Positions 1 to 64,000 of a stretch of 64,000 nt of DNA are shown here, piece after piece. The position numbers were made by a program, and so were the translations under genes. Numbering within the stretch: the first letter of the stretch is position 1; every line of letters starts with the position of its first letter. The notes under the pieces are model-generated. The model had not been told where the DNA came from and ran no database searches. It saw nothing but the letters and a program-made list of their open reading frames with translations. Source of the stretch: Hymenobacter sp. GOD-10R (GTDB lineage: Bacteria; Bacteroidota; Bacteroidia; Cytophagales; Hymenobacteraceae); assembly GCF_035609205.1 (NCBI RefSeq), contig NZ_CP141184.1:2074501-2138500 (forward strand), read 5' to 3'.

Positions 1-1748
1 CCGGGCGCGTTGAAGGAGCCCGCTTGGCCTAGGTTGTAAAACGACTGGGACTCCGCCGAAACCGCGTTTACATCAATAAAAGACGTCTCGTAGTTGTCGC
101 GCTGAACAGAGTGCAGAGCCGTAATACCTAGGTTATGTACCCCGTTGAACTTCTTATTATAAGTTAAGATGTTCTCTACCGTGTAGTTGAAGCGCTGTCC
201 GTTTTCGACGCGCGCCGTAGGAGCCCCTAGACGACGAGCGTTCGTAAACGTGCCCGTAAAGCGTCCGAAGCGCTGGTTCGTGAAGTCAGGCCCAAAGTTG
301 ACGCGGTACTTCAAACCATCGGCGATTTTCCACTCGCCGTAGATGCTGTTGAAAATGCGGACTGTTTTGGTTTGTGCGATGTTGGCGCCCGGCACTACTT
401 CTGCTGCTGGGTTGGAGCGCAGGCCATCAGGCGTAGGCAGGAATATTAGGTTGCCGTTGTCATCATACGGCTTGCCGAGTGGGTTTTCCGACAAAGCCCC
501 GCCAAACGGGTGGAAGCCACGGGCCGTGTAGTTGGGATTGGGAAAGCCATCAAAGCTAGGGTTGTTGATTGGGCTGTCGGAGCCATTGTTGAGGCTGTAA
601 ACTCCAAACGTAGACGTGCCCACCCGGATACGGTCGTTGATCTGATGGTCGAGGTTGACGCGGAAAGTAAAGCGGGTGAAGTCGGTCTGCTTCAAAATCC
701 CCTTTTCCTTGAAGTAGTTACCGGAAACCGAGAATTGCGTCTTTTCACTGCCGCCTTGCATACCCACTTGGTGGCTCTGAATAGAGCCTGTGCGCAGGAG
801 CATGGATTGGTAATCAGTGCTGCGGTTGTTGGCAATGCCATCTAGCTCAATGGCTGTGAAGGTTTTCTGGTCTGAGGCCGTCGGGTTGCTGTCGTCATAG
901 ATGCCGGCGGTCCGATAGGCTTCGCGCTTATACTCGGCAAACTGAGGGCCGGTCATGACGTCGACTTTACCAAGTGCTTGTGAGAAGCCGCCATAGCCGT
1001 CGTAGCTCACCACGGTCTTGCCGGCCTTACCGCGCTTGGTGGTCACGAGCACTACCCCGTTAGCGCCGCGCGACCCATAAATACCGGTAGCGGAGGCGTC
1101 TTTCAGGACTTCTAGGGAAGCAATATCCTGGGGGTTGATGTCGTCGATGCCACCAGCCACTGGAATGCCATCTACCACATACAGCGGGTCGTTCGAGGCG
1201 TTGATCGAGCGCCGGCCGCGGATACGTACTGTCACGCCACCGCCCGGTTCACTGCCCGACTGAATAACGTCGACACCAGCCGCGCGGCCCTGTAGCGCCT
1301 GACGGGCATTGGTGAGTGGCTGCTCCGCAATTTCCTTAGACGTAACCGAGGAAATGGCGCCCGTAGTCTGGCTTTTCTTCTGCGTGCCATAGCCCACGAC
1401 GATTACATCACCTAGGGCTTTCACGTCTTCTTTCATGGAGATGTTAATCTGCCGGCGGTTGCCAATGCTGACGGTTTGCGCCGACATGCCAATGGAGGAA
1501 AATACCAACGAGCTAGCTCCAGCGGGCACTTTCACCGTGTATTTACCGTCGCCATCGGAACTGGTGCCCGAGGTCGTGCCTTTCACCTGCACCGTCACGC
1601 CGGGTAGTCCGCTGCCTTTTTCGTCCGTGACCCGGCCACTGATTTCGGTTGTGGCTTGTTGCGCCCACGCTCTGGGGAGAGTGAGGGTTAGCAACAAGAT
1701 TAGCAATAGCGTCACTTGCCGCAAGTGACCAGAGTAGAGTACCATCAT
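1..1748 (-). CDS. SusC-like TonB-dependent outer-membrane receptor (3' end beyond window)
   Basis: This is the N-terminal part, about 580 residues, of an outer-membrane glycan importer read leftward; its C-terminal barrel lies outside the window. The reverse strand starts at a double ATG (1748 or 1745) and encodes a hydrophobic signal peptide ending in an AWAQQ-type cleavage site. A carboxypeptidase-regulatory-like beta-sandwich follows (ISGRVTDEKGSGLPGVTV), then a TonB-box-like segment, then the plug with the SusC hallmarks VVGYGTQKK, LEVLKDASATGIYGSRGANGV and VTTKRGK. SusC proteins normally work with a SusD lipoprotein; any partner would lie to the left and cannot be seen. A LacI-type palindrome lies about 190 bp upstream, in the region shared with the divergent apbE gene. 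Family assignment is firm; the substrate is unknown. Confidence 0.93.
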   Translation of the reverse strand, partial: MMVLYSGHLRQVTLLLILLLTLTLPRAWAQQATTEISGRVTDEKGSGLPGVTVQVKGTTSGTSSDGDGKYTVKVPAGASSLVFSSIGMSAQTVSIGNRRQINISMKEDVKALGDVIVVGYGTQKKSQTTGAISSVTSKEIAEQPLTNARQALQGRAAGVDVIQSGSEPGGGVTVRIRGRRSINASNDPLYVVDGIPVAGGIDDINPQDIASLEVLKDASATGIYGSRGANGVVLVTTKRGKAGKTVVSYDGYGGFSQALGKVDVMTGPQFAEYKREAYRTAGIYDDSNPTASDQKTFTAIELDGIANNRSTDYQSMLLRTGSIQSHQVGMQGGSEKTQFSVSGNYFKEKGILKQTDFTRFTFRVNLDHQINDRIRVGTSTFGVYSLNNGSDSPINNPSFDGFPNPNYTARGFHPFGGALSENPLGKPYDDNGNLIFLPTPDGLRSNPAAEVVPGANIAQTKTVRIFNSIYGEWKIADGLKYRVNFGPDFTNQRFGRFTGTFTNARRLGAPTARVENGQRFNYTVENILTYNKKFNGVHNLGITALHSVQRDNYETSFIDVNAVSAESQSFYNLGQAGSFNAP

Positions 1749-1938
1749 ATGCAGAGAAAAGAATTGGTGGGAAAAAGAGATGTATATCTGTGACTATGGG
1801 GGACATAGCCAATTCTTCAAAAGCCACTTAACTCTGGGACAATGTTTCTACCTAGATCTGCAACTAATGTGTAGCAACAGCGTATTTGCGCGGCGAGAAC
1901 AAGTCGTTTATGTCAAAGGTAATTTTTAGTTTGATTTC

Positions 1939-1962
1939 GCAAACGTTTCCGCTAACGTTTGC
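1939..1962. promoter_or_regulatory. LacI-type operator palindrome in divergent promoter region
   Basis: Inverted repeat GCAAACGTT (1939-1947), six-base spacer, AACGTTTGC (1954-1962). Each arm contains an AACGTT core like those bound by LacI/GalR-family regulators. It is the clearest structure between the leftward SusC gene and the rightward apbE gene (gap 1749-2026). Twelve bases to its right lies TAAATTTTG (1975-1983), which resembles the Bacteroidota -7 box, so a protein bound here would overlap the -33 region of the apbE promoter. A similar palindrome lies at 44543-44565 before the pectin locus. No LacI-family gene is visible in the window. Confidence 0.6.
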
Positions 1963-2026
1963 AAGAAATTATTATAAATTTTGCATAATTGTCTTCGGGA
2001 AAGCTAAGATTCTATAGTTCAGTAAT

Positions 2027-3031
2027 ATGTTGTACACGCTACTGCTTTTTTTAGGCTATAGCCTTTTTTCGCCTAAGCAAGCTGTTAAGCAAGTCTACCA
2101 CCTCGACGGATATGCGCAAGGCACCACGTACAGTATTACTTACTACGCCACCGATAGTACTATTACGCGGCAGCGCATAAGCCAAAAGCTAGCTGAAATA
2201 GATGCTTCGCTCTCCCTGTATGTTCCGCAGTCTTTGATCAATCAATTTAACCATGCCACCAGAGGCGTAGTAGCCGACCAGCACCTGCGCCTAGTAGTAC
2301 ACAAGGCTTTGCAGGTGTACCGAGACACGGATGGACATTTCGACGCTACAGTCGAACCTCTGGTGCGTGCCTGGGGGTTTGGAGCGCAACACGTAGAAGC
2401 GCCACCGGCACCTGCCACAATCCAAGCGCTACTGCTACAAGTGGGTTCCGACAAGATTCACCTGCGCGGCGATTCATTGGTGAAAGACCAGCCGGGCGTG
2501 CATCTCGACCTGAACGGCATTGCCCAGGGATACACCGTGGACGTGCTAGCTGAGCTTTTGGAACAGCAGCACATCCACGATTACTTGGTAGAGCTAGGTG
2601 GCGAAATCCGGGTGCGCGGCCGCAAGTGGCCTAGCGGCGAACCAATGCGCATTGGCATCGAACGGCCCGACACCACCGATTTGCCCGGCGCTGGTATGCG
2701 GCAGATTATCCGGCTGCCTGCAGGCGGGGTAACGACCTCTGGAAACTACCGCAAGTTCAAGCAATGGGGCTCAGTGAAAAGTGCGCACCTTATCAACCCT
2801 AAAACGGGTTATGCCTTTCAAAACGAAATGGTAAGTGTTACCGTGATAGCACGCGACGCCATGACTGCCGATGCTTATGATAACGCATTGATGGGCATGG
2901 GTTTAACAAAAGCGTTAACTTTCCTGAAACGTCACCGCGACTTACAAGCCTATCTGATCTACCAGCGCCCTGATGGCGCTATGGCTGATACTTCTACGCT
3001 AGGATTTCAAAAGCTAATCGTTCAACAATAA
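2027..3031 (+). CDS. apbE: ApbE-family FAD:protein FMN transferase
   Basis: The 334-residue protein belongs to the ApbE family, which uses FAD to attach FMN covalently to a Thr or Ser of exported redox proteins. Visible family signatures are DLNGIAQGYTVD (D161 onward, the counterpart of the GIAKGYAVD region), VELGGEIRVRGRKW, a TTSGNYRKF segment, and the C-terminal metal-site segment with TADA (T280-A283). The N-terminus is one hydrophobic segment without a lipobox cysteine, so the protein is probably membrane-anchored facing the periplasm. Its stop overlaps the next start (TAATG at 3029-3033), implying translational coupling with the Tat-exported oxidoreductase. That downstream protein contains a consensus ApbE target motif and is the obvious candidate substrate. 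Family call is strong; the partner is inferred. Confidence 0.92.
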   Translation: MLYTLLLFLGYSLFSPKQAVKQVYHLDGYAQGTTYSITYYATDSTITRQRISQKLAEIDASLSLYVPQSLINQFNHATRGVVADQHLRLVVHKALQVYRDTDGHFDATVEPLVRAWGFGAQHVEAPPAPATIQALLLQVGSDKIHLRGDSLVKDQPGVHLDLNGIAQGYTVDVLAELLEQQHIHDYLVELGGEIRVRGRKWPSGEPMRIGIERPDTTDLPGAGMRQIIRLPAGGVTTSGNYRKFKQWGSVKSAHLINPKTGYAFQNEMVSVTVIARDAMTADAYDNALMGMGLTKALTFLKRHRDLQAYLIYQRPDGAMADTSTLGFQKLIVQQ

Positions 3032-4248
3032 TGGACTTTCCAAGACGAGACTTTCTCAAGAAAACGGGACTGCTAACCAGTAGTCTGCTGCTCGATAGCG
3101 GGCTAATGAATGCCATAGCAGCACCTGCCGCTGGTAAGCTGCGCATCGCGGTTATTGGCTGCGGCGACCGGGGCACGGGGCTCTTGAAGATCCTGCAAGA
3201 CCTAACCGACAAGTTTGAGGTAGCAGGCCTGTGCGACGAACTGCCCTTCCGTTTGCGCGACGCGCAGAAGATAGGAGGGACGAACAAGGCCAAAGCCTAC
3301 TCCGACTATCGTGCCCTGCTCGACAACAAAGCCATCGACGCCGTCATTATTTCGGTGCCGCTGAATATGCACTTTCAAGTAGCGAAAGATGCTCTGATGG
3401 CCGGCAAGCAGGTGTACTTGGAAAAAACCATGACCTACAACATCCCGCAGGCCATGGAGTTGGTGCAGCTAGCGCAGCGGCGTCCAAACCAGATTTTGCA
3501 AGTAGGGCACCAGTACCGGTACTCACCGCTATATTACCGCGTTAAGGAGATGATTAAGCAGGGCTACCTAGGGAAGGTGACCCAAATCGACTGCCGCTGG
3601 GACCGGAATGGCAGCTGGCGGCGCCCAGTCCCAGAACCTAGCTTGGAGCGCAAAATCAACTGGCGCATGTACCGCGAGTACTCCGGGGGGCTAGCCGCCG
3701 AGTTACTCTCGCACCAAATGGACTTTATCAACTGGGCCTTCGAAACCCACGCTGATGAAGTATTCGGCACCGGGGGCATTGATTTCTACAAAGACGGCCG
3801 CGAAACCTACGACAACGTGCAGGTGATGGTGCGCTATACCAATGAAGGCATGGTAGGCAACTTTGGCGCGACCTGCGGCAATGCGCGTGATGGCTACCTA
3901 TTTAAGCTGAAAGGCACAAAAGGCACCATCTCACTGCTGGTCGACGAAGGCGTGTACTACCCCGAAAAGGAAACGCTGAAGGAGTATGGCACGGTGGACG
4001 GCGTAACCGGCGCCACCAAAATTACTTGGGACAAAAACGGCGGTATCCCCATCACGACCGGTGTGGAGCCGCTGAAAGATGGGTCGTGGTACGCGCTCAG
4101 CGACTTCTACCGAGCCGTAAACGAGAAGAAGCTTCCCGATTCGAACGTATTCACCGGTGCGCGGGCCGCTTGCACGGTGCACCTAGCGAACCAAGCCATC
4201 TACAACCACACTATTGAGAAATGGCAGCCTGAGTACAACTTTACCTAG
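3031..4248 (+). CDS. Tat-exported Gfo/Idh/MocA oxidoreductase with an ApbE-type flavinylation motif
   Basis: The 405-residue protein is a member of the Gfo/Idh/MocA sugar and polyol oxidoreductases. It begins with a twin-arginine signal (R5-R6 in PRRDFLKK), then a Rossmann fold with glycine motif GCGDRG from G43. The usual EKP motif reads EKT (E131-T133), and the likely catalytic histidine is H228 in LLSHQMD. The C-terminal sheet domain contains D323-G-V-T-G-A-T329, which matches the D-G-x-x(S/T)-G-A-T consensus where ApbE transferases attach FMN to the last Thr. The gene is translationally coupled to apbE. Tat export is known for proteins that fold around a bound cofactor before transport. 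It may therefore be a periplasmic sugar oxidoreductase with covalent FMN, with or without tightly bound NAD(P); this is inference. Confidence 0.9.
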   Translation: MDFPRRDFLKKTGLLTSSLLLDSGLMNAIAAPAAGKLRIAVIGCGDRGTGLLKILQDLTDKFEVAGLCDELPFRLRDAQKIGGTNKAKAYSDYRALLDNKAIDAVIISVPLNMHFQVAKDALMAGKQVYLEKTMTYNIPQAMELVQLAQRRPNQILQVGHQYRYSPLYYRVKEMIKQGYLGKVTQIDCRWDRNGSWRRPVPEPSLERKINWRMYREYSGGLAAELLSHQMDFINWAFETHADEVFGTGGIDFYKDGRETYDNVQVMVRYTNEGMVGNFGATCGNARDGYLFKLKGTKGTISLLVDEGVYYPEKETLKEYGTVDGVTGATKITWDKNGGIPITTGVEPLKDGSWYALSDFYRAVNEKKLPDSNVFTGARAACTVHLANQAIYNHTIEKWQPEYNFT

Positions 4249-4255
4249 GCCTAAA

Positions 4256-4370
4256 CGCCCCGGTCCGACGCCCAAGCGCCCGACCGGTATCGTTGAACGA
4301 GCCATCACAACCATGATGTGCAAACGTCAGCAACGATACCGGTCGGACGCTTGGGCGTCGGACCGGGGCG
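4256..4370. terminator. Long (40-bp stem) inverted repeat between convergent genes
   Basis: Arms 4256-4295 and 4331-4370 are complementary at 39 of 40 positions, with a 35-base loop. The repeat starts 8 bases after the oxidoreductase stop and ends 19 bases before the stop of the convergent NIPSNAP gene, so it could serve both as a terminator. A 40-bp GC-rich stem is longer than a typical intrinsic terminator, so it may instead be a palindromic repeat element. A short T-rich stretch (ATTTTATTTG) follows on the plus strand. Confidence 0.7.
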
Positions 4371-4389
4371 ATTTTATTTGATCTGGTCC

Positions 4390-5196
4390 TTAGATATCGG
4401 AGTAAGTAGCGGGGTGCAGCAGGTACACATCCATGTGCTGCATGTTATTCGCGTACTCGGGCATCGCTTTCATCTTTGCCCATTCGGGATCAGCACCGAA
4501 GGTCTTCCAGTGGGCTTCCTGCTCGGCTTTGTTTTCGAAGGCAGATATATACATCAAGTTGGGCATCTTGTTGCCAGATACCACCTGCCCGCAGAAAATA
4601 GTGTTGAAGTTCAGGCGCTTGAAGATGCCTAGCTCCCCATTGTTGAACTGTGCTACCTTGTTCTGGTGCAGCTTTTCGGAGGCGCTTTCGTAGCTGCGCA
4701 ACTCATATACTCGTTCCGCCGGGCCCGATTTCAGCGCTGGCATGTGAAGGGTAGGTAGGCCCGTGAAAGCTAGCATCGATATGCCCTCCAAGCGGCTGTA
4801 CACAGGTTTGTCGAAGGCAGCATTTAGGTAGTCCTGCGCGGCCGTTTGGTACTGCTTGTCTTTCTCTAAGTCAGCGTCAAGTTTCAGATACTGGTCTGCG
4901 GAAGTACACGGAACAAAAACGAAAACGAGCTGCTCGGCTGGAGTAGGTGCGTTTGCATCAGTGCTAGCAATGGGCTTAAAGACGCCGACTTTGCTGATGC
5001 CGGCCCGGTGCAGCGCTGGTACATACGCTTGCTGGAGGTAGTTGTCGAGGCGCTGCTCCTGCTCCTTGGTTTGCAGATGATAAATCTTGAGTTGGTAGAA
5101 GTCGCGCTTCGGGGCCGCGGCAGTGCCGACCAAGGGGCCACTTAGTCCGAGCAGGACGAGCGAAAGAATAAGCAGCGTAGATTTCAGGTGCTTCAT
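4390..5196 (-). CDS. Exported NIPSNAP-family protein
   Basis: The protein has about 268 residues when started at the ATG at 5196, which places a good signal peptide first (MKHLKSTLLILSLVLLGLSG). The frame is open further upstream to 5289, but that extension lacks a sensible signal. Two ferredoxin-like NIPSNAP repeats are visible: FYQLKIYHLQTKEQEQRLDNY with VGVFK, and VYELRSYES with FNNGELGIFKRLNFNTIFCG and MYISAFENKAEQEAHW. Such proteins are common beside sugar oxidoreductases in Bacteroidota, but their activity is not established. It is convergent with the Gfo/Idh/MocA gene. Confidence 0.88.
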   Translation of the reverse strand: MKHLKSTLLILSLVLLGLSGPLVGTAAAPKRDFYQLKIYHLQTKEQEQRLDNYLQQAYVPALHRAGISKVGVFKPIASTDANAPTPAEQLVFVFVPCTSADQYLKLDADLEKDKQYQTAAQDYLNAAFDKPVYSRLEGISMLAFTGLPTLHMPALKSGPAERVYELRSYESASEKLHQNKVAQFNNGELGIFKRLNFNTIFCGQVVSGNKMPNLMYISAFENKAEQEAHWKTFGADPEWAKMKAMPEYANNMQHMDVYLLHPATYSDI

Positions 5197-5516
5197 AGCA
5201 TTTATTGGGTTAGGTGAGTTTGGGTGCGACGTTGCGAAAAGTGTACGCGCCAGCAAGGCAAGCCAGGAGTTCACTTCGGAAAAGCTCATATCACAATCGA
5301 TTGCATCGATTTTTCCTAGCTTTAAGCCTCTAGTTTACGGCTAAAACGATTGCGGAAGCAAGGATGGCAGCTACTTTAGGGCAGTACTCGGAGGTTTTCT
5401 GCGATACTATTGGGTAGCACAAGGGCAGTAAGTGGTGGCGTTCTTTCCCGACAGGTTGCCCCACGACCTAGCTAGGTAATAGAAGCAGAGGACTTGACTT
5501 TCACTATTGTCAACGA

Positions 5517-8219
5517 ATGAAAAGATCCTTAATCGTTCTGTCGATGCTCGCGCTGACGGGCGGAATCCAAAGCCAAAACCAACCACACAAGTCTGGTCCA
5601 AATGCACCGCTTACGGCTGCTGATCAAGAAGCCGACTTGCCTTTCCAGAACCCTGACCTGCCCATCGATCAGCGGGTAGACGACTTGGTAGGCCGCCTGA
5701 CGCTACCCGAAAAGGTGTCGCAGATGCTGAACGCCTCACCAGCCATCGACCGGCTGGGTATTCCGGCTTACAACTGGTGGAATGAGGCCCTGCATGGCGT
5801 GGCCCGCACCAGCATGAAGACGACTGTCTTCCCGCAGGCCATCGGCATGGCAGCGACTTTCGACAAGGCGGCCATGCTGCAAATGGCCACCATCACCTCC
5901 GATGAAGCGAGGGCCGTGCACCAGGAGTATGTGCGCCGCGGGGAGCGAGGCATTTATCAGGGTCTGACCTTTTGGACGCCCAACATCAACATCTTCCGCG
6001 ACCCGCGCTGGGGTCGGGGCCAGGAAACGTACGGCGAAGACCCGTACCTAACCGGGCAGCTAGGTTCGGCGCTGGTCAAAGGCTTTCAGGGGGATGATCC
6101 GAAATACCTGAAGATTACAGCCTGCGCCAAGCACTTTGCCGTGCACAGCGGCCCCGAACCCTCGCGCCACGAGTTCAACGCCCAGATCAGCGACTACGAT
6201 TTGTGGGATACGTACTTGCCTGCTTTCCGCGACCTGATTGTGGATGCGAAAGTGGCCGGCGTGATGTGCGCCTACAACGCCTACGCCAGTCAGCCCTGCT
6301 GCGGCAGCGACAAGCTGATGAACGACATCCTGTACAGTAAGTGGAAGTTCAAGGGCTACGTCACCTCCGACTGCGACGGCCTGAACGACTTCTGGCAGCA
6401 TCACAAAACGGACCCCGATGCGGCCACGGCCGCCGCAAATGCCGTGTTGCACGGCACCGATATTGAATGTGCTACCGGTAAGTTGTTCACGTACAATTCG
6501 CTGCTGGAATCAGTGCAGAAGAACCTGATAACTGAAAAGCAGCTGGATGTGTCGGTGAAGCGCCTCTACAAGATTCGCTTTCAGCTCGGTATGTTCGATC
6601 CGGTGGAGCGCGTGAAGTACGCTCAAATCCCAATGAGCGTGGTAGAAAGCAAGCCGCACCAGGAGCACGCACTCAAGATGGCGCACGAGTCCATTGTGCT
6701 GCTGAAGAACGACAAGAACACACTGCCGTTGCGCAAAGACATCAAGAAGATTGCCGTGCTAGGTCCGAACGCCAACAACGAAAGCGTGCAGCTCGGCAAC
6801 TACAATGGCTTCCCCACCGACATCATTACGCCGCTCGAAGGCATCAAAGCCAAAGTAGGGAAGAACACCGAAGTGACCTACATTCAAGGAGTTGACTACG
6901 CCAGCAACACCGTGTACGAAACCTTCGACATCAACAAGAACCTAGCGTACAACGGGCAAAAGGGTTTCCGGGCCGAGTACTTCAAGGGCACGAACCTGGA
7001 AGGGCAGCCAGTAGCCACGGTGATGGAGGCAGGGTTAGACCGTTACCTCCCCAACACGAAAATGGAAATTGTGAAGGGCTTACCTTCCGAGAACATCTCG
7101 GCGCGCTACGTCACGACGTTCACGCCAGAGAAGTCGGAGGAGCTAGCTCTGCAAATCACCGGCGACGACGGTTACCGCCTGTACGTAGACAACCGCGTGG
7201 TGATTGACAACTGGAACAGCCGCGGGGTATCAACTAACCAGTATATCATCAAAGTAACGGCGGGCCAGAAGATTGACGTTAAGATTGACTACTTCCAGGG
7301 CGTAAGCCGGTCCATTTTGAAGTTTACCGGCGCGCACGTCGTACCGATGAATGCGCAGAACATCCTGGCCCAAGTGAAGGACGCCGACGCTATTGTGTTC
7401 GTGGGCGGCATCTCACCTAGGTTGGAAGGCGAGGAAATGAAAGTGGACGTGGAAGGCTTCAGCGGTGGCGACCGGACGAGCATTGCCCTGCCGAAGGTGC
7501 AGACGGAACTCATGAAAGTGCTGCAATCTTCGGGCAAACCCGTGGTATTTGCCATGATGACGGGCAGCGCTATTGGGTGCCAATGGGAAGCGGCCAACTT
7601 ACCGGCCGTCCTCAACATTTGGTACGGTGGGCAAGCGGCCGGTACGGCCCTAGCTGATGTGCTCTTCGGCGACTACAACCCCAGTGGTCGTCTGCCGGTC
7701 ACGTTCTACAAGTCGGAAAGCCAATTGCCGGCCTTCGATAACTACAACATGGATGGCCGCACGTACCGCTATTTCAAGGATACGCCGCTGTTTCCCTTCG
7801 GTCATGGGCTGAGTTACACCTCCTTCAAGTACACCAACTTAAAGGTGGCGCCGAAGCCGCAAACAGGTAAACCTGTCAGCGTCAGCGTAGAAGTTCAGAA
7901 CACGGGTCAGCGCGCTGGCGACGAAGTAGTGCAGCTTTATGTGCGGCACCCCGACGCAAAAGGCCGCGTCGCACTTCACGCGCTAGAAGGTTTCCAGCGG
8001 GTGTCGCTGAAGCCTGGCGAAAAGAAGACCGTGCAGTTCTCGCTTACGCCTCGGCAACTATCCTTGCTCGATGCTAAAACTCAGCGTGTGGAGCAGCCCG
8101 GTCGCGTGCAACTGTTTGCCGGTGGCGGCCAGCCTCTTAGCCAAGACCTAGCTGCCGGCCGCGTGCTAAAAGCCGATGTGGCGCTAACGGGTGCCGCCGT
8201 GGTAGTTGATAAAGACTAG
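5517..8219 (+). CDS. Glycoside hydrolase family 3 enzyme with PA14 insertion
   Basis: This 900-residue exported enzyme is a beta-glycosidase of the GH3 family, closest in look to plant-like beta-xylosidases and beta-glucosidases. Domains in order: signal peptide; GH3 TIM barrel (about 60-380) with KHFAVHSGPEPSRHEF and the nucleophile motif VTSDCDGLND (D285); an alpha/beta sandwich starting near 400; a PA14 carbohydrate-binding insertion (about 478-605, FRAEYFKGTNLEGQP and GDDGYRLYVDNRVVIDNW); the rest of the sandwich with GGISPRLEGEEM, which may hold the acid/base Glu; and a C-terminal fibronectin-III-like domain (about 800-890). It is monocistronic as far as can be seen. The exact sugar cannot be read from sequence. 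Confidence 0.95.
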   Translation: MKRSLIVLSMLALTGGIQSQNQPHKSGPNAPLTAADQEADLPFQNPDLPIDQRVDDLVGRLTLPEKVSQMLNASPAIDRLGIPAYNWWNEALHGVARTSMKTTVFPQAIGMAATFDKAAMLQMATITSDEARAVHQEYVRRGERGIYQGLTFWTPNINIFRDPRWGRGQETYGEDPYLTGQLGSALVKGFQGDDPKYLKITACAKHFAVHSGPEPSRHEFNAQISDYDLWDTYLPAFRDLIVDAKVAGVMCAYNAYASQPCCGSDKLMNDILYSKWKFKGYVTSDCDGLNDFWQHHKTDPDAATAAANAVLHGTDIECATGKLFTYNSLLESVQKNLITEKQLDVSVKRLYKIRFQLGMFDPVERVKYAQIPMSVVESKPHQEHALKMAHESIVLLKNDKNTLPLRKDIKKIAVLGPNANNESVQLGNYNGFPTDIITPLEGIKAKVGKNTEVTYIQGVDYASNTVYETFDINKNLAYNGQKGFRAEYFKGTNLEGQPVATVMEAGLDRYLPNTKMEIVKGLPSENISARYVTTFTPEKSEELALQITGDDGYRLYVDNRVVIDNWNSRGVSTNQYIIKVTAGQKIDVKIDYFQGVSRSILKFTGAHVVPMNAQNILAQVKDADAIVFVGGISPRLEGEEMKVDVEGFSGGDRTSIALPKVQTELMKVLQSSGKPVVFAMMTGSAIGCQWEAANLPAVLNIWYGGQAAGTALADVLFGDYNPSGRLPVTFYKSESQLPAFDNYNMDGRTYRYFKDTPLFPFGHGLSYTSFKYTNLKVAPKPQTGKPVSVSVEVQNTGQRAGDEVVQLYVRHPDAKGRVALHALEGFQRVSLKPGEKKTVQFSLTPRQLSLLDAKTQRVEQPGRVQLFAGGGQPLSQDLAAGRVLKADVALTGAAVVVDKD

Positions 8220-8265
8220 AGCTAATTACTAGCTGCCCGAGCTAGGCTAGATCAGCTCCGCTCCT

Positions 8266-8344
8266 TGTCATCCTGAGCTTGCGAAGGACCTTATTACATT
8301 TGAACGAATCGTTGTTGCGTCGTTCTGGCGTGATAAGGTCCTTC
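8266..8344. repeat. Imperfect palindromic repeat with conserved TCCTGAGCTTG motif
   Basis: Arms GAAGGACCTTAT (8283-8294) and ATAAGGTCCTTC (8333-8344) are perfectly complementary. The left arm is preceded by TGTCATCCTGAGCTTGC. A related sequence, TCCTGCTAAGCTTGTCGAAGCATC, lies at 59936-59960 near another convergent gene pair, which suggests a dispersed repeat family rather than a one-off terminator. The repeat sits between the convergent GH3 and nitronate monooxygenase genes and could also end transcription. Confidence 0.55.
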
Positions 8345-8401
8345 CTTTGTCGGGGTGATGTGAACTGCCGCATTGTAGCAGTACCAGCTTCGAGCTATCG
8401 G

Positions 8402-9472
8402 CTAACCTGCGCTGCTAGCCTCTTGCATTTCGGCTACTAGTACCCGCACGAGTTCGGCCGCTGGCAGGGCCCGAGCTAGGGCGACGCCTTGTCCGGCCCA
8501 GTGCGCAGCAAAGTCGGTGGGGGTACCGTGTTGCTTGGCAGCCGCAATGAGCAGCTTACCAGCGTCGTAGGCTTGGGGAAAAGGAGCGACTTCTGGCCGG
8601 TCAGGTCGATCTATGTCGCGTGCGAACCGGTTGACCAGCCCACGGGCAGGCCGACCAGAAATAGTAGGAGTAATTGCCGTGAGAGGCGGCGGATTTTGTA
8701 GCAAAGCAGCCCGGTAGGTTTCATCTGCCGCCGACTCGGGGCAGCCGACGAAAGCGGTGCCCATCTGCGCCGCCACGGCACCCAGGCGCCGCACGGCTGC
8801 AATGCCTGCGCCATCCATAATGCCACCCGCCGCCACAACAGGAATACGGAGGCGTTGAACCAGCAAGCGTGTGAGCGCCAGAGTACCTAGGCCTGTATCA
8901 CCATGCTCAGGCTCGAATAGGCCGCGGTGGCCGCCTGCTTCCACTCCCTGCGCTACTACCACGTCAATACCTGCCGCTTCCACTGCTTGCGCCTCGGCCA
9001 AAGTAGTAGCAGAAGCGAGCAGCGTAGCGCCAGTAGCCCGCAAGGCAGCGAGCTGATCGGCTGTGGGCAACCCAAAGTGGAAGCTAACGACTGACGGACG
9101 CGTTTCGAGCAGCATCGCCAGCATGGCCTCATTCTCTACGAAGCTTTGGTAAGGCTTAGGCAAGCTAGTCGGCGGCTCACTACCTAGCTCTGTGAAGAAC
9201 GGTCGCAGATACTCCAGCCAACGGCTTTCGCGTGCTAAGTCGTTCTGGCTAGGGCGATGACAAAACACGTTCACATTGAAGGGCCTGTCTGTGGCCTGCC
9301 GCACTTCAGCTATCATCTGGCGTACTGCTTCTACCGAGGCGCCGCCTACCGCAATGGAGCCTAGGCCGCCAGCATTGCAAACTGCGGCTGCCAAGCTAGG
9401 GGTAGCCGTACCAGCCATTGGCGCTTGAATGATAGGATGTTCGAGGGTGAGGCGAGAACCGAGTGTCACCAT
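8402..9472 (-). CDS. Nitronate monooxygenase / 2-nitropropane dioxygenase-like flavoprotein
   Basis: The protein has about 356 residues from the ATG at 9472; an in-frame upstream ATG (9523) would add 17 residues that do not fit the family. It is an FMN-dependent TIM barrel that oxidises alkyl nitronates in characterised relatives. Signatures are PIIQAPMAGTATPSLAAAVCNAGGLGSIAVGG at the N-terminus, VVAQGVEAGGHRG and PVVAAGGIMDGAGIAA in the phosphate-binding region, and MGTAFVGCPES. The gene is single, transcribed leftward, and convergent with GH3. Physiological substrate unknown. Confidence 0.92.
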   Translation of the reverse strand: MVTLGSRLTLEHPIIQAPMAGTATPSLAAAVCNAGGLGSIAVGGASVEAVRQMIAEVRQATDRPFNVNVFCHRPSQNDLARESRWLEYLRPFFTELGSEPPTSLPKPYQSFVENEAMLAMLLETRPSVVSFHFGLPTADQLAALRATGATLLASATTLAEAQAVEAAGIDVVVAQGVEAGGHRGLFEPEHGDTGLGTLALTRLLVQRLRIPVVAAGGIMDGAGIAAVRRLGAVAAQMGTAFVGCPESAADETYRAALLQNPPPLTAITPTISGRPARGLVNRFARDIDRPDRPEVAPFPQAYDAGKLLIAAAKQHGTPTDFAAHWAGQGVALARALPAAELVRVLVAEMQEASSAG

Positions 9473-9900
9473 TCTGATAGGTAGTATAGATAAAGTGCAG
9501 GCTTTAGCACAAGGCCTGTACACTCCATCAAGGTTAAAGAAGTTGGGGCTGCAAAATAAAAACTAAAAAAAGTGCAGCGACTTTATCTGTGCTTACTGCT
9601 GACAAGTACCAAGCGTAAGTGTGCTAATAATTAGAATTAATAGAAGATTAAAATGATTATATACAGTTTGTAATCAGGATAATAGGTAGATGATATTTCT
9701 TTTACTAGGTTGAATAGGATTGTTGCAAAACAAAGGAACCGAACTTAACTACTCTCATAGCGCAATCCACCTCTAGACTAACTCCGTAAATTTCGACTTT
9801 GCTGGCCTGATCTTAGCAGATAAGCCTGTTAGACGCAAGCTCGATCCTCGACTTAAGCCCTTTCTAAGTTACTATCGTCCTATTTTAGCGCTTTATTAAG
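9473..9900. other. AT-rich divergent intergenic region
   Basis: This stretch is clearly richer in A and T than the neighbouring genes. It separates the leftward nitronate monooxygenase-like gene from a small rightward reading frame and presumably holds promoters for both. I could not identify a convincing promoter, operator or RNA in it. Confidence 0.5.
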
Positions 9901-10155
9901 TTGACACCAGATCCCCTCCTGATTTATCGTACCCACGGGTACCGGGTAGAAGTGCTGCATCACATTGGCCATTGTCAGCTCACGCGCGCGCATCATGCAG
10001 CCGCGGAGGACGTCTATATTGCCACTTGGGGCATATACAAGGTAACAGCCAAAAGCGCTGATTTGGCGCTGGCGCAGCTACGAGAATGGCGACGCGTGGA
10101 GCAACTTTATGGTCAGTTGTGGCCTCAGGAAGACGGCCAATGGCAGACCGAGTAA
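9901..10155 (+). CDS. Small hypothetical protein (84 aa, TTG start)
   Basis: This reading frame is open from just after a stop at 9886 and has no ATG near its beginning; TTG at 9901 is the best start. The product is soluble and mixed in composition, with an RTHGYRVEVLHH start and an alpha-helical SADLALAQLREWRRVEQL segment. I do not recognise a family. A hairpin terminator 37 bases downstream supports real transcription, but that hairpin can equally serve the convergent paoC gene. Confidence 0.4.
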   Translation: MTPDPLLIYRTHGYRVEVLHHIGHCQLTRAHHAAAEDVYIATWGIYKVTAKSADLALAQLREWRRVEQLYGQLWPQEDGQWQTE

Positions 10156-10191
10156 CAAACTAGCGGCTCATAACAACTCACATCAACAAAA

Positions 10192-10216
10192 AAGCCTCGC
10201 TGTATAAGCGAGGCTT
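10192..10216. terminator. Bidirectional intrinsic terminator
   Basis: Stem AAGCCTCGCT (10192-10201) and AGCGAGGCTT (10207-10216) with a five-base loop. It is flanked by A residues on the left and TTT on the right, as expected for a terminator that works on both strands between convergent genes. Confidence 0.85.
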
Positions 10217-10240
10217 TTCGTGCAACGGTTAGGCTATGAA

Positions 10241-12466
10241 TTACAATAGCTTATCCAAGGTAATGGGGAAATCACGGACGCGCTTGCCGGTAGCGTGATA
10301 AATAGCGTTACCGACTGCGGCGGCCACCCCGACAATACCAATCTCTCCGAGGCCCTTAGCGCCTAATGGGTTCACAATGTCGTCGTGCTCTTCGACGAAG
10401 ATCACCTCAATATCATGAATATCAGCGTTGACGGCTACGTGGTATTCAGCCAAGCTATGGTTCATAAAGCGACCTAGGTTGTGGTCGAGCACGCTTTCTT
10501 CGTGCAAGGCCATGCTAATACCCCACACCACACCGCCGACGATTTGGCTATGGGCGGTTTTGGGGCTGATTACGCGGCCACCAGCAATAGCACTCACCAC
10601 GCGGCGGACGCAAATCTGACCTAGGTCCTCGTCTACTTCTACTTCCACAAACACCGCCGAGTGCGTGTTGCGGGCGTATTTCATCTGTTTCAGAAGGTTA
10701 GGTATTGAGGTAGTTTCCTCCTCAATGAAGTTTACTTCGCCCTGACGCATGGCATCAATGATGGACACCCCGGAAGCGTAGTCGCCTTTCAGCTGCACCT
10801 TGCCATCCACAAATTCCACATCCTCGAAGCTAGCGCCCGACAGCGGCGAATCCTTTACCTTCTTAGCGAGCTTAAGCAGCTTCTTACCAACTGCTTCGCA
10901 GGCTTCTTTCACAGCTGTGCCTACTGAAGATACGGTCCAGGAGCCGCCTTGCAAGGGGGCTTGCGGCAGCGTGGTATCCCCAAGCTTGAAGGTCACATCC
11001 TCCAGCGGCAGACCTAGGGTCTCGGCTGCAATCATCGTCATGGCCGTGTAGGTACCAGTGCCGATATCGGCAGTACCGCTGCCCACTACCAGTTTGCCGT
11101 CGATGGAAAGGTTGGCTTTGGCGGCCGCTTTCTGCTGCTGCGCATCCCACATGCCCGTAGCTACGCCCCAGCCGATAAGCTTTGTGCCTTCGCGGGTCGA
11201 GCGGGGTAGGGGCTTGCGCTTAGCCCAACCAAACTTCTCTGCCCCTTGGTGGTAACACTCCCGCAAGGCTTTGCTCGAGAAAGGCTTGCCCTCGAACTCG
11301 TTTTCTTCGGCGTAGTTGATCAGGCGCAGCTCCAAGGGGTCGATGTTGAGCTTATAGGATAGCTCATCCATTGCCGTCTCGGTGGCCAAGATGCCCGTCG
11401 CCGCGCCTGGTGCGCGCATATCGAGCGGCGTAAACAGGTCAAGGTTGCGCAGGTAATACCCTAGCTTCACGTTGTCGCAGTGGTAGAGCGAGCCCGACCA
11501 GTTCACAATCACCTCAGTGTACTCTTCAAAGCGAGAGGTTTCAGACAACGCTTCGTGCTTGATGGCTTGCAACGAACCATCGTTGGCAGCACCAAGCGAT
11601 ACGGTTTGAAGCGTGCCAGGGCGGTGCCCGAAGCTAAACATCTGCTGACGCGTGAGGACCACGCGCACCGAGCGTTTTAGCTCCAAAGCGGCCATCACGG
11701 ATAGGTACAGCTGGTATTGCGGCCGCAGGCCCGAGCCAAAACCCCCGCCCACAAACGGCGAAATTACGCGTGCTTCCTCCTTGCTCAGCCCGAATACCTT
11801 GGTTACGTACTCTTGGCTATTGAAGGCGCCCTGGATTTTGTCGTAAATCTTCAGCTTGCCGTCCTCTTCCATGATCACCGTGGTAGCAAACATCTCCATC
11901 GGGTTATGGTGCTCGGGCATGTGGAAGTATTCCGCTTCAAACTGCACATCGGCTTGCTTGAAGGCTTTGTCGGCGTTGCCGCGGTCTTTGGGTGGCGTAA
12001 AGCCCGACTTGCCTTTTGGTGCTTTGTGACCTTTCGGGATTCTTCGCAGGTCAGTTTCGGGCTTTTCGGCTTCGTACTCCACCTTCACCAGCGACGCAGC
12101 GTAGCGGGCTACTTCGAAGGAATCGGCTACTACCAAGCCAATCGGCTGTTGGCTGAATTTGATTTCGGCGCTGTAGAGAGGCTTAAACGGCGAGCCAGCG
12201 ACGGAGTCTTGATCCTTGAAATTTCGGTCGAAGTGAGACGGCCGAGGGGCGTTTTCGTGCGTGAACACTTGCAGAACGCCGTCTAGGCTCAGTGCCTGTG
12301 AGGCATCAATTTTCTTGATTTTGCCCTTGGCAATGGCGCTTGAAAGCACAAAGCCATAGGTCAAACCGGGCGTATTAAACTCCGCGGCGTATTTAGCCTC
12401 GCCTGTTACTTTGGCGCGACCATCCACGCGGCTGGTCGGTTTGCCGACATAGGTAGTTGCTGCCAT
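10241..12466 (-). CDS. paoC: Xanthine dehydrogenase-family molybdenum cofactor-binding subunit (PaoC/YagR type)
   Basis: This 741-residue large subunit binds molybdopterin and carries the active site of an aldehyde-oxidising or related molybdenum hydroxylase. The N-terminal part is the aldehyde oxidase a/b hammerhead domain (KPTSRVDGRAKVTGEAKYAAEF). The Moco-binding part includes FVGGGFGSGLRPQYQ, DMRAPGAATG, GTADIGTGTYTAM and PLQGGSWTVSSVG, and ends with KGLGEIGIVGVAAAVGNAI, whose Glu is the conserved catalytic base of the family. It overlaps the upstream FAD subunit by one base (TAATG), forming a small-medium-large subunit operon like paoABC. No XdhC/PaoD-type maturation gene lies beside it. 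Substrate unknown. Confidence 0.93.
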   Translation of the reverse strand: MAATTYVGKPTSRVDGRAKVTGEAKYAAEFNTPGLTYGFVLSSAIAKGKIKKIDASQALSLDGVLQVFTHENAPRPSHFDRNFKDQDSVAGSPFKPLYSAEIKFSQQPIGLVVADSFEVARYAASLVKVEYEAEKPETDLRRIPKGHKAPKGKSGFTPPKDRGNADKAFKQADVQFEAEYFHMPEHHNPMEMFATTVIMEEDGKLKIYDKIQGAFNSQEYVTKVFGLSKEEARVISPFVGGGFGSGLRPQYQLYLSVMAALELKRSVRVVLTRQQMFSFGHRPGTLQTVSLGAANDGSLQAIKHEALSETSRFEEYTEVIVNWSGSLYHCDNVKLGYYLRNLDLFTPLDMRAPGAATGILATETAMDELSYKLNIDPLELRLINYAEENEFEGKPFSSKALRECYHQGAEKFGWAKRKPLPRSTREGTKLIGWGVATGMWDAQQQKAAAKANLSIDGKLVVGSGTADIGTGTYTAMTMIAAETLGLPLEDVTFKLGDTTLPQAPLQGGSWTVSSVGTAVKEACEAVGKKLLKLAKKVKDSPLSGASFEDVEFVDGKVQLKGDYASGVSIIDAMRQGEVNFIEEETTSIPNLLKQMKYARNTHSAVFVEVEVDEDLGQICVRRVVSAIAGGRVISPKTAHSQIVGGVVWGISMALHEESVLDHNLGRFMNHSLAEYHVAVNADIHDIEVIFVEEHDDIVNPLGAKGLGEIGIVGVAAAVGNAIYHATGKRVRDFPITLDKLL

Positions 12467-13458
12467 TATTTCTTTTTCATTTCGGTGGCCATCACCAGCG
12501 CCCGCACGATAGCGCGGTGAGCTAGCTCAATCTTGAATGTGTTCGAGCCGAAGCCCTTAGCGCCTTGCAACAGGGCATCGGCCACTTTGCGGAAGTTCTC
12601 CTTCGTCGCTTTTTGGCCTTTCAGCAGCGCTTCCGCCTCAGGCTTGCGCCATGGCTTGTGCGCCACACCGCCAAGGGCCACACGGGCTTCCCGTACGGTG
12701 TCGCCTTCGAGGTCGAGGCCCACCGCAACGGATACCAGCGCGAAAGCATAGCTAGCTCGGTCGCGCAGCTTGAGGTAAGTGTAGTTCTTGGCGAAGCCTT
12801 CGGCTGGCAAATCGATGCTAGTCACGATTTCGCCAGCTTTCACGGTGTTGTCGTACTGGGGCTCATTGCCGGGCAAGCGGTGGAAATCCTCGAACTCGAT
12901 TTGCCGCTCACCTTCTGGCCCTTTCACGTTCACTACGGCGCCGAGCGCAGCCAACGCCACACACATATCGGAGGGGTGTGTGGCAATGCATTGCTCGCTG
13001 GTACCTAAGATGGCGTGAATACGGTTGAAACCCGTGATGGCAGAGCAGCCCGAGCCGGGTTCCCGCTTGTTGCACGGCGTGGCCGTGTCGTAGAAGTAGT
13101 AGCAGCGGGTGCGCTGAAACAGGTTGCCGCCATCGGTAGCCATGTTGCGCAGCTGCGCGGAAGCACCAGCCAGAATGGTTTTGGAGAGCAACGGATAGCG
13201 CTCTACTACCTCGGGGTGGTAGGCCGTATCGGCGTTGGTCACGAGAGCACCTAGGCGGAGACCACCAGCGGCGTTGGGTTCTACTTGTTGCAAAGGCAAA
13301 CGCGTGATGTCCACCAAACGGTCAGGACGCTCCACGTTTTCCTTCATTAGATCCAGAATGTTGGTGCCGCCCGCAATGAACTTAGCCGCCTTATCCTGCG
13401 TGACTTCGCGCACAGCGGTATCGACCTCGTTGGCGCGGGTATAGGAAAAACTGTTCAT
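12466..13458 (-). CDS. paoB: FAD-binding subunit of molybdenum hydroxylase (PaoB/YagS type)
   Basis: This 330-residue middle subunit carries electrons between the molybdenum and iron-sulfur sites. The FAD-binding motifs AKFIAGGTNILDLMKE and LRNMATDGGNLFQRTRCYYFYD are present. The cysteine-containing stretch that follows (RTRCYYF, TPCNKREPGSGCSAI, SEQCIATHPSDMCVALAAL) matches the extra [4Fe-4S] cluster region known for PaoB-like subunits. The C-terminal CO-dehydrogenase flavoprotein domain includes VALGGVAHKPWR. It lies 3 bases after paoA and overlaps paoC by one base. Confidence 0.93.
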   Translation of the reverse strand: MNSFSYTRANEVDTAVREVTQDKAAKFIAGGTNILDLMKENVERPDRLVDITRLPLQQVEPNAAGGLRLGALVTNADTAYHPEVVERYPLLSKTILAGASAQLRNMATDGGNLFQRTRCYYFYDTATPCNKREPGSGCSAITGFNRIHAILGTSEQCIATHPSDMCVALAALGAVVNVKGPEGERQIEFEDFHRLPGNEPQYDNTVKAGEIVTSIDLPAEGFAKNYTYLKLRDRASYAFALVSVAVGLDLEGDTVREARVALGGVAHKPWRKPEAEALLKGQKATKENFRKVADALLQGAKGFGSNTFKIELAHRAIVRALVMATEMKKK

Positions 13459-13461
13459 CTG

Positions 13462-13992
13462 TTATTGGTTAGGCTGACTTACTTTCAAGGCCTGCTCTAC
13501 GGCGGCCACAATACCGGGGTAAGCACCGCAGCGGCAGATATTGCCACTCATTAGCTCCCGAATGTCATCAGTGGTTTTCGCGTGGCCTTCGTTAATCAGG
13601 CCTACGGCCGAGCAGATTTGGCCTGGTGTGCAGTAGCCGCACTGGAAAGCATCATGCTCAATAAATGCTTCTTGAACGGGGTGCAGCTGGTCCCCTTTGC
13701 TCAAGCCTTCGATGGTCGTGATTTCGCAACCATCTTTCATCACGGCTAGGGTGAGGCAGGAGTTGATGCGTTTGCCATCAACCAGCACCGTACAGGCGCC
13801 ACACTGGCCATGGTCGCAGCCCTTCTTGGTGCCCGTTAGATCGAGGTACTCGCGCAGAAGATCGAGCAAGGAGGTCCACGGGGCTACTTCGAGCTGTTTT
13901 TCGGCGCCATTAATGGTGAGCGTTACGCGCTGCATAGGCGGCAACCCTACGGCCACGCTGCCGACTGGTTCAGTTAAAATTTTAGTGCTCAT
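13462..13992 (-). CDS. paoA: [2Fe-2S] subunit of molybdenum hydroxylase (PaoA/YagT type)
   Basis: This 176-residue small subunit has a plant-ferredoxin-like [2Fe-2S] domain (CDHGQCGACTVLVDG with a later Cys in RINSCL). A second helical [2Fe-2S] domain follows (FQCGYCTPGQI and NICRCGAYPGIV). The E. coli counterpart has a twin-arginine signal; this one begins MSTKILTEPVGSVAVG with no twin arginine or hydrophobic segment, so the complex is probably cytoplasmic. It is the first gene of the three-gene operon. Confidence 0.93.
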   Translation of the reverse strand: MSTKILTEPVGSVAVGLPPMQRVTLTINGAEKQLEVAPWTSLLDLLREYLDLTGTKKGCDHGQCGACTVLVDGKRINSCLTLAVMKDGCEITTIEGLSKGDQLHPVQEAFIEHDAFQCGYCTPGQICSAVGLINEGHAKTTDDIRELMSGNICRCGAYPGIVAAVEQALKVSQPNQ

Positions 13993-14606
13993 AGAGCAGA
14001 TAGTATGTAGGTGGTTGGATAAACAGAAGCAAGTGGGGCTGACACAATCGGATGAGCGCCCTTATCGAAGAGGTCACCTAATGCCAAGCGCACTACTAAG
14101 CTGCACGAGGTCTGTGCCCACTAGAATTGGTTCTGATAGTACGCCTACTGTAGAACTTGGTTAACTAGATTGATTCTAATGAATAGCACGTATCTGCTTG
14201 ATATAGCGTGCTATACAAGCGTATATAGCGGTAGCAGCTGTGAAGGGCAAGCGCAACAGTATCAGCTTATTGAAGCTAGTATAGTTGTGCCTTACTAGTC
14301 TGAGGAAGAGGCCAAAAGAAATAGGGTGCAGGGGCTAAGAGAAGGAGGGAAGCATCCGGGGCACGCCGTTATGAATATCATCGTCCGGACCCTGCGGCTT
14401 AGGTGCAGAACTACGGCAGCGGCCTAGCAAGGCAGCATACGATGCAATAGCTCTATTGTATTTTCCTAGTCGTGTTCCTTGAATGGTGCTACTATCTAGT
14501 ATAATCCATTAACAATAGCATAAGGGTTTATGAAGAATAAAAGAGAATATATACTCTATGCCAATTAATACTTGATAATAGATTATCGTAGGCTATAGTT
14601 GAGAGT
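13993..14606. other. Intergenic region upstream of paoA, no gene seen
   Basis: These roughly 600 bases lie between the paoA start and the 3' end of the acyltransferase gene. The half next to the acyltransferase gene is AT-rich. No reading frame here looks coding, and I saw no convincing hairpin or riboswitch. The promoter of the pao operon must lie at its left edge. Confidence 0.4.
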
Positions 14607-15743
14607 TTAATGCGGGTTTTTTCGTAAAAGCCGATTCGCTAAAAGATTACGTATAGGCTCATCATATAGCTTCAAGCATAAATAAGCTAACACGATACAC
14701 CCAACAACAAGCGATATGGTACCAGGTAAAGATTGTGTGAATGTAAGATTATTGTTTTTAACCCAAGCATAATACAGATAAATGAATGGGTAATGTACCA
14801 TATATAAAGGGTAAGAAATATCTCCTAGGAATTTGCATAATCGGGTCGTTGTATTATCAGTTGTCCTGCCTGAAGCTCCGAAATAAACGAGCAAAGGAAA
14901 AATAATAGCGAAGCAGGCTGTGTCATATAAGCCGTTCATCCATAAGTTTTCGCTGCCGCCAATTCTCGGTATTGCTGCTACAATAACAATAGCTAAGCTA
15001 CCCAACCAAAAAGTCCCTTTTACATAGGTAGGTTTAAATACGCGAGATAAGAGCAATCCTGCCGAGAACGAGAATAATAGACGCAAAGAACCACCGACTA
15101 TATTCTCTTCTGTTAAAGCAAATCCGACGCATATATCGCCGTATGGCCCCCAAATGGCAAATGCTGCCAAGCCGCAACCTGCAACTAGAACTAGTGCAGA
15201 AAGTGCTTTAGTCGGAAGCTTACGGATGAAGAACGCGTAGAGGATAGTGCCAACATATTCAAAAAACAACGACCAAGTTGGACCGTTCAACGGAAACATT
15301 TCACCGACTCCCCGAATCTCATGACTCGGGGTAGCCGGAATTAAGCAAGCATTTATCAGCGTAGCTACAAATAACCTAGGAGCAGATATTTTTGAAACGT
15401 CCCAAGTAGCGCAACCTTGAAAGTAGAACATGATGGCTCCAATAATAGCCCCAAGTACTACCATAGGATGCAGACGTATAAACCTACGTTTGATGAAGTC
15501 TGTTATGCTCATCGTTTTCCATCGGTCGTCATAAGCATAGCCAACAACAAAACCGGATAGAATAAAGAAAAAATCGACGGCCAAATACCCGTGATTGATT
15601 TTTTGATCTATATGGCTGGTTGCATAGGCTTCGAATAAGTGAAAACATACAACTGTTATTGCCGCTACTCCACGTAATCCGTCGAGTATAGTATAATGTG
15701 GTTTTGTGTCCGAAAATGCAGCAGAATTTTTGTCGTTTAGCAT
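14607..15743 (-). CDS. Acyltransferase family 3 membrane protein
   Basis: This 378-residue multi-pass protein is of the OatA/NodX-like acyltransferase 3 family, which transfers acetyl or other acyl groups to cell-surface sugars or glycans. The N-terminal signature is LDGLRGVAAITVVCFHLFE with the conserved His, followed by AVDFFFILSGFVVGYAY and the RR-containing FIKRRFIRLHP segment. About ten hydrophobic helices follow. Base composition is visibly more AT-rich, with many ATA and TTA codons, than flanking genes. It also stands alone between two gaps of about 400-600 bases, which suggests recent acquisition. The acceptor is unknown. Confidence 0.92.
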   Translation of the reverse strand: MLNDKNSAAFSDTKPHYTILDGLRGVAAITVVCFHLFEAYATSHIDQKINHGYLAVDFFFILSGFVVGYAYDDRWKTMSITDFIKRRFIRLHPMVVLGAIIGAIMFYFQGCATWDVSKISAPRLFVATLINACLIPATPSHEIRGVGEMFPLNGPTWSLFFEYVGTILYAFFIRKLPTKALSALVLVAGCGLAAFAIWGPYGDICVGFALTEENIVGGSLRLLFSFSAGLLLSRVFKPTYVKGTFWLGSLAIVIVAAIPRIGGSENLWMNGLYDTACFAIIFPLLVYFGASGRTTDNTTTRLCKFLGDISYPLYMVHYPFIYLYYAWVKNNNLTFTQSLPGTISLVVGCIVLAYLCLKLYDEPIRNLLANRLLRKNPH

Positions 15744-16150
15744 TGATATTCGTTTAGCAGTAGAGCTGGTTTAAAAATGTATAAGCACGCAGTTGTGATT
15801 TGATAAGTACTTAAATGATCCGTGCAAATTAACGCCGTATTCCACCAGCTTGATGAGTTCATCCTAGCAAATGGTTGCTCTGTTTTCAAAAGCATCAGTA
15901 TCACTTAAAATTAGTCAACTGATTTCCCTCAACTACTTCTAAAATCAGTTTGCGCAGTTTTTATTCATCCTACCAACTTTTGAGCTAGCCCTAAGATAGA
16001 TTGATTCTGTTTCTTGTAGGCTTGCTCCACTTGTTCCTCACTACCTTGGAACGCTCTACTAACAAGGCGGCGACTACTGCCCGCGCTTCGCGTCGAAGTA
16101 GGTTTCCTGACCAAAACGCGCCCAGCTAGCACGCGCTACTCCCTTTTCAC
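15744..16150. other. Divergent intergenic region
   Basis: AT-rich gap between the leftward acyltransferase gene and the rightward AraC gene. It should contain both promoters. I saw no clear palindrome or gene. Confidence 0.35.
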
Positions 16151-16969
16151 ATGCAGCACCAAGAAGTTGAACCTCCGGAAGAGCTTCGGGATACTATCAA
16201 GGATTTTTGGCATATCAGCAGAGACTTTGGCGAACGGCCAACGAGTTTTGAAGTGACGCCGGATGGCTACGCGGAAATTATATTCTATTTTGGTAGCCCC
16301 TGTAGCATGTCGACGACGGACGGCTTGCAGCTTCTGCCTTCTCCGTTTCTGGTGGGGCTGCTCAACCAACCCGTTCTGTTTTACGCGCAAAACCGGTTGG
16401 AAATCATTGGTATCAAGTGCTTTCCCTGGGCCGTATTCGAGTTGCTCGACCTGCCTTCCAGTAAAGGCGGCGTACGCATCTTTGAGCATCCTATCGCCCA
16501 GTTACAAGCCACCTTGGCAACGTGTATTCAGGTGGGTAACATAGCCGAGGCACTCACGCAGGTGATGCAGTATTTCAGACAGGCCCGGTCGCAGATGGTT
16601 ACCGACCGGTTGCTCGGCAAAGCGGGCGGAGCTATGCGGGCGGCGAACGGCACTCTGCCAGTTAGCCAGGTGGCAACGGCAGCGCATGCCACGGTTCGAA
16701 CGCTGGAGCGAAAGTTTAAGCAAGCGGCCGGCTACACGGTAAAAGATGTGTCGGGGCTAATGCGCTTTGAGCAGGCGCGCAACCACCTCTGGCTGGACCC
16801 AACGGCCAACTTAGCCAGCTTAGCGCAGGAGCTAGGTTATACTGATCAATCGCACCTAGGCCGGGAATTCAAACGCTACAATGGCACGACGCCTGCGGCC
16901 TTCGCCCGCAAAGCAAGACGCTGGCAACAGACCGTAAGCACCGATTTTGTCGCGTTTATTCTATCCTAG
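16151..16969 (+). CDS. AraC-family regulator with DUF6597-like sensor domain
   Basis: The 272-residue regulator has an N-terminal region typical of DUF6597 AraC proteins (EELRDTIKDFWHIS, then VTPDGYAEIIFYFG, LVGLLNQPV and IIGIKCFPWAVFELL). A C-terminal double helix-turn-helix follows (VSQVATAAHATVRTLERKFKQAAGYTVKDVSGLMRFEQAR, then LASLAQELGYTDQSHLGREFKRYNGTTPAAF). It lies 65 bases before an FAD monooxygenase gene on the same strand and may control it. Ligand unknown. Confidence 0.9.
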   Translation: MQHQEVEPPEELRDTIKDFWHISRDFGERPTSFEVTPDGYAEIIFYFGSPCSMSTTDGLQLLPSPFLVGLLNQPVLFYAQNRLEIIGIKCFPWAVFELLDLPSSKGGVRIFEHPIAQLQATLATCIQVGNIAEALTQVMQYFRQARSQMVTDRLLGKAGGAMRAANGTLPVSQVATAAHATVRTLERKFKQAAGYTVKDVSGLMRFEQARNHLWLDPTANLASLAQELGYTDQSHLGREFKRYNGTTPAAFARKARRWQQTVSTDFVAFILS

Positions 16970-17034
16970 TGTTGGCGCGTTCCAGAATTTTGTAGTGCCA
17001 TCAGGCTAGCACTAACGAACAAAATTGACTGGAA

Positions 17035-18165
17035 ATGAAATCGGCAACTGGAAAGAAAGTACTCGTTTCGGGCGCAAGCATCGCCGGACTCTCAACCGCT
17101 TATTGGCTGAATAAGCTAGGGTACTACGTCACGGTGGTGGAGCTGGCAAACGAACCTAGGCTAGGTGGTGCGGCAATCAATGTGCAGGGAGAGGCATTAG
17201 CTAGCGCCAAGCGAATGGGCATATTTGAGCAGTTGAAAGCCAGTAGATTGCAGCTGGAACGGTTGGAGTTTAAAAACGCCGATGATGTAACGGAGGGCTC
17301 TATGGTGCTTCAAGATGAGGAGGCACTTCTATCGAATGACATCGAAGACATCGAAATTGAGCGCGACAAGCTAGTGCCTATTCTGGTAGATGCTCTGCGG
17401 AATGAGGTTGACTTTCTATTTCATGACCGCATCACCGCCTTGCGCGAAACAGCAGACGCTATCCAAGTGACGTTTGACCACGAGGCCCCAAACGACTTTC
17501 ACTTGGTGTTCGGCTGTGATGGTGCTCATTCGGGGGTACGAAAACTATGGTTTGATAACGAACCGGAATACGTCCGTTTTCTGGAACATTATTTTTCGCT
17601 TACTATCGTAAATACCTCGCTGATAGAAGAAAATACTGCCCAACTGTACAATGTGCCAGGCAAGGGTATCATGCTGAATGCATACAATGGCAAGTCGGAC
17701 ATCATTTTTTGGTTCTTCTCCGAAAAGGAGATTTCGTACGACTACCGGGATGCTGAGCAGCACCGAAAAATGATTGTGGAACAGTTTGCCGGACAAGGCT
17801 GGCGAACTGCCGAATTACTGGAAGAAGTGAAGCAGGCAAAAATTTCTTACTTCGATAAGTTCTGTCAAGTAAGGATGCCATCGTGGACCAAAGGCCGTGT
17901 GGCGCTGGTGGGCGATGCCGGCTATTGCGCCTCGCCTGCGGCGGGAGTAGGGGCTTCACTAGCCATGACCGGGGCCGCGGCCGTAGCAGAAGCGTTGGAA
18001 AAGCACGACGGTAATTTTGGCCTAGCTTTTCAAACGTACAACCAAAAGCTGCGGCCATTTATTGAGGAAGTGCAAGCCAATGCCCTCACCATGTTAAGCG
18101 ACTACTTTGTGCCCAAAACCGAAGAGGCTATTCACGCCAGAAACACGCAAGGCATACCCTTTTAG
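17035..18165 (+). CDS. FAD-dependent aromatic-hydroxylase-like monooxygenase
   Basis: This 376-residue class A flavin monooxygenase is in the PHBH/TetX superfamily. The FAD-binding Rossmann motif is VSGASIAGLSTAYWLNKLG, followed by ELANEPRLGGAAINVQG. The DG motif region is FGCDGAHSGVRKL, and the GD motif is VALVGDAGYCASPAAGVGASLA. Relatives hydroxylate small aromatics or inactivate drugs, but sequence alone does not give the substrate. The upstream AraC gene is the likely regulator. Confidence 0.9.
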   Translation: MKSATGKKVLVSGASIAGLSTAYWLNKLGYYVTVVELANEPRLGGAAINVQGEALASAKRMGIFEQLKASRLQLERLEFKNADDVTEGSMVLQDEEALLSNDIEDIEIERDKLVPILVDALRNEVDFLFHDRITALRETADAIQVTFDHEAPNDFHLVFGCDGAHSGVRKLWFDNEPEYVRFLEHYFSLTIVNTSLIEENTAQLYNVPGKGIMLNAYNGKSDIIFWFFSEKEISYDYRDAEQHRKMIVEQFAGQGWRTAELLEEVKQAKISYFDKFCQVRMPSWTKGRVALVGDAGYCASPAAGVGASLAMTGAAAVAEALEKHDGNFGLAFQTYNQKLRPFIEEVQANALTMLSDYFVPKTEEAIHARNTQGIPF

Positions 18166-18247
18166 CAATTGCACCCCCTAGCTACTGCTAGCACGCTTCG
18201 TTTAGCGGAGTTCGGAATCCTCAAACGCGCTCTTATCGGCTCACTTA

Positions 18248-18670
18248 TCAAGGTTCCCAGAGTTCAATCTTGTTGCCGTCGGTATCCATGATGTGCACGA
18301 ATTTGCCATAGTCGGAGCTAGCAATGTCGTCCAGTATGGTTACCCCGTTTTCTTTGAGTTTGTGCACAAGCCCTTCAATATTCTGAACCCGGTAGTTAAT
18401 CATGAACTCCTTTTTTGAAGGCGCGAAATAGTCACTTCCTGTTTGGAAAGGGCTCCATTGCAGATGAGTTACTTCGTCAGGATTGTTCGCACTTCTAGAC
18501 TCAAAACTCGAACCCCACTCCGTAATGTCGAACCCTAGGTTTTGAGCGTACCACTCTCTCGTCTCCTTCGGATTGTCTGAAAAAAAGAAAATCCCACCAA
18601 TGCCAGTGACCTTAGGGGTTGCATTGCTTGGTGCAGAAGTGTTGGGTATTACATTTTTTTGCTCTTCCAT
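18248..18670 (-). CDS. VOC (glyoxalase/bleomycin-resistance) family protein
   Basis: The protein has about 140 residues from the ATG at 18670; an upstream in-frame ATG (18820) adds 50 residues unlike the family. The single vicinal-oxygen-chelate domain starts at TGIGGIFFFSDNPKETREWYAQNLGF and ends with GKFVHIMDTDGNKIELWEP, where the final Glu is the usual metal ligand. Such proteins act as lyases, dioxygenases or resistance proteins. The exact role is unknown. Confidence 0.88.
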   Translation of the reverse strand: MEEQKNVIPNTSAPSNATPKVTGIGGIFFFSDNPKETREWYAQNLGFDITEWGSSFESRSANNPDEVTHLQWSPFQTGSDYFAPSKKEFMINYRVQNIEGLVHKLKENGVTILDDIASSDYGKFVHIMDTDGNKIELWEP

Positions 18671-18820
18671 TTTATGGTCTTTTTGGTTGAGTAGCAAACT
18701 AGTAGGAACGGTTACAACTGAATAGATTATCAGCGTTAGCTCACGGTATTTTCTGTTTTTTACGGGCGTATAATCTGTAAAAACCTGTTTGAGACATGCG
18801 GTCAGGAGACAGCGCAACAA

Positions 18821-19221
18821 ATCAGTGAGGAGCGGGAGAAGTTCTAAACTTCGTTTCGCATCATGGTCGTGTGCTGTAGCCGCCCACCTGGCTCTTAGAT
18901 AGGCAAGGTATCATTCCTTCGCTACCGCTGCAATGCAAATAGCGTTTGTGTATGCATCAGGTAGTCAACGTGGTGCGCTGTGTGTGCCGCATCGGCTTGC
19001 TTTCTTTCACCACTTGGTTATAGATTGCCAGTATACGCCGACCGATAGCGTTACCTATCTTTTCTAAGCCTAGTAAAATCCGCTAAAAGTACCGGTAAAG
19101 CTGGCCTTTTTACCGCCCAGATAACCTGCCAATCGGATAGTTTTGCACGACAAGGCTACTGAGTGGCGTACGGCAGCAGATAGCTTGGCTCGTTTCTCAC
19201 TTCACTTACTACAACAGCGCT
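18821..19221. other. Divergent intergenic region, no gene seen
   Basis: About 400 bases between the VOC gene (leftward) and the alpha/beta hydrolase gene (rightward). No reading frame looks coding. The region should contain both promoters, but I found no clear operator. Confidence 0.35.
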
Positions 19222-20043
19222 ATGCCTACCATCACTGTAAAAGACGGCACCGAAATTTATTATAAGGATTGGGGCACCGGCCAGCCGCTGGTATTCCACC
19301 ACGGGTGGCCGCTATCGAGCGACGACTGGGACGCCCAGCTGATGTTTTTCCTCAATAAGGGATACCGGGTTATCGCGGCCGACCGGCGCGGACATGGCCG
19401 CTCGGCGCAAGCCGCGACTGGCCACGATATGGACACCTACGTGGCCGATATCGTGGAGCTAGGTGACTACCTCGACCTGCACGATGCCGTCCACATTGGT
19501 CACTCGACGGGAGGTGGCGTTGCCATTCGCTACGCTGCCCGCGCCGCTAAGGGTCGCGTGGCGAAGGTTGTGCTCATCAGCGCTGTAACGCCCCTCATGC
19601 TGCAAACTCCCGACAACCCCGATGGGGTACCAATGTCAGTGTTTGATGAAATTCGCGAAGGCACGGCCACCAATCGGCCACAATACTTCCAGGATTTTAC
19701 CCTGCCCTTCTACGGCTACAACCGCCCAGGTGCCCAAGTGAAGCAGGGCATCCGTGACAATTGGTGGCGGCAGGGTATGAGCGGTGGGATCAACGCGCAC
19801 TACTTCGGCATCAAGGCTTTCTCGGAAACTGATTTCACCGACGATCTGAAAAGCGTGGATGTCCCTGTGTTGGTGCTGCACGGCGAAGACGACCAAATCG
19901 TGCCTTTCCCTATCAGCGGTGCCAAGTCTATCAAGCTGCTGCAACACGGCAAGCTGATTTCCTACCCTGGTTTTCCTCACGGTATGCCCGCCACCGAGGC
20001 CGCTACCATCAATGCGGATTTGCTAGCCTTCATCCAAGGATAG
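19222..20043 (+). CDS. Alpha/beta hydrolase of the non-haem chloroperoxidase type
   Basis: The 273-residue serine hydrolase shows the chloroperoxidase/esterase pattern: oxyanion region FHHGWPLSSDDWD, ADRRGHGRS, nucleophile elbow IGHSTGGG, acid residue in HGEDDQIVPF, and catalytic His in GFPHGMPAT. Relatives catalyse perhydrolysis or ester hydrolysis without metal. No signal peptide is present, so it is cytoplasmic. It ends in a strong hairpin terminator. Confidence 0.93.
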   Translation: MPTITVKDGTEIYYKDWGTGQPLVFHHGWPLSSDDWDAQLMFFLNKGYRVIAADRRGHGRSAQAATGHDMDTYVADIVELGDYLDLHDAVHIGHSTGGGVAIRYAARAAKGRVAKVVLISAVTPLMLQTPDNPDGVPMSVFDEIREGTATNRPQYFQDFTLPFYGYNRPGAQVKQGIRDNWWRQGMSGGINAHYFGIKAFSETDFTDDLKSVDVPVLVLHGEDDQIVPFPISGAKSIKLLQHGKLISYPGFPHGMPATEAATINADLLAFIQG

Positions 20044-20063
20044 AACTGCATCCCTTCGATGAC

Positions 20064-20107
20064 ATAACGAAAAGCTGCCCTATAGCTAGGGCAGCTTTTT
20101 TCGTTAT
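20064..20107 (+). terminator. Intrinsic terminator after alpha/beta hydrolase
   Basis: Long stem with core AAAGCTGCCCTA (20071-20082) and TAGGGCAGCTTT, four-base loop TAGC, extended outward by ATAACGA and TCGTTAT. A run of six T follows the core on the plus strand. Confidence 0.9.
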
Positions 20108-20281
20108 AGGTCTAGGGAAAAAGGACGCTAGGAAAGAGGTTGCCTTAATTAGCCGCTTACAGAAGCTACATCTTTTGATGGGTTCGGTACAGTGCCACCC
20201 ATTTTCTCTTGGTTTACCCGACCACCCTTATCTTCACCGCTTCAGTCCGCCACGTGAGATTTGAGTTGATTCCATTGCTCT

Positions 20282-20848
20282 ATGCACCATCCTCTCCGTC
20301 AACATATTGAAAGAATCACACCGCTTTCGGATGAAGAGTTCGACTATGTACTAGCGCACTTTACCCGTAAGAAGGTACGCAAACATCAGTTTCTGATCGA
20401 GGAAGGAGAGCCGGTTCCGTATGAGTTTTTTGTTGTGGCGGGCTGCTTGAAAGCCTTCAACATCGACCGAGAAGGGAAAGAGCATATCATCCAGTTTGCG
20501 CTAGAGGACTGGTGGATAAGCGACTATCAGGCGTTCTTCAACAAGGTGCCGGCCACGATGCTCCTCAGCAGCTTGGAAGAGGGAGAGGTACTAACCATCT
20601 CGTTGGCTGACCGGAACAAGCTATGCGCGGAAATGCACAAAATAGAGCACTTCTTTCGCTTGAAAATCACGGCGGGTTTCATTGCCATGCAGCAGCGTAT
20701 TCTGGCCAGCATGAACCTAAGCGTACAGGAACGGTATGAAAAGCTGCTTGCTCTTTATCCCAACCTTTCCCAACGCGTACCTAAACAGGCTATAGCGGCC
20801 TATCTGGGCGTGACGCGAGAAACACTCAGTCGCCTTCGGCGCTCCTAA
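20282..20848 (+). CDS. Crp/Fnr-family transcription regulator
   Basis: The 188-residue protein has an N-terminal cyclic-nucleotide-binding-like beta barrel (KKVRKHQFLIEEGEPVPYEFFVVAGCLKAFN, FALEDWWISDYQAF). A C-terminal helix-turn-helix follows (PKQAIAAYLGVTRETLSRLRR). The conserved cAMP-contacting residues of Crp are not obvious, as in many Bacteroidota homologues. It is convergent with the ABM monooxygenase gene, with 6 bases between stops. Confidence 0.9.
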   Translation: MHHPLRQHIERITPLSDEEFDYVLAHFTRKKVRKHQFLIEEGEPVPYEFFVVAGCLKAFNIDREGKEHIIQFALEDWWISDYQAFFNKVPATMLLSSLEEGEVLTISLADRNKLCAEMHKIEHFFRLKITAGFIAMQQRILASMNLSVQERYEKLLALYPNLSQRVPKQAIAAYLGVTRETLSRLRRS

Positions 20849-20854
20849 AGCCGG

Positions 20855-21175
20855 CTAGAAACGGGAGTTTACCACTTCGGCAATAGGAGTGACGTCGACC
20901 ACTTCCCGGGAGAGCAGCAACGGGACGATTGTTCCCAACACAATTCGCTGGAAATGCTCTGTTTCCCGATGGGCTAGGGCGGCTGCGGCGCTAGCGTATA
21001 CTTCGTAGATATAGACCAAGTCCGACTGCGCGGTACTTACGTGAGGCTGATAGTAAAGGCACCCCGGTTCTAAGCGGCTATGCGCGACCAGTTGCGTGAG
21101 GGCTTGACGAACTACTTCCTCTTGACCCGGCTGAATCTGCCACTTAACCATGAAAAACACTTTATTCTCTTCCAT
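20855..21175 (-). CDS. Antibiotic biosynthesis monooxygenase (ABM) domain protein
   Basis: The protein has about 106 residues from the ATG at 21175; a longer frame from 21268 is unlikely. It is a single ferredoxin-like ABM/quinol-monooxygenase domain: FFMVKWQIQPGQEEVVRQALTQLVAHSRLEPGCLYYQPHV, then YIYEVYASAAAALAHRETEHFQRI. Homologues such as YgiN act on quinols, others on small ketones. It is on the same strand as the DJ-1/PfpI gene to its right, with a gap of about 140 bases counted from the ATG. Confidence 0.87.
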   Translation of the reverse strand: MEENKVFFMVKWQIQPGQEEVVRQALTQLVAHSRLEPGCLYYQPHVSTAQSDLVYIYEVYASAAAALAHRETEHFQRIVLGTIVPLLLSREVVDVTPIAEVVNSRF

Positions 21176-21315
21176 GTACTTGGGAGTTTGGTAAGGATTG
21201 AAATTGAAGAGCTTGTGCGACCAATGGGCGGCACGTGAGGATGCTGCGAGTGGCGCTGTATGCCCCATTCAGGAAGATACAGGAGCAAGCTAGGTTGGCC
21301 CTACGCCTTTGGTAA

Positions 21316-22008
21316 CTAGTTGCTAGCTGAAGTCGTCACAGGCTTCGTTTCCAACAGTTTGATCATATCCAGGGCTACGGCAGCCGCAGAAGCAGGATTT
21401 TGGCCCGTTACCAATAGGCCATCTACCACGCTGAAGGCTTGCCAGGGTTCTACTTCGGCAAAGCGCGCGCCTTGGTCTCGGAGGGCTTTTTCCAGGATGA
21501 ACGGCACATCTGCAATGGCGTAGTTTCTTTCTTCCTCTTCTGTGAAGGCCGAAATCTGCTTGCCGTCGACCAGGTATTTTCCGTTGGAGAGTTTAGCATC
21601 GAGTAGTGCGACTGGCCCGTGGCAAACGGCCCCGAGAACTTGGCCACGCTCATACACCTCTGCCACGGTCTTTTTTACCAACGGGTCCTGAGCAATGTCT
21701 ACCATCGGACCTAGCCCACCCGGAATGAAGACCGCATCGTAGGCACTCGCGTCTACCTCGCTCAACTTGCGGCTGTTGTTGAGACGTGCAAAGCCTTTGC
21801 CTTCGTAGAACTCCTTCATGAGCGGATCATTCGCGTCGTAGGAATCATAGGGAGGCGTTCCGCCTTGAAGCGTCGCAAAATCCACGGTGTAGCCTTGCGC
21901 AATGAATTCGTGGTAGGGGTGTGCTACCTCTGCGAAGAAATAGCCAGTTTTACGATGATTGGGGCCAATTTCGGCCGCGCTGGTGACGATAAAAAGAACG
22001 TATTTCAT
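21316..22008 (-). CDS. DJ-1/PfpI family (type 1 glutamine amidotransferase-like) protein
   Basis: The protein has about 230 residues from the ATG at 22008 (MKYVLFIVTSAAEIG); an upstream ATG at 22128 gives a poor extension. The Hsp31/DJ-1 pattern is present: GYFFAEVAHPYHEF, YDAVFIPGGLGPMVDIAQDP, and the nucleophile elbow VLGAVCHGPVALL with the reactive Cys, then VTGQNPASAAAVA near the end. Relatives are glyoxalase III-type or deglycase-type stress proteins. With the neighbouring ABM, VOC and hydrolase genes it forms a group of small detoxification-type enzymes. Confidence 0.92.
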   Translation of the reverse strand: MKYVLFIVTSAAEIGPNHRKTGYFFAEVAHPYHEFIAQGYTVDFATLQGGTPPYDSYDANDPLMKEFYEGKGFARLNNSRKLSEVDASAYDAVFIPGGLGPMVDIAQDPLVKKTVAEVYERGQVLGAVCHGPVALLDAKLSNGKYLVDGKQISAFTEEEERNYAIADVPFILEKALRDQGARFAEVEPWQAFSVVDGLLVTGQNPASAAAVALDMIKLLETKPVTTSASN

Positions 22009-22435
22009 CTGAAATTGGAGTGAGAGTGAACTGACCTTTTGCTTGTTTGTGACGGCGCCGCAGCGGCTTGGTTTATTGATCATCCTTAAGCGAATGAGAG
22101 CTTTCCTTGCTGCTTGATGACAATGCAAAGGTGAGCCATCGAGGCAGGGAGGCGAAGGAGCTAGGTCACAAAATGCATGTGATTAATGTCACAAGGAGCC
22201 TTAAAGGCGCGCATCCGAGAAGGTGACGCGCCTGTGGTGAATCGGCCATCTTTTTTCGATTAATTCAGTGGCGAATTAGACTCGGCACCTCCGCCTGCAC
22301 ACTTAGGTAGAAGGCTAGGTGAAGCGGAACACGGCAGTTCAGACATGGGATATTAGGTCAGGCCATGTGCTACAAACCCATTTCGGCCAGATACCAGTAG
22401 TATGAGCTCCTGACCGTTCAGCCTACTGGTTATCC
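22009..22435. other. Divergent intergenic region
   Basis: Gap between the leftward DJ-1/PfpI gene and the rightward AraC gene. Nothing beyond presumed promoters is apparent, and no convincing operator was seen. Confidence 0.35.
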
Positions 22436-23302
22436 GTGAAAACCGCTATTTCCCTCATGCCGAGCTACCCACTCTCCCCACTAGCGAGAGCCGGCGTGCT
22501 GGTACGTTCCTTATCCTTACCCGCTCCGGAAGCCGAGCATTCGCACCGAGCCCCACACCGTGACGCGCACTACCTGTTGGTGTTACTGCAGGCGGGAGAG
22601 CTGCGGCTGACGCTGGATTTTGAGGACCTAGCTCTGGCTGGGCCGACGTTGCTGCTCATCAGCCCCGGTCAGGTGCACCGGCTACGCGAGGCGATAACGC
22701 CTCAGGGCTGGGGTGTCAGCTTTGAGCCTAGCTTAGTAGACGAACAGGCCCGCGACTTGCTGGAGCAACGCTTGCGGCAACCGCTACCGCTAACCGGGCA
22801 CTTCACGTTTGAGGGGCGGGCCAATACCTTGCTAGCATTGCTAGCCGACTGCCAGACGGAGGTAGCGGCTAACGCCCACAGCGGGCCAATGCTACACGCA
22901 TTATTGGCGGCGCTGCTCCACTTGGTGGCCGGACTACTGGCCCCGCCGGCCACCAGCGCTGAGGTGAGCATTACCCGGGGTGAAGCCTTGCTCGATGGTT
23001 TCCGGCAATTGTTACGCCAGCACTTTACAACTTGGAAGCAGCCTGCCCAGTATGCCGCAGCTCTGGCTGTAACTCCGTCGCACCTGAACGATACGGTTAA
23101 GGCATTGAGTGGCTCCTCGGTGAGTACGCACCTGCAACAGCGTACCATTCTCGAAGCGAAGCGGTTGCTCTATTACTCCGACCAAAGCGTCAAGCATATT
23201 GGCTACACCCTAGGTTACGACGAGCCCGTGTACTTTGGCAAGCTCTTCAAGAAAGTTACTGGGCTGACACCCCAACAATTTCGGCGTACTATCCGCGAAT
23301 AG
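22436..23302 (+). CDS. AraC-family regulator (cupin sensor)
   Basis: The 288-residue frame starts with GTG at 22436; the ATG at 22457 (residue 8) is an equally plausible start. The N-terminal cupin-like domain includes HRAPHRDAHYLLVLLQAGELRLTLDFED and LLLISPGQVHRL. The C-terminal HTH pair is KQPAQYAAALAVTPSHLNDTVKALSG and VKHIGYTLGYDEPVYFGKLFKKVTGLTPQQFRR. It lies 82 bases before the inositol-phosphatase-like gene. Confidence 0.9.
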   Translation: MKTAISLMPSYPLSPLARAGVLVRSLSLPAPEAEHSHRAPHRDAHYLLVLLQAGELRLTLDFEDLALAGPTLLLISPGQVHRLREAITPQGWGVSFEPSLVDEQARDLLEQRLRQPLPLTGHFTFEGRANTLLALLADCQTEVAANAHSGPMLHALLAALLHLVAGLLAPPATSAEVSITRGEALLDGFRQLLRQHFTTWKQPAQYAAALAVTPSHLNDTVKALSGSSVSTHLQQRTILEAKRLLYYSDQSVKHIGYTLGYDEPVYFGKLFKKVTGLTPQQFRRTIRE

Positions 23303-23384
23303 GACTACTATTGCCGCCTCTGGGCCTACTTTTCAAGGTAAGGAACCCGCTTCCTTTGCTAGCATACTTCACCCTCTTTTTCGT

Positions 23385-24191
23385 ATGCTACTTGCTTCTG
23401 ACACGGCAGCTATTCACGCTGCCATTCGCGCCGCGGGCGACTTGTTTCTGCCGAATTTTCGCCGCTTACCCGTGCCCCAGACGATGCCTGACTTACAGGC
23501 ACGTCTTGCCGATATCGAAGCCCGTTGCTTGGCCGCTCTGCAAGGCGCGCTGGCGGAGGCCTTCCCTAATACTCCCTGGCTGGCGGCTGACGAGTTTGCC
23601 CTCTCCGCTGACGCCACTGCACTGCCAGCCGAGTACTGGCTCTGCGATGCCATGGACGGAGCCATCCAATACGTGCAACAGCTGCCGGGCTGGACCATTA
23701 ATCTCGTGCTGATGCGACAAGCAGAACCCATCTTCGCGGCCATCTACGACCCGCTGGCTCAGGAGCTATTTTGGGCCCAGGCAGGAGCTGGTGCCTTCGT
23801 GAACGAGGCTCCGCTGCACCCTAGCACCAAGCGCGAGCCAGGAGGTATGGTCGCTGTATTTGAGCATACCCACGGGCTAGACCAAGATATGATGCTGCGT
23901 CAGCGGGTAAGTCAGGGTCTAGAAAACTTGCTCGGCAACTACGGGGTGGTGCGCAACTATGGCCCACACGGCCTACAGCTAGCTTATATAGGAGCGGGCC
24001 GGCTCGATGTGTTCTTGCAAGTGGGACGCGACCTAGAAAACTGGCTTCCAGGACTGCTCATTGCGCGCGAGGCCGGCGCTGAGGTGCTGACGGCTGCCGG
24101 CCAGCCCTGGCACTGGGCGGCTGATAGTCTGCTCGTCACCGCGCCGGGCCTAGGGAGTGCCTTTGTATCATATGGCTATGATAGTCAGTAG
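23385..24191 (+). CDS. Inositol monophosphatase-like protein with atypical metal motifs
   Basis: The 268-residue protein follows the inositol monophosphatase/CysQ fold. WLAADEFAL stands where GEE is expected, and LCDAMDGAIQYVQQLPGWTINLVL stands for the DPIDGT motif. PIFAAIYDPLAQELFWAQAGAGAFVNE matches the family core, as does GAGRLDVFLQ. The last motif, normally WDxAAG, reads ENWLPGLLIAREAGAEVL, so the conserved Asp is missing there. Fold assignment is good; activity on inositol phosphate is doubtful. Codon usage matches its neighbours. Confidence 0.82.
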   Translation: MLLASDTAAIHAAIRAAGDLFLPNFRRLPVPQTMPDLQARLADIEARCLAALQGALAEAFPNTPWLAADEFALSADATALPAEYWLCDAMDGAIQYVQQLPGWTINLVLMRQAEPIFAAIYDPLAQELFWAQAGAGAFVNEAPLHPSTKREPGGMVAVFEHTHGLDQDMMLRQRVSQGLENLLGNYGVVRNYGPHGLQLAYIGAGRLDVFLQVGRDLENWLPGLLIAREAGAEVLTAAGQPWHWAADSLLVTAPGLGSAFVSYGYDSQ

Positions 24192-24226
24192 TATATACCA
24201 ACACCTCGCATGGCATGCGCAGCGAC

Positions 24227-25375
24227 TTACTCATGCCGTTTCTGTAACGGCCCTTCCCACCAACGCTTTTGCGGTAACGGCGCCCCGAGTACCACTGGCT
24301 GACCTAGGTAAGGGGTAGTGAGCTGTAGGTTAGGGTGCGCGGTTGCCGCCGCGGTTGCACGCCGCACCGACTCGTTCCAAGCGTGGCGAGCTTCTGTGAA
24401 GGCGCCCCAGTGCACGGGCAGCATCACACGGGCGCGTACATCCAGCGCGGCTTGCACGCTTTGCTCTGGCTTCATGTGAATCTCGGCCCAATCATCGTCG
24501 TACTGTCCGCATTCAACCAGGGCTAGGTCGAAGGGGCCATACTGGCGTCCGATTTCGGCGAAATGAGTGCCGTAGCCACCGTCTCCGGTGTAGAACAGCC
24601 GCGTGCGAGAGGCTCGAACTACCCAGGAGGTCCACAGGGTGGAGTTGCGATTTCCTAGGCCGCGCCCCGAAAAGTGGCGACTGGGCGTGCTGATCAACGT
24701 GAGGCCAGGTAGGCGTACACTGTCGCCCCAACTCACTTCCCGGATGTGCTTTGGGACCACGCCCCAGGCCCGCAGATGAGCTCCGATGCCGAGCGGTACG
24801 CAGAACAAACCTACCTTATCCTTGATTTTCTGCACGGTCTGGTAGTCGAGGTGATCATAATGGTCGTGCGAGATCAGCACCGCTGCGAGGGGAGGGAGTT
24901 GCTCGGGACGGATGGCTAACTCAGGATTGTAGCGCTTCGGCGTGGCCCAGCGCACGGGGCCCATGCCAATGCTTAGCATCGGGTCGAGCAACAGGTTCTG
25001 GCCGGCAATTTCCACTAAGCTTGCCGAGTGGCCAAACCAAGTCACGCGTACCAGCTCGGGCGTTTTGCGGGTGATTGTCAGCGAATCGAGCGGTTGCCAG
25101 GGGAGGGGTCCTGTTGGTTCCGCGTCCGGCACGGTTTGCGTGAGAAACTTCCACAGAACGCCGACGGTGCTCCCACCAGTCATCACCTGAGTAGGTTGCA
25201 AGTTCTGAAATTCGCCGTCTCGATAGTGACCCTTCTGAGCGAAGGCTAGGCGTTCATCTTTGGTGGGCTTGCCGCCCAACTCGGGGCTCAGGAACAGGAA
25301 GGCCACGGCGGCCAAGAGCACGGTCCCAACCAGCCCGCCGGTGGTCATAAAGAAATGCTGGAAGGATCTGCGCAT
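24227..25375 (-). CDS. Membrane-anchored MBL-fold metallo-hydrolase (NAPE-PLD-like)
   Basis: The 382-residue protein has an N-terminal membrane segment (FFMTTGGLVGTVLLAAVAFLFL), then a metallo-beta-lactamase domain. Signatures are WFGHSASLVEIAGQNLLLDPML, the metal site AVLISHDHYDHLD, FYTGDGGYGTHF and LPVHWGAFTEARHAW. The arrangement, including RYNPELAIRPEQLPPL, resembles N-acyl-phosphatidylethanolamine phospholipase D-like and UlaG-like hydrolases. The substrate, possibly a lipid, cannot be read from sequence. It is convergent with the IMPase-like gene. Confidence 0.9.
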   Translation of the reverse strand: MRRSFQHFFMTTGGLVGTVLLAAVAFLFLSPELGGKPTKDERLAFAQKGHYRDGEFQNLQPTQVMTGGSTVGVLWKFLTQTVPDAEPTGPLPWQPLDSLTITRKTPELVRVTWFGHSASLVEIAGQNLLLDPMLSIGMGPVRWATPKRYNPELAIRPEQLPPLAAVLISHDHYDHLDYQTVQKIKDKVGLFCVPLGIGAHLRAWGVVPKHIREVSWGDSVRLPGLTLISTPSRHFSGRGLGNRNSTLWTSWVVRASRTRLFYTGDGGYGTHFAEIGRQYGPFDLALVECGQYDDDWAEIHMKPEQSVQAALDVRARVMLPVHWGAFTEARHAWNESVRRATAAATAHPNLQLTTPYLGQPVVLGAPLPQKRWWEGPLQKRHE

Positions 25376-25697
25376 GCTTGGCGTTGGTTGATAAGGGCCT
25401 ACTTATGACTTTGTCGCTATTAAGCAAACCTGCATAGGTCGAGTCGGCGTACTACTTCAAGTAGTTGCTTGCCAGAATCTCTGGAGAGCTGTCTGCAAGA
25501 GTAACCGGTCAAATGTAAGGGATGAACTAACTCATTAGGTCTGAGTGAGAGCTAGCAATTGTGTGTGATGCTCGACCTAATTACTGATTAAGACCAACAA
25601 TACGGCTACACCGAATGCACTGCCGTGGCTTGCTCGGGCAGCCAGGAAATTAAGGTAGCTAACCTATTCCCTGGCATGTGGCCTATACTAGTCTGAC
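25376..25697. other. Intergenic region upstream of the MBL-fold gene
   Basis: About 320 bases between the start of the MBL-fold hydrolase gene and the stop of the AraC gene, both leftward. No gene or clear regulatory structure was seen. Confidence 0.35.
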
Positions 25698-26570
25698 TTA
25701 CGCCCGGTCGCCTTGGCGAAACTGCCGGGGCGAGATACCCATTACCTTGGTGAACACGCGGGAGAAGTAATACACGTCGGCGAAGCCTAGCTGATGAGCT
25801 ATTTCCTTGATGCGCAAGCTGCTATCGGTAAGTTGCTGGCAGGCGTGTTGCACCTTCAAAAAGTTGAAAAACACAATGGGCGGCCTCCCCACCTGTTCCC
25901 GGAACAGTGTGGTATAATGCGACGCCGACAAGCCCGCTTGCGCAGCTAGTTCCTGTACCGTGAAGCTACTCGTTAGGTGTTCACGCATGAACTGGATAGA
26001 CTGCGTAATGCTCCCTGCGGCAGAAGAAGGCTGCGCAAGCTGGCTGACGGAAGGCAACAGGGAGAGCAGAAAATGCCCTAGGCGTGCGCTGGCCTGCACC
26101 ATACCTGCTAGGGTAGCGGTCAGCGTGAGCTGCGAAAAAATAGCTTCGAATAACTGAAACCGTTCCTCCGTCGGCCGGATGGTGGTGGGAGCTTCTGGCG
26201 CCTGCTCTTGCAAATGCGCGTGCAAGACGGCCGCCTGCGTGCCGGCAAAGTGTAACCAGTAAATCGTCCAGGGTGTGGCTTCGTCGGCGCCGTACTTGTG
26301 GGGCACGTGCGCGGGCAAAATGACCCATTGGTTGGCTCGGAGCGGCCGTTTTTCAGCGTGGTTTAGCTGGTACCAACCACTGCCCTGCACGCAGTAGAGC
26401 AAGAGGTGCTGGGCACTACCGGCGCGTCGGTTTCGCTTGTGGGCACGGGCCACGGGGTAAAATCCAATATCGGTGACGTAGAGACCCTGGCACAGCGGGT
26501 GCTGAGCGGCTTCGTGTAGCAGCGTTACCGGTAAGCTATAGGCTCGTTGCCCCTGAAATCCCTCTTTCAT
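25698..26570 (-). CDS. AraC-family regulator, arabinose-type cupin
   Basis: The 290-residue regulator has an N-terminal AraC cupin sensor (HLLLYCVQGSGWYQLNH, RANQWVILPAHVPHKYGAD, TIYWLHFAG). The C-terminal HTH domain reads FTVQELAAQAGLSASHYTTLFREQVGRPPIVFFNFLKVQHACQQL and LRIKEIAHQLGFADVYYFSRVFTKVMGISPRQFR. It is divergent from the sugar porter gene, which makes it the likely regulator of the MFS-DUF5107-GH2 group. A palindrome lies in the shared promoter region. Confidence 0.93.
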   Translation of the reverse strand: MKEGFQGQRAYSLPVTLLHEAAQHPLCQGLYVTDIGFYPVARAHKRNRRAGSAQHLLLYCVQGSGWYQLNHAEKRPLRANQWVILPAHVPHKYGADEATPWTIYWLHFAGTQAAVLHAHLQEQAPEAPTTIRPTEERFQLFEAIFSQLTLTATLAGMVQASARLGHFLLSLLPSVSQLAQPSSAAGSITQSIQFMREHLTSSFTVQELAAQAGLSASHYTTLFREQVGRPPIVFFNFLKVQHACQQLTDSSLRIKEIAHQLGFADVYYFSRVFTKVMGISPRQFRQGDRA

Positions 26571-26613
26571 GGAACGTAAAGGTAGCTAAAGCGGCGACCG
26601 TTGTATCGTCCAT

Positions 26614-26639
26614 CTTTTCGTTGGAAAAGCTATTTCCAA
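26614..26639. promoter_or_regulatory. Overlapping palindromes in AraC/sugar porter promoter region
   Basis: TTGGAAA (26621-26627) and TTTCCAA (26633-26639) form an inverted repeat with a five-base spacer. It overlaps a second one, CTTTTC (26614-26619) with GAAAAG (26624-26629). They lie about 50 bases before the AraC start and about 150 bases before the porter start, suitable for an operator. The binding protein is not known. Confidence 0.35.
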
Positions 26640-26790
26640 GCGGTAGCTAGGTACTCATCTTTGCAGCAGGTCAGGGATACTTCTTAGCGACTATCTTACC
26701 GCCCTAGGATTACCCGAACCCGCTCTCGTGCTACTAGCTGAGGGATGAACTTCCTGTCTGCTGAGCTTCCCTCCATTCCCACCCGTGCCT

Positions 26791-28161
26791 ATGGCTTCCT
26801 TCTCATCCGTGCCTGCTACCCCAGCAGTGGCATTTCACTCGGCTTATATCGTTGGTATTGCGTTCATCGCAGCCCTAGGCGGCTATCTGTTCGGCTTCGA
26901 CTTTGCAGTAATCTCTGGGGCGCTGCCCTTTCTGCGCCAGCAATTTGCGCTTACGGCCTGGTGGGAGGGTTTTCTAACTGGCTCGCTGGCGCTAGGCTGC
27001 ATGGTTGGATGTCTAGTGGCCGGGCAGCTGGCCGACCGCTATGGTCGGCGGCCCGGCCTGCTGTTAGCGGCGGGTATCTTCGCGGTATCGTCGCTGGCGA
27101 TGGCTCTGGCGCCGAGTTTGACGCTGTTTGTAGTGGCACGCTTTGCCGCCGGAATAGGGGTCGGGATGGCATCTATGTTGAGCCCGCTCTACATCGCCGA
27201 AGTATCGCCGGCCGCCGTGCGGGGCCGCAACGTGGCGATTAATCAGCTCACCATTGTGGTGGGCATTTTGGTGACAAACCTGGTGAATTACTTCCTGGCG
27301 GATCAAGGCCCAGACGCTTGGCGCTGGATGTTTGGGCTGGGCGCGGTGCCGGCCGTACTGTTTCTGCTGGGAGTGCTGTGGCTGCCCGAAAGTCCACGCT
27401 GGCTGGCCCAGGCGGGGCAAGTGGCACGTGCCGAAGCCGTGCTGCACAAAATCGGCAATCCGGCGTTTGTCGAAACCACGTTGGCTGGGTTGGACACGCG
27501 AGCAAATAGTGACGAACCTAGGGCTCGGTTTGGGGATGTGCTGGGCGCCGATGTGCGACCAGCTGTAGTGGTGGGGGTAGCGCTAGCCGTGTTCCAGCAG
27601 TTTTGTGGTATAAACGTGGTGTTTAACTACACCTCTACCATCTTCGCGGCAGTAGGCGCTGACCTAAACCGTCAACTGCTCGAAACCATCGGGATTGGGG
27701 TTGTCAACCTAGGTTTTACACTAGTAGCCATGTTCTTGGTGGATAGGCTAGGGCGGCGGCCGCTGCTGCTGTTTGGCTCGCTAGGACTGACGATAAGCTA
27801 TTTGGCACTGGCCTTCTTGCTCCAGACCCACGCTGCGCCAGGGCTAGTGTCGGTGGTAGTGCTGGCGGCCATTGGTACCTATGGGCTGTCCTTGGCCCCA
27901 GTAACCTGGGTTGTGATTTCTGAGATTTTTCCGACCCGCATCCGGGGCGTAGCCTCGTCGGTAGCCACGGTGGCGCTGTGGGGTGCCTACTTCATCTTGG
28001 TGTTCACGTTTCCGATTCTGGCTCAAGCTATTGGCACCTACGGGCCCTTTTATCTCTACGCGGGTATTTGCCTGCTCGGCTTCTTCTTCGTGCGGGCCAA
28101 AGTGAAGGAAACTAAGGGGCAAACCCTGGAGCAGCTAGAGGGCACCTTCGCCCGGCACTAA
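26791..28161 (+). CDS. MFS sugar porter (XylE/GLUT-like)
   Basis: This 12-helix sugar:proton symporter has about 456 residues from the ATG at 26791; GTG at 26785 is also in frame. Family motifs are GGYLFGFDFAVISGALPFL in helix 1, ADRYGRRPGLL in loop 2-3, LPESPRWLA after helix 6, FQQFCGINVVFNYTSTIF in helix 7 (sugar-binding QQxxGxN), DRLGRRPLLL and PVTWVVISEIFPTRIRG. It imports a monosaccharide across the inner membrane. Only 35 bases separate it from the DUF5107 gene, so they are probably co-transcribed. Confidence 0.95.
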   Translation: MASFSSVPATPAVAFHSAYIVGIAFIAALGGYLFGFDFAVISGALPFLRQQFALTAWWEGFLTGSLALGCMVGCLVAGQLADRYGRRPGLLLAAGIFAVSSLAMALAPSLTLFVVARFAAGIGVGMASMLSPLYIAEVSPAAVRGRNVAINQLTIVVGILVTNLVNYFLADQGPDAWRWMFGLGAVPAVLFLLGVLWLPESPRWLAQAGQVARAEAVLHKIGNPAFVETTLAGLDTRANSDEPRARFGDVLGADVRPAVVVGVALAVFQQFCGINVVFNYTSTIFAAVGADLNRQLLETIGIGVVNLGFTLVAMFLVDRLGRRPLLLFGSLGLTISYLALAFLLQTHAAPGLVSVVVLAAIGTYGLSLAPVTWVVISEIFPTRIRGVASSVATVALWGAYFILVFTFPILAQAIGTYGPFYLYAGICLLGFFFVRAKVKETKGQTLEQLEGTFARH

Positions 28162-28196
28162 CTTTTGGATAGCGAACAAGCTAACAGCGAATAACT

Positions 28197-31100
28197 ATGC
28201 AATCTTCGACGGTATCCGTGTGGCAGGAAACGGTGACTATCCCCACCTACGGGGTGGGCGAGCCCGACAAAAACCCCATGTTCTTCGAGAAGCGGGTGTA
28301 CCAGGGCAGCAGCGGCGCGGTGTATCCGCACCCGGTCATCGACAAGATCTATGACGAGAAGCAAGACCGTGACTACGTGGGCTTGTTTCTGGAAAATAAG
28401 TATTTGAAAATCTTGATTCTACCCGAGCTAGGTGGCCGTGTGCAGATGGCCTACGATAAGCTCAAGCAGCGCCATTTTGTCTATTACAATCAAGTAATTA
28501 AACCGGCGCTAGTTGGACTAACAGGTCCTTGGATTTCGGGAGGGATTGAGTTCAACTGGCCTCAGCACCACCGCCCCAGCACGTTTGAGCCGGTGGATTT
28601 TCGGCTGGAACAACACGCCGACGGCAGCGCCACGGTCTGGGTAAACGAAGTGGAGCGCATGTTTCGCACCAAGGGCCTGACTGGCTTCACGCTGCACCCC
28701 GACCGTGCTTACCTGGAAATTAAGGCTCAGCTCTACAATCGTACCTCGCTGCCTCAAACGTTTTTGTGGTGGGCCAACCCGGCCGTGCACGTCAACGACG
28801 ACTACCAGTCGGTGTTTCCGCCCGATGTGAACGCCGTATTCGACCACGGCAAGCGCGACGTGTCGACGTTCCCCATTGCCACGGGTACCTACTACAAGGT
28901 CGATTATGCGCCCGGTACCGACATCTCGCGCTACAAGAATATTCCGGTGCCTACGTCTTACATGGCCGTCAACTCCGACTACGACTTTGTGGGCGGCTAC
29001 GAGCACGACACGCAGGCCGGACTGCTGCACGTGGCCGACCACCACGTGTCGCCGGGCAAGAAGCAGTGGACTTGGGGCCATGGCGATTTTGGCCGGGCCT
29101 GGGACCGTAACCTAACCGACGAGGATGGCCCCTACATCGAGTTAATGACGGGCATGTTCACGGATAATCAGCCAGATTTCAGCTGGCTAATGCCCTACGA
29201 GGAGAAGTCGTTTACGCAGTATTTCTTGCCCTACCAAACCTTGGGCGTGGTCAAAAATGCTACCAAGGATGTGCTGGTGAACGTGGAAGCGACCGGTCCT
29301 GATGCGGCTCAAGTGTTGGTGTATGTGACTTCCGCCCAGCCCAACTGCCGGGTGCAGCTGCTGGTAGCTGGTCAGCCGGTGCTAGATGAAACCCGCGACC
29401 TAGCTCCCGAACAAAGCTTTGCGCAGCAGGTGGCCCTACCTCCCAGCACAACCGAGCAGCAGTGGCTAGTGCTTATCCACGATGCTCAAGGGCGAGAACT
29501 GCTGCGCTACGCACCTGCCGCCAACAAGCAAAATGAGGTGCCCCAGCCCGCCAAACCAGCCCTGGAGCCGCAGGCGGTTGCCAGCACCGAGCAGCTATTC
29601 TTGACTGGCCAGCACCTGGAGCAGTACCGGCACGCCACGTACAGCCCCGTGCCCTATTATGAAGAAGCGCTCCGCCGTGACCCACAGGATGCGCGCAACA
29701 ACAATGCGCTGGGAGCTTGGTATTTGCGTCGGGGGCAATTTGCCAAGAGTGAGCCTTATTTCCGGCAGGCCATTGCTACCCTCACGCAGCGTAACCCTAA
29801 TCCTTACGACGGCGAGCCTTACTACAACCTAGGGCTTAGCCTGAAGCACCAAAATCGACCTGACGAAGCGTACACTGCTTTCTTTAAGGCGACATGGAAC
29901 AGCGCCTGGCAAGACAGCGCCTACTTCGCGGTAGCCCAACTGGACGTTGCGCGAGAACATTATCAGCTAGCTCTAGAGCACGTCGGCTGGGCGCTGGACC
30001 GCAACGCCCGCAACAGCAAAGCGTACGTGGTGCAAGCCGCGGCCCAACGCCTGTTAGGCCAGCCTGCCGCGGCCTTGGTCACCTGCGCCGAAGCCCTGCG
30101 CCGCGACGGCTTCAACTTAGGCGCTCTGCTAGAGCAAGCGCTGGCGCACCGCGCAGCTGGCCGTGCCGCCGAAGCCGATGCTAGCCTCGCCCAACTGCAA
30201 ACGCTGGCGCGCAACGAAGCGCACAACTACCTCGAATACGCCCTCGACTACGGCGCTATGGGCCGCTACCCCGAAGCCACTGAGCTCCTGACACTGGCCT
30301 TGCGCGCCGCTGCTCCCGATCCGCTGGTGGCGTACCACCTAGCCTATTTCAGCCAGCAAGTGGGGGACGAAGACGAGGCACGGGCGTACGCCCAACAAGG
30401 CGCGACTATCCCATTGGCCACACATTTTCCCAACCGGCTGGAAGATATTGCCGCCCTACAGCTCGCGACGACTCTTAACCCCGCCGATGCCTACGCGCCG
30501 TATCTGCTCGGCAACCTCTGGTACGATAAGCGCCAGTACGACGAGGCAATAGCCGCCTGGGAGGTGGCCGCCGCCCGCAACCCTACGTTTCCGACCGCCC
30601 TGCGCAACCTAGGTATCGCCTACTTCAACAAGCGCCAAGAGCCCGAAAAAGCGCTGGCGTACTTGGAAAAAGCCTTTGCCCTGGCTACCAATGATGCCCG
30701 CGTGCTCATGGAGCTAGCCCAGCTATATCGTCGGCTTAACTACGCACCCGCCGCTCAGTTGGCTTTGCTAGAAGCGCATCTGCCGGCGGTGGAGTTTCGC
30801 GACGACTTGTACCTGGAGCGAGTAGCCTTGTACAATCAGCTCGATCAGCCCGCCCGAGCGTATGAGCTGCTGATGGCTAGGCGCTTTCACCCATGGGAGG
30901 GTGGCGAGGGCAAGGTGTCGGGCGAATATGTACGTAGTCTACTCGCCCTAGCGAAGGCCGACCTGCATGCCGGGGAGCCGGCCACGGCCGTCGTCCGCCT
31001 CAGCCAGGCGCTGGCGCCCAGCTACCCTCACAACTTAGGTGAGGGCAAGCTACCCGGTGCGCCCGAAAATGAGCTGCACTATTGGCTTGGCTGCGCCTAC

Positions 31101-31553
31101 GAGGCCCTAGGACAGCTCGAAGCTGCGCGCGGCGCTTGGCAGCAGGCCACCACTGGCAGCAGTACCCCCACGGCCGCGCTGTTCTACAACGACCCGCAAC
31201 CCGACCAGATATTCTACCAGGGCTTAGCCTGGAGGCAGCTAGGCTCGCCCGAGCGAGAACAAGCCATTTTTAACAACCTGCTGCATTACGGTCAAGCGCA
31301 CCTCAACGACGAAGTGAAGCTCGATTACTTTGCCGTGTCTCTGCCTGATTTATTGATATTTGAAGATGATCTAAGTCGGCGCAACGCCCTGCACTGTCGC
31401 TACCTTATCGGGTTAGGTTACCTAGGGCTAGGCCAACTAACGGAAGCCGAAGCTGCCTTGACAGCCGTGTTGCAGCAGGACAGCCGCCATGCTGGCGCCC
31501 ATACTCACTTGCAGCTGCTGCGTCCATCAAATGCCCCTTCGCTGCCTGCTTAG
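28197..31553 (+). CDS. Large DUF5107 protein with C-terminal TPR array
   Basis: The 1118-residue protein lacks a signal peptide. The first third is DUF5107, a galactose-mutarotase-like sandwich fold: KYLKILILPELGGRVQMAYDK, GIEFNWPQHHRPSTFEPVDF, LYNRTSLPQTFLWWANPAVHV, and MTGMFTDNQPDFSWLMPYEEKSF near 320. From about 490 to the end there are many tetratricopeptide-type repeats, for example DARNNNALGAWYLRRGQFAKSEPYF, PYYNLGLSLKHQNRPDEAY and YAPYLLGNLWYDKRQYDEAI. It is flanked by a sugar porter and a GH2-like enzyme, so a role in handling the imported sugar or its oligosaccharide is likely. No activity can be assigned. Confidence 0.88.
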   Translation: MQSSTVSVWQETVTIPTYGVGEPDKNPMFFEKRVYQGSSGAVYPHPVIDKIYDEKQDRDYVGLFLENKYLKILILPELGGRVQMAYDKLKQRHFVYYNQVIKPALVGLTGPWISGGIEFNWPQHHRPSTFEPVDFRLEQHADGSATVWVNEVERMFRTKGLTGFTLHPDRAYLEIKAQLYNRTSLPQTFLWWANPAVHVNDDYQSVFPPDVNAVFDHGKRDVSTFPIATGTYYKVDYAPGTDISRYKNIPVPTSYMAVNSDYDFVGGYEHDTQAGLLHVADHHVSPGKKQWTWGHGDFGRAWDRNLTDEDGPYIELMTGMFTDNQPDFSWLMPYEEKSFTQYFLPYQTLGVVKNATKDVLVNVEATGPDAAQVLVYVTSAQPNCRVQLLVAGQPVLDETRDLAPEQSFAQQVALPPSTTEQQWLVLIHDAQGRELLRYAPAANKQNEVPQPAKPALEPQAVASTEQLFLTGQHLEQYRHATYSPVPYYEEALRRDPQDARNNNALGAWYLRRGQFAKSEPYFRQAIATLTQRNPNPYDGEPYYNLGLSLKHQNRPDEAYTAFFKATWNSAWQDSAYFAVAQLDVAREHYQLALEHVGWALDRNARNSKAYVVQAAAQRLLGQPAAALVTCAEALRRDGFNLGALLEQALAHRAAGRAAEADASLAQLQTLARNEAHNYLEYALDYGAMGRYPEATELLTLALRAAAPDPLVAYHLAYFSQQVGDEDEARAYAQQGATIPLATHFPNRLEDIAALQLATTLNPADAYAPYLLGNLWYDKRQYDEAIAAWEVAAARNPTFPTALRNLGIAYFNKRQEPEKALAYLEKAFALATNDARVLMELAQLYRRLNYAPAAQLALLEAHLPAVEFRDDLYLERVALYNQLDQPARAYELLMARRFHPWEGGEGKVSGEYVRSLLALAKADLHAGEPATAVVRLSQALAPSYPHNLGEGKLPGAPENELHYWLGCAYEALGQLEAARGAWQQATTGSSTPTAALFYNDPQPDQIFYQGLAWRQLGSPEREQAIFNNLLHYGQAHLNDEVKLDYFAVSLPDLLIFEDDLSRRNALHCRYLIGLGYLGLGQLTEAEAALTAVLQQDSRHAGAHTHLQLLRPSNAPSLPA

Positions 31554-31635
31554 CGCCGGGCTCCTTCCTGCCCGATGCCAGCTAGGATCTAGCTGCGCAA
31601 ATAGTCTTTAATCCGTCCTTACCTCTTTCCAGCGC

Positions 31636-34533
31636 ATGACACGTCCTTCCTATCCTTCTGTTTCTTTCGTCCGAGCTGGCAAAAACTTGATTCTGTTGCT
31701 AGTGTGGCTGGTGACGGTAGGAGTGGCCCGTGCCCAGAGAACGGGTAGCCTAGGTTCTCAACAGGACCGGCTCGACTTAGCAGGCGAGTGGCGGTTTGCG
31801 GTCGATTCGCTCGACCAAGGAACGAGTCAGCGCTGGTTTGCGCGGGATCTGGCAGATAAGATTACGCTGCCTGGCTCTATGACGACCAATGGCAAAGGCA
31901 ACAACATCAGCTTGAAAACACCCTGGACCGGTCAGATTGTGGATTCGTCCTGGTTCTTTAAGCCAGAGTACGCAGCGTACCGACAGCCGGGCAATATTAA
32001 GGTACCCTTCTGGTTGCAGCCTGTGAAGTACTACAAGGGGGCGGCTTGGTACCAGAAAACCATCGACATTCCCGCTGCCTGGGCGGGCCGTCCTATCGAG
32101 CTGTATCTGGAGCGGGCGCACTGGGAAACCACCGTATGGTTTGATGATCAGCCTCTAGGCACCCAGAATAGCCTAGGTACTGCCCACGTGATAACCTTAG
32201 GTCGTACGGCTACGCCCGGCCGGCACCGACTCACCGTCCGGGTCGATAACCGGGTGAAGGACTTCAACGTGGGCCAGAATTCGCACAGCATTTCCGACCA
32301 TACCCAGAGCAACTGGAATGGCCTAGTAGGGCAGCTGTACCTAACCGCTCGCCCGCGAGTGTACGTGGCTGACGCGCAGCTCTTTCCCAATATTCAGCGA
32401 CAGCAGGTAGTCGTGCGCTTACGGCTTCGCAACACCACCAACACATCCGCTACAGCCACCCTCAGCCTACAAGCCACGTTGCTTGCGCCAAACGCCAAAG
32501 GGCTACCCGCTCTCACCAAAAAAGTACGCCTTAACCCGGATACCACGGCGCTGGAGCTAACGTACCCAATGGGTACCCAGCCGCAGCTATGGAGTGAGTT
32601 TACCCCAAACGTGTACCAGCTCACCGTAGGCCTCGACGCGGGCAAGGGCCAACAGGAAACGCAGCAGGTGCGCTTCGGCATGCGCGAATTCGGAGCGAAG
32701 GGAACCCAGTTCACCATCAATGGCTTGCCAACTTTCTTGCGGGGCACGCTGGAGTGCGCCATCTTCCCGAAGACCGGCTACCCGCCGACCGACGTAGCCG
32801 CTTGGCAACGCATCTTCACCATTTGTAAAGCGTATGGCCTCAACCACATACGCTTCCACTCCTGGTGCCCTCCTGAAGCGGCTTTCACGGCTGCCGACCA
32901 AGCGGGGATGTATTTGCAAATCGAATGCTCGTCGTGGGCCAATCAGGGAGCTACCGTGGGTGACGGTGCCCCGCTCGATGCCTACCTCTACGCCGAGAGC
33001 CGGCGCATGGTGCGCGCCTACGGCAACCATCCGTCCTTCTGCATGCTGACGTATGGCAACGAGCCGGCCGGCAAGCAGCACATTCCCTACCTCACCAAGT
33101 TTGTTAACTATTGGCAGGCCACCGATACGCGCCGCCTCTACACGTCCGCTTCGGGCTGGCCGGTCATTGCCGAAAGCAACTACAATGTCTCGCCTGATCC
33201 GCGCATTCAAGCCTGGGGCCAAGGCCTAAAAAGTATCATTAATGGTCAACCGCCCCGCACCGATTACGACTGGCGTACTACTATTACCAAGTGGCAGCAT
33301 CCCACCGTGAGCCACGAAATTGGTCAGTGGTGCGTGTATCCCGATTTCAAGGAAATTGCCAAGTACGACGGGGTGTTGCAGGCTAAGAATTTCGAGATTT
33401 TCCGCGACCGGCTAGCTGCTAGCCACCTTTCTGCCTTAGCTGATAGCTTCCTGCTAGCCTCGGGCAAGCTGCAAGTTCTATGCTACAAGGCTGATATCGA
33501 AGCAGCGTTGCGTACGCCCGGCTTTAGCGGCTTTCAACTGCTCGACCTGCACGACTTCCCTGGGCAGGGCACGGCGCTAGTAGGGGTGTTAAGTCCTTTT
33601 TGGGAAGAAAAAGGTTACGTGACCGGCCCCGAATACCAACGCTTTTGCAACGCCACCGTACCGCTAGTGCGGTTTCCGAAGATGGTGTACCTCAACTCCG
33701 AAACGCTGGTCGTGCCCGTTGAAATTGCTCACTTTGGCCCCGCGCCCCTGCCGCACGTTACCCCCACCTGGGTTATCGAAGATGCTCAAGGCCAGCGGTT
33801 GTTCAGCGGCACGTTGCCAGCCCGCGACATTGCCGTGGGCAATGGACAAGTGTTAGGCGAAGTTCGGCAGGCGCTCGGCAGCCTTGTGCAGCCTCGTCAG
33901 CTGCGGCTCCGCGTGGCGGTAGGCACCTTCGAGAACTCCTGGGATTTCTTCGTGTACCCTAGCGTTTTACCCTCGGTCAGCAAGCAAATACTGGTAACGC
34001 AGCGGCTGGATAAGCAAGCATTGGATAAGCTCAAGAAGGGGGGGAGTGTGTTGCTCACGGCACCTAAAGGCACTATTCGACCCGAGGCGGGGGCTAACAT
34101 TGCGCTGGGTTTTTCCAGCATCTTCTGGAACACCGCTTGGACTGGCGGACAGGCGCCCGTTACGCTCGGCATCCTCTGCAACCCCCGGCACCCTGCACTA
34201 CGGGATTTTCCCACCGCCTACCACAGCAATTGGCAGTGGTGGGACGCCGTGAGCCACGCTAGCGCTATCCGGCTCGATTCGGTGGCTACGGATTTGCAAC
34301 CCATTGTGCGCGTCATCGATGACTGGGTTACGGCGCAGTCTCTGGGACTAGTTTTCGAGTGCAAGGTGGGCCAAGGCAAGCTGCTATTCTCATCCATCGA
34401 CCTGCTCAGCGACGCGGCCACTCGCCCCGAGGCTCGGCAGCTGCTTTCTAGTTTGGAGCAGTATATGGCCAGCCCTCGCTTTCAGCCGGCTACGCCGGTG
34501 GCGCCTCAGCGCATTGCTGGTTTGCTTAAGTAG
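31636..34533 (+). CDS. Exported glycoside hydrolase family 2-like enzyme
   Basis: This 965-residue enzyme has an N-terminal signal (LILLLVWLVTVGVARAQ). A GH2 sugar-binding jelly roll follows (about 45-240: LAGEWRFAVDSLDQG, YYKGAAWYQKTIDIPAAW, HWETTVWFDDQPLG), then an immunoglobulin-like domain and a TIM barrel (FLRGTLECAIFPKTGYPPTD, IRFHSWCPPEAAF). Likely catalytic residues are E476 in LTYGNEPAG (acid/base) and E561 in VSHEIGQWC (nucleophile); their spacing of 85 residues suits GH2. A further beta-rich C-terminal region follows. It is third in the AraC-controlled sugar operon. Likely a beta-glycosidase; specificity unknown. Confidence 0.9.
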   Translation: MTRPSYPSVSFVRAGKNLILLLVWLVTVGVARAQRTGSLGSQQDRLDLAGEWRFAVDSLDQGTSQRWFARDLADKITLPGSMTTNGKGNNISLKTPWTGQIVDSSWFFKPEYAAYRQPGNIKVPFWLQPVKYYKGAAWYQKTIDIPAAWAGRPIELYLERAHWETTVWFDDQPLGTQNSLGTAHVITLGRTATPGRHRLTVRVDNRVKDFNVGQNSHSISDHTQSNWNGLVGQLYLTARPRVYVADAQLFPNIQRQQVVVRLRLRNTTNTSATATLSLQATLLAPNAKGLPALTKKVRLNPDTTALELTYPMGTQPQLWSEFTPNVYQLTVGLDAGKGQQETQQVRFGMREFGAKGTQFTINGLPTFLRGTLECAIFPKTGYPPTDVAAWQRIFTICKAYGLNHIRFHSWCPPEAAFTAADQAGMYLQIECSSWANQGATVGDGAPLDAYLYAESRRMVRAYGNHPSFCMLTYGNEPAGKQHIPYLTKFVNYWQATDTRRLYTSASGWPVIAESNYNVSPDPRIQAWGQGLKSIINGQPPRTDYDWRTTITKWQHPTVSHEIGQWCVYPDFKEIAKYDGVLQAKNFEIFRDRLAASHLSALADSFLLASGKLQVLCYKADIEAALRTPGFSGFQLLDLHDFPGQGTALVGVLSPFWEEKGYVTGPEYQRFCNATVPLVRFPKMVYLNSETLVVPVEIAHFGPAPLPHVTPTWVIEDAQGQRLFSGTLPARDIAVGNGQVLGEVRQALGSLVQPRQLRLRVAVGTFENSWDFFVYPSVLPSVSKQILVTQRLDKQALDKLKKGGSVLLTAPKGTIRPEAGANIALGFSSIFWNTAWTGGQAPVTLGILCNPRHPALRDFPTAYHSNWQWWDAVSHASAIRLDSVATDLQPIVRVIDDWVTAQSLGLVFECKVGQGKLLFSSIDLLSDAATRPEARQLLSSLEQYMASPRFQPATPVAPQRIAGLLK

Positions 34534-34606
34534 TAAAAGGCGCTATTTGTCACAAGTCAGATTGCTCCGATTTATACTCAACAAGCTACCCGGCTCAGAA
34601 GGAGCT

Positions 34607-34631
34607 AAGGCACAGCTCGCTCCTGTGCCTT
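34607..34631. terminator. Putative terminator between convergent genes
   Basis: Nine-bp stem AAGGCACAG (34607-34615) and CTGTGCCTT (34623-34631), seven-base loop, between the GH2-like and SnoaL-like stops. There is no clear T-run, so efficiency is uncertain. Confidence 0.5.
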
Positions 34632-34644
34632 GCAGGACCAACGA

Positions 34645-34995
34645 CTACACCTGCTCGATATCCATTTGTTGTAGCAGCCCATCCTGTAGGGTGTAGAGGT
34701 GCTTTACCGGGCCCTCAAAAACTACTTGCCCCTGCATATCCTTTACTAGTTGGTGCACTGCTACTTCTAGTCGTCCATCGGCCCGCTCGCTGATGCGCGT
34801 TGGCTCGACGTGTGGATCTAGTTCCTGCCACTGCCGCTGCCAATAGTCGCGCACTTCGGCGTGGCCCGTGGCGTAGTCGCCCTCCCAGGCTCTCGACCAA
34901 CGCACTTGCGGATGAAGCGTCTCGAGGACCCTAGGAATGTCGCGCGCATTGAACGCTGCATATGCTTGTCGGATGAGGTTGTGAGGAGTGTCCAT
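34645..34995 (-). CDS. SnoaL-like / NTF2-fold protein
   Basis: The 116-residue single-domain protein begins NLIRQAYAAFNARDIPRVLETLHPQVRWSRAWEGDY, a typical SnoaL-like polyketide-cyclase-fold N-terminus. It continues with VRDYWQRQWQELDPHVEPTRI and VFEGPVKHLYTLQDGLLQQMDI. The fold serves isomerases, cyclases and small-ligand binders; the function here is unknown. It stands alone. Confidence 0.87.
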   Translation of the reverse strand: MDTPHNLIRQAYAAFNARDIPRVLETLHPQVRWSRAWEGDYATGHAEVRDYWQRQWQELDPHVEPTRISERADGRLEVAVHQLVKDMQGQVVFEGPVKHLYTLQDGLLQQMDIEQV

Positions 34996-35216
34996 GAGTC
35001 AGAGTCGTTGAAGTATACCCCCTTAATCAAGTTTAGGCGCAACTATCACCAAAGTCAACCCTTAGTAGCTAGTGCTCCGTGCGGTAGCCGTCATGGCAAC
35101 AGGGTGTTTGTAAGATCCAACTCCACCTTAACCTAGCACAGGGCAGAGAGTTTATCGCACCCGCACCCAGCTTTAGCTATTGGCGATAAGTGCAAATAAA
35201 ACACCCACGTAAACGC

Positions 35217-35269
35217 ATATAGAGCAGTTTCGAGGGAGGCCATACGCCACCCTCGAAACTGCTCTATAT
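35217..35269. repeat. Perfect 20-bp inverted repeat
   Basis: Arms 35217-35236 and 35250-35269 are perfectly complementary (core GAGCAGTTTCGAGGG), with a 13-base loop. It lies downstream of the carbonic anhydrase gene and about 220 bases upstream of the SnoaL-like gene. No T-run follows on either strand, so it is not a classic terminator, although it may still stop or stabilise the carbonic anhydrase transcript. Confidence 0.65.
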
Positions 35270-35379
35270 CAATAATTCAAACGCATTCGTGCTACTAATC
35301 CCTGGTACTTGAGCATGCCGCATCAAATGCTAGGTGCAACACCAACGCAGGTAGATCGTTCGCTGCGCCAGGCAGGCGC

Positions 35380-36093
35380 TTACTTCAACGGAGGGCCAAC
35401 TGGGGCGGTGCTAATAGCTTCGGCGGGCGTTTCTGGTTCTTTCCCAGCCGGCAACACTTCGCCGCTGAGATCATAGATTTGCTGAATATCACGCAAGATA
35501 TGTTCGAAATCGAGGTGCAGGTCCTTAAGTAGACCCGTCTGTAGGTCGAACACCCAGCCGTGTACCACCGGAAACTGGTTGAGCAGGTACTGCTGCTGTA
35601 CCACAGCTGATTTGATCACGTTGATGCATTGCTCCTGCACGTTGAGCTCCACTAAGCGGTTGTAGCGAGCGGCCGTGTCGGCGATGGCATCTAGCTCGAG
35701 GTGGTGCAGGCGGTACACATCGCGAATATTGCGCAGCCACGGATTCAGAATGCCTAGGTCTTTGGCCTGCATGGCCGCCTTCACACCCCCGCAGCCGTAG
35801 TGCCCGCACACCACAATGTGCTTGACGCGCAGGTGGCGCACCGCATATTCCAGCACAGACAGGGCGTTCAAGTCATTGTTCACCACTAGGTTGGCAATGT
35901 TGCGGTGCACAAATACCTCACCGGGCGTGACGCCCATCAGGTCCTCGGCCGTTACGCGGCTGTCGCTACAGCCGATGTAGAGGTAATCGGGTGCTTGGTC
36001 GGCGGCTAGTTGAGTTAAAAAATCGGGCACAGTGGCCGACTTCTCAGCGACCCAGCGCTGGTTATTCTCAAAGATTTGCTGGTACGTAATCAT
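35380..36093 (-). CDS. Beta-class carbonic anhydrase
   Basis: The protein has about 237 residues from the ATG at 36093 (MITYQQIFENNQRWVAEK); a longer frame from 36189 is unlikely. It interconverts CO2 and bicarbonate. Zinc ligands are the Cys in YIGCSDSRV and the His and Cys in VVCGHYGCGGV; the Asp-Arg pair of CSDSR is intact. GEVFVHRNIANLV and LNALSVLEYAV match the family. The C-terminal tail (ISTAPVGPPLK) is short and variable. It is likely cytoplasmic. Confidence 0.96.
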   Translation of the reverse strand: MITYQQIFENNQRWVAEKSATVPDFLTQLAADQAPDYLYIGCSDSRVTAEDLMGVTPGEVFVHRNIANLVVNNDLNALSVLEYAVRHLRVKHIVVCGHYGCGGVKAAMQAKDLGILNPWLRNIRDVYRLHHLELDAIADTAARYNRLVELNVQEQCINVIKSAVVQQQYLLNQFPVVHGWVFDLQTGLLKDLHLDFEHILRDIQQIYDLSGEVLPAGKEPETPAEAISTAPVGPPLK

Positions 36094-36573
36094 AAGAAGC
36101 GAAGGAGGCTGCTGAAAAGGGAAAAAGTAATAATGCATCGTAGCCGGAAGGCTACCGGACAAGTTTACGCAATAACTGGGGTGGTACAAGCGCGAAAACA
36201 GAAAACTCCTGCCAAGGATTATCAGCTCATAGCGTCAGCTTCGCAGGTGCTATTCGACCGCGAAGCTGAAGCCTAGGTCGCCGGTATGACCTTTCTTATG
36301 GGCATCATTCGCTGGCTTTACCGCTGCTATTCGCCTGTCTAGGCTGCTTCTAGCAGTTGTATTATGAGTTACGAAAAGAATACTCGTTGCTACAGAAATA
36401 TCCATTTGATTAAGAGTATTTTGCCGCCCAGTCTCTGCTGCTACTAGTTCCTTTATGGTATAGTCACGCTAGTGGTGTAACGACCCTTTTTATTGCCGGA
36501 TAAATACTGTTAGGACCTAGACGGGGTCCGCGGCATTCGTTTTTTAACTCACTCACCTAATCAAAGCTGTTCC
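36094..36573. other. Divergent intergenic region, no gene seen
   Basis: About 480 bases between the carbonic anhydrase start and the exported TIM-barrel gene. The right half is AT-rich and should hold the promoter of the TIM-barrel gene. A 66-codon open frame here has no protein-like features. Confidence 0.4.
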
Positions 36574-37440
36574 ATGAAATTCATAACCGTGCTGGTGGTT
36601 TCTGTTGTGCTAATGGCTTTGCTCAGCTTGGCTCCACGCAAAGCGTACGTTCCGCAGATAGGCTTGGTGGCCCCACTTGAGCAGGACAGTCTGTTATACG
36701 CCGCTGGTTTTCGGATGCTAGGCGAAACTGTAAGCCGTATGGTTTCGCCGTCGCTATCGGAGCAGCAGTTCGAGCAAAATCTTGCCCGGATAAAGAAGGC
36801 GAAGTGCAAAGTATACCTCTGCAATATTCTCTTCACCGGTAAAATAAAAATTGCCGGACCTGCTGTGGATGAGGCCAGAGTAGTCGCCTACGTCGATAGT
36901 GTGCTTGCGAGGGCTCAACAGGCTAGCATCCCCTTTATCGTTTTAGGCAGCGGTGGTGCTCGCCGGATTCCAGAAGGCTATGATGCGCAGAAGGCGCAAG
37001 CCGATTTTGTGGTCTTGTGCCGCAAGTTGGCTGTTGCTGCCCAGAAGCACGGCGTCATGATTGCCATCGAAAACCTCAATGCCTCTGAGACGAACTTTCT
37101 AAACACGGTAAAATCAGCAGCGGCCGTGGTACGCGCTGTCAACCATCCCAATTTTAAACTAAACGCAGATATCTTTCATATGCTGCGCGAGGGCGAGTCG
37201 CCACAGAGCATTGTTGAGGCCAAGGACATCCTGGTTCACTGTGAAATTGCAGAGAAACAGAGCCGCTCTTTCCCCGGGGTGCAAGGAGAGGACTTTAAGC
37301 CGTACTTGAGAGCCTTGCGGAAGGCGAACTACAAAGGCAATATTTTTATCGAGGGTAACACTAGCAATCCGAGCACTGATATACCCACTTCCTTTGCTTA
37401 CCTGACGAAGCAGATACAAGAAGTGTATGCCGAGAAATAG
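36574..37440 (+). CDS. Exported xylose isomerase-like TIM-barrel protein (sugar isomerase/epimerase family)
   Basis: The 288-residue protein has a signal or anchor segment (ITVLVVSVVLMALLSLAPRKA) followed by an AP-endonuclease-2/xylose isomerase-like barrel. Probable metal ligands are the Glu in GVMIAIENLNA, the Asp and His in LNADIFHML, the His in ILVHCEIAE, and the Glu in NIFIEGNTSN. Exported members in Bacteroidota occur in sugar oxidation pathways with Gfo/Idh/MocA enzymes; one such enzyme lies at the left of this window but is far away. Substrate unknown. Confidence 0.87.
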   Translation: MKFITVLVVSVVLMALLSLAPRKAYVPQIGLVAPLEQDSLLYAAGFRMLGETVSRMVSPSLSEQQFEQNLARIKKAKCKVYLCNILFTGKIKIAGPAVDEARVVAYVDSVLARAQQASIPFIVLGSGGARRIPEGYDAQKAQADFVVLCRKLAVAAQKHGVMIAIENLNASETNFLNTVKSAAAVVRAVNHPNFKLNADIFHMLREGESPQSIVEAKDILVHCEIAEKQSRSFPGVQGEDFKPYLRALRKANYKGNIFIEGNTSNPSTDIPTSFAYLTKQIQEVYAEK

Positions 37441-37530
37441 GTAGCTCATTGGTAGCGGGTTCAGGCAGATACACACGTAGGCCAAGCTGCTTTTACACAC
37501 AGTAAGTTACCTAGCTAACCTTATAAGGTC

Positions 37531-38076
37531 TCATTGCTCGGAGTACTCACGTGAGGCGTTCTGGGCGAGCCACTCCGGGCGCAGTACCGCCATTACGAGT
37601 TTATCATGAAACGCATCTTGGCGGTAGCAGGCCTGCCGCAAGCGTCCTTCTAACTGAAAGCCGGCGCGCGCATAAGCCTTAAGGCCGCCCTGGTTGGGCT
37701 CAGATACGGTCAGCATAATACGATTGAGACCTAGCTCCTGAAAGCCTCGGGTGAGGACTTGGCGGGTAACCTCGGTGCCAATGCCTTGGCCCCAATAGTG
37801 CTTCTCCCCCAGCAAGATGAAGTACTCGCCCGACTGATTGCGCGTGGATATACCGCTGATTCCGGCGTAGCCAATCAGCTCCTGAGTAGCACCTAGGTAC
37901 ACCCCCAAATTTAAACTTTTAGTGTCTTGTAGGGTGGCCGCTAGCCACTGCTCTACCAGTGGTAGGGTAGTGAGTTCTTGGAAGAGAGACAAGGAGTAGC
38001 GAATAACTTCTGGATCACGCAGCCAACGGTAAAAAACAGGTGCCTGACTAGAGTGTAACGGGAGCAGCTGGATCAT
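37531..38076 (-). CDS. GNAT-family N-acetyltransferase (RimJ/RimL-like)
   Basis: The protein has about 181 residues from the ATG at 38076. It is an acetyl-CoA-dependent GNAT of the RimJ/RimL type. It starts with IQLLPLHSSQAPVFYRWLRDPEVIRYSL; the acetyl-CoA-binding loop region is YWGQGIGTEVTRQVLTRGFQELGLNRI and is followed by VSEPNQGGLKAYARAGFQLEGRLRQACYRQDAFHD. Substrate may be a protein N-terminus or a small amine. It is convergent with the exported TIM-barrel gene. Confidence 0.92.
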   Translation of the reverse strand: MIQLLPLHSSQAPVFYRWLRDPEVIRYSLSLFQELTTLPLVEQWLAATLQDTKSLNLGVYLGATQELIGYAGISGISTRNQSGEYFILLGEKHYWGQGIGTEVTRQVLTRGFQELGLNRIMLTVSEPNQGGLKAYARAGFQLEGRLRQACYRQDAFHDKLVMAVLRPEWLAQNASREYSEQ

Positions 38077-38204
38077 GAAAAAGATAAAGCAAGAGCGTGG
38101 CAACGTACGCAGGGAATTCTGGGAGCCCCTTCTTGCCTGCCCCAATGACACGCCGAGCCCGAGCGCTACCAAAAGCACACGTACTTACGTCACCTAATAA
38201 CAGT

Positions 38205-38412
38205 CCTTCGGGCCTGATTACCTACCAAGCGCTTAAAGAGCTAGCCGATACCTTGCCGCAACCGCCATTTCTGCGCATACACAAGTCTTATATCGTCTCG
38301 CTTGATAAAATTCAGATGGTGGATGGCAACACACTCTACATTGCGGACAAGCAAGTCTCCATCCAGTGAGACCTACCGTGAACAGCTGTATCGCCTGATT
38401 CGGGAAAGATAA
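38205..38412 (+). pseudogene. LytTR DNA-binding domain remnant (truncated and frameshifted)
   Basis: The frame reads LITYQALKELADTLPQPPFLRIHKSYIVSLDKIQMVDGNTLYIADKQVSI, the C-terminal half of a LytTR DNA-binding domain of LytR/AlgR response regulators. A stop follows at 38367-38369. One base out of frame the usual family ending continues as SETYREQLYRLIRER with a stop at 38410-38412, so a single frameshift separates the parts. No receiver domain or LytTR N-terminal half precedes it; the upstream bases are occupied by the start region of the divergent GNAT gene. It is therefore a gene relic. A sensor kinase partner was not found. Confidence 0.75.
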
Positions 38413-38471
38413 GTGGGTAGCTAATGCTGAATCAGATGGATGATCAAGCTAGGTTGTCTGATAAGGCCGAT

Positions 38472-39797
38472 TTAGTCCGGCTTCAGCGGAGTCACCACCG
38501 TGCCTTGCGCCTGGGTGGCTTTCACAGGGGCACCATTGAGGGTGACTTTGTTGAATTTTACGTCGGGGTACTTGTTCGGAAAGTCGGCCGTTTCTGCCGT
38601 GGCTTCCACGTTTTTAAAGGTGATGTTCGACACTTTGTCGGTCGGGTTGCCATTCAACACAGCAAATTGCTTGCACTTCACCTTCACATTGGAAATGGTG
38701 ATGTTACGGATCGTGCCAAAGGGTTTTTCCGTGCTGCCCGCCATGTTGAAGAACTGCGTCCAGGGCGAAAGCGTGACAATCGTGCCACAGCGCCCAGTTA
38801 TATTCTCAACCGTAATGTTCTCGTAGAGTTGATACGTATCAGGACGCATCTTGAAGAGCAGCAGCGGCCGGTCATTATCTACCTTGCAGTTGCGCACCGT
38901 GATGCGGTTGGCATGAATACATTCGCTGCCGCAGGTCACGGCCGCGTGCACCTCTCCAAAGGTGCAGTTCTCCACCAGCACGTCTTCGATTGGCCCATTT
39001 TCCGGGAGCTGCTGGGCGTTAGGGCCTTTGCCACCCTTCATAACGATACCATCGTCGTTGACGGAGATGTAGCAATTGCGAATGGTGACTTTCTTACACA
39101 CGTCGATATCTACGGCGTCGGTACTAGGGGCCTTCACCGGACGGAAAGGTGACCGGATATCACACCCATCGATAAGCACGTTATTGCACTGATATAAATG
39201 CGTGGTCCAGAAGCCGGAGTTGTGCAGCTTCACCTTCTCGATAGTCACGTTGTTAGAGCCCCAGATAAAGAGCAATCGGGGCCGATGCACCTCTAGGTTA
39301 GTGGACGATTTGCCGACTTTCTGCATAGAATCGCGGTGCGCCCAAAAGTTTTTCCAGAACCGCAGTCCATTGCCATCGATGGTGCCGGGCCCCGTGACCC
39401 GAAAGCCATTCACCTTATAGGCATTTACGAGGGCCGCATAATAATCCAAACTTTGGCCCTCCATCCGCGACGGAATCAGGGGGTAGTGCGCAATATTATC
39501 AGAGCCTTTGAGCTTGGCACCTTCCTGCAACCGCAGTTGGGTATTGGGCTTAAAAAACAGGGCGCCACTCAGAAATACTCCCTTCGGAATCACCACCGTG
39601 CCGCCGCCATCGGCGTTGGCTTTGTCGATGGTGCGCTGAATGGCTTCAGTACTAAGCTGGGTACTATCGGTGCCTGCGCCGAATTGGGTGATGATGTAGT
39701 CTTTGGGTGCGGCTTCTTTCGTAGAGAGAGTTTCCGGCGTGAAAGGCAGGGAGAGAGCAGTTAGCGCAATAGGGAGCAGCGCAAGAAGAACTTTCAT
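38472..39797 (-). CDS. Glycoside hydrolase family 28 (polygalacturonase-like)
   Basis: This 441-residue exported enzyme is of the right-handed beta-helix GH28 family. It has a signal peptide, an N-terminal pectate-lyase-like start (FGAGTDSTQLSTEAIQRTIDKA, GGGTVVIPKGVFLSGALF) and the helix. Catalytic acids fit the GH28 pattern: D227 in STDAVDID and D248/D249 in VNDDGIVMK, the usual 21 residues apart. The His loop is replaced by TCGSE, and the RIK motif by KMRP. It hydrolyses alpha-galacturonic links in pectin in known relatives. It sits alone, about 5 kb left of the SusCD locus. Confidence 0.94.
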   Translation of the reverse strand: MKVLLALLPIALTALSLPFTPETLSTKEAAPKDYIITQFGAGTDSTQLSTEAIQRTIDKANADGGGTVVIPKGVFLSGALFFKPNTQLRLQEGAKLKGSDNIAHYPLIPSRMEGQSLDYYAALVNAYKVNGFRVTGPGTIDGNGLRFWKNFWAHRDSMQKVGKSSTNLEVHRPRLLFIWGSNNVTIEKVKLHNSGFWTTHLYQCNNVLIDGCDIRSPFRPVKAPSTDAVDIDVCKKVTIRNCYISVNDDGIVMKGGKGPNAQQLPENGPIEDVLVENCTFGEVHAAVTCGSECIHANRITVRNCKVDNDRPLLLFKMRPDTYQLYENITVENITGRCGTIVTLSPWTQFFNMAGSTEKPFGTIRNITISNVKVKCKQFAVLNGNPTDKVSNITFKNVEATAETADFPNKYPDVKFNKVTLNGAPVKATQAQGTVVTPLKPD

Positions 39798-40071
39798 AGG
39801 GTAGTAAAAGGATGCCTAGCACAAAGAAGCAGCGCCACCGCGGGAGTACTGTTCTGTAGTTACCTGATGCTGCGCTGAATCGCCTGCAGTCTCAAAACTT
39901 AGATCAGCACGTTGAGTGCCGTTGAAGTATAAGCGGATGCTATTAGCAAGCCTTCTATAAGTTAGGTAGCATTATAGGGATAGGAACAACGCACCCGTTT
40001 TGCCTTGCTTTAGCAGCAGTGAATCTAACCCGTGGTACCAACTTTCGCTTGGCTGCGGAAGCTTAAACTTT
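39798..40071. other. Intergenic region upstream of GH28
   Basis: About 270 bases between the start of the GH28 gene and the stop of the helD gene, both leftward. It should hold the GH28 promoter. No AAACGTTT palindrome is present here, unlike at the two SusC-associated promoters. Confidence 0.35.
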
Positions 40072-42120
40072 TTAGGCGGACAAGAAAGTTGTAACAGCAC
40101 CTGAATACGTCAAGGTGAGCTCGTGCATGGCCCGCGTGCAGGCCACATAGAGCATACTTTTATCGACCTCCGTTTTGTAGTTGTGGGCGGACGCAAACGG
40201 CACAATGACCGCATCAAACTCCAGTCCCTTCGCCACGTGGGCGGTGGTGATAATGATTCCTTCTTGAAAGGACCTAGATTCCGAGGTGAGCAGATGAACA
40301 TTGGGCGCTTGTAGCACTTCGTAGGCTCGCGCGGCTTGCCGCTGAGTTTTGCAGATGATGCCCAGCGAGTTATTCCCGGAGCGTTGGAAGGCTGTGATCA
40401 GCTCCTTAATTGCCTCTAGCTCCTCATTCTGGCTATTGTAATGTGCTACGATGGGCTCTGGGCCGTGCCTTTCCAGCGGAATGAGGTCGGGGTTTGGGGT
40501 GATCCGCTGCGCGAAAGCTGTAATCTCGACGGTAGAGCGGTAGCTGCGGTAAAGCTTGACCACATCAGCCTGCGGGAAGACGCGTTCGATCGTTTCGGCG
40601 GAGGAAGCGCTGTACGGGTTCACCGTCTGGCTTACGTCGCCTAGGATGGTTTTTCGGCACAGAAACAAGCGGGACAAGACCGCATATTGAACCGGCGTGT
40701 AATCCTGCATTTCATCCACCAACAAGTGCTTTACCTGATCGTAGGTGGTGATGCCTTCTAGGCGTAGACGCAAGTAAATCAGGGCAAATACATCCGCGTA
40801 TTCCATCGTCATGGGGTGGTCGATCCTGAATAGCTCGGGTCGGCCAATCCAACGATAAAAGTCCCGGTAGAGGTCCAGCACCTGATGGAACTTGAACATG
40901 CGGGGAATAGCCTCTCCAATCGTTGCTTTCTCCTGCCCGGTAAGCTTGCGGCCAGCCGCGCCCCGCACATGAGCCCGGATATCTTCTGCCACCAGTGCAA
41001 ACCGCTTTAGAATCGGCACCCGGTGATACGCCTTGAACCTCTCTAAAACCAACGAGCGGGGAACAACGGTTTTGCCGACCTTAATTTCACTAACCGTGAA
41101 GTAGTTGTTCTCTATATGAATAAGGTATTGATTCAGCTTGCTGAGAAAGTCGAACGATGACTTGAACCGGATACGCTCAATGAAAGCTAGGTCGTGCTTT
41201 TCTAACAGCGCCGATACTTGGTCGGAGAAGGTTTGGAATGTGTACCTGTTGTCGAGCAAGTCGGCTGCTAGCTCTTCCATACCCATCTCGGGAATGTGTT
41301 CTTCCCCGAGCTCAGGCAAGACGTTCGAGATATAATCTGCGAAAACCTTATTCGGCGAAATAATCAGTATGTCTTTGGCCGCAATAGACTCTCGGTACCG
41401 GTATAAAAGAAACGCAATTCGGTGCAAAGCAATGGACGTTTTGCCCGAGCCGGCTACGCCCTGAATGACCATCACCGGAGCCGTCTCGTTGCGAATCACC
41501 GCATTCTGGTCGCGCTGAATGGTCGCGACGATGTTTTTCATCTTGTCGTCGGAGGACTTCGCAAGTTCCCGCTGTAGCACGTCGTCGTGAATATTGACGC
41601 CGTTTTCGATCATGAACTCCATACGGCCGTCTCGGATCTTGTACTGCCGCTTTAGCTCGATGGTGCCCTGGATTGTGCCGGAGGGAGTGGTGTACGAGGC
41701 TTCCCCTAGCTCAAAGTCGTAGAACATGGAGGCAATCGGGGCGCGCCAATCGTAGATTAGGTTTAGGCGCTGCCGCTCGTCTAAGAAGGAATGCACGCCA
41801 ATGTATACCGGCGACTTCACCTTCCCCGAGGTGACGAAATCAATGCGGCCAAAGTAAGGCGACTGACCTAGCTTGATGAGTTTTCGTTTGCGGGAAACGG
41901 CCGCCTCGCCCGTAAAGGCCATGCGGTTAATAGATTGGCCGGCGGCGACCATATCGGCATCGTCCATGCCCGATTGGTGCTCATGGATATACTGCTTTTT
42001 CTGCCGGAGCTCGTCGGAAAACTGCTTGACGGCGTCGTCTACCCGCCTAATAGCTAGCTCAAGTTTCTCCTTAATCTCCTCCAGATATTCTCTTTCTTCT
42101 GATTCCGTTGCGTTCATCAC
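40072..42120 (-). CDS. helD: HelD-type UvrD-like helicase (RNA polymerase recycling ATPase)
   Basis: This 682-residue protein matches the HelD subgroup of superfamily 1 helicases, which remove or recycle stalled RNA polymerase. An N-terminal coiled coil (EEIKEKLELAIRRVDDAVKQFSDELRQKK) is followed by YFGRIDF and DWRAPIASMFYDFELGEASY. Walker A is GVAGSGKT (G221-T228), Walker B is HLLVDEMQDYTPVQ, and the C-terminal motifs are GDVSQTVNPY, AKGLEFDAVIVP and LYVACTRAMHELTL. It is monocistronic and leftward. Confidence 0.94.
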   Translation of the reverse strand: MMNATESEEREYLEEIKEKLELAIRRVDDAVKQFSDELRQKKQYIHEHQSGMDDADMVAAGQSINRMAFTGEAAVSRKRKLIKLGQSPYFGRIDFVTSGKVKSPVYIGVHSFLDERQRLNLIYDWRAPIASMFYDFELGEASYTTPSGTIQGTIELKRQYKIRDGRMEFMIENGVNIHDDVLQRELAKSSDDKMKNIVATIQRDQNAVIRNETAPVMVIQGVAGSGKTSIALHRIAFLLYRYRESIAAKDILIISPNKVFADYISNVLPELGEEHIPEMGMEELAADLLDNRYTFQTFSDQVSALLEKHDLAFIERIRFKSSFDFLSKLNQYLIHIENNYFTVSEIKVGKTVVPRSLVLERFKAYHRVPILKRFALVAEDIRAHVRGAAGRKLTGQEKATIGEAIPRMFKFHQVLDLYRDFYRWIGRPELFRIDHPMTMEYADVFALIYLRLRLEGITTYDQVKHLLVDEMQDYTPVQYAVLSRLFLCRKTILGDVSQTVNPYSASSAETIERVFPQADVVKLYRSYRSTVEITAFAQRITPNPDLIPLERHGPEPIVAHYNSQNEELEAIKELITAFQRSGNNSLGIICKTQRQAARAYEVLQAPNVHLLTSESRSFQEGIIITTAHVAKGLEFDAVIVPFASAHNYKTEVDKSMLYVACTRAMHELTLTYSGAVTTFLSA

Positions 42121-42287
42121 GTGCTACTCCTGAAAAATAGACCCCAAAGGTGGCATCAAATTCCGGTCGTTAGAAGAGCCTTGCTGCTTTTATTGAATGC
42201 ATTGATTACTGGCATCAAAACAATAAGGATAGCGCGCTGATGAGCAGAGCTAGGGGAGAGTGACTCCTACTAGCTGGTTTGCCGTTA

Positions 42288-42728
42288 TCAGGGCGCCGGG
42301 GTACCTAGGTAGCGCTGCGCCGGAAACCAGTGCTCACAGGAGCGGAGCCATTGATGGGCACCAATAAGCTCATCGAAAACAGCAGCTAAAGGAGTTTTCG
42401 TAAGCCCTACTGCCTGATCGGCATACAGACGGCACTCCAGCGAGGGCGACAGTACCCACGCTACATACTGCAACCCGGCTTCCGCCAACCGCGGCATCGC
42501 GTCGTACGCTATCCATTCAGAGAAATACCAGGTAGCAGCCAGAACGTTGGAGTTGTCATTCAGAATCTTGCGGCAAGGGGTCTGGTGCAAGCAACTCAAA
42601 ATACGATCGATGCCGGCTTTGATCTGCGCATTGCTTAGCTCACCCTGCCAATCAGCATACAGCCATTGGTTTTCGTCGTCATATGAAATGACAAGTGAAT
42701 CTGATTCGAGAAGGGTAGAAAGGCTCAT
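42288..42728 (-). CDS. Hypothetical protein, STAS/SpoIIAA-like
   Basis: The 146-residue cytoplasmic protein begins with short strands (LVISYDDENQWLYADWQGELSN), then a helix (AQIKAGIDRILSCLHQ) and RKILNDNSNVLAATWYFSEWIAYDAMPRLAEAGLQYVAWVL. This alternation suggests a STAS/SpoIIAA-type alpha/beta fold seen in many Cytophagales orphan proteins. I do not recognise a characterised homologue, and no neighbour suggests a job. Confidence 0.7.
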   Translation of the reverse strand: MSLSTLLESDSLVISYDDENQWLYADWQGELSNAQIKAGIDRILSCLHQTPCRKILNDNSNVLAATWYFSEWIAYDAMPRLAEAGLQYVAWVLSPSLECRLYADQAVGLTKTPLAAVFDELIGAHQWLRSCEHWFPAQRYLGTPAP

Positions 42729-43296
42729 TTCCGAAAGTGATAATACGTGCTGAGGAATAGTAGCCTGCCGAAATCTTCGCTGTTCTTAAACTGAACAGTC
42801 GCACTCTTTTCAAGCTGTAGACGTAACTGGTTGTGTTCGGTTCTATTGTGAAAAATGTTTTCTTGATTAAGGAGCGAAGCATTTCAGCCGAAAACTTACT
42901 TTTAGGCACCAACTATCCCAGCTTATAGTCCTCGGGTATTTGCTCGATACAGTCTGATCAAGTAGAGGAAATTTCGCTGGCCTAATAAGTACGTGCTATT
43001 TTGAGAAGTGCCGAGGAAATATAAGGATGAAAAGTTAGTTGTACATTTTCCTAAGCGTTAGCTAGCCTTACAGGAGATATCGGTAGGGCAACTACCCAAA
43101 GAGTGCAGGAGGGTTTGTGTGGCACAAGCCACTTACTTGGTAATCTGAAATCTGAACTTACAAGCCTTAGTGTGCCGCTGTTGATTGCTGCAGTAGCTAC
43201 CAGCAGAGATAACCAAGAATCTGCCAGACCCTAGCTAACGTGTGCTGCTTGACGCATTGATACATTGTGCTCTGGTAGAATAAAAATGTTTGCAAC
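42729..43296. other. Intergenic region, no gene seen
   Basis: About 570 bases between the start of the STAS-like gene and the start of the Tat-exported beta-propeller enzyme. Short open frames here are AT-rich and show no protein-like composition. It contains the two divergent promoters, but no operator was recognised. Confidence 0.4.
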
Positions 43297-44376
43297 ATGC
43301 TGACACGCAGAGATTTTATTGCCGGGCTAGCTTTGGCACCAGTTGCCCGGGCCGTAGCCGGCTTTACAGGTAACCGGCTGCTAGACTTTCCGAAAAACAG
43401 CCTGTCCAAGTTCAGCAAGCATCTGCATCCTGTTGGGCGAGCGTTGGAAATGCCCGATTGGTACGTGTGGTGCAATAGTCCCATCTACGGCCCCGATGGA
43501 AAAGTGCATGTGTTCTTCTCGCGCTGGCCCGCTAAGCGTGGCATGGGAGGCTGGATCAACAGTTCCGAAATCGCACACGCCGTCGGCGACTCGCCTGAGG
43601 GTCCTTTTCAGTACCTCGAAACGGTGCTAGCGCCACGTGGCCCTGGCTTTTGGGATGCTACCACTTGCCATAATCCACATATTCAGTTCGTGGATGGCAA
43701 GTACTGCTTGTTCTTTATGGGCAACTCCAACGGCAAAACGGATACGAAGCGCATTGGCCTAGCTACGGCCGACTCGCTCAATGGCCCTTGGAAACGCCCC
43801 GACCAGCCCTTGCTGCTGCCAGGCGAAACAGGGGCCTGGGATGACCATTGCACAACCAATCCCGCCTTTGTCAAGCTCCCAAATGGACAATATTGGCTGT
43901 ATTATAAATCTTGGAATACAGCCGACTACGTCAACTCGAAAGATCCGGTCATTCGAGGTAACCGCAAATATGGCCTTGCCATTGCAGATCAACTCGAAGG
44001 GCCGTACGTGAAGTACGCGGGCAATCCGGTAGTTGATTTCTCCAAACAGGGCAATAACAAGCAGTTTGAAGATGCCTACGTCTGGCGCCAGCACAACAAG
44101 TTTCACATGCTAGCCCGTGATATGGGTGTGTACAGCCAAGAGGTGGGACTGTACCTAGAATCGGAAGACGGCAAAAAATGGGATTATCCGCTGATTGCCT
44201 TTTTTCCTGTGCGCGATTACTTGCAGGAGCCACCTGCGCCCGCCAACCTAAAGCGATACGGCCGTTTGGAGCGCCCACAACTGTTGATGCGTAACGGAAA
44301 GCCCGAGTATATGTTCTGCGCCTCACAAGGTGGAAAAGCCATGACAGCTTCTTCGTTTATGTTCAGGATTAGCTGA
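43297..44376 (+). CDS. Tat-exported five-bladed beta-propeller glycoside hydrolase (GH43/GH117-like)
   Basis: The 359-residue protein begins with a twin-arginine signal (MLTRRDFIAGLALAPVARAV). Sequence repeats typical of GH43-clan propellers follow: SPIYGPDGKVHVFFSRWP, CHNPHIQFVDGKYCLFFMG, IGLATADSLNGPWKRPDQP, NPAFVKLPNGQYWLYYKSW and FEDAYVWRQHNKFHMLARD. The acidic residues in SPIYGPDG and FEDAYVW may be catalytic, but this is inferred from the fold only. It stands about 900 bases before SusC and probably belongs to the pectin locus. Confidence 0.8.
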   Translation: MLTRRDFIAGLALAPVARAVAGFTGNRLLDFPKNSLSKFSKHLHPVGRALEMPDWYVWCNSPIYGPDGKVHVFFSRWPAKRGMGGWINSSEIAHAVGDSPEGPFQYLETVLAPRGPGFWDATTCHNPHIQFVDGKYCLFFMGNSNGKTDTKRIGLATADSLNGPWKRPDQPLLLPGETGAWDDHCTTNPAFVKLPNGQYWLYYKSWNTADYVNSKDPVIRGNRKYGLAIADQLEGPYVKYAGNPVVDFSKQGNNKQFEDAYVWRQHNKFHMLARDMGVYSQEVGLYLESEDGKKWDYPLIAFFPVRDYLQEPPAPANLKRYGRLERPQLLMRNGKPEYMFCASQGGKAMTASSFMFRIS

Positions 44377-44542
44377 ACGGCAGACCCAACAATGTGCTCT
44401 GCTAACAGCAAAAATCTCAGCAACAGGAGAGTGCGGGAAGGATCAGCAAAGCCAATAGATCAGCTTTGTGCTATAAGAGATATCGCCAGGGTCTGTGCTA
44501 GGCGATGTGATGAACTATCAAAGATTACAATCTGTGATAAAC

Positions 44543-44565
44543 AAACGTTTGCATTGCAAACGTTT
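44543..44565. promoter_or_regulatory. LacI-type operator palindrome before the SusCD locus
   Basis: Perfect 11-bp inverted repeat around a single central T: AAACGTTTGCA (44543-44553) and TGCAAACGTTT (44555-44565). Each half contains AAACGTTT, the LacI/GalR-type core. Fourteen bases to its right begins TAAATTTATAG (44580), a possible -7 region, and the next gene starts at 44615. The arrangement (palindrome, 12-14 bases, TAAATTT) repeats that at 1939-1983, which suggests one regulator for both loci. Confidence 0.65.
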
Positions 44566-44614
44566 TCATGAAAATCTCTTAAATTTATAGTCCGATTTCC
44601 TCGTTTCCAGACGT

Positions 44615-45070
44615 ATGAAGCTCATTCCCGCCTTTTTAATTCTCGCGCTTACTTGGATTAGCTTACGTACGCAGCCAGCTACTTCAACCGCAACCGTAGC
44701 TAGAGTGCCAGCTTGGGAAAAGGGGGGAAATGCTGAAGTGACTTCGACGAATAAGGCGCTTTCCTCTGTAACCGGATACAAGGCTGTGAATGCTGGCAAT
44801 ACGCTCAATGTGCAAGCCGTTCAGACCGCCCTTCATGCTGCTTCGAAGAGAGGCGGCGCTGTGACGTTTGCCCTAGGTCAGTACCTCACGAGTCCGCTGT
44901 TTCTGCAGAAAGGCGTTAGGCAAGCTAGCTCTCTCCTGGAGAAACTGACGATAGGCGCTGTGACCATCACTAGTGCGACAGCAAGGGATTGGAGCTTCCA
45001 TAATGTCAATATCAAAGCCGAAACTAAAGAACCCGTAGCTGTTCTGAATAGCACCCATGAGAAGCCATAG
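44615..45070 (+). pseudogene. Internally deleted GH28-like remnant, 151 codons
   Basis: The frame keeps a signal peptide (LIPAFLILALTWISL) and the N-terminal GH28/pectate-lyase-like start (NAGNTLNVQAVQTALHAASKRGGAVTFALGQYLTSPLFLQKGV). It then jumps to a segment like the C-terminal end of such enzymes (LTIGAVTITSATARDWSFHNVNIKAETKEPVAVLNSTH). Roughly 300 residues including all catalytic Asp residues are missing. It is still an open reading frame directly behind the LacI-type palindrome, so it may be transcribed; whether the short product does anything is unknown. The alternative, a genuine small secreted protein, is less likely given both ends resemble GH28. Confidence 0.6.
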
Positions 45071-45269
45071 CGCACGTTGGTGCTAGCTCACCAGTAATGC
45101 CTAGCTACCTTCCTCAGAAGAAAGTCGACAGAATCATCTTTGCTATGTGCAAACATACCGCCTAGGTCCACCTGACCGGCACTCTACAGGAGAGTTTACT
45201 ACGGTCCAAAAGCTAGCTTAGAACTATTCCACTCAGTCTTCCTCACGCTCACCTATTACCTCCCAACCC

Positions 45270-48200
45270 ATGAAGAAAACGTACAACTGGCGGCGTGGTC
45301 AGCCGGTGGCGCTTGCCGCGCTGCTGCTGCTGACTAATCCCGCAGTCAGCTCCTTACAAGCCCGCCCGCTGCGGAAATCAATTGTCGACTGGCAGCTTAC
45401 CGGCCGCGTAGTTTCTGCTAAAGATGAGGGTTTGCCCGGTGTGACTGTAGTGGTGAAAGGCACCACAAACGGTACTACGACGGGTGCCGACGGAAGCTTT
45501 AAACTATCGGTACCAGAAACAGGTGGTACGCTGGTATTCAGCTACATCGGTTATCAAACCCAAGAACGCAAGTTCTCTGGCTCGGAGACGCTGACTATCA
45601 AGTTGGTGGAGGATACGAAAGCGCTAGATGAGGTAGTGGTAGTAGGCTACGGCACGCAGAAGAAAGGCGACGTAACGGGTGCTATTGCTTCCTTCAATGC
45701 TGAAAAACTGCAAGAGCGCCCACTCGCCCGCGTTGACCAGGCTTTGGTAGGACAGCTGGCAGGTGTGCAAGTAAAGCAGACAACGGGTGTACCAGGGCGC
45801 GGCTTTAGCGTGCAAGTACGCGGCGCTGGCTCCATTACAGCCAACAACGAGCCCCTGTACGTGATTGATGGCTTCCCCTTGGAGGCTGCATCGCAGAACT
45901 CCTCTGGCCGTTTTGGTAACGGTAGCCCATTGGATAACATCAACCCCAATGACATTGAGAACATTGAGGTACTGAAAGACGCCGCCGCTGCCGCTATTTA
46001 TGGTTCGCGGGCAGCCAACGGGGTGGTGCTTATCACCACAAAGCGGGGCAAATCGGGTAAACCGAAAATCAACCTGAACACCTACGCGGGCTTTACGCGG
46101 GCCGTGCGCAAGCTCGACATGCTCAATGCCGACGAGTGGATCGACCGCTCTGTTGAAATCATCAATGCTAACTGGGTCAACTCGGGCCCTGGGCGCCTGG
46201 CCACCCAAACTACGGCTGAGCGGCAGGCGGCGCTGAAGGTAACGACCATTGACCCTAAGTACATGATTGATGACCGGTGGCTACAGCCCGGGCATCCAGG
46301 TCTGGACTATGTGGATTGGCAAAAGGAAGCATTCCGTACGGGCTTTACGCAAGATGTACAACTAGCCGCTAGTGGCGCTAGTGACTTCGTAAACTACTAT
46401 GTATCGGGCGACTACCTAAAGCAGGATGGTATGGTAATCGGCCTAGGCTACAAGCGCTACTCAGGCCGCGCCAACGTAGAAGTGAAAGCCAGCGACAAAT
46501 TCAAGTTCGGCCTGAATATTTCGCCTTCCTACTCCATTACCTCTGACCCTGGCGTTGAAGGCAAGGATAACCTACTGCACTTGGTGGTAACCAGCTCGCC
46601 AGTGGTAGAGAGCACCGCCGGTCTGAATACCAACACAGGCGACTTCACCTATTATAACTGGGGCACCACGCGCAATAGCCCTCTTCGGTTGCTCCAAAAA
46701 TCAGTTGGTGATACGCGTACCTTCCGTACCCTAGGTACTATCTACGGTGAATTCCAGATCGTTAAAGGCTTGGCTCTGCGCTCAACGGCCAACATCGACA
46801 ACACGGACGCCGAGTCGAAATCGTACACGCCCGCTTTTGTGAACGGCAGCCTAGGTAGCCGGCAAGCAGCTGGCTCCTATAGTGGCTTCCGCAAGCAAAC
46901 GTTTGTAAACGAGAACACACTGACGTACAACAAGACGCTCGGTGGCAAGCACGACATTACGGGCTTGGCTGGTTACTCTTACAACTTCACGAAGCTATAC
47001 GCACAGGCACTATCGGCTACGGGCGGCTTCGTCAACCAGGCGGTGACGACCCTAAATGCGGCCACGAACATCAGTGGCACGGGTAGCAACTACACGACAG
47101 AAACCCAGAACGTTCTAATTTCCTACTTCGGACGTCTGCAGTATGCGTATGCCGGCAAGTACTTGCTCTCCGCCAGTATCCGGCGCGATGGTTCTTCGCG
47201 CTTCGGGGAGAACACCAAGTTTGGCGTGTTCCCGGCAGCATCATTGGGCTGGCGCATTTCCCAGGAGAACTTCATGCAGGGCATAACGCCGATTAGTGAC
47301 CTAAAGCTGCGGGCTAGCGTGGGCTACTCCGGCAACAACGGTATCGGTGACTACAGCAGCATCGCGACCCTAGGTATCTACAACTACACGTTCGGCGGCG
47401 CCCAGTCTAGCGGCCAGGCACCCAACCGCGTGAACAACCCCGATCTGAAGTGGGAAAGATCCCGCACGTATGATGTTGGCTTTGATTTCGGTCTGCTCAA
47501 GAATCGTCTGACGGGTTCATTCGACTACTATACTAAGACGAGCAAAGACCTGTTGCTCAACATCCCGGTGCCATCAGCAGCCGGCTTCAGCACCCAGCTG
47601 ACCAACATCGGCGAGGTGGTAAACCGCGGTCTGGAGTTGGAATTGACGAGCCACAACTTGGTAGGCGCTTTCCAGTGGAACACGTCGTTGAACGTGAGTC
47701 ATAACACGAATAAGGTTGTGCACCTAGGTATAGGAGATACGCCAATCGAAATCACTTCCGCGTTCGACATTCCGAACAACATCTTGAAGGTAGGGCAGCC
47801 ACTGTACAGCATCTACGTGGTAAAGCAGAATGGCATTCTGTCGCAGAGTGACATTGACAAGGGTGCAGCGCTTTACGGCTCGCAGACCGTAGGCGACCCC
47901 AAGTACGTGGATTACAACGGAGACGGAAAAATTGACCCAAGTGACCGTCAGATTGTAGGCCACCCAAATCCGAACTATACCTGGGGTGTGACCAACAGCT
48001 TCCGCTACAAAGGTTTCGACCTGAGTGTGTTGGTGCAGGGCCAAAATGGTGGTTCCATCTATTCGCTCTTCGGCCGCGCGGTAGACCGTACCGGTACCGG
48101 ACAGGTAGACAACGTATTGGGCTTATACCGCGACCGGTGGCGCTCACCCGAAAACCCCGGTGCGGGCCTGCGGGGCAAAGCATACTCGACTTTCGGCCGC

Positions 48201-48479
48201 ATCAAGAACACCGACTGGTTATATTCTTCCGACTACTGGCGCGTACGCAATATCACACTGGGCTACGACCTAGGTCTGGTTATCAAGAAGAGCATCGCGC
48301 AGGGAGCTCGCATCTACGTAACGGCTGAAAACTTCTTCGGCCATGACAAATACACAGGTGGTTTCAACCCCGAAGCTGTGAACACCGGCGGCGGCGACAA
48401 CAACTTCCCGGTGGGCGTCGACTACGGCGGGCTACCGCTCGCTAAGTCGCTCATCCTGGGTTTGAACTTCACCTTCTAA
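45270..48479 (+). CDS. SusC-like TonB-dependent outer-membrane glycan importer
   Basis: The complete 1069-residue receptor contains a signal peptide, a carboxypeptidase-regulatory-like domain (LTGRVVSAKDEGLPGVTVVVKGTT), and a plug with VVVGYGTQKKGDVTGAI, LAGVQVKQTTGVPG and ENIEVLKDAAAAAIYGSRAANGV. The 22-strand barrel ends with the aromatic C-terminus LILGLNFTF. It imports oligosaccharides bound by the SusD lipoprotein encoded 18 bases downstream. The surrounding GH28 and GH105 genes suggest pectic oligosaccharides. Confidence 0.97.
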   Translation: MKKTYNWRRGQPVALAALLLLTNPAVSSLQARPLRKSIVDWQLTGRVVSAKDEGLPGVTVVVKGTTNGTTTGADGSFKLSVPETGGTLVFSYIGYQTQERKFSGSETLTIKLVEDTKALDEVVVVGYGTQKKGDVTGAIASFNAEKLQERPLARVDQALVGQLAGVQVKQTTGVPGRGFSVQVRGAGSITANNEPLYVIDGFPLEAASQNSSGRFGNGSPLDNINPNDIENIEVLKDAAAAAIYGSRAANGVVLITTKRGKSGKPKINLNTYAGFTRAVRKLDMLNADEWIDRSVEIINANWVNSGPGRLATQTTAERQAALKVTTIDPKYMIDDRWLQPGHPGLDYVDWQKEAFRTGFTQDVQLAASGASDFVNYYVSGDYLKQDGMVIGLGYKRYSGRANVEVKASDKFKFGLNISPSYSITSDPGVEGKDNLLHLVVTSSPVVESTAGLNTNTGDFTYYNWGTTRNSPLRLLQKSVGDTRTFRTLGTIYGEFQIVKGLALRSTANIDNTDAESKSYTPAFVNGSLGSRQAAGSYSGFRKQTFVNENTLTYNKTLGGKHDITGLAGYSYNFTKLYAQALSATGGFVNQAVTTLNAATNISGTGSNYTTETQNVLISYFGRLQYAYAGKYLLSASIRRDGSSRFGENTKFGVFPAASLGWRISQENFMQGITPISDLKLRASVGYSGNNGIGDYSSIATLGIYNYTFGGAQSSGQAPNRVNNPDLKWERSRTYDVGFDFGLLKNRLTGSFDYYTKTSKDLLLNIPVPSAAGFSTQLTNIGEVVNRGLELELTSHNLVGAFQWNTSLNVSHNTNKVVHLGIGDTPIEITSAFDIPNNILKVGQPLYSIYVVKQNGILSQSDIDKGAALYGSQTVGDPKYVDYNGDGKIDPSDRQIVGHPNPNYTWGVTNSFRYKGFDLSVLVQGQNGGSIYSLFGRAVDRTGTGQVDNVLGLYRDRWRSPENPGAGLRGKAYSTFGRIKNTDWLYSSDYWRVRNITLGYDLGLVIKKSIAQGARIYVTAENFFGHDKYTGGFNPEAVNTGGGDNNFPVGVDYGGLPLAKSLILGLNFTF

Positions 48480-48497
48480 GCCTAGCCTTCTTTTCTA

Positions 48498-50018
48498 ATG
48501 AAAAAAATAGTTTTTCTTCTGTCTTCGATCTGCTGGCTATCGTTGAGTGGTTGCGAGAAGGATCTGGAGCAAGCACCGCTTTCCAGCGGCTCAACCCCCA
48601 CGTTTTACCAAACTCAGGCCGACTTCGATCAGGCCCTGACGGCCTCCTACGCCCCACTTACCGCCTACCCAACCCGGGCGCTTAACCTCTCCGAAACCCG
48701 TTCCGATAATATTTACGGTGTTGACGACCTAGGGGTACGCGACTGGGCTCCGGTCAATAACTTCTCGACGGCGTTGGCGAACAACCCGTACATTGCCGAA
48801 GCGTGGAGCGGCAATTACAATGGCATTTTCCGGGCAAATACACTGCTTGATCAGCTGGCCACCAACGGAAGCGTTGTGAGCGACGCCAACCGCACCCGCT
48901 ACGAAGGGGAAGCCAAGTTCCTGCGGGCCTTTTACTACTTCGATCTGGTGCGCTTCTTCGGCAAAGTGCCTTTGATCGATAAGGCCTTGGTGCCAGCGGA
49001 CGTGCTGAAAGTGCCCCGCTCGCCCGTCGCCGATGTGTACAATCTGATCATCTCAGATTTGCAAACGGCCATTACGAACTTGCCCGCCACCTACGATTTC
49101 AGCGTTTCGGCTGATAAGCCCAACGTAGGACGTGCTACGGCTAACGCGGCCAAAAGCTTGCTCGCTCTGGTGTACCTGACCCGCTCGGGACCCACGTACG
49201 GCATCGAAGGCCCAGGCCTGGCCACGAACGAGTACAGCAAAGCCTTACCGTTGCTAAACGAGGTGCTTACCAGCGGAAAGTATGCGTTCCTAGCTTCGTA
49301 CCCCGATATTTTCTCCTACACGAACGAAGACAACAAAGAAGTTATCTTCGATATTCAGTTCCAAAGCGGTGGTGCAGGCCTAGGTAGCGACTTCCCCGGT
49401 TTGCTTGTGCCCGATGCGTATTTCACGGCGCTGAAAATTCCGTTTGCATCAGGAGGCCTAGAAATCCGGCCGATTGCTAACGATCTGCTGAATTCTTACC
49501 CAACCGGCGACGTACGCAAGACCTTCAACTTTGCGCAGGGCTATACCAGCACTACGGGTTTCAAGGAAACGCGCTGGCTGATGAAGAAGTACCTGAATGA
49601 AAATACCAGAGGCACTACCCGCACCGACTGGGGCATCAACTGGATTGTGCTTCGCTACACCGATGTACTGCTGATGAAAGCTGAGTGCATTCTGCACGGC
49701 GCAGGCGGCAGTCAGGCGGAGGTAGACGACGCCGTGAACCGGGTACGGGCCCGCGCCGGTATCACGACCAAAGTTACCGGCGTTACCCTGCCGCAGCTGA
49801 TGGAAGAGCGTCGCCGCGAGCTAGCAGGTGAGGGCTCCCGTTGGCACGACCTAGTGCGCGAAGGTGTTGTGCTCACCACTATCAACGCCTGGATTCCGAA
49901 AGAAGACACGCGCAACCGTATGAGCCGTAGCGTAGATGCCAACCAAATCATCTACCCAGTGCCACAGGCAGAACGCAGCGCTGCGCCTGACCTGTATGAT
50001 CAGAATCCTGGGTACTAA
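48498..50018 (+). CDS. SusD/RagB-family glycan-binding lipoprotein
   Basis: The 506-residue lipoprotein has lipobox SLSGC with lipidated C19. The RagB/SusD fold is seen in LEQAPLSSGSTPTFYQTQADFDQALTASY, AKFLRAFYYFDLVRFFGKVPLI and ARATANAAKSLLALVYL-like TPR helices. The C-terminal segment is LMEERRRELAGEGSRWHDLVREG and ends NQIIYPVPQAERSAAPDLYDQNPGY. It caps the SusC barrel and binds the glycan. A hairpin follows the gene. Confidence 0.97.
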   Translation: MKKIVFLLSSICWLSLSGCEKDLEQAPLSSGSTPTFYQTQADFDQALTASYAPLTAYPTRALNLSETRSDNIYGVDDLGVRDWAPVNNFSTALANNPYIAEAWSGNYNGIFRANTLLDQLATNGSVVSDANRTRYEGEAKFLRAFYYFDLVRFFGKVPLIDKALVPADVLKVPRSPVADVYNLIISDLQTAITNLPATYDFSVSADKPNVGRATANAAKSLLALVYLTRSGPTYGIEGPGLATNEYSKALPLLNEVLTSGKYAFLASYPDIFSYTNEDNKEVIFDIQFQSGGAGLGSDFPGLLVPDAYFTALKIPFASGGLEIRPIANDLLNSYPTGDVRKTFNFAQGYTSTTGFKETRWLMKKYLNENTRGTTRTDWGINWIVLRYTDVLLMKAECILHGAGGSQAEVDDAVNRVRARAGITTKVTGVTLPQLMEERRRELAGEGSRWHDLVREGVVLTTINAWIPKEDTRNRMSRSVDANQIIYPVPQAERSAAPDLYDQNPGY

Positions 50019-50043
50019 CCTTTAAGAGTAAGCAACAGAGAGA

Positions 50044-50087
50044 AAGCTCGGTTTTCGCAGATGAGTCATACTGCGGAAGCCGGGCTT
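50044..50087 (+). terminator. Stem-loop between SusD and enzyme genes
   Basis: Arms AAGCTCGGTTTTCGCAG (50044-50060) and CTGCGGAAGCCGGGCTT (50071-50087) pair over 17 bases in plus-strand RNA, with three G-U wobbles and a ten-base loop. CTTCTTT follows. The wobbles fall so that only the plus-strand transcript pairs well, which fits a partial terminator or mRNA-stability element that raises susCD levels over the downstream genes. Confidence 0.65.
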
Positions 50088-50122
50088 CTTCTTTAAAAAA
50101 GCACACACAGCTGCTTCCTGAA

Positions 50123-53100
50123 ATGGGCGTTTCAACAACGATTCTGCATTATCTTCATCTAAATCGAGTGAGCCGGGTATTTAGTTATGCGGTGCTGAGC
50201 AGTAGCTTCGTCTTATCACACCTAGCTTTAGGACAGGCCGAACTTGTTGTGAGTTCTGGTTCGCCGCTCTGGCACAACCAGCAACGCACGCTCCGTTACC
50301 ATCCGGATGGGCAGGACTTCGTTATTGTCAACGGCAGCAAGCGCTTTACGCGGGCGCTCTACGGCACTAACACGGCTTTCCGAGTCGAGGCCGGCGACTT
50401 ACCCGAGTTTGCGCTTTACCTGCCCGGTATGGGTGGCAACTTGAAGTTCGGTTTGCTCGGTGACAATGGGCAAAGCAAGTGGCTGATTAAAGCGGATAAA
50501 ATAACTGCCCGCTACCGGCCCGGCGGGATGTTTTACGATATCGAGGACCCGCTGCTAGGTGCCGGGAGCCTGCACGTAGAAGTGCTAGCTATGGCCGACG
50601 CAGAAGGCTTAGTGGTGAAAGCTAGGTTCGACAAAGTACCAGTAGGCCAAGTACGCCTGTTGTGGGCCTACGGCGGCGCCACTGGCAAGAAGTTTAGCCG
50701 CGACGGCGACATCGGAGCTGACCCTGAATCGAGCTTCTATCTAAAGCCGGAGTACTGCCAGGGCAACACCTTCGATCTGAAAAACAACACGTTTACGCTC
50801 TCTTACGGGGCCGAAGCGAAGAGCACGGAAGCTGAGCGTTACGAGATTCAGCCGGCTGGGCAGGTGAAGAAGCCAACGCCAATGGTGCGTAAAAGCCTGC
50901 TCGGGTTGATGCCTACTGCTTCTACCATGCACCTAGCTGATGCAGCTCAGCAGGACTCACCGCAGCAACTCTTGGCGTCGAAAGCGGCTACTGCGCCGGT
51001 GTTGGCGGGAGCAGTGCCAGCCAAGCCAGGGGAGGACCTGTATTTTGCCGTACAGAAAGCGGAAGATGCCGTGGCGCTGCGCTATGCCGATCTGCCGAAA
51101 GCCGTGGCCAAAGCCGAAGCTGCGCGCCAACAGCTCGCCAGCCGGGTACAAGTCGTGACACCCGATCCGTACATTAATACCCTAGGCGGTGCGCTGAGCG
51201 TGGCCGCCGATGCCATTTGGGAGAGTCCTTCGTTTATGCACGGCTCAGTCGCGTGGCGCATGCGTCTCAATGGCTGGCGCGGACCATACGTAGCCGATCC
51301 GCTCGGCTGGCACGACCGGGCGCAGGCGCACTTCCGCGCTTATTCCAAGTCGCAACTGACGACACCAGCCGGACCAGTCGTGATGGATACCGCGCTGCAC
51401 CTAGCGCGCAGCCTGGAAAAGCTAGGCACCAGTGTGTACAGCGACGGCTACATCAGTCGGAACCCTGGCGGCGACTTCCGACCGCACCACTACGACATGA
51501 ATCTGGTGTACGTCGATGCGCTGCTACGCCATTTTTACTGGACCGGCGACCTCACTTTTGCCAAGGAAATGTGGCCCGTGCTTCAGCGGCACCTAGCTTG
51601 GGAAAAGCGCAACTTCGACCCCGACAACGATGGCCTTTACGATGCCTACGCTGCTATCTGGGCCAGCGACGCCTTGCAATACAGCGGTGGCGCCGTCACG
51701 CATTCGTCGGCATATAACTACTGGTCCAACTCGGTGGCGGCAACCATCGCGGCGCAGATTGGCGAAGACCCAGTGCCATACCAGCAGGAAGCAGCGCGTA
51801 TTCGGCAGGCGCTGAACGCACGCCTATGGCAGCCGGGCAAAGGCTGGTATGCGGAGTACCAGGATGCCCTAGGTCTGAAGCAGCTCCACCCCAGTGCCGG
51901 CTTGTGGACCGTATATCATTCCCTCGACTCAGAAGTGCCCGATGCGTTTCAGGCCTACCAGGCACTGCGCTACGTGGATGCGGAGATTCCGCATATTCCG
52001 GTGCGTGCCGTAGGGTTGCCCGACGAGGGGTATCATCTGCTGGCAACGACCAACTGGCAGCCCTACGATTGGTCCTTGAATAATGTAGCAATGGCCGAAG
52101 TGCTGCACACCACGCTCGCCAACTGGCAAGCCGGCCGCGCTGAGGAGGCCTTTGTGCTGTGGAAAAGCGCCTTGCTGGAAAGTATGTACCTAGGTTCCAG
52201 CCCCGGCAACATCCAACAGATTTCGTTCTACGACGCCAACCGCGGCGAACTGTACCGGGACTTCGCCGACCCCATCGCCATGACGGCGCGCTCTTTGGTA
52301 GAAGGCTTGTTCGGCATTGTGCCCAATGCTTTAGCCGGCACGCTCACTATTCGGCCCGGCTTGCCGATGGCTTGGAACTCGGCCGCGCTGATAGTGCCTG
52401 ATTTGAGCTTTGATTTCAAGCGCCAAGGCTCCCAAGACACCTACATGCTCACACCGCATTTTGCGAAGCCGCTGAAGCTTCAGCTCCAAGTGAAAGCGCG
52501 CACTACTTCCGTTAAAAGCGTGACTGTGAACGGGCAGAAGGCCATTTGGAAAAATGTAGACGCAGCCGTTGGGCAGCCCAGCATCGAGATTGACAGCGCT
52601 CCGGCCGCGCAGTACGTGGTTAACATCGAATGGCAAGGTGACGCGCCTGACGTGCCAAGCCTAGCTGCCGAATATGCCACCGGCGCCGCGTTGGCCGTCC
52701 GCTTGCCGCATGCTAGCATCACGAAAGTATTTGACCCGCAACAAATTTTGCAGGAACCTACCACGCAAGGGCAGGAGCTAAAAGCGCGTGTAGCGGGCGA
52801 AATTGGCAGCCGCACTGCTTTCACGCAGTTGCGCCAGGGCGACCTGACCTGGTGGGCGGCGCTGCCGGTGGAGGTGCAGCCGGCGCTAACGCTGGTAGAA
52901 GCATCCGAGACAAACGGACTTCAGTTCCGGGTCCGAAACCACACCGATACGCCCGTGCAAGCGCGCGTACTAGTTGGAGCTGGTAAAAAGGCTTTTGCTG
53001 ACAACATCAGCGTGCCCGCGCATGCCACTTCAGCGGCCATAACAGTACCGGCGGCATACCTCATGCCGGGTAGCAATGCCGTAACAATAACGTGGGGCAA

Positions 53101-53884
53101 TAACCAACGGCTAACGAAAAGCCTCCTCACCTGGGCAGCTTCTACCCCAAGCAAGCTGCGCTACGAACCAGTTGACCTAGTTCCTTATTACAACGACCAG
53201 GTCACGAAGATCTTTCAGAACAAATACCTGTCGCCCCGCCCGAAAGGGCCTACGTTGCAGCTACCCACGCAAGGCATCGGTAACTGGTGCTATCCGCTCA
53301 CGGAGGCCATCATCAACGATGCGGGGCTGCGTAAGCTGGCTGGGGCGCAAAACCAGATTCAACTACCGTGGGGCGCGCCGCTGCGCACGCCAAGTGCGGC
53401 GGGGGAGAAGAACGTGCTTTTTGTGTCGCAGTGGGACAATTACAAGCCCGAGCAGACCGTGCCGCTCAAGGGAAAAGCTAGGCACGCCTACCTGCTGATG
53501 GCGGGCTCCACCAACCCCATGCAAACCCGCCTAACCAACGGCGAAGTTACGGTGACGTACGCCGATGGCTCGCAGGAAACCCTAGCGTTGCGCAACCCCG
53601 AAAATTGGTGGCCCATCGAGCAAGATTACGCCCAAGATGGCTTTGCGTTCACCACCGACGCCCCGAAGCCGTGGCGTGTGCACCTGCAAACTGGCCTCAT
53701 CACCCGCGATTTTGACCACTACATCTCCATTAAGGGCTTCAGCACGCGTGCCATTGAGGGCGGTGCTGCCACCGTCCTCGACTTGCCACTTGATCCCAAG
53801 AAAAAGCTGAAGAGCTTGACTGTGAAAGCCCTAGCCAATGACGTGGTTATCGGCTTGATGAGCGCGACCTTGGTGCGAGAATAA
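50123..53884 (+). CDS. Exported DUF4450 protein with six-hairpin glycosidase-like domain
   Basis: The 1253-residue protein has a signal peptide ending near HLALGQAE. The DUF4450 N-terminal beta domain includes RTLRYHPDGQDFVIVNGSKRFTRALYGTNTAF and GGMFYDIEDPLLG. An (alpha/alpha)6-barrel region follows (about 350-760: HHYDMNLVYVDALLRHFYWTGDL, FDPDNDGLYDAYAAIWASD, PYDWSLNNVAMAEVL). The C-terminal beta-rich region contains HAYLLMAGSTNPMQTRLTNGEVTVTYADGS. The barrel resembles glycogen-debranching or rhamnosidase-type enzymes; acidic residues in DNDGLYD could be functional. It is the first enzyme gene after SusD. Activity not established to my knowledge. Confidence 0.88.
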   Translation: MGVSTTILHYLHLNRVSRVFSYAVLSSSFVLSHLALGQAELVVSSGSPLWHNQQRTLRYHPDGQDFVIVNGSKRFTRALYGTNTAFRVEAGDLPEFALYLPGMGGNLKFGLLGDNGQSKWLIKADKITARYRPGGMFYDIEDPLLGAGSLHVEVLAMADAEGLVVKARFDKVPVGQVRLLWAYGGATGKKFSRDGDIGADPESSFYLKPEYCQGNTFDLKNNTFTLSYGAEAKSTEAERYEIQPAGQVKKPTPMVRKSLLGLMPTASTMHLADAAQQDSPQQLLASKAATAPVLAGAVPAKPGEDLYFAVQKAEDAVALRYADLPKAVAKAEAARQQLASRVQVVTPDPYINTLGGALSVAADAIWESPSFMHGSVAWRMRLNGWRGPYVADPLGWHDRAQAHFRAYSKSQLTTPAGPVVMDTALHLARSLEKLGTSVYSDGYISRNPGGDFRPHHYDMNLVYVDALLRHFYWTGDLTFAKEMWPVLQRHLAWEKRNFDPDNDGLYDAYAAIWASDALQYSGGAVTHSSAYNYWSNSVAATIAAQIGEDPVPYQQEAARIRQALNARLWQPGKGWYAEYQDALGLKQLHPSAGLWTVYHSLDSEVPDAFQAYQALRYVDAEIPHIPVRAVGLPDEGYHLLATTNWQPYDWSLNNVAMAEVLHTTLANWQAGRAEEAFVLWKSALLESMYLGSSPGNIQQISFYDANRGELYRDFADPIAMTARSLVEGLFGIVPNALAGTLTIRPGLPMAWNSAALIVPDLSFDFKRQGSQDTYMLTPHFAKPLKLQLQVKARTTSVKSVTVNGQKAIWKNVDAAVGQPSIEIDSAPAAQYVVNIEWQGDAPDVPSLAAEYATGAALAVRLPHASITKVFDPQQILQEPTTQGQELKARVAGEIGSRTAFTQLRQGDLTWWAALPVEVQPALTLVEASETNGLQFRVRNHTDTPVQARVLVGAGKKAFADNISVPAHATSAAITVPAAYLMPGSNAVTITWGNNQRLTKSLLTWAASTPSKLRYEPVDLVPYYNDQVTKIFQNKYLSPRPKGPTLQLPTQGIGNWCYPLTEAIINDAGLRKLAGAQNQIQLPWGAPLRTPSAAGEKNVLFVSQWDNYKPEQTVPLKGKARHAYLLMAGSTNPMQTRLTNGEVTVTYADGSQETLALRNPENWWPIEQDYAQDGFAFTTDAPKPWRVHLQTGLITRDFDHYISIKGFSTRAIEGGAATVLDLPLDPKKKLKSLTVKALANDVVIGLMSATLVRE

Positions 53885-53932
53885 AACCTGCTAAACAACC
53901 TACCAACAGAGAAAACAACCTGAACACTGCCT

Positions 53933-56089
53933 ATGCCTTATCCTTCCAGACTACTAACGGGCTTATTAGCAACCTACCTCGCCCTGAGCAATGTGCCGCT
54001 GCACGCCCAGCAAACCCCTATTGATCGGAAAGCCCTGGTGGAGCGGCACAAAGTCGTGAATACCAAGACGGACTCCTTGGCCTCGCTCACGGTGGGCAAT
54101 GGTACGTTTGCGTTTACCACCGACGTCACGGGGCTGCAAAGCTTCCCTGAGTACTACCAAAAGGGCGTGTCGCTCGGTACGCAGTCGGAGTGGGGCTGGC
54201 ATAGCTTCCCGAATACCAACCACTACACGGTGGAGGAATCGCAACGCGAGTACTTGCTGAATGGTCGCAAGATTCCCTACACGGTGCAAGTCAAAGCGCC
54301 GGAACGCGCGAAGGATGCGCAGGATTTCTTGCGCGCCAATCCGCACCGTTTGCAGCTTGGTAACCTAGGTTTTGTGTTGCTGAAGAAAGATGGCTCGAAG
54401 GCTACCATCAAAGACCTGCGCAACATTCGGCAGGTGCTGAACCCCTGGACGGGCGAAATTACCAGTCACTTCACCTTGGAAGGCTCACCAGTGGATGTGA
54501 TAACCGTCGGGCACCAGGCCGAAGACTTGGTAGCCGTGCAGGTGAAGTCGCCGCTACTGAAGCAACAGCGGCTGAAAATAGCCTTGCGCTTTCCTTTCCC
54601 GACTGCGCAGTGGGACGACACCGGCGTGAACTACACCCAAAACGATCAGCATACGTCTAAAATCGAGCGACAAAAAGGTCACACCGCCGTGGTGTCGCAC
54701 AAGCTAGATGCCGATCAATACTTTGTGGGGTTGCTGTGGAACGACGATGCCGCTAAGCTAGCTCCTGGCCGGCCGCACGAATTTGTGCTCACGCCAAGCA
54801 AGGCCCAAGACACCTTCGAAGTAAGCTGCCGGTTTACCGCCGCGAACAAGACTGACACCGTGCCGCCGTTTGCTGCCGCCCGCACGAACAGCCAAACGCG
54901 TTGGGCCGGCTTCTGGACCAGCGGCGGCGCCGTCGATTTCAGCGGCACCACCGACCCTAGGGCGGCCGAGCTAGAGCGGCGTATTGTGTTGTCGCAGTAT
55001 CTCATTCGGGCGCAAACCACCGGGCACTTCCCGCCCCAGGAAACGGGCCTGACCTATAACAGCTGGTTTGGCAAGCCCCACCTAGAAATGCATTGGTGGC
55101 ACGACATGCACTACGGCCTCTGGGGCCGCACCGATTTGCTGGAAGAAAGCCTGGAATGGTACCTGCGCCCCGAAATTCAGGCTGGGGCCAAAGCCATTGC
55201 CAAGCGCCAAGGTTTCGAGGGCATGCGGTGGCAGAAAATGACCGACAACCAAGGCAAAGAAGCGCCTTCGTCGGTGGGCGCATTTCTGATCTGGCAGCAG
55301 CCGCACCCCATCTACATGGCCGAGCTGGTGTACCGGGCACACAAGAATCCGGCGGTGCTGAAGAAGTACCAGGAGATGGTGTTTGCCACGGCTGAGTTCA
55401 TGGCCTCGTACCCGTTCTATGAGAAAGACAAAGACCGCTACATCCTAGGCAAGGGCGTGATTCCGGCCCAGGAGCGCTTCAAAGCGGAAGAGACGTTTAA
55501 CCCCACGTACGAGCTGGTATACTGGCATTGGGCCCTGAACGTGGCCCAGCAGTGGCGCGAGCGGGCGGGCCTAAGTCGCAATGCGAAGTGGGATGAAATA
55601 ATCAAAAAGCTCTCGACGCTACCGCAAGCCAACGGCGTGTACCTGGCCGCCGAAAGCGCCCCTGACTCCTACACCAACCCCGAATACAAAACCGACCACC
55701 CGTCGGTATTCGGGGCACTGGGCATGATGCCCGCCACCGGTCAGCAGGACGCCGCCACCATGCGCCGTACCTTCGACCTGATCTGGAAAGACTGGAGCTG
55801 GGACAAAACCTGGGGCTGGGACTTCCCCATGACGGCTATGACTGCCACCCGCCTCGGTATGCCCGACAAAGCCGTGGATGCCCTGCTGATGAAGGTGCAC
55901 ACCAACGTCTACTTGCCCAACGGTCACAATTTTCAAGATGACCGCTTGCGCATCTACCTGCCCGGCAACGGAGGCTTGCTCGCCGCCATTGCGCTCATGT
56001 GCGCTGGCTACGACGGCAGCACGGAAGCAACGCCGGGCATTCCGAAAGACTGGAAAGTGAAGTGGGAAGGCTTGCAGAAGATGCCATAA
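53933..56089 (+). CDS. Exported (alpha/alpha)6-barrel glycosidase, GH65-like
   Basis: The 718-residue protein has a signal peptide ending near LHAQQ. An N-terminal beta-sandwich (LASLTVGNGTFAFTTDVTGLQSFPEYY) is followed by a helical barrel with ETGLTYNSWFGKPHLEMHWWHDMHYGLWGR, a pattern of GH65-like and other six-hairpin glycosidases. The possible catalytic Glu lies in FNPTYELVYWHWALN or in the HLEMHWWH segment. It lies 48 bases after the DUF4450 gene in the same operon. The substrate is probably a side-chain sugar of the imported glycan; the family number is uncertain. Confidence 0.83.
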   Translation: MPYPSRLLTGLLATYLALSNVPLHAQQTPIDRKALVERHKVVNTKTDSLASLTVGNGTFAFTTDVTGLQSFPEYYQKGVSLGTQSEWGWHSFPNTNHYTVEESQREYLLNGRKIPYTVQVKAPERAKDAQDFLRANPHRLQLGNLGFVLLKKDGSKATIKDLRNIRQVLNPWTGEITSHFTLEGSPVDVITVGHQAEDLVAVQVKSPLLKQQRLKIALRFPFPTAQWDDTGVNYTQNDQHTSKIERQKGHTAVVSHKLDADQYFVGLLWNDDAAKLAPGRPHEFVLTPSKAQDTFEVSCRFTAANKTDTVPPFAAARTNSQTRWAGFWTSGGAVDFSGTTDPRAAELERRIVLSQYLIRAQTTGHFPPQETGLTYNSWFGKPHLEMHWWHDMHYGLWGRTDLLEESLEWYLRPEIQAGAKAIAKRQGFEGMRWQKMTDNQGKEAPSSVGAFLIWQQPHPIYMAELVYRAHKNPAVLKKYQEMVFATAEFMASYPFYEKDKDRYILGKGVIPAQERFKAEETFNPTYELVYWHWALNVAQQWRERAGLSRNAKWDEIIKKLSTLPQANGVYLAAESAPDSYTNPEYKTDHPSVFGALGMMPATGQQDAATMRRTFDLIWKDWSWDKTWGWDFPMTAMTATRLGMPDKAVDALLMKVHTNVYLPNGHNFQDDRLRIYLPGNGGLLAAIALMCAGYDGSTEATPGIPKDWKVKWEGLQKMP

Positions 56090-56142
56090 GCCAACCTAGG
56101 TGCCCGCATAAAGCTGCTGAGCTGTATAACTAGCACCAAACG

Positions 56143-56186
56143 AAAAGCCTCCTATTCTCCGACACTCGGCAGAATAGGGGGCTTTT
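56143..56186. terminator. Bidirectional intrinsic terminator
   Basis: Stem AAAAGCCTCCTATTCT (56143-56158) and AGAATAGGGGGCTTTT (56171-56186), with the loop itself pairing as CCGA and TCGG. Runs of A and T flank the stem on both sides. It separates the end of the SusCD operon from the convergent GH28 gene. Confidence 0.88.
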
Positions 56187-56236
56187 GTATCAATAGATTA
56201 TGCTCGTGGCGCAAGCTTCAAATAACCAGTAATCGG

Positions 56237-57868
56237 TTACTGGTTCCAGGCTGCCTGTTGCCAGCTCGCCGGCTTATTAGGCGTGCAATCCTTAAACCGG
56301 ATATCCGCCGACTTCTCGCCCGATACGTCGGCCACAAGGGTAGCTCCTGGAACGATGAACTGCACTTTGTCAAAGAGAACATTACGGGCATCAATGAGGC
56401 TAATCTGCGCATCTGTGGTGCGGATGGTGGCGTTGCGGACGGTGAAGTCTTGCACATCAGCGGCGGTAAACAGCTTCTTGGCGTTTATATCTAGGTTTTC
56501 TAGTACCACATGAGTCAGCGGCGTTTCCGGAATGGCATTCACTTTCACAAACTGGCTAGCATTTTCCACGATGATGTCCTTCGCGGTAATGTTGGCAAAA
56601 TGCGGGGTAAGCGGGTTGATGGAGCGCGCCGGCAGGCGGACCGCTAGCTCGCCTACATAGGTTTTGCTGCCGAGCATATCCCAGTTGAAGGCGGCGTCTT
56701 TCAGGTTCATGCGGATACGTTCGTAGGTGAGGTTCTCGCCCCCACCACCCCGCGGCCGGCGGGTTTTGAACCGGATGCCCACGCCAGTGTTGTCGAACAC
56801 ACAATCGTGCACGTATAGGTTGCGAATCATGCCCGCCGTTTCGCTGCCGCACGTGATGCCGCCGTGTCCTTCCCGGGCCAGGCAGTAGCGCACTACTACG
56901 TTCTCGGTCGGCTTGTTTACCCGCAGGCCATCTTCGCCCCGCCCCGCCTTGATGGTAAAGCAGTCGTCGCCGCAGCTCAGGGTGGAGTATTCAATCAGCA
57001 CGTTGCGCGACGACTCTACGTCGATGCCGTCGCCGCGGGGTATGCCCACGGAGTTCACTGTGATGCCCCGGATGATAACCCCATCGCAATACACGGGTAC
57101 AATGTTCCAGAACGCCGTGTTTTCCAGCGAGATGCCCTCGATGTATACATTGCGACAGTTGATGGGCGAGATAAACATGGGCAGGAAAATGGGGCTACCG
57201 TTGTAACCCTCATACACCCGTTCGGCTACCGGCATGGAGGCGGTAATGATGTTTTCGACCACGTCACCTTCCATGACCTGCTTCCGAACCGAGCCACCCT
57301 GCATTGGGCCGATCAGCCGTCCTGAGCCGGTCACGGCAATGTTCTCCTGACCATTGGCGTAAATGCAGGCGCCTAGCGACATCACCTCCACGCCTTCGTT
57401 GCGGGTAAAAACCGCGGGGCGGTAATCTTCCACTTCGCCGCTGAAATACAGCTCCGCGCCCGCATCGAGGTGCAGGTTTACGTTGCTTTTCAAGCTGATA
57501 CGTCCGGTGTGCCATTTTCCGGCCGGAATAAGGACCGTGCCGCCACCGTGCTGACTTACTGCATCGATGGTAGCTTGTATCGTCTGGGTCACTTTAGCGC
57601 CTGGCTGCGCGCCCCGTTCAGTGATGCTGAGTGTATAGGCCGGAAAAGAAGGTTTTTTAAACTGCGGCACAACAAAAGGAGCCTTCACGGGGGCAATGTC
57701 GATGGGCAAACGGAGTGCTCCCACCTGTTCCTTCGTCGGAATAGTGGCTTTTGCAGCAGAAGGTTTGCTAGGCGGGGATGTTGAGCACGAGGTGCTTAGC
57801 AGCAGCACGAGCCACAACAGATGTGCGGAATAGCCAATGATATTGCTGTAATCTAGGCGGTTCTGCAT
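56237..57868 (-). CDS. Glycoside hydrolase family 28 lipoprotein
   Basis: The enzyme has about 543 residues from the ATG at 57868; the frame extends to 57913. The lipobox LLLSTSC gives lipidated C28. The GH28 beta helix includes GAQPGAKVTQTIQATIDAVSQHGGGTVLIPAGKW, D280 in RGDGIDVESS, D301/D302 in CGDDCFTIKAG (21 residues later, as in GH28), and the His loop EGHGGITCGSE with an intact GHG. It is probably a surface or periplasmic exo- or endo-polygalacturonase. It faces the SusCD operon tail to tail and is divergent from the GH105 gene. Confidence 0.95.
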   Translation of the reverse strand: MQNRLDYSNIIGYSAHLLWLVLLLSTSCSTSPPSKPSAAKATIPTKEQVGALRLPIDIAPVKAPFVVPQFKKPSFPAYTLSITERGAQPGAKVTQTIQATIDAVSQHGGGTVLIPAGKWHTGRISLKSNVNLHLDAGAELYFSGEVEDYRPAVFTRNEGVEVMSLGACIYANGQENIAVTGSGRLIGPMQGGSVRKQVMEGDVVENIITASMPVAERVYEGYNGSPIFLPMFISPINCRNVYIEGISLENTAFWNIVPVYCDGVIIRGITVNSVGIPRGDGIDVESSRNVLIEYSTLSCGDDCFTIKAGRGEDGLRVNKPTENVVVRYCLAREGHGGITCGSETAGMIRNLYVHDCVFDNTGVGIRFKTRRPRGGGGENLTYERIRMNLKDAAFNWDMLGSKTYVGELAVRLPARSINPLTPHFANITAKDIIVENASQFVKVNAIPETPLTHVVLENLDINAKKLFTAADVQDFTVRNATIRTTDAQISLIDARNVLFDKVQFIVPGATLVADVSGEKSADIRFKDCTPNKPASWQQAAWNQ

Positions 57869-58171
57869 GGAGCGACCAATTAGTTGTGGTAGTAAACCAA
57901 CTGGTCGGCGCAAGAAGAACCGTCCTGCACCATCCTGACGGTGCGCCGCGTAGCTAGTAGGTGACCTAGCCCCCTTCCTCCCGATGGTCGAGAAGGCGGG
58001 CTCCTGGCTGTTGCACTTTCGTAGGATAGGCGCTACGTGGTAGAAAGGAAAAAGCTAGAGGTAACCGGAAATAATCAAGTTTTCTCCGTTGGTTTTTTGT
58101 GATTTATGCTGAGCCTGACTAACCTAGCTTCAATTTTCTTTTTAGCCTTATTCTTCTCATCCTTTCCAAGC

Positions 58172-59383
58172 ATGACAAACCCACTACGTTTCCTGCTCCT
58201 TGGCCTAATGCTGCTCAGCCAAGCTAGCTGGGCGCAAACCAAATCCAAGGTGGCAGGCGCTGCAAAGCCGCTTTCTCAGCGCATGGCCGATTCGTTTATG
58301 GCTGAATATCCTGATTCGCTTGGTATTGCTAAAAGCAAGGCTGCGCGCTGGGGCTATGAGCAAGGCGTCATGCTGACGGCGCTGGAGCGGGTAGGCCAGC
58401 GCACCAACGACCCACGTTACTTCAACTACGTGCACAAAATCGTGGACTACTCGGTGCAGCCTGATGGCACCATCACCGGCTACAAGTCCGACGACTACAG
58501 CGTCGATAACATTCCGACGGGCCGCTCGGTGCTCACGCTCGCTCAGCGCTTCCCGAAAGAAACCAAGTACCGCAAAGCCGCCGACCTATTGCGGCAGCAA
58601 CTCACCACCCACCCGCGCACCAAAGAAGGTGGCTTCTGGCACAAGAAGCGTTACCCCAACCAGATGTGGCTCGATGGCCTCTACATGCTGGAGCCCTTCT
58701 ACGCCGAGTACAGCAAAATCTATAACGAACCCGCCAACTTCGACGACATCGCCAAGCAATTTGCCTTAATTGAAAAGTACTGCGTCGATCCAAAAACGGG
58801 CTTGCTCTACCACGCTTACGACGAAAGCAAAGAGCAGAAATGGGCCAACAAGCAAACTGGGCAATCGCCTAACTTCTGGAGCCGCGGCATGGGCTGGTAC
58901 GCTATGGCCTTGGTCGATGTGCTTGATTATTTCCCCAAAAGCCACCCACAGCGCGCGCAACTCATCAAAGACCTGCAGCGCTTGGCGCCAGTGCTGACCA
59001 AGTACCAGGATCCAAAAACCGGCGGCTGGTATCAGGTAACTGACCAAGGCACCCGCGCTGGCAACTACATCGAAACCTCTTCCTCCAGCATGTTTGTGTA
59101 CGCGCTGGCGAAGGGCACACGCCTAGGGTACTTGGATAAGGCTTTCCAAAAGGTAGCACAGCAGGGCTACGATGGGCTCGTGAAGAACTTCATCGAAACG
59201 ACTCCTAACGGCGCACTTGCTATGAACGGCACGGTGAGCGTAGGCGGCCTAGGTGGCGACCCTTATCGCGACGGTAGCTACGAGTACTACCTAAGTGAGA
59301 AGATTAAGCAAAACGATTTTAAGGGAGTAGGTCCTTTTATTATGGCTAGCCTCGAAATAGAAGCTGCCAAGAAAGGTTTGTAG
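58172..59383 (+). CDS. Glycoside hydrolase family 105 (unsaturated rhamnogalacturonyl hydrolase, YteR-like)
   Basis: The enzyme has about 403 residues from the ATG at 58172, which starts a proper signal peptide (MTNPLRFLLLGLMLLSQASWAQ); the frame opens at 58106. It removes the 4,5-unsaturated galacturonic residue left by pectate or rhamnogalacturonan lyases. The (alpha/alpha)6 barrel carries D112 in YSVDNIPTGRS and D168 in QMWLDGLYML; their spacing of 56 residues matches the two essential Asp residues of YteR. FWSRGMGWYAMALVDVLDYFP is a further family signature. No polysaccharide lyase is seen in the window to supply its substrate. Confidence 0.95.
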   Translation: MTNPLRFLLLGLMLLSQASWAQTKSKVAGAAKPLSQRMADSFMAEYPDSLGIAKSKAARWGYEQGVMLTALERVGQRTNDPRYFNYVHKIVDYSVQPDGTITGYKSDDYSVDNIPTGRSVLTLAQRFPKETKYRKAADLLRQQLTTHPRTKEGGFWHKKRYPNQMWLDGLYMLEPFYAEYSKIYNEPANFDDIAKQFALIEKYCVDPKTGLLYHAYDESKEQKWANKQTGQSPNFWSRGMGWYAMALVDVLDYFPKSHPQRAQLIKDLQRLAPVLTKYQDPKTGGWYQVTDQGTRAGNYIETSSSSMFVYALAKGTRLGYLDKAFQKVAQQGYDGLVKNFIETTPNGALAMNGTVSVGGLGGDPYRDGSYEYYLSEKIKQNDFKGVGPFIMASLEIEAAKKGL

Positions 59384-59452
59384 GAACGCGCCACGGCGGG
59401 TTCCTACAGGCATAGCGGCAACTTTCGCCGGCAAGAGTAGGTTAGGTTTGGT

Positions 59453-59890
59453 ATGAGGCTATCATTTCGTTTCATCATCCTAGGGTGCCTTTTGTTGGCG
59501 CCGCTTCTAGCAATGACTCAATCCACTCAGCAACCATCCTTGGCGGAGACGCTGCGCGCCGGCAAGTGGGAAAAGCGTATGGTGCTGCTCTACGCTCCAG
59601 CTGCCGACAATGCCGAGTTCAAACAACAAAAGAGCCTCTTAGCTCAAGCCCAAGGCGCGGTGCACGACCGAGACATCCGGGTGCTAGAGCTAACCGCCAA
59701 TCAACTATCGGCCGCCGACAAGCAGTATTTGCAACAGCAGCTGAAAGTAGAACCGACCCAATTTACGGTGTTACTAATTGGCAAGGACGGCGGCGTGAAG
59801 CTGCGGCAGACCAAGGCCCTGACAGCGCAGCAGCTATTCGGCACTATTGATAAGATGCCGATGCGGCAGCAAGAAATGAAAAAGCACTAG
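59453..59890 (+). CDS. Exported DUF4174 protein
   Basis: The 145-residue protein has a signal peptide (FRFIILGCLLLAPLLAMTQ) and a thioredoxin-like DUF4174 domain: KWEKRMVLLYAPAADNAEFKQQKSLL, HDRDIRVLELTANQLS and FTVLLIGKDGGVKLRQTKALTAQQLFGTIDKMPMRQQEM. No CxxC motif is present, so it is not a thiol oxidoreductase in the usual sense. Its stop codon lies inside a terminator stem. It is 69 bases downstream of GH105 and possibly co-transcribed. Function unknown. Confidence 0.85.
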   Translation: MRLSFRFIILGCLLLAPLLAMTQSTQQPSLAETLRAGKWEKRMVLLYAPAADNAEFKQQKSLLAQAQGAVHDRDIRVLELTANQLSAADKQYLQQQLKVEPTQFTVLLIGKDGGVKLRQTKALTAQQLFGTIDKMPMRQQEMKKH

Positions 59891-59922
59891 GGCGAACCCA
59901 ACTGGGTTCGCCCTAGTGCTTT
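59881..59922. terminator. Perfect 20-bp bidirectional terminator overlapping a stop codon
   Basis: Arms 59881-59900 and 59903-59922 are perfectly complementary (core GCACTAGGGCGAACCCA), with a two-base loop and a short T-run on the right. The last codons and the TAG stop (59888-59890) of the DUF4174 gene are part of the left arm. The convergent S41 protease gene ends 56 bases farther right. Confidence 0.9.
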
Positions 59923-59935
59923 TGAATGAGAATGG

Positions 59936-59960
59936 TCCTGCTAAGCTTGTCGAAGCATCA
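59936..59960. repeat. Second copy of the TCCTG-AGCTTG-CGAAG repeat motif
   Basis: TCCTGCTAAGCTTGTCGAAGCATC resembles the motif at 8271-8290 (TCCTGAGCTTGCGAAGGACC), also located between convergent genes. Only these two copies were noticed in the window. Confidence 0.4.
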
Positions 59961-59977
59961 CGGATCGTTATGCGCTT

Positions 59978-62900
59978 CTAATTCCCGCCGCCTGTACTGT
60001 TTGGCTTGCCTTTGCCGAAGCTAGCTAGCTGGCCGAGCAATTCCCGCACGGCTGTATCCAGCTGCACGTCGCGACTGGCGTAGCTCTCGCCGATGGGCCG
60101 GGTTACGGGCACGTCGACGGGGCGGGGGTTCATCTCCATGACCTGGCCGTCGCGCGTGGCGCGGATAGTAGTGTTGGGCAAGCGCAGGCTGGAACCGTCG
60201 AGCAAGGAGACGTTCGAAGTGAAGATGATCCAGCCGCCTGTTGGTTCGCCCACGATCTTACCTAGGTTCAGGGCGCGGTAGCCTTCGGTGAAGTCTTCGG
60301 CGTCGGAGAGGGAATGTTGGTTGGTGACCAGGATAGTGGGCAATTCCACAGCGCGCTGACCTAGCGAGCCCCGCGCCGGTATGGCTTGGGCCATGTTGCG
60401 GTTGGTCATGGTCAGGTAGCTACGACGGGCTAGCACGTCGATGGCGTACACGTTCACGAAGCCGCCGTTGTTGTTACGCACGTCCACCACCACGCCTTCC
60501 CGACCTAGGTTCTCGGCGTCGAGATCTAGGTAGAGTTGAGCTAGGGAGTTGGCCGACATATCATACATGTGCACGTAGCCCAAGCGCCCGCCGCTGGCCT
60601 TGGCCACGTAGGCGCGGCGCTCTTCCACCCACTGCCGATACGCCAAGCCTTTCTCCGTGTCGCGGCTCAGGGGGCGAACAACTACCTCGCGGGCCCCAGT
60701 GCCTTTGGCGTTTGATGCCACACGCAGGGCCACGCGCCGGTTCACGGTGTATTGCAAGAGCTCGTCGAGGTTCGTAGGCGCCGCTAGCTCTTGGCCATCC
60801 AAGGCGAGCAGGTAGTCACCCGTTTTGAGGCCGGCCAAATCACCGGCGCTGAGGGGCAGCACGCTGGTAATCCGCAAGCGGCCTTTCTGCTCGTACTCCT
60901 CCCGGTCGAAGGCAACACCTAGCCGCCCCGTTGATGGCGACACGGTGCCGGTGGTGGGAGCTGCGGGGTTTAGGCCCGTATGCGAAGCATTGAGCTCCCC
61001 GATCATCAGGTTCACTAAGCGGCGGGCTTCGTCTACGGTGCGGGCGCCAGCGATGTAGGGGGCATACTGATAGTGGAGTGCCATCCAATTGACCCCATTA
61101 AAGCTAGGATCGTTGAAATGGTCGCGCAGGTAGCTCCAGGCTTGCTCAAACACCGCTTGTTTTTCGTGCTCAAAGTCTACGTCCATCTCTGCCGATACGG
61201 CAATGGGGCGCGCTTTGCCCTTGTCCGGATCTACCGGAATCACCTGAATCTTGCCTTGGTCGAGGTAGTAGATTTCCTTACCATCGGGCGAAAACTGGGC
61301 GTTGCGCTTTAAGCCCGTCGTGGAGGTGAGTTGCCGTACCACGGAGGTCTCTTTACCTAGCTCATCCAGCGAGTAGAGGTAGAGGTTAGATTGATTCGCG
61401 ACAAAAGCCGTCAACAGCAGCCACTTACCATTAGGACTGATGGCGTGCGAGTTGACATTAACGCCAATGGGCAGCAAACTCAATCGGCGCCGAATATCCT
61501 CGAACACAATGCTCACCGGGCGCTTGGCCAAGGAATCGGGGGTTGCAGTAGTAAGGCTATTCTTATCCTTGAGCTTTTTCCCACGGCTCGTTGCGATGCT
61601 AGGTGTCGTGGCGCGCGCTGAGTCAGCGGCGGGCAGTGGGGTAGCAGGCTTCACCGTCGGGGCGGTGTTCTTATCGGGCGCGGTAGGCGTGGGAGTTTGC
61701 TGCTCCCGGAACAAGTCCCGGAACTGGTCCTCACGGAAGCGCGGCGTGCGGGGCAGCAGATCCACGCGGGCCACTTGGGCGTCTTCGGTGCGCTGGCCCG
61801 TGTCGAAGAGCAAGAACTTGCCATCGGGGCTCCATGATACGCCGTTGCTGTTGGTATTGGCCACAAAGCTGACCGGCCGCGCCTCCTTGCCCCCGGCCAC
61901 GGGCACCACCGAAACGTTGGTGAAGCGTCGCGCCCCACGGGGCAAAAACGCCAGCCACTTGCTGTCGGGCGACCAAGTGAAGGAGCGCTCGGCGTGCAGC
62001 GGTATCCGGTCGAAGTTGGCCGTCGTCACGACGCGCTCCTGCTTCGACCCTAGGTCCAGCACGCGCAGCTCGCGGGCGTTGCGCTCAAAGGCCAGCAGCT
62101 TGCCGTCGGGCGAAAGGCGCGGCGCGGCGTCGTTCATCTTGTCGTTGGTCAGGCGCGTTTCCTTACCCGTGGCAAAGTCGTAGCGGTATACGTGCGTGGC
62201 CGCGTCGCGCTCCGAGAGGTAGATAAGGCTGCGGCTATCGGGCGACCAAGAAATTTCCATCTCAGCGGCCGGCGTAATGGTCAGCCGTGTAGCCTCGCCG
62301 CCAGCCGTAGCACCGGCCGCAAACACTTCGCCATGCACCACGAAGGCAACCTTCTTGCCGTCGGGCGAAAGAGCTAGCTCCTGCAAGCGGTCGGTGAAGC
62401 GCACGCGCTCCACGGGGCTGCCCGCTGGCGCACCCCGCCGCCGAATAGCCACTTCCTTCACCTGTCCATTGTCGGTATTCATAGTCCAGAGGCGGAAGTT
62501 GCGCTCAAACACGATCAGCTTGCCATCGTGAGAAATGCTCGGCCAGAGCAAGCGCCCATCCTTGAAGCTGGTTACTTGCCGGGCGGGCGCTCGGTCGAGG
62601 CCAATGGTCCAGAGGTTTTCCGCGCCGCTGCGGTCCGACACGTAGAACAACCGTTGGCCCGCTGCCGCCCACATGGGCCACAGCTCCTTAGCCCCGCTCG
62701 TGGTCAGGGCTTCATAGCTAGGTTTGCCGTCCTTTTCGCGCCGCAGCCAGATCTCAGCTTCGTCTAAGTGACTGTGGCCGTGGCGCCACCAATAGTTAGA
62801 CGCCACCCCACGGGCCGAAAAAGCTAGGGTCTGACCATCGGGCGCCGGGGCGGCGAAGAACTCGTTGGCGTAGCGGTCAGCACTCACCGGCATGGGCGTG

Positions 62901-63370
62901 CCCCCATTTAGCGACACCCGGTAGATGTCGTTCATGGAGGCAATATCGTGGCTCGTAGACGAGAAGTAGAGCCACTTGCCGTCGGGCGACCAGGCGTCGA
63001 GTTGGTCGTTGGCGTCGTCGAAGGTGAGGCGGCGCAGCTGTCCGCTTTCCAAGTTCAGCACGTACACGTCGCCGGCGCCAGTGCGAGTAGAGGTGAAGGC
63101 CAGTGACTTGCCGTCAGGCGAGTACAGAGGGCGTGATTCGTTGGCTGGGTGCGCTACTAGGAGCCTGGCTTCGCCACCGCCCACTGGCACGGTCCAGATG
63201 TCGCCACCCGAAACGAAAGCTAGCTCCGTACGGTCAGGCGATACAGCAGGCTCAGTGAAGTAAGCGGCCGTCGGTGGATCGGCTGCTAAGGCAGGCACCC
63301 AAGGCAGAGCGAGCAGTGCGGCAAGTAATAACGGCTTAGATGCACGTTGTAAGAAGGTAGAAGTAGGCAT
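59978..63370 (-). CDS. Tricorn-like S41 protease with PD40 beta-propeller repeats
   Basis: This 1130-residue exported peptidase begins with a signal peptide (LLLAALLALPWVPALAAD). Two propeller regions of PD40 repeats follow, with many SPDGK and WSPDSK turns (about 35-550 and 650-720). They are separated by a Pro/Thr/Ala-rich low-complexity linker around residues 560-620. A PDZ domain (about 830-920, ITSVLPLSAGDLAGLKTGDYLLALDG) precedes the S41 core. Catalytic candidates are H797 in LNASHTG and S1022 in NQHSLSDAED, with VDVRNNNGGF as the oxyanion region. Tricorn proteases degrade peptides; here it acts outside the cytoplasm. Confidence 0.94.
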   Translation of the reverse strand: MPTSTFLQRASKPLLLAALLALPWVPALAADPPTAAYFTEPAVSPDRTELAFVSGGDIWTVPVGGGEARLLVAHPANESRPLYSPDGKSLAFTSTRTGAGDVYVLNLESGQLRRLTFDDANDQLDAWSPDGKWLYFSSTSHDIASMNDIYRVSLNGGTPMPVSADRYANEFFAAPAPDGQTLAFSARGVASNYWWRHGHSHLDEAEIWLRREKDGKPSYEALTTSGAKELWPMWAAAGQRLFYVSDRSGAENLWTIGLDRAPARQVTSFKDGRLLWPSISHDGKLIVFERNFRLWTMNTDNGQVKEVAIRRRGAPAGSPVERVRFTDRLQELALSPDGKKVAFVVHGEVFAAGATAGGEATRLTITPAAEMEISWSPDSRSLIYLSERDAATHVYRYDFATGKETRLTNDKMNDAAPRLSPDGKLLAFERNARELRVLDLGSKQERVVTTANFDRIPLHAERSFTWSPDSKWLAFLPRGARRFTNVSVVPVAGGKEARPVSFVANTNSNGVSWSPDGKFLLFDTGQRTEDAQVARVDLLPRTPRFREDQFRDLFREQQTPTPTAPDKNTAPTVKPATPLPAADSARATTPSIATSRGKKLKDKNSLTTATPDSLAKRPVSIVFEDIRRRLSLLPIGVNVNSHAISPNGKWLLLTAFVANQSNLYLYSLDELGKETSVVRQLTSTTGLKRNAQFSPDGKEIYYLDQGKIQVIPVDPDKGKARPIAVSAEMDVDFEHEKQAVFEQAWSYLRDHFNDPSFNGVNWMALHYQYAPYIAGARTVDEARRLVNLMIGELNASHTGLNPAAPTTGTVSPSTGRLGVAFDREEYEQKGRLRITSVLPLSAGDLAGLKTGDYLLALDGQELAAPTNLDELLQYTVNRRVALRVASNAKGTGAREVVVRPLSRDTEKGLAYRQWVEERRAYVAKASGGRLGYVHMYDMSANSLAQLYLDLDAENLGREGVVVDVRNNNGGFVNVYAIDVLARRSYLTMTNRNMAQAIPARGSLGQRAVELPTILVTNQHSLSDAEDFTEGYRALNLGKIVGEPTGGWIIFTSNVSLLDGSSLRLPNTTIRATRDGQVMEMNPRPVDVPVTRPIGESYASRDVQLDTAVRELLGQLASFGKGKPNSTGGGN

Positions 63371-63649
63371 AGCGTAGGGAAAAGCAGAAGATTAAACCCG
63401 CAAACTGTGAGAGCTTAACGCGTGGTAGTATCGCAAGATAAAACGACATGCCTAGCTAGCTAAGGGCTGCTTGAGTTTTCTTGCGAAGAACGAAGTGTTT
63501 GGTAGTCAAGATAATAGTTCTGGTCGTGAGCGGAGTATGCAAAGCACAAGCTAGCTTTTGTAGTAAAATATTTGATAAGTAGCTTAATAAAAAAGCAGCC
63601 CTACCGGACGGCTAGGGCTGCTTGGGTTTGAACGGAGCGCTTGGGTTTA
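63371..63649. other. Intergenic region with promoter of the S41 protease
   Basis: About 280 bases, AT-rich in the right half, between the start of the protease gene and the 3' end of the MaoC gene. The terminator at 63593-63623 occupies its right edge; nothing else was recognised. Confidence 0.4.
63593..63623 (-). terminator. Intrinsic terminator of the MaoC-like gene
   Basis: Stem AAGCAGCCCTA (63593-63603) and TAGGGCTGCTT (63613-63623), extended by CCG and CGG in the loop. On the minus strand the stem is followed by a run of six T, so it ends the leftward MaoC transcript. Confidence 0.9.
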
Positions 63650-64000
63650 TTACTTATCGAAGTGGTAAAGGAACGTGATAACACCGGTGTAAGCAGGCTT
63701 GGGCTGATCCTGAATTTCCAAGGTCACTTCAATTCGGGTTTTGGCTACGCCTCGCAGGTTTTTCACTGACAATAGCTTGGCTCGCAGCCGGACGTGGCTA
63801 TCTACCTTCACTGGCTGATTGAAGCGCAGGCTCTCGATTTCGTAGTTCACCTGAAGCTTTAGGTTGTTGATGGTAACCACCTGCATCCATAAATAAGGCA
63901 GCAACGAAAGCGTCAGATAGCCGTGGGCAATGGGCGCCTGAAAGGGCGATTCGCTCTGGGCCCGCTCCGCGTCGACGTGAATCCACTGATGGTCGAGGGT
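63650..64000 (-). CDS. MaoC-family dehydratase (5' end beyond window)
   Basis: The C-terminal part of a hotdog-fold enoyl-CoA hydratase-like protein is visible, about 116 residues, continuing past the right edge. The catalytic region reads TLDHQWIHVDAERAQSESPFQAPIAHGYLTLSLLPYL, with the conserved Asp-His pair and the IAHG(Y/F)LTLSL motif of NodN/MaoC proteins. The end is TRIEVTLEIQDQPKPAYTGVITFLYHF. It hydrates trans-2-enoyl-CoA in characterised relatives. The true start is not in the window. Confidence 0.9.
   Translation of the reverse strand, partial: TLDHQWIHVDAERAQSESPFQAPIAHGYLTLSLLPYLWMQVVTINNLKLQVNYEIESLRFNQPVKVDSHVRLRAKLLSVKNLRGVAKTRIEVTLEIQDQPKPAYTGVITFLYHFDK

What the first reader, a model, noticed from the sequence alone, without database searches (positions are those of the whole stretch)
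2027..4248. Coupled ApbE flavin transferase and Tat-exported Gfo/Idh/MocA protein carrying DGVTGAT: a candidate covalently flavinylated periplasmic sugar oxidoreductase
The two genes overlap (TAATG at 3029-3033). The oxidoreductase has a Tat signal and, at residues 323-329, D-G-V-T-G-A-T, matching the known ApbE target consensus in which FMN is linked to the last Thr (as in NqrC and RnfG). Gfo/Idh/MocA enzymes normally use NAD(P), which is not freely available in the periplasm, so covalent FMN there would be a new cofactor arrangement. Motif, overlap and export signal are read directly; flavinylation itself is inference. The motif lies in the C-terminal sheet domain, not in a canonical FMN-binding domain, so it could be a chance match.
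Basis: partly seen in the sequence, partly recalled or inferred. Interest (0 to 1): 0.82.

Follow-up and report, generated by a model that had tools for sequence, protein, structure and literature searches.

The report
Sugar-oxidising enzyme with flavin attachment site
In soil and water Bacteroidota, an exported sugar-oxidising enzyme carries a conserved, apparently floppy attachment tag for a flavin and is encoded beside the enzyme that attaches flavins to such tags, which suggests a covalently bound flavin in a family thought to use only NAD or NADP.

Summary
In detail: apbE 2027-3031 overlaps a Tat-exported Gfo/Idh/MocA oxidoreductase (GFO) 3031-4248 by one base, and residues 323-329 read DGVTGAT. 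It is not chance: in 240 listed homologues D, G, V and the acceptor T are invariant while neighbouring columns vary. ApbE lies within 400 nt of the GFO gene in 62 of 80 loci; 29 of 29 motif genomes without a neighbouring apbE have one elsewhere. FMN_bind, the classical substrate domain, is absent from 51 of 51 paired genomes searched; in 12 of these the linked ApbE is the only one. In AlphaFold2 models of two homologues 45% identical, the motif is the only run of three or more residues below pLDDT 50 outside the signal region. NAD-site and catalytic residues are kept; 3-keto-glycoside hydrolases are common neighbours. Best reading: ApbE attaches FMN to T329 of a periplasmic glycoside dehydrogenase, as a tethered electron relay. 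A deeper clade pairs a divergent ApbE with IPIGGA[ST]W at the same place (9 of 10 loci). Flavinylation is untested; my searches found no report of a Gfo/Idh/MocA ApbE substrate.

The parts
2027..3031 (+). apbE, FAD:protein FMN transferase with a hydrophobic N-terminus (by eye); member of a clade found with this oxidoreductase
   Evidence: Pfam ApbE 1.5e-78; ApbE chains in the PDB, best 7.4e-47; tree clade SH-aLRT 99
3029..3033 (+). TAATG overlap of apbE stop and oxidoreductase start (coupled genes)
   Evidence: sequence; ORFs
3031..4248 (+). Tat-exported Gfo/Idh/MocA oxidoreductase, proposed covalent FMN protein
3043..3060 (+). twin-arginine motif RRDFLK of the export signal
   Evidence: sequence; R5, R6, F8 invariant in 36 sequences
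3157..3174 (+). GxGxxG of the Rossmann NAD(P) site (GCGDRG, residues 43-48)
   Evidence: G43, G45, G48 among the most conserved columns of 240
3421..3429 (+). EKT with the catalytic Lys132
   Evidence: K132 invariant in 36 and 102 sequences and among the most conserved of 240; catalytic role recalled from the family
3700..3714 (+). E224-L-L-S-H228, the conserved active-site acid/histidine segment
   Evidence: E224 and H228 invariant; role recalled from the family
3997..4017 (+). DGVTGAT, proposed flavinylation motif in a loop predicted flexible; acceptor Thr329 at 4015-4017
   Evidence: conservation; pLDDT below 50 at 323-330
1..1748 (-). SusC-like TonB-dependent receptor (start at 1748, runs off the window), head of the divergent sugar operon SusC-SusD-3-keto-disaccharide hydrolase-second GFO-DUF6807
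   Evidence: L133
4253..4373 (.). 43-nt inverted repeat with 35-nt loop between the convergent oxidoreductase and NIPSNAP genes, probable bidirectional terminator

Best explanation
The exported oxidoreductase is a periplasmic glycoside (probably C3) dehydrogenase of the Gfo/Idh/MocA fold that keeps a bound NAD(P) and carries FMN phosphoester-linked to Thr329, put there by the neighbouring ApbE. The FMN sits on a flexible loop and works as a tethered arm: it takes electrons from the NAD(P)H formed by sugar oxidation and hands them to an acceptor (quinone, cytochrome or oxygen), so that the trapped nicotinamide can turn over outside the cytosol. The 3-keto product goes to the 3-keto-glycoside hydrolase of the same locus. 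Shown by sequence: gene coupling, conserved motif, conserved cofactor and catalytic residues, association with ApbE, loop predicted unstructured, 3-keto hydrolase neighbours. Inferred: the FMN adduct itself (about 0.85 likely), C3 specificity, the NAD-to-FMN relay, the final acceptor.
For: Motif fits D-x-x-[ST]-G-A-[ST] (PMC12052999 section 8). D323, G324, V325, T329 invariant in 240 of 240 listed homologues, position 4 is T 113, S 114, A 13, while columns 319-321 and 330-332 vary. apbE within 400 nt on the same strand in 62 of 80 loci. 29 of 29 motif genomes without a neighbouring apbE have one elsewhere. 21 of 21 genomes with a GFO hit have apbE (7 of the 21 hits are of deeper kinds without the canonical motif) against 171 of 275 without a hit (Fisher p 7e-5, not corrected for kinship). 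No FMN_bind domain in 51 of 51 paired genomes; 12 of them have a single ApbE, the linked one (11 within 400 nt, one at 1.4 kb), and these 12 also lack DUF3570 and DUF2271. In the window's genome the only other ApbE lies beside its only DUF3570, a proven substrate family (PMC8238504 passages). The 64 linked ApbEs and 15 others form one clade (SH-aLRT 99). Loci with acceptor T: 89 of 89 lie in genomes with an ApbE of this clade or its sister group; with acceptor S: 1 of 5 (my tally). Motif loop is the only non-signal run of three or more residues under pLDDT 50 in two models. A PF06439-type 3-keto-disaccharide hydrolase lies within six genes in 73 of 93 loci (two cluster members and the window genome's copy checked by Pfam). 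Nearest folds include sulfoquinovosidase, levoglucosan dehydrogenase, DgpA and periplasmic GFOR. Deeper clade: ApbE adjacent in 9 of 10 GGA[ST] loci.
Against: No biochemical evidence. 28 of 240 homologues break the canonical motif (DGVAGAT 12, DGVSSAT 8, DGVTGST 5, DGVTSAT 2, DGVARAT 1). 17 of 80 core loci and 12 of 13 relatives from the phylum sample have no apbE within 8 kb or the nearer contig end. The dedicated ApbEs all carry Asn where the metal-site Thr is usual (78 of 78; Thr in 10 of 10 of the sister group; metal role recalled). In a Pedobacter-like group the unlinked ApbE sits beside another Tat-type GFO gene without the motif. Three more distant GFO genes (L125-L127) have a neighbouring ApbE but no GA[ST] at the aligned place. 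No frequent redox partner stood out in the 25 neighbour clusters listed; oxidase-like genes (cbb3 type by eye) lie 4-6 genes away on the other strand in 4 related loci and once elsewhere. Distance from T329 to the nicotinamide was not measured.
Confidence: 0.65

Rival explanations
1. DGVTGAT is an invariant structural or catalytic loop (for example closing over substrate) that happens to look like an ApbE motif; apbE is linked for another reason.
For: Kept in homologues without a neighbouring apbE; non-canonical variants keep D, G, V and T. A loop that orders only on substrate binding could also score low pLDDT.
Against: Loop is below pLDDT 50 in models of two clades; no genome without any apbE among 29 searched; paired genomes lack FMN_bind; acceptor T/S goes with ApbE clade; GA[ST] recurs at the same place with another ApbE in a distant clade.
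Confidence: 0.1
2. T329 is flavinylated, but FMN is itself the primary oxidant and the Rossmann site is vestigial or structural, so the enzyme is a plain flavin-dependent sugar dehydrogenase or oxidase.
For: Nicotinamide is scarce in the periplasm; Agrobacterium-type glycoside 3-dehydrogenases are flavoproteins (both recalled).
Against: GxGxxG, K132, E224 and H228 are conserved, as expected if hydride still goes to NAD(P); periplasmic GFOR, with bound NADP (recalled), is among the nearest folds.
Confidence: 0.13
3. ApbE here acts on a different, unseen target or hydrolyses FAD, and the pairing is only operon economy.
For: Asn replaces the metal-site Thr in the dedicated clade; ApbE also lies beside GFO genes without the motif.
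Against: 12 of 51 paired genomes have the linked ApbE as their only one and lack three known substrate families; the motif-bearing protein is the gene next door.
Confidence: 0.08
4. The motif is a chance match.
For: Pattern hits in the genome do not exceed the control.
Against: Invariance of D, G, V, T across 240 homologues and linkage in 62 of 80 loci.
Confidence: 0.02

Closest known systems
ApbE substrates with FMN_bind domain (NqrC, RnfG, NosR, PceC, PplA) and DUF2271/DUF3570
   Same: apbE in or near the operon, extracytosolic protein, D-x-x-[ST]-G-A-[ST] or [ST]GA[ST] with Thr/Ser acceptor (PMC8238504 and PMC12052999, passages and sections 8 and 11)
   Different: No FMN_bind, DUF2271 or DUF3570 domain in this protein; acceptor lies in a loop of a NAD(P)-fold dehydrogenase
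Flavodoxin_4 and FMN_red ApbE candidates (PMC11334425, passages)
   Same: A known enzyme fold that gained an ApbE-like motif next to apbE
   Different: Those folds already bind flavin non-covalently; Gfo/Idh/MocA binds nicotinamide
Periplasmic glucose-fructose oxidoreductase (GFOR, 1ofg/1h6d)
   Different: GFOR recycles bound NADP with a second sugar (recalled), not with a flavin
BT2157-BT2160 type 3-keto-glycoside pathway and NAD-dependent sulfoquinovosidases
   Same: GFO genes with a PF06439 hydrolase in a SusC/SusD locus (PF06439 role from PMC9007349 passages); sulfoquinovosidase 8qc5 has the highest Z
   Different: NCBIfam BT_2158 model scores far below its cut-off here (85 of 750 bits); I know of no ApbE or flavin motif reported in those (recalled)

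Membership tests
ApbE FAD:protein FMN transferase | PF02424 domain above cut-off | tested here: met
   264.5 bits, cut-off 25.6
ApbE FAD:protein FMN transferase | catalytic His and metal-site residues | tested here: inconclusive
   His (HLINPKTG) and Asp kept; usual Thr is Asn in 78 of 78 of the clade; residue roles recalled or from PMC12052999 passages
ApbE substrate protein | D-x-x-[ST]-G-A-[ST] motif | tested here: met
   DGVTGAT 323-329; 212 of 240 homologues canonical
ApbE substrate protein | apbE linked or present in the genome | tested here: met
   62 of 80 loci within 400 nt; 29 of 29 others in trans
ApbE substrate protein | FMN covalently bound to the acceptor | not testable with these tools
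   needs mass spectrometry
FMN_bind domain proteins (PF04205) | PF04205 domain | tested here: not met
   not among the Pfam matches of the protein at E 0.01; 0 of 51 paired genomes
Gfo/Idh/MocA oxidoreductases | Rossmann NAD-binding plus C-terminal alpha/beta domain | tested here: met
Gfo/Idh/MocA oxidoreductases | NAD(P) actually bound | not testable with these tools
   only the GxGxxG could be seen
BT_2158 glycoside 3-dehydrogenase (NF058561) | score above equivalog cut-off | tested here: not met
   85 bits, cut-off 750
3-keto-glycoside pathway locus | PF06439 hydrolase with GFO genes | tested here: met
   L133 hydrolase 250 bits; cluster in 73 of 93 loci

The most novel reading that the evidence does not exclude
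An old, widespread alliance of ApbE with exported Gfo/Idh/MocA dehydrogenases exists in at least two forms (DGV[ST]GA[ST] with ApbE that has a hydrophobic N-terminus; IPIGGA[ST]W with a signal-less ApbE that would load FMN before Tat export). In it a covalent FMN on a mobile loop re-oxidises NAD(P)H trapped in the same protein: a two-cofactor nicotinamide-flavin swinging arm for sugar oxidation outside the cytosol, and a new class of ApbE substrate.
Probability: 0.5. Interest if true: 0.9.

Novelty: new variant of a known kind. Interest (0 to 1): 0.85.

Why it matters
How periplasmic Gfo/Idh/MocA dehydrogenases get rid of electrons without free NAD(P) is, to my knowledge, an open problem of the 3-keto-glycoside pathways. 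A tethered FMN would answer it, would add a large dehydrogenase superfamily to the ApbE substrates, and would explain apbE genes in Bacteroidota genomes that lack the classical FMN_bind substrates. It allows a cheap direct test: co-express, look for flavin fluorescence, mutate one Thr.

Tried and rejected
Chance match of the motif: rejected on conservation and linkage, although the genome-wide pattern count alone does not exceed its control. A DGISGAS hit at G000:C1:6621341 lies in an 833-aa open frame of a sugar locus by eye; it was taken as chance without further test.

In the second model the low run is 317-322 (DGVSGA; the acceptor T323 is just outside) and a helix of doubtful confidence is drawn at 320-328.

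A strict rule 'motif only with adjacent apbE': rejected. 17 of 80 core loci and 12 of 13 phylum-sample relatives (L111, L113-L123; L112 has it) have none within 8 kb or the nearer contig end.

The second-GFO column in the split table was faulty, because the main gene fell in the same cluster; it is not used.

The acceptor T/S tally: T rows are the window, 63 core loci with a linked apbE (62 within 400 nt and L017 at 1.4 kb), G292 (by score 478 only, not in the tree), 14 unlinked (L162 partial; L145 is the neighbour of a paralogue, L032, in the same genome as L020) and 10 phylum relatives whose ApbEs form the sister group = 89. S rows are L061, L064, L070, L071, L093; L070's genome has the ApbE (L166). 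If only the dedicated clade is counted, the 10 relatives do not have it. The Fisher p of 2.6e-6 used 79 T rows without those 10 and is not corrected for kinship. The name NQR-type for the sister group rests on one gene beside L143 that looks like NqrF by eye.

Third ApbE-linked GFO type (L125-L127): no canonical acceptor; unexplained. L189 reads AGPSW there.

Papers: passages only of PMC8238504, PMC11334425 and PMC9007349; passages and sections 8 and 11 of PMC12052999; all other papers as search listings (two searches listed none). Supplements could not be read. The work on BT2158-BT2160 and on sulfoquinovosidases is recalled; BT2157 is mentioned in PMC9007349.

Full report
What is there. apbE (2027-3031) and a 405-aa Tat-exported Gfo/Idh/MocA oxidoreductase (3031-4248) overlap by one base; residues 323-329 are DGVTGAT. 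The nearest named relative among the loci is Hymenobacter crusticola (95%). The pair is divergent from a sugar operon on the other strand: SusC (start at 1748), SusD, a PF06439 3-keto-disaccharide hydrolase, a second GFO protein and DUF6807, read from the surrounding genome (L133).

Conservation. In 240 homologues (the best 120 of 3402 hits to the window protein and the best 120 of 3959 to a relative) D323, G324, V325 and T329 are invariant; position 326 is T 113, S 114, A 13; G327 is kept in 229 and A328 in 235; 212 of 240 are canonical for D-x-x-[ST]-G-A-[ST]. The columns just outside vary. Identity to the window falls to 40-47% in the second set, so the motif has outlived much of the sequence. 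In 80 genome loci, the best of 287 relatives, the motif is DGVTGAT 69, DGVSGAT 5, DGVTGAS 4, DGVAGAT 1, DGVSSAT 1. Of 13 further relatives from the phylum sample, 12 are canonical.

Linkage to apbE. Of 80 loci, 61 have apbE just upstream on the same strand, 1 just downstream, 1 at 1.4 kb, 17 none within the flank held. The 17 genomes, and 12 more from the phylum sample, have apbE elsewhere (29 of 29). Over 296 genomes of the phylum, apbE occurs in 192, and in 21 of 21 with a GFO hit, 7 of them deeper kinds without the canonical motif.

No other known substrate. The 51 genomes searched (50 of 63 linked loci given, one not held, plus G000 and G292) have no FMN_bind domain (the same search rings in 4 of 14 control genomes). 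Twelve of them have a single ApbE, by position the linked one (11 within 400 nt, L017's at 1.4 kb), and these 12 lack DUF3570 and DUF2271 too. Other substrate kinds were not sought. The window's genome has two ApbEs; the other sits beside its only DUF3570, a family shown to be flavinylated (PMC8238504, passages).

Co-evolution. A quick tree of 117 ApbEs puts the 64 linked ApbEs and 15 others in one clade (SH-aLRT 99), next to ten ApbEs of the phylum relatives (joint clade SH-aLRT 100, no bootstrap). By my tally 89 of 89 loci with acceptor Thr lie in genomes with an ApbE of this joint clade, against 1 of 5 with acceptor Ser. Within one genus, G080 has Thr and the dedicated ApbE, G138 has Ser and lacks it. 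The dedicated clade has Asn at the usual metal-site Thr (78 of 78), a possible change of metal use or activity.

A deeper clade. Relatives at 170-227 bits to the window protein have IPIGGA[ST]W at the aligned place. Of 120 homologues (the best of 2016 hits) 116 keep GGA[ST]W and the acceptor is S or T in 120 (S 76, T 44). Of 10 such loci, 9 have a divergent ApbE beside the gene; the tenth, L188, is a gene with an in-frame stop in the match. Three of these ApbEs that were looked at show no signal peptide by eye. L189 reads AGPSW with ApbE beside it, and L125-L127 have ApbE but no GA[ST] there. So the ApbE partnership is wider than the canonical motif.

Pathway. A PF06439-type hydrolase lies within six genes in 73 of 93 loci (two members and the window genome's copy checked by Pfam). 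PMC9007349 (passages) names a 3-ketotrehalose hydrolase (BT2157) and an endo-xanthanase/lichenase as the characterised proteins of that kind and proposes a 3'-ketolactose hydrolase in Caulobacter. This makes glycoside C3 oxidation the likeliest reaction (inference). Among the 25 most frequent neighbour clusters no general redox partner was seen; cbb3-oxidase-like genes, by eye, lie nearby in 5 of 93 loci, 4 of them closely related. The final acceptor is unknown.

Literature. The motif rule and mutational tolerance come from PMC12052999 section 8. 'MocA' does not occur in the main texts of the 2021 eLife, 2024 mSystems and 2025 JBC papers. Searches for ApbE with MocA, and for FMN transferase with Gfo Idh MocA, gave one unrelated paper and none. 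This covers only the open-access library held; supplements were not readable.

Verdict. Not shown: any adduct, any activity, bound NAD(P), or the distance between flavin site and nicotinamide.

Noticed in passing
4253-4373: 43-nt inverted repeat, 95% complementary, 35-nt loop, between the convergent oxidoreductase and NIPSNAP genes; probable bidirectional terminator.
   Followed up: partly
L153, L154, L155, L157, L171, L162, L169: In a Pedobacter-like group the unlinked dedicated apbE sits next to another Tat-type GFO gene without the motif, and in most of these loci a further exported protein.
   Followed up: partly
L125, L126, L127: A third GFO type with ApbE beside it carries GDMPYRG near where the acceptor motif would be.
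   Followed up: partly
2882-2884 (codon of ApbE residue 286, N in ADAYDNA): All 78 dedicated-clade ApbEs aligned have Asn where the sister group has the metal-site Thr.
   Followed up: partly
L131 (G000:C1:4679314-4681774): The genome's second ApbE lies beside a DUF3570 gene, a known ApbE substrate family.
   Followed up: yes
L115, L118, L121, L122, L029: cbb3-oxidase-like genes, by eye, near the oxidoreductase gene in 5 of 93 loci; possible electron sink or coincidence.
   Followed up: no
4390-5289: NIPSNAP-domain protein on the minus strand beside the pair.
   Followed up: no
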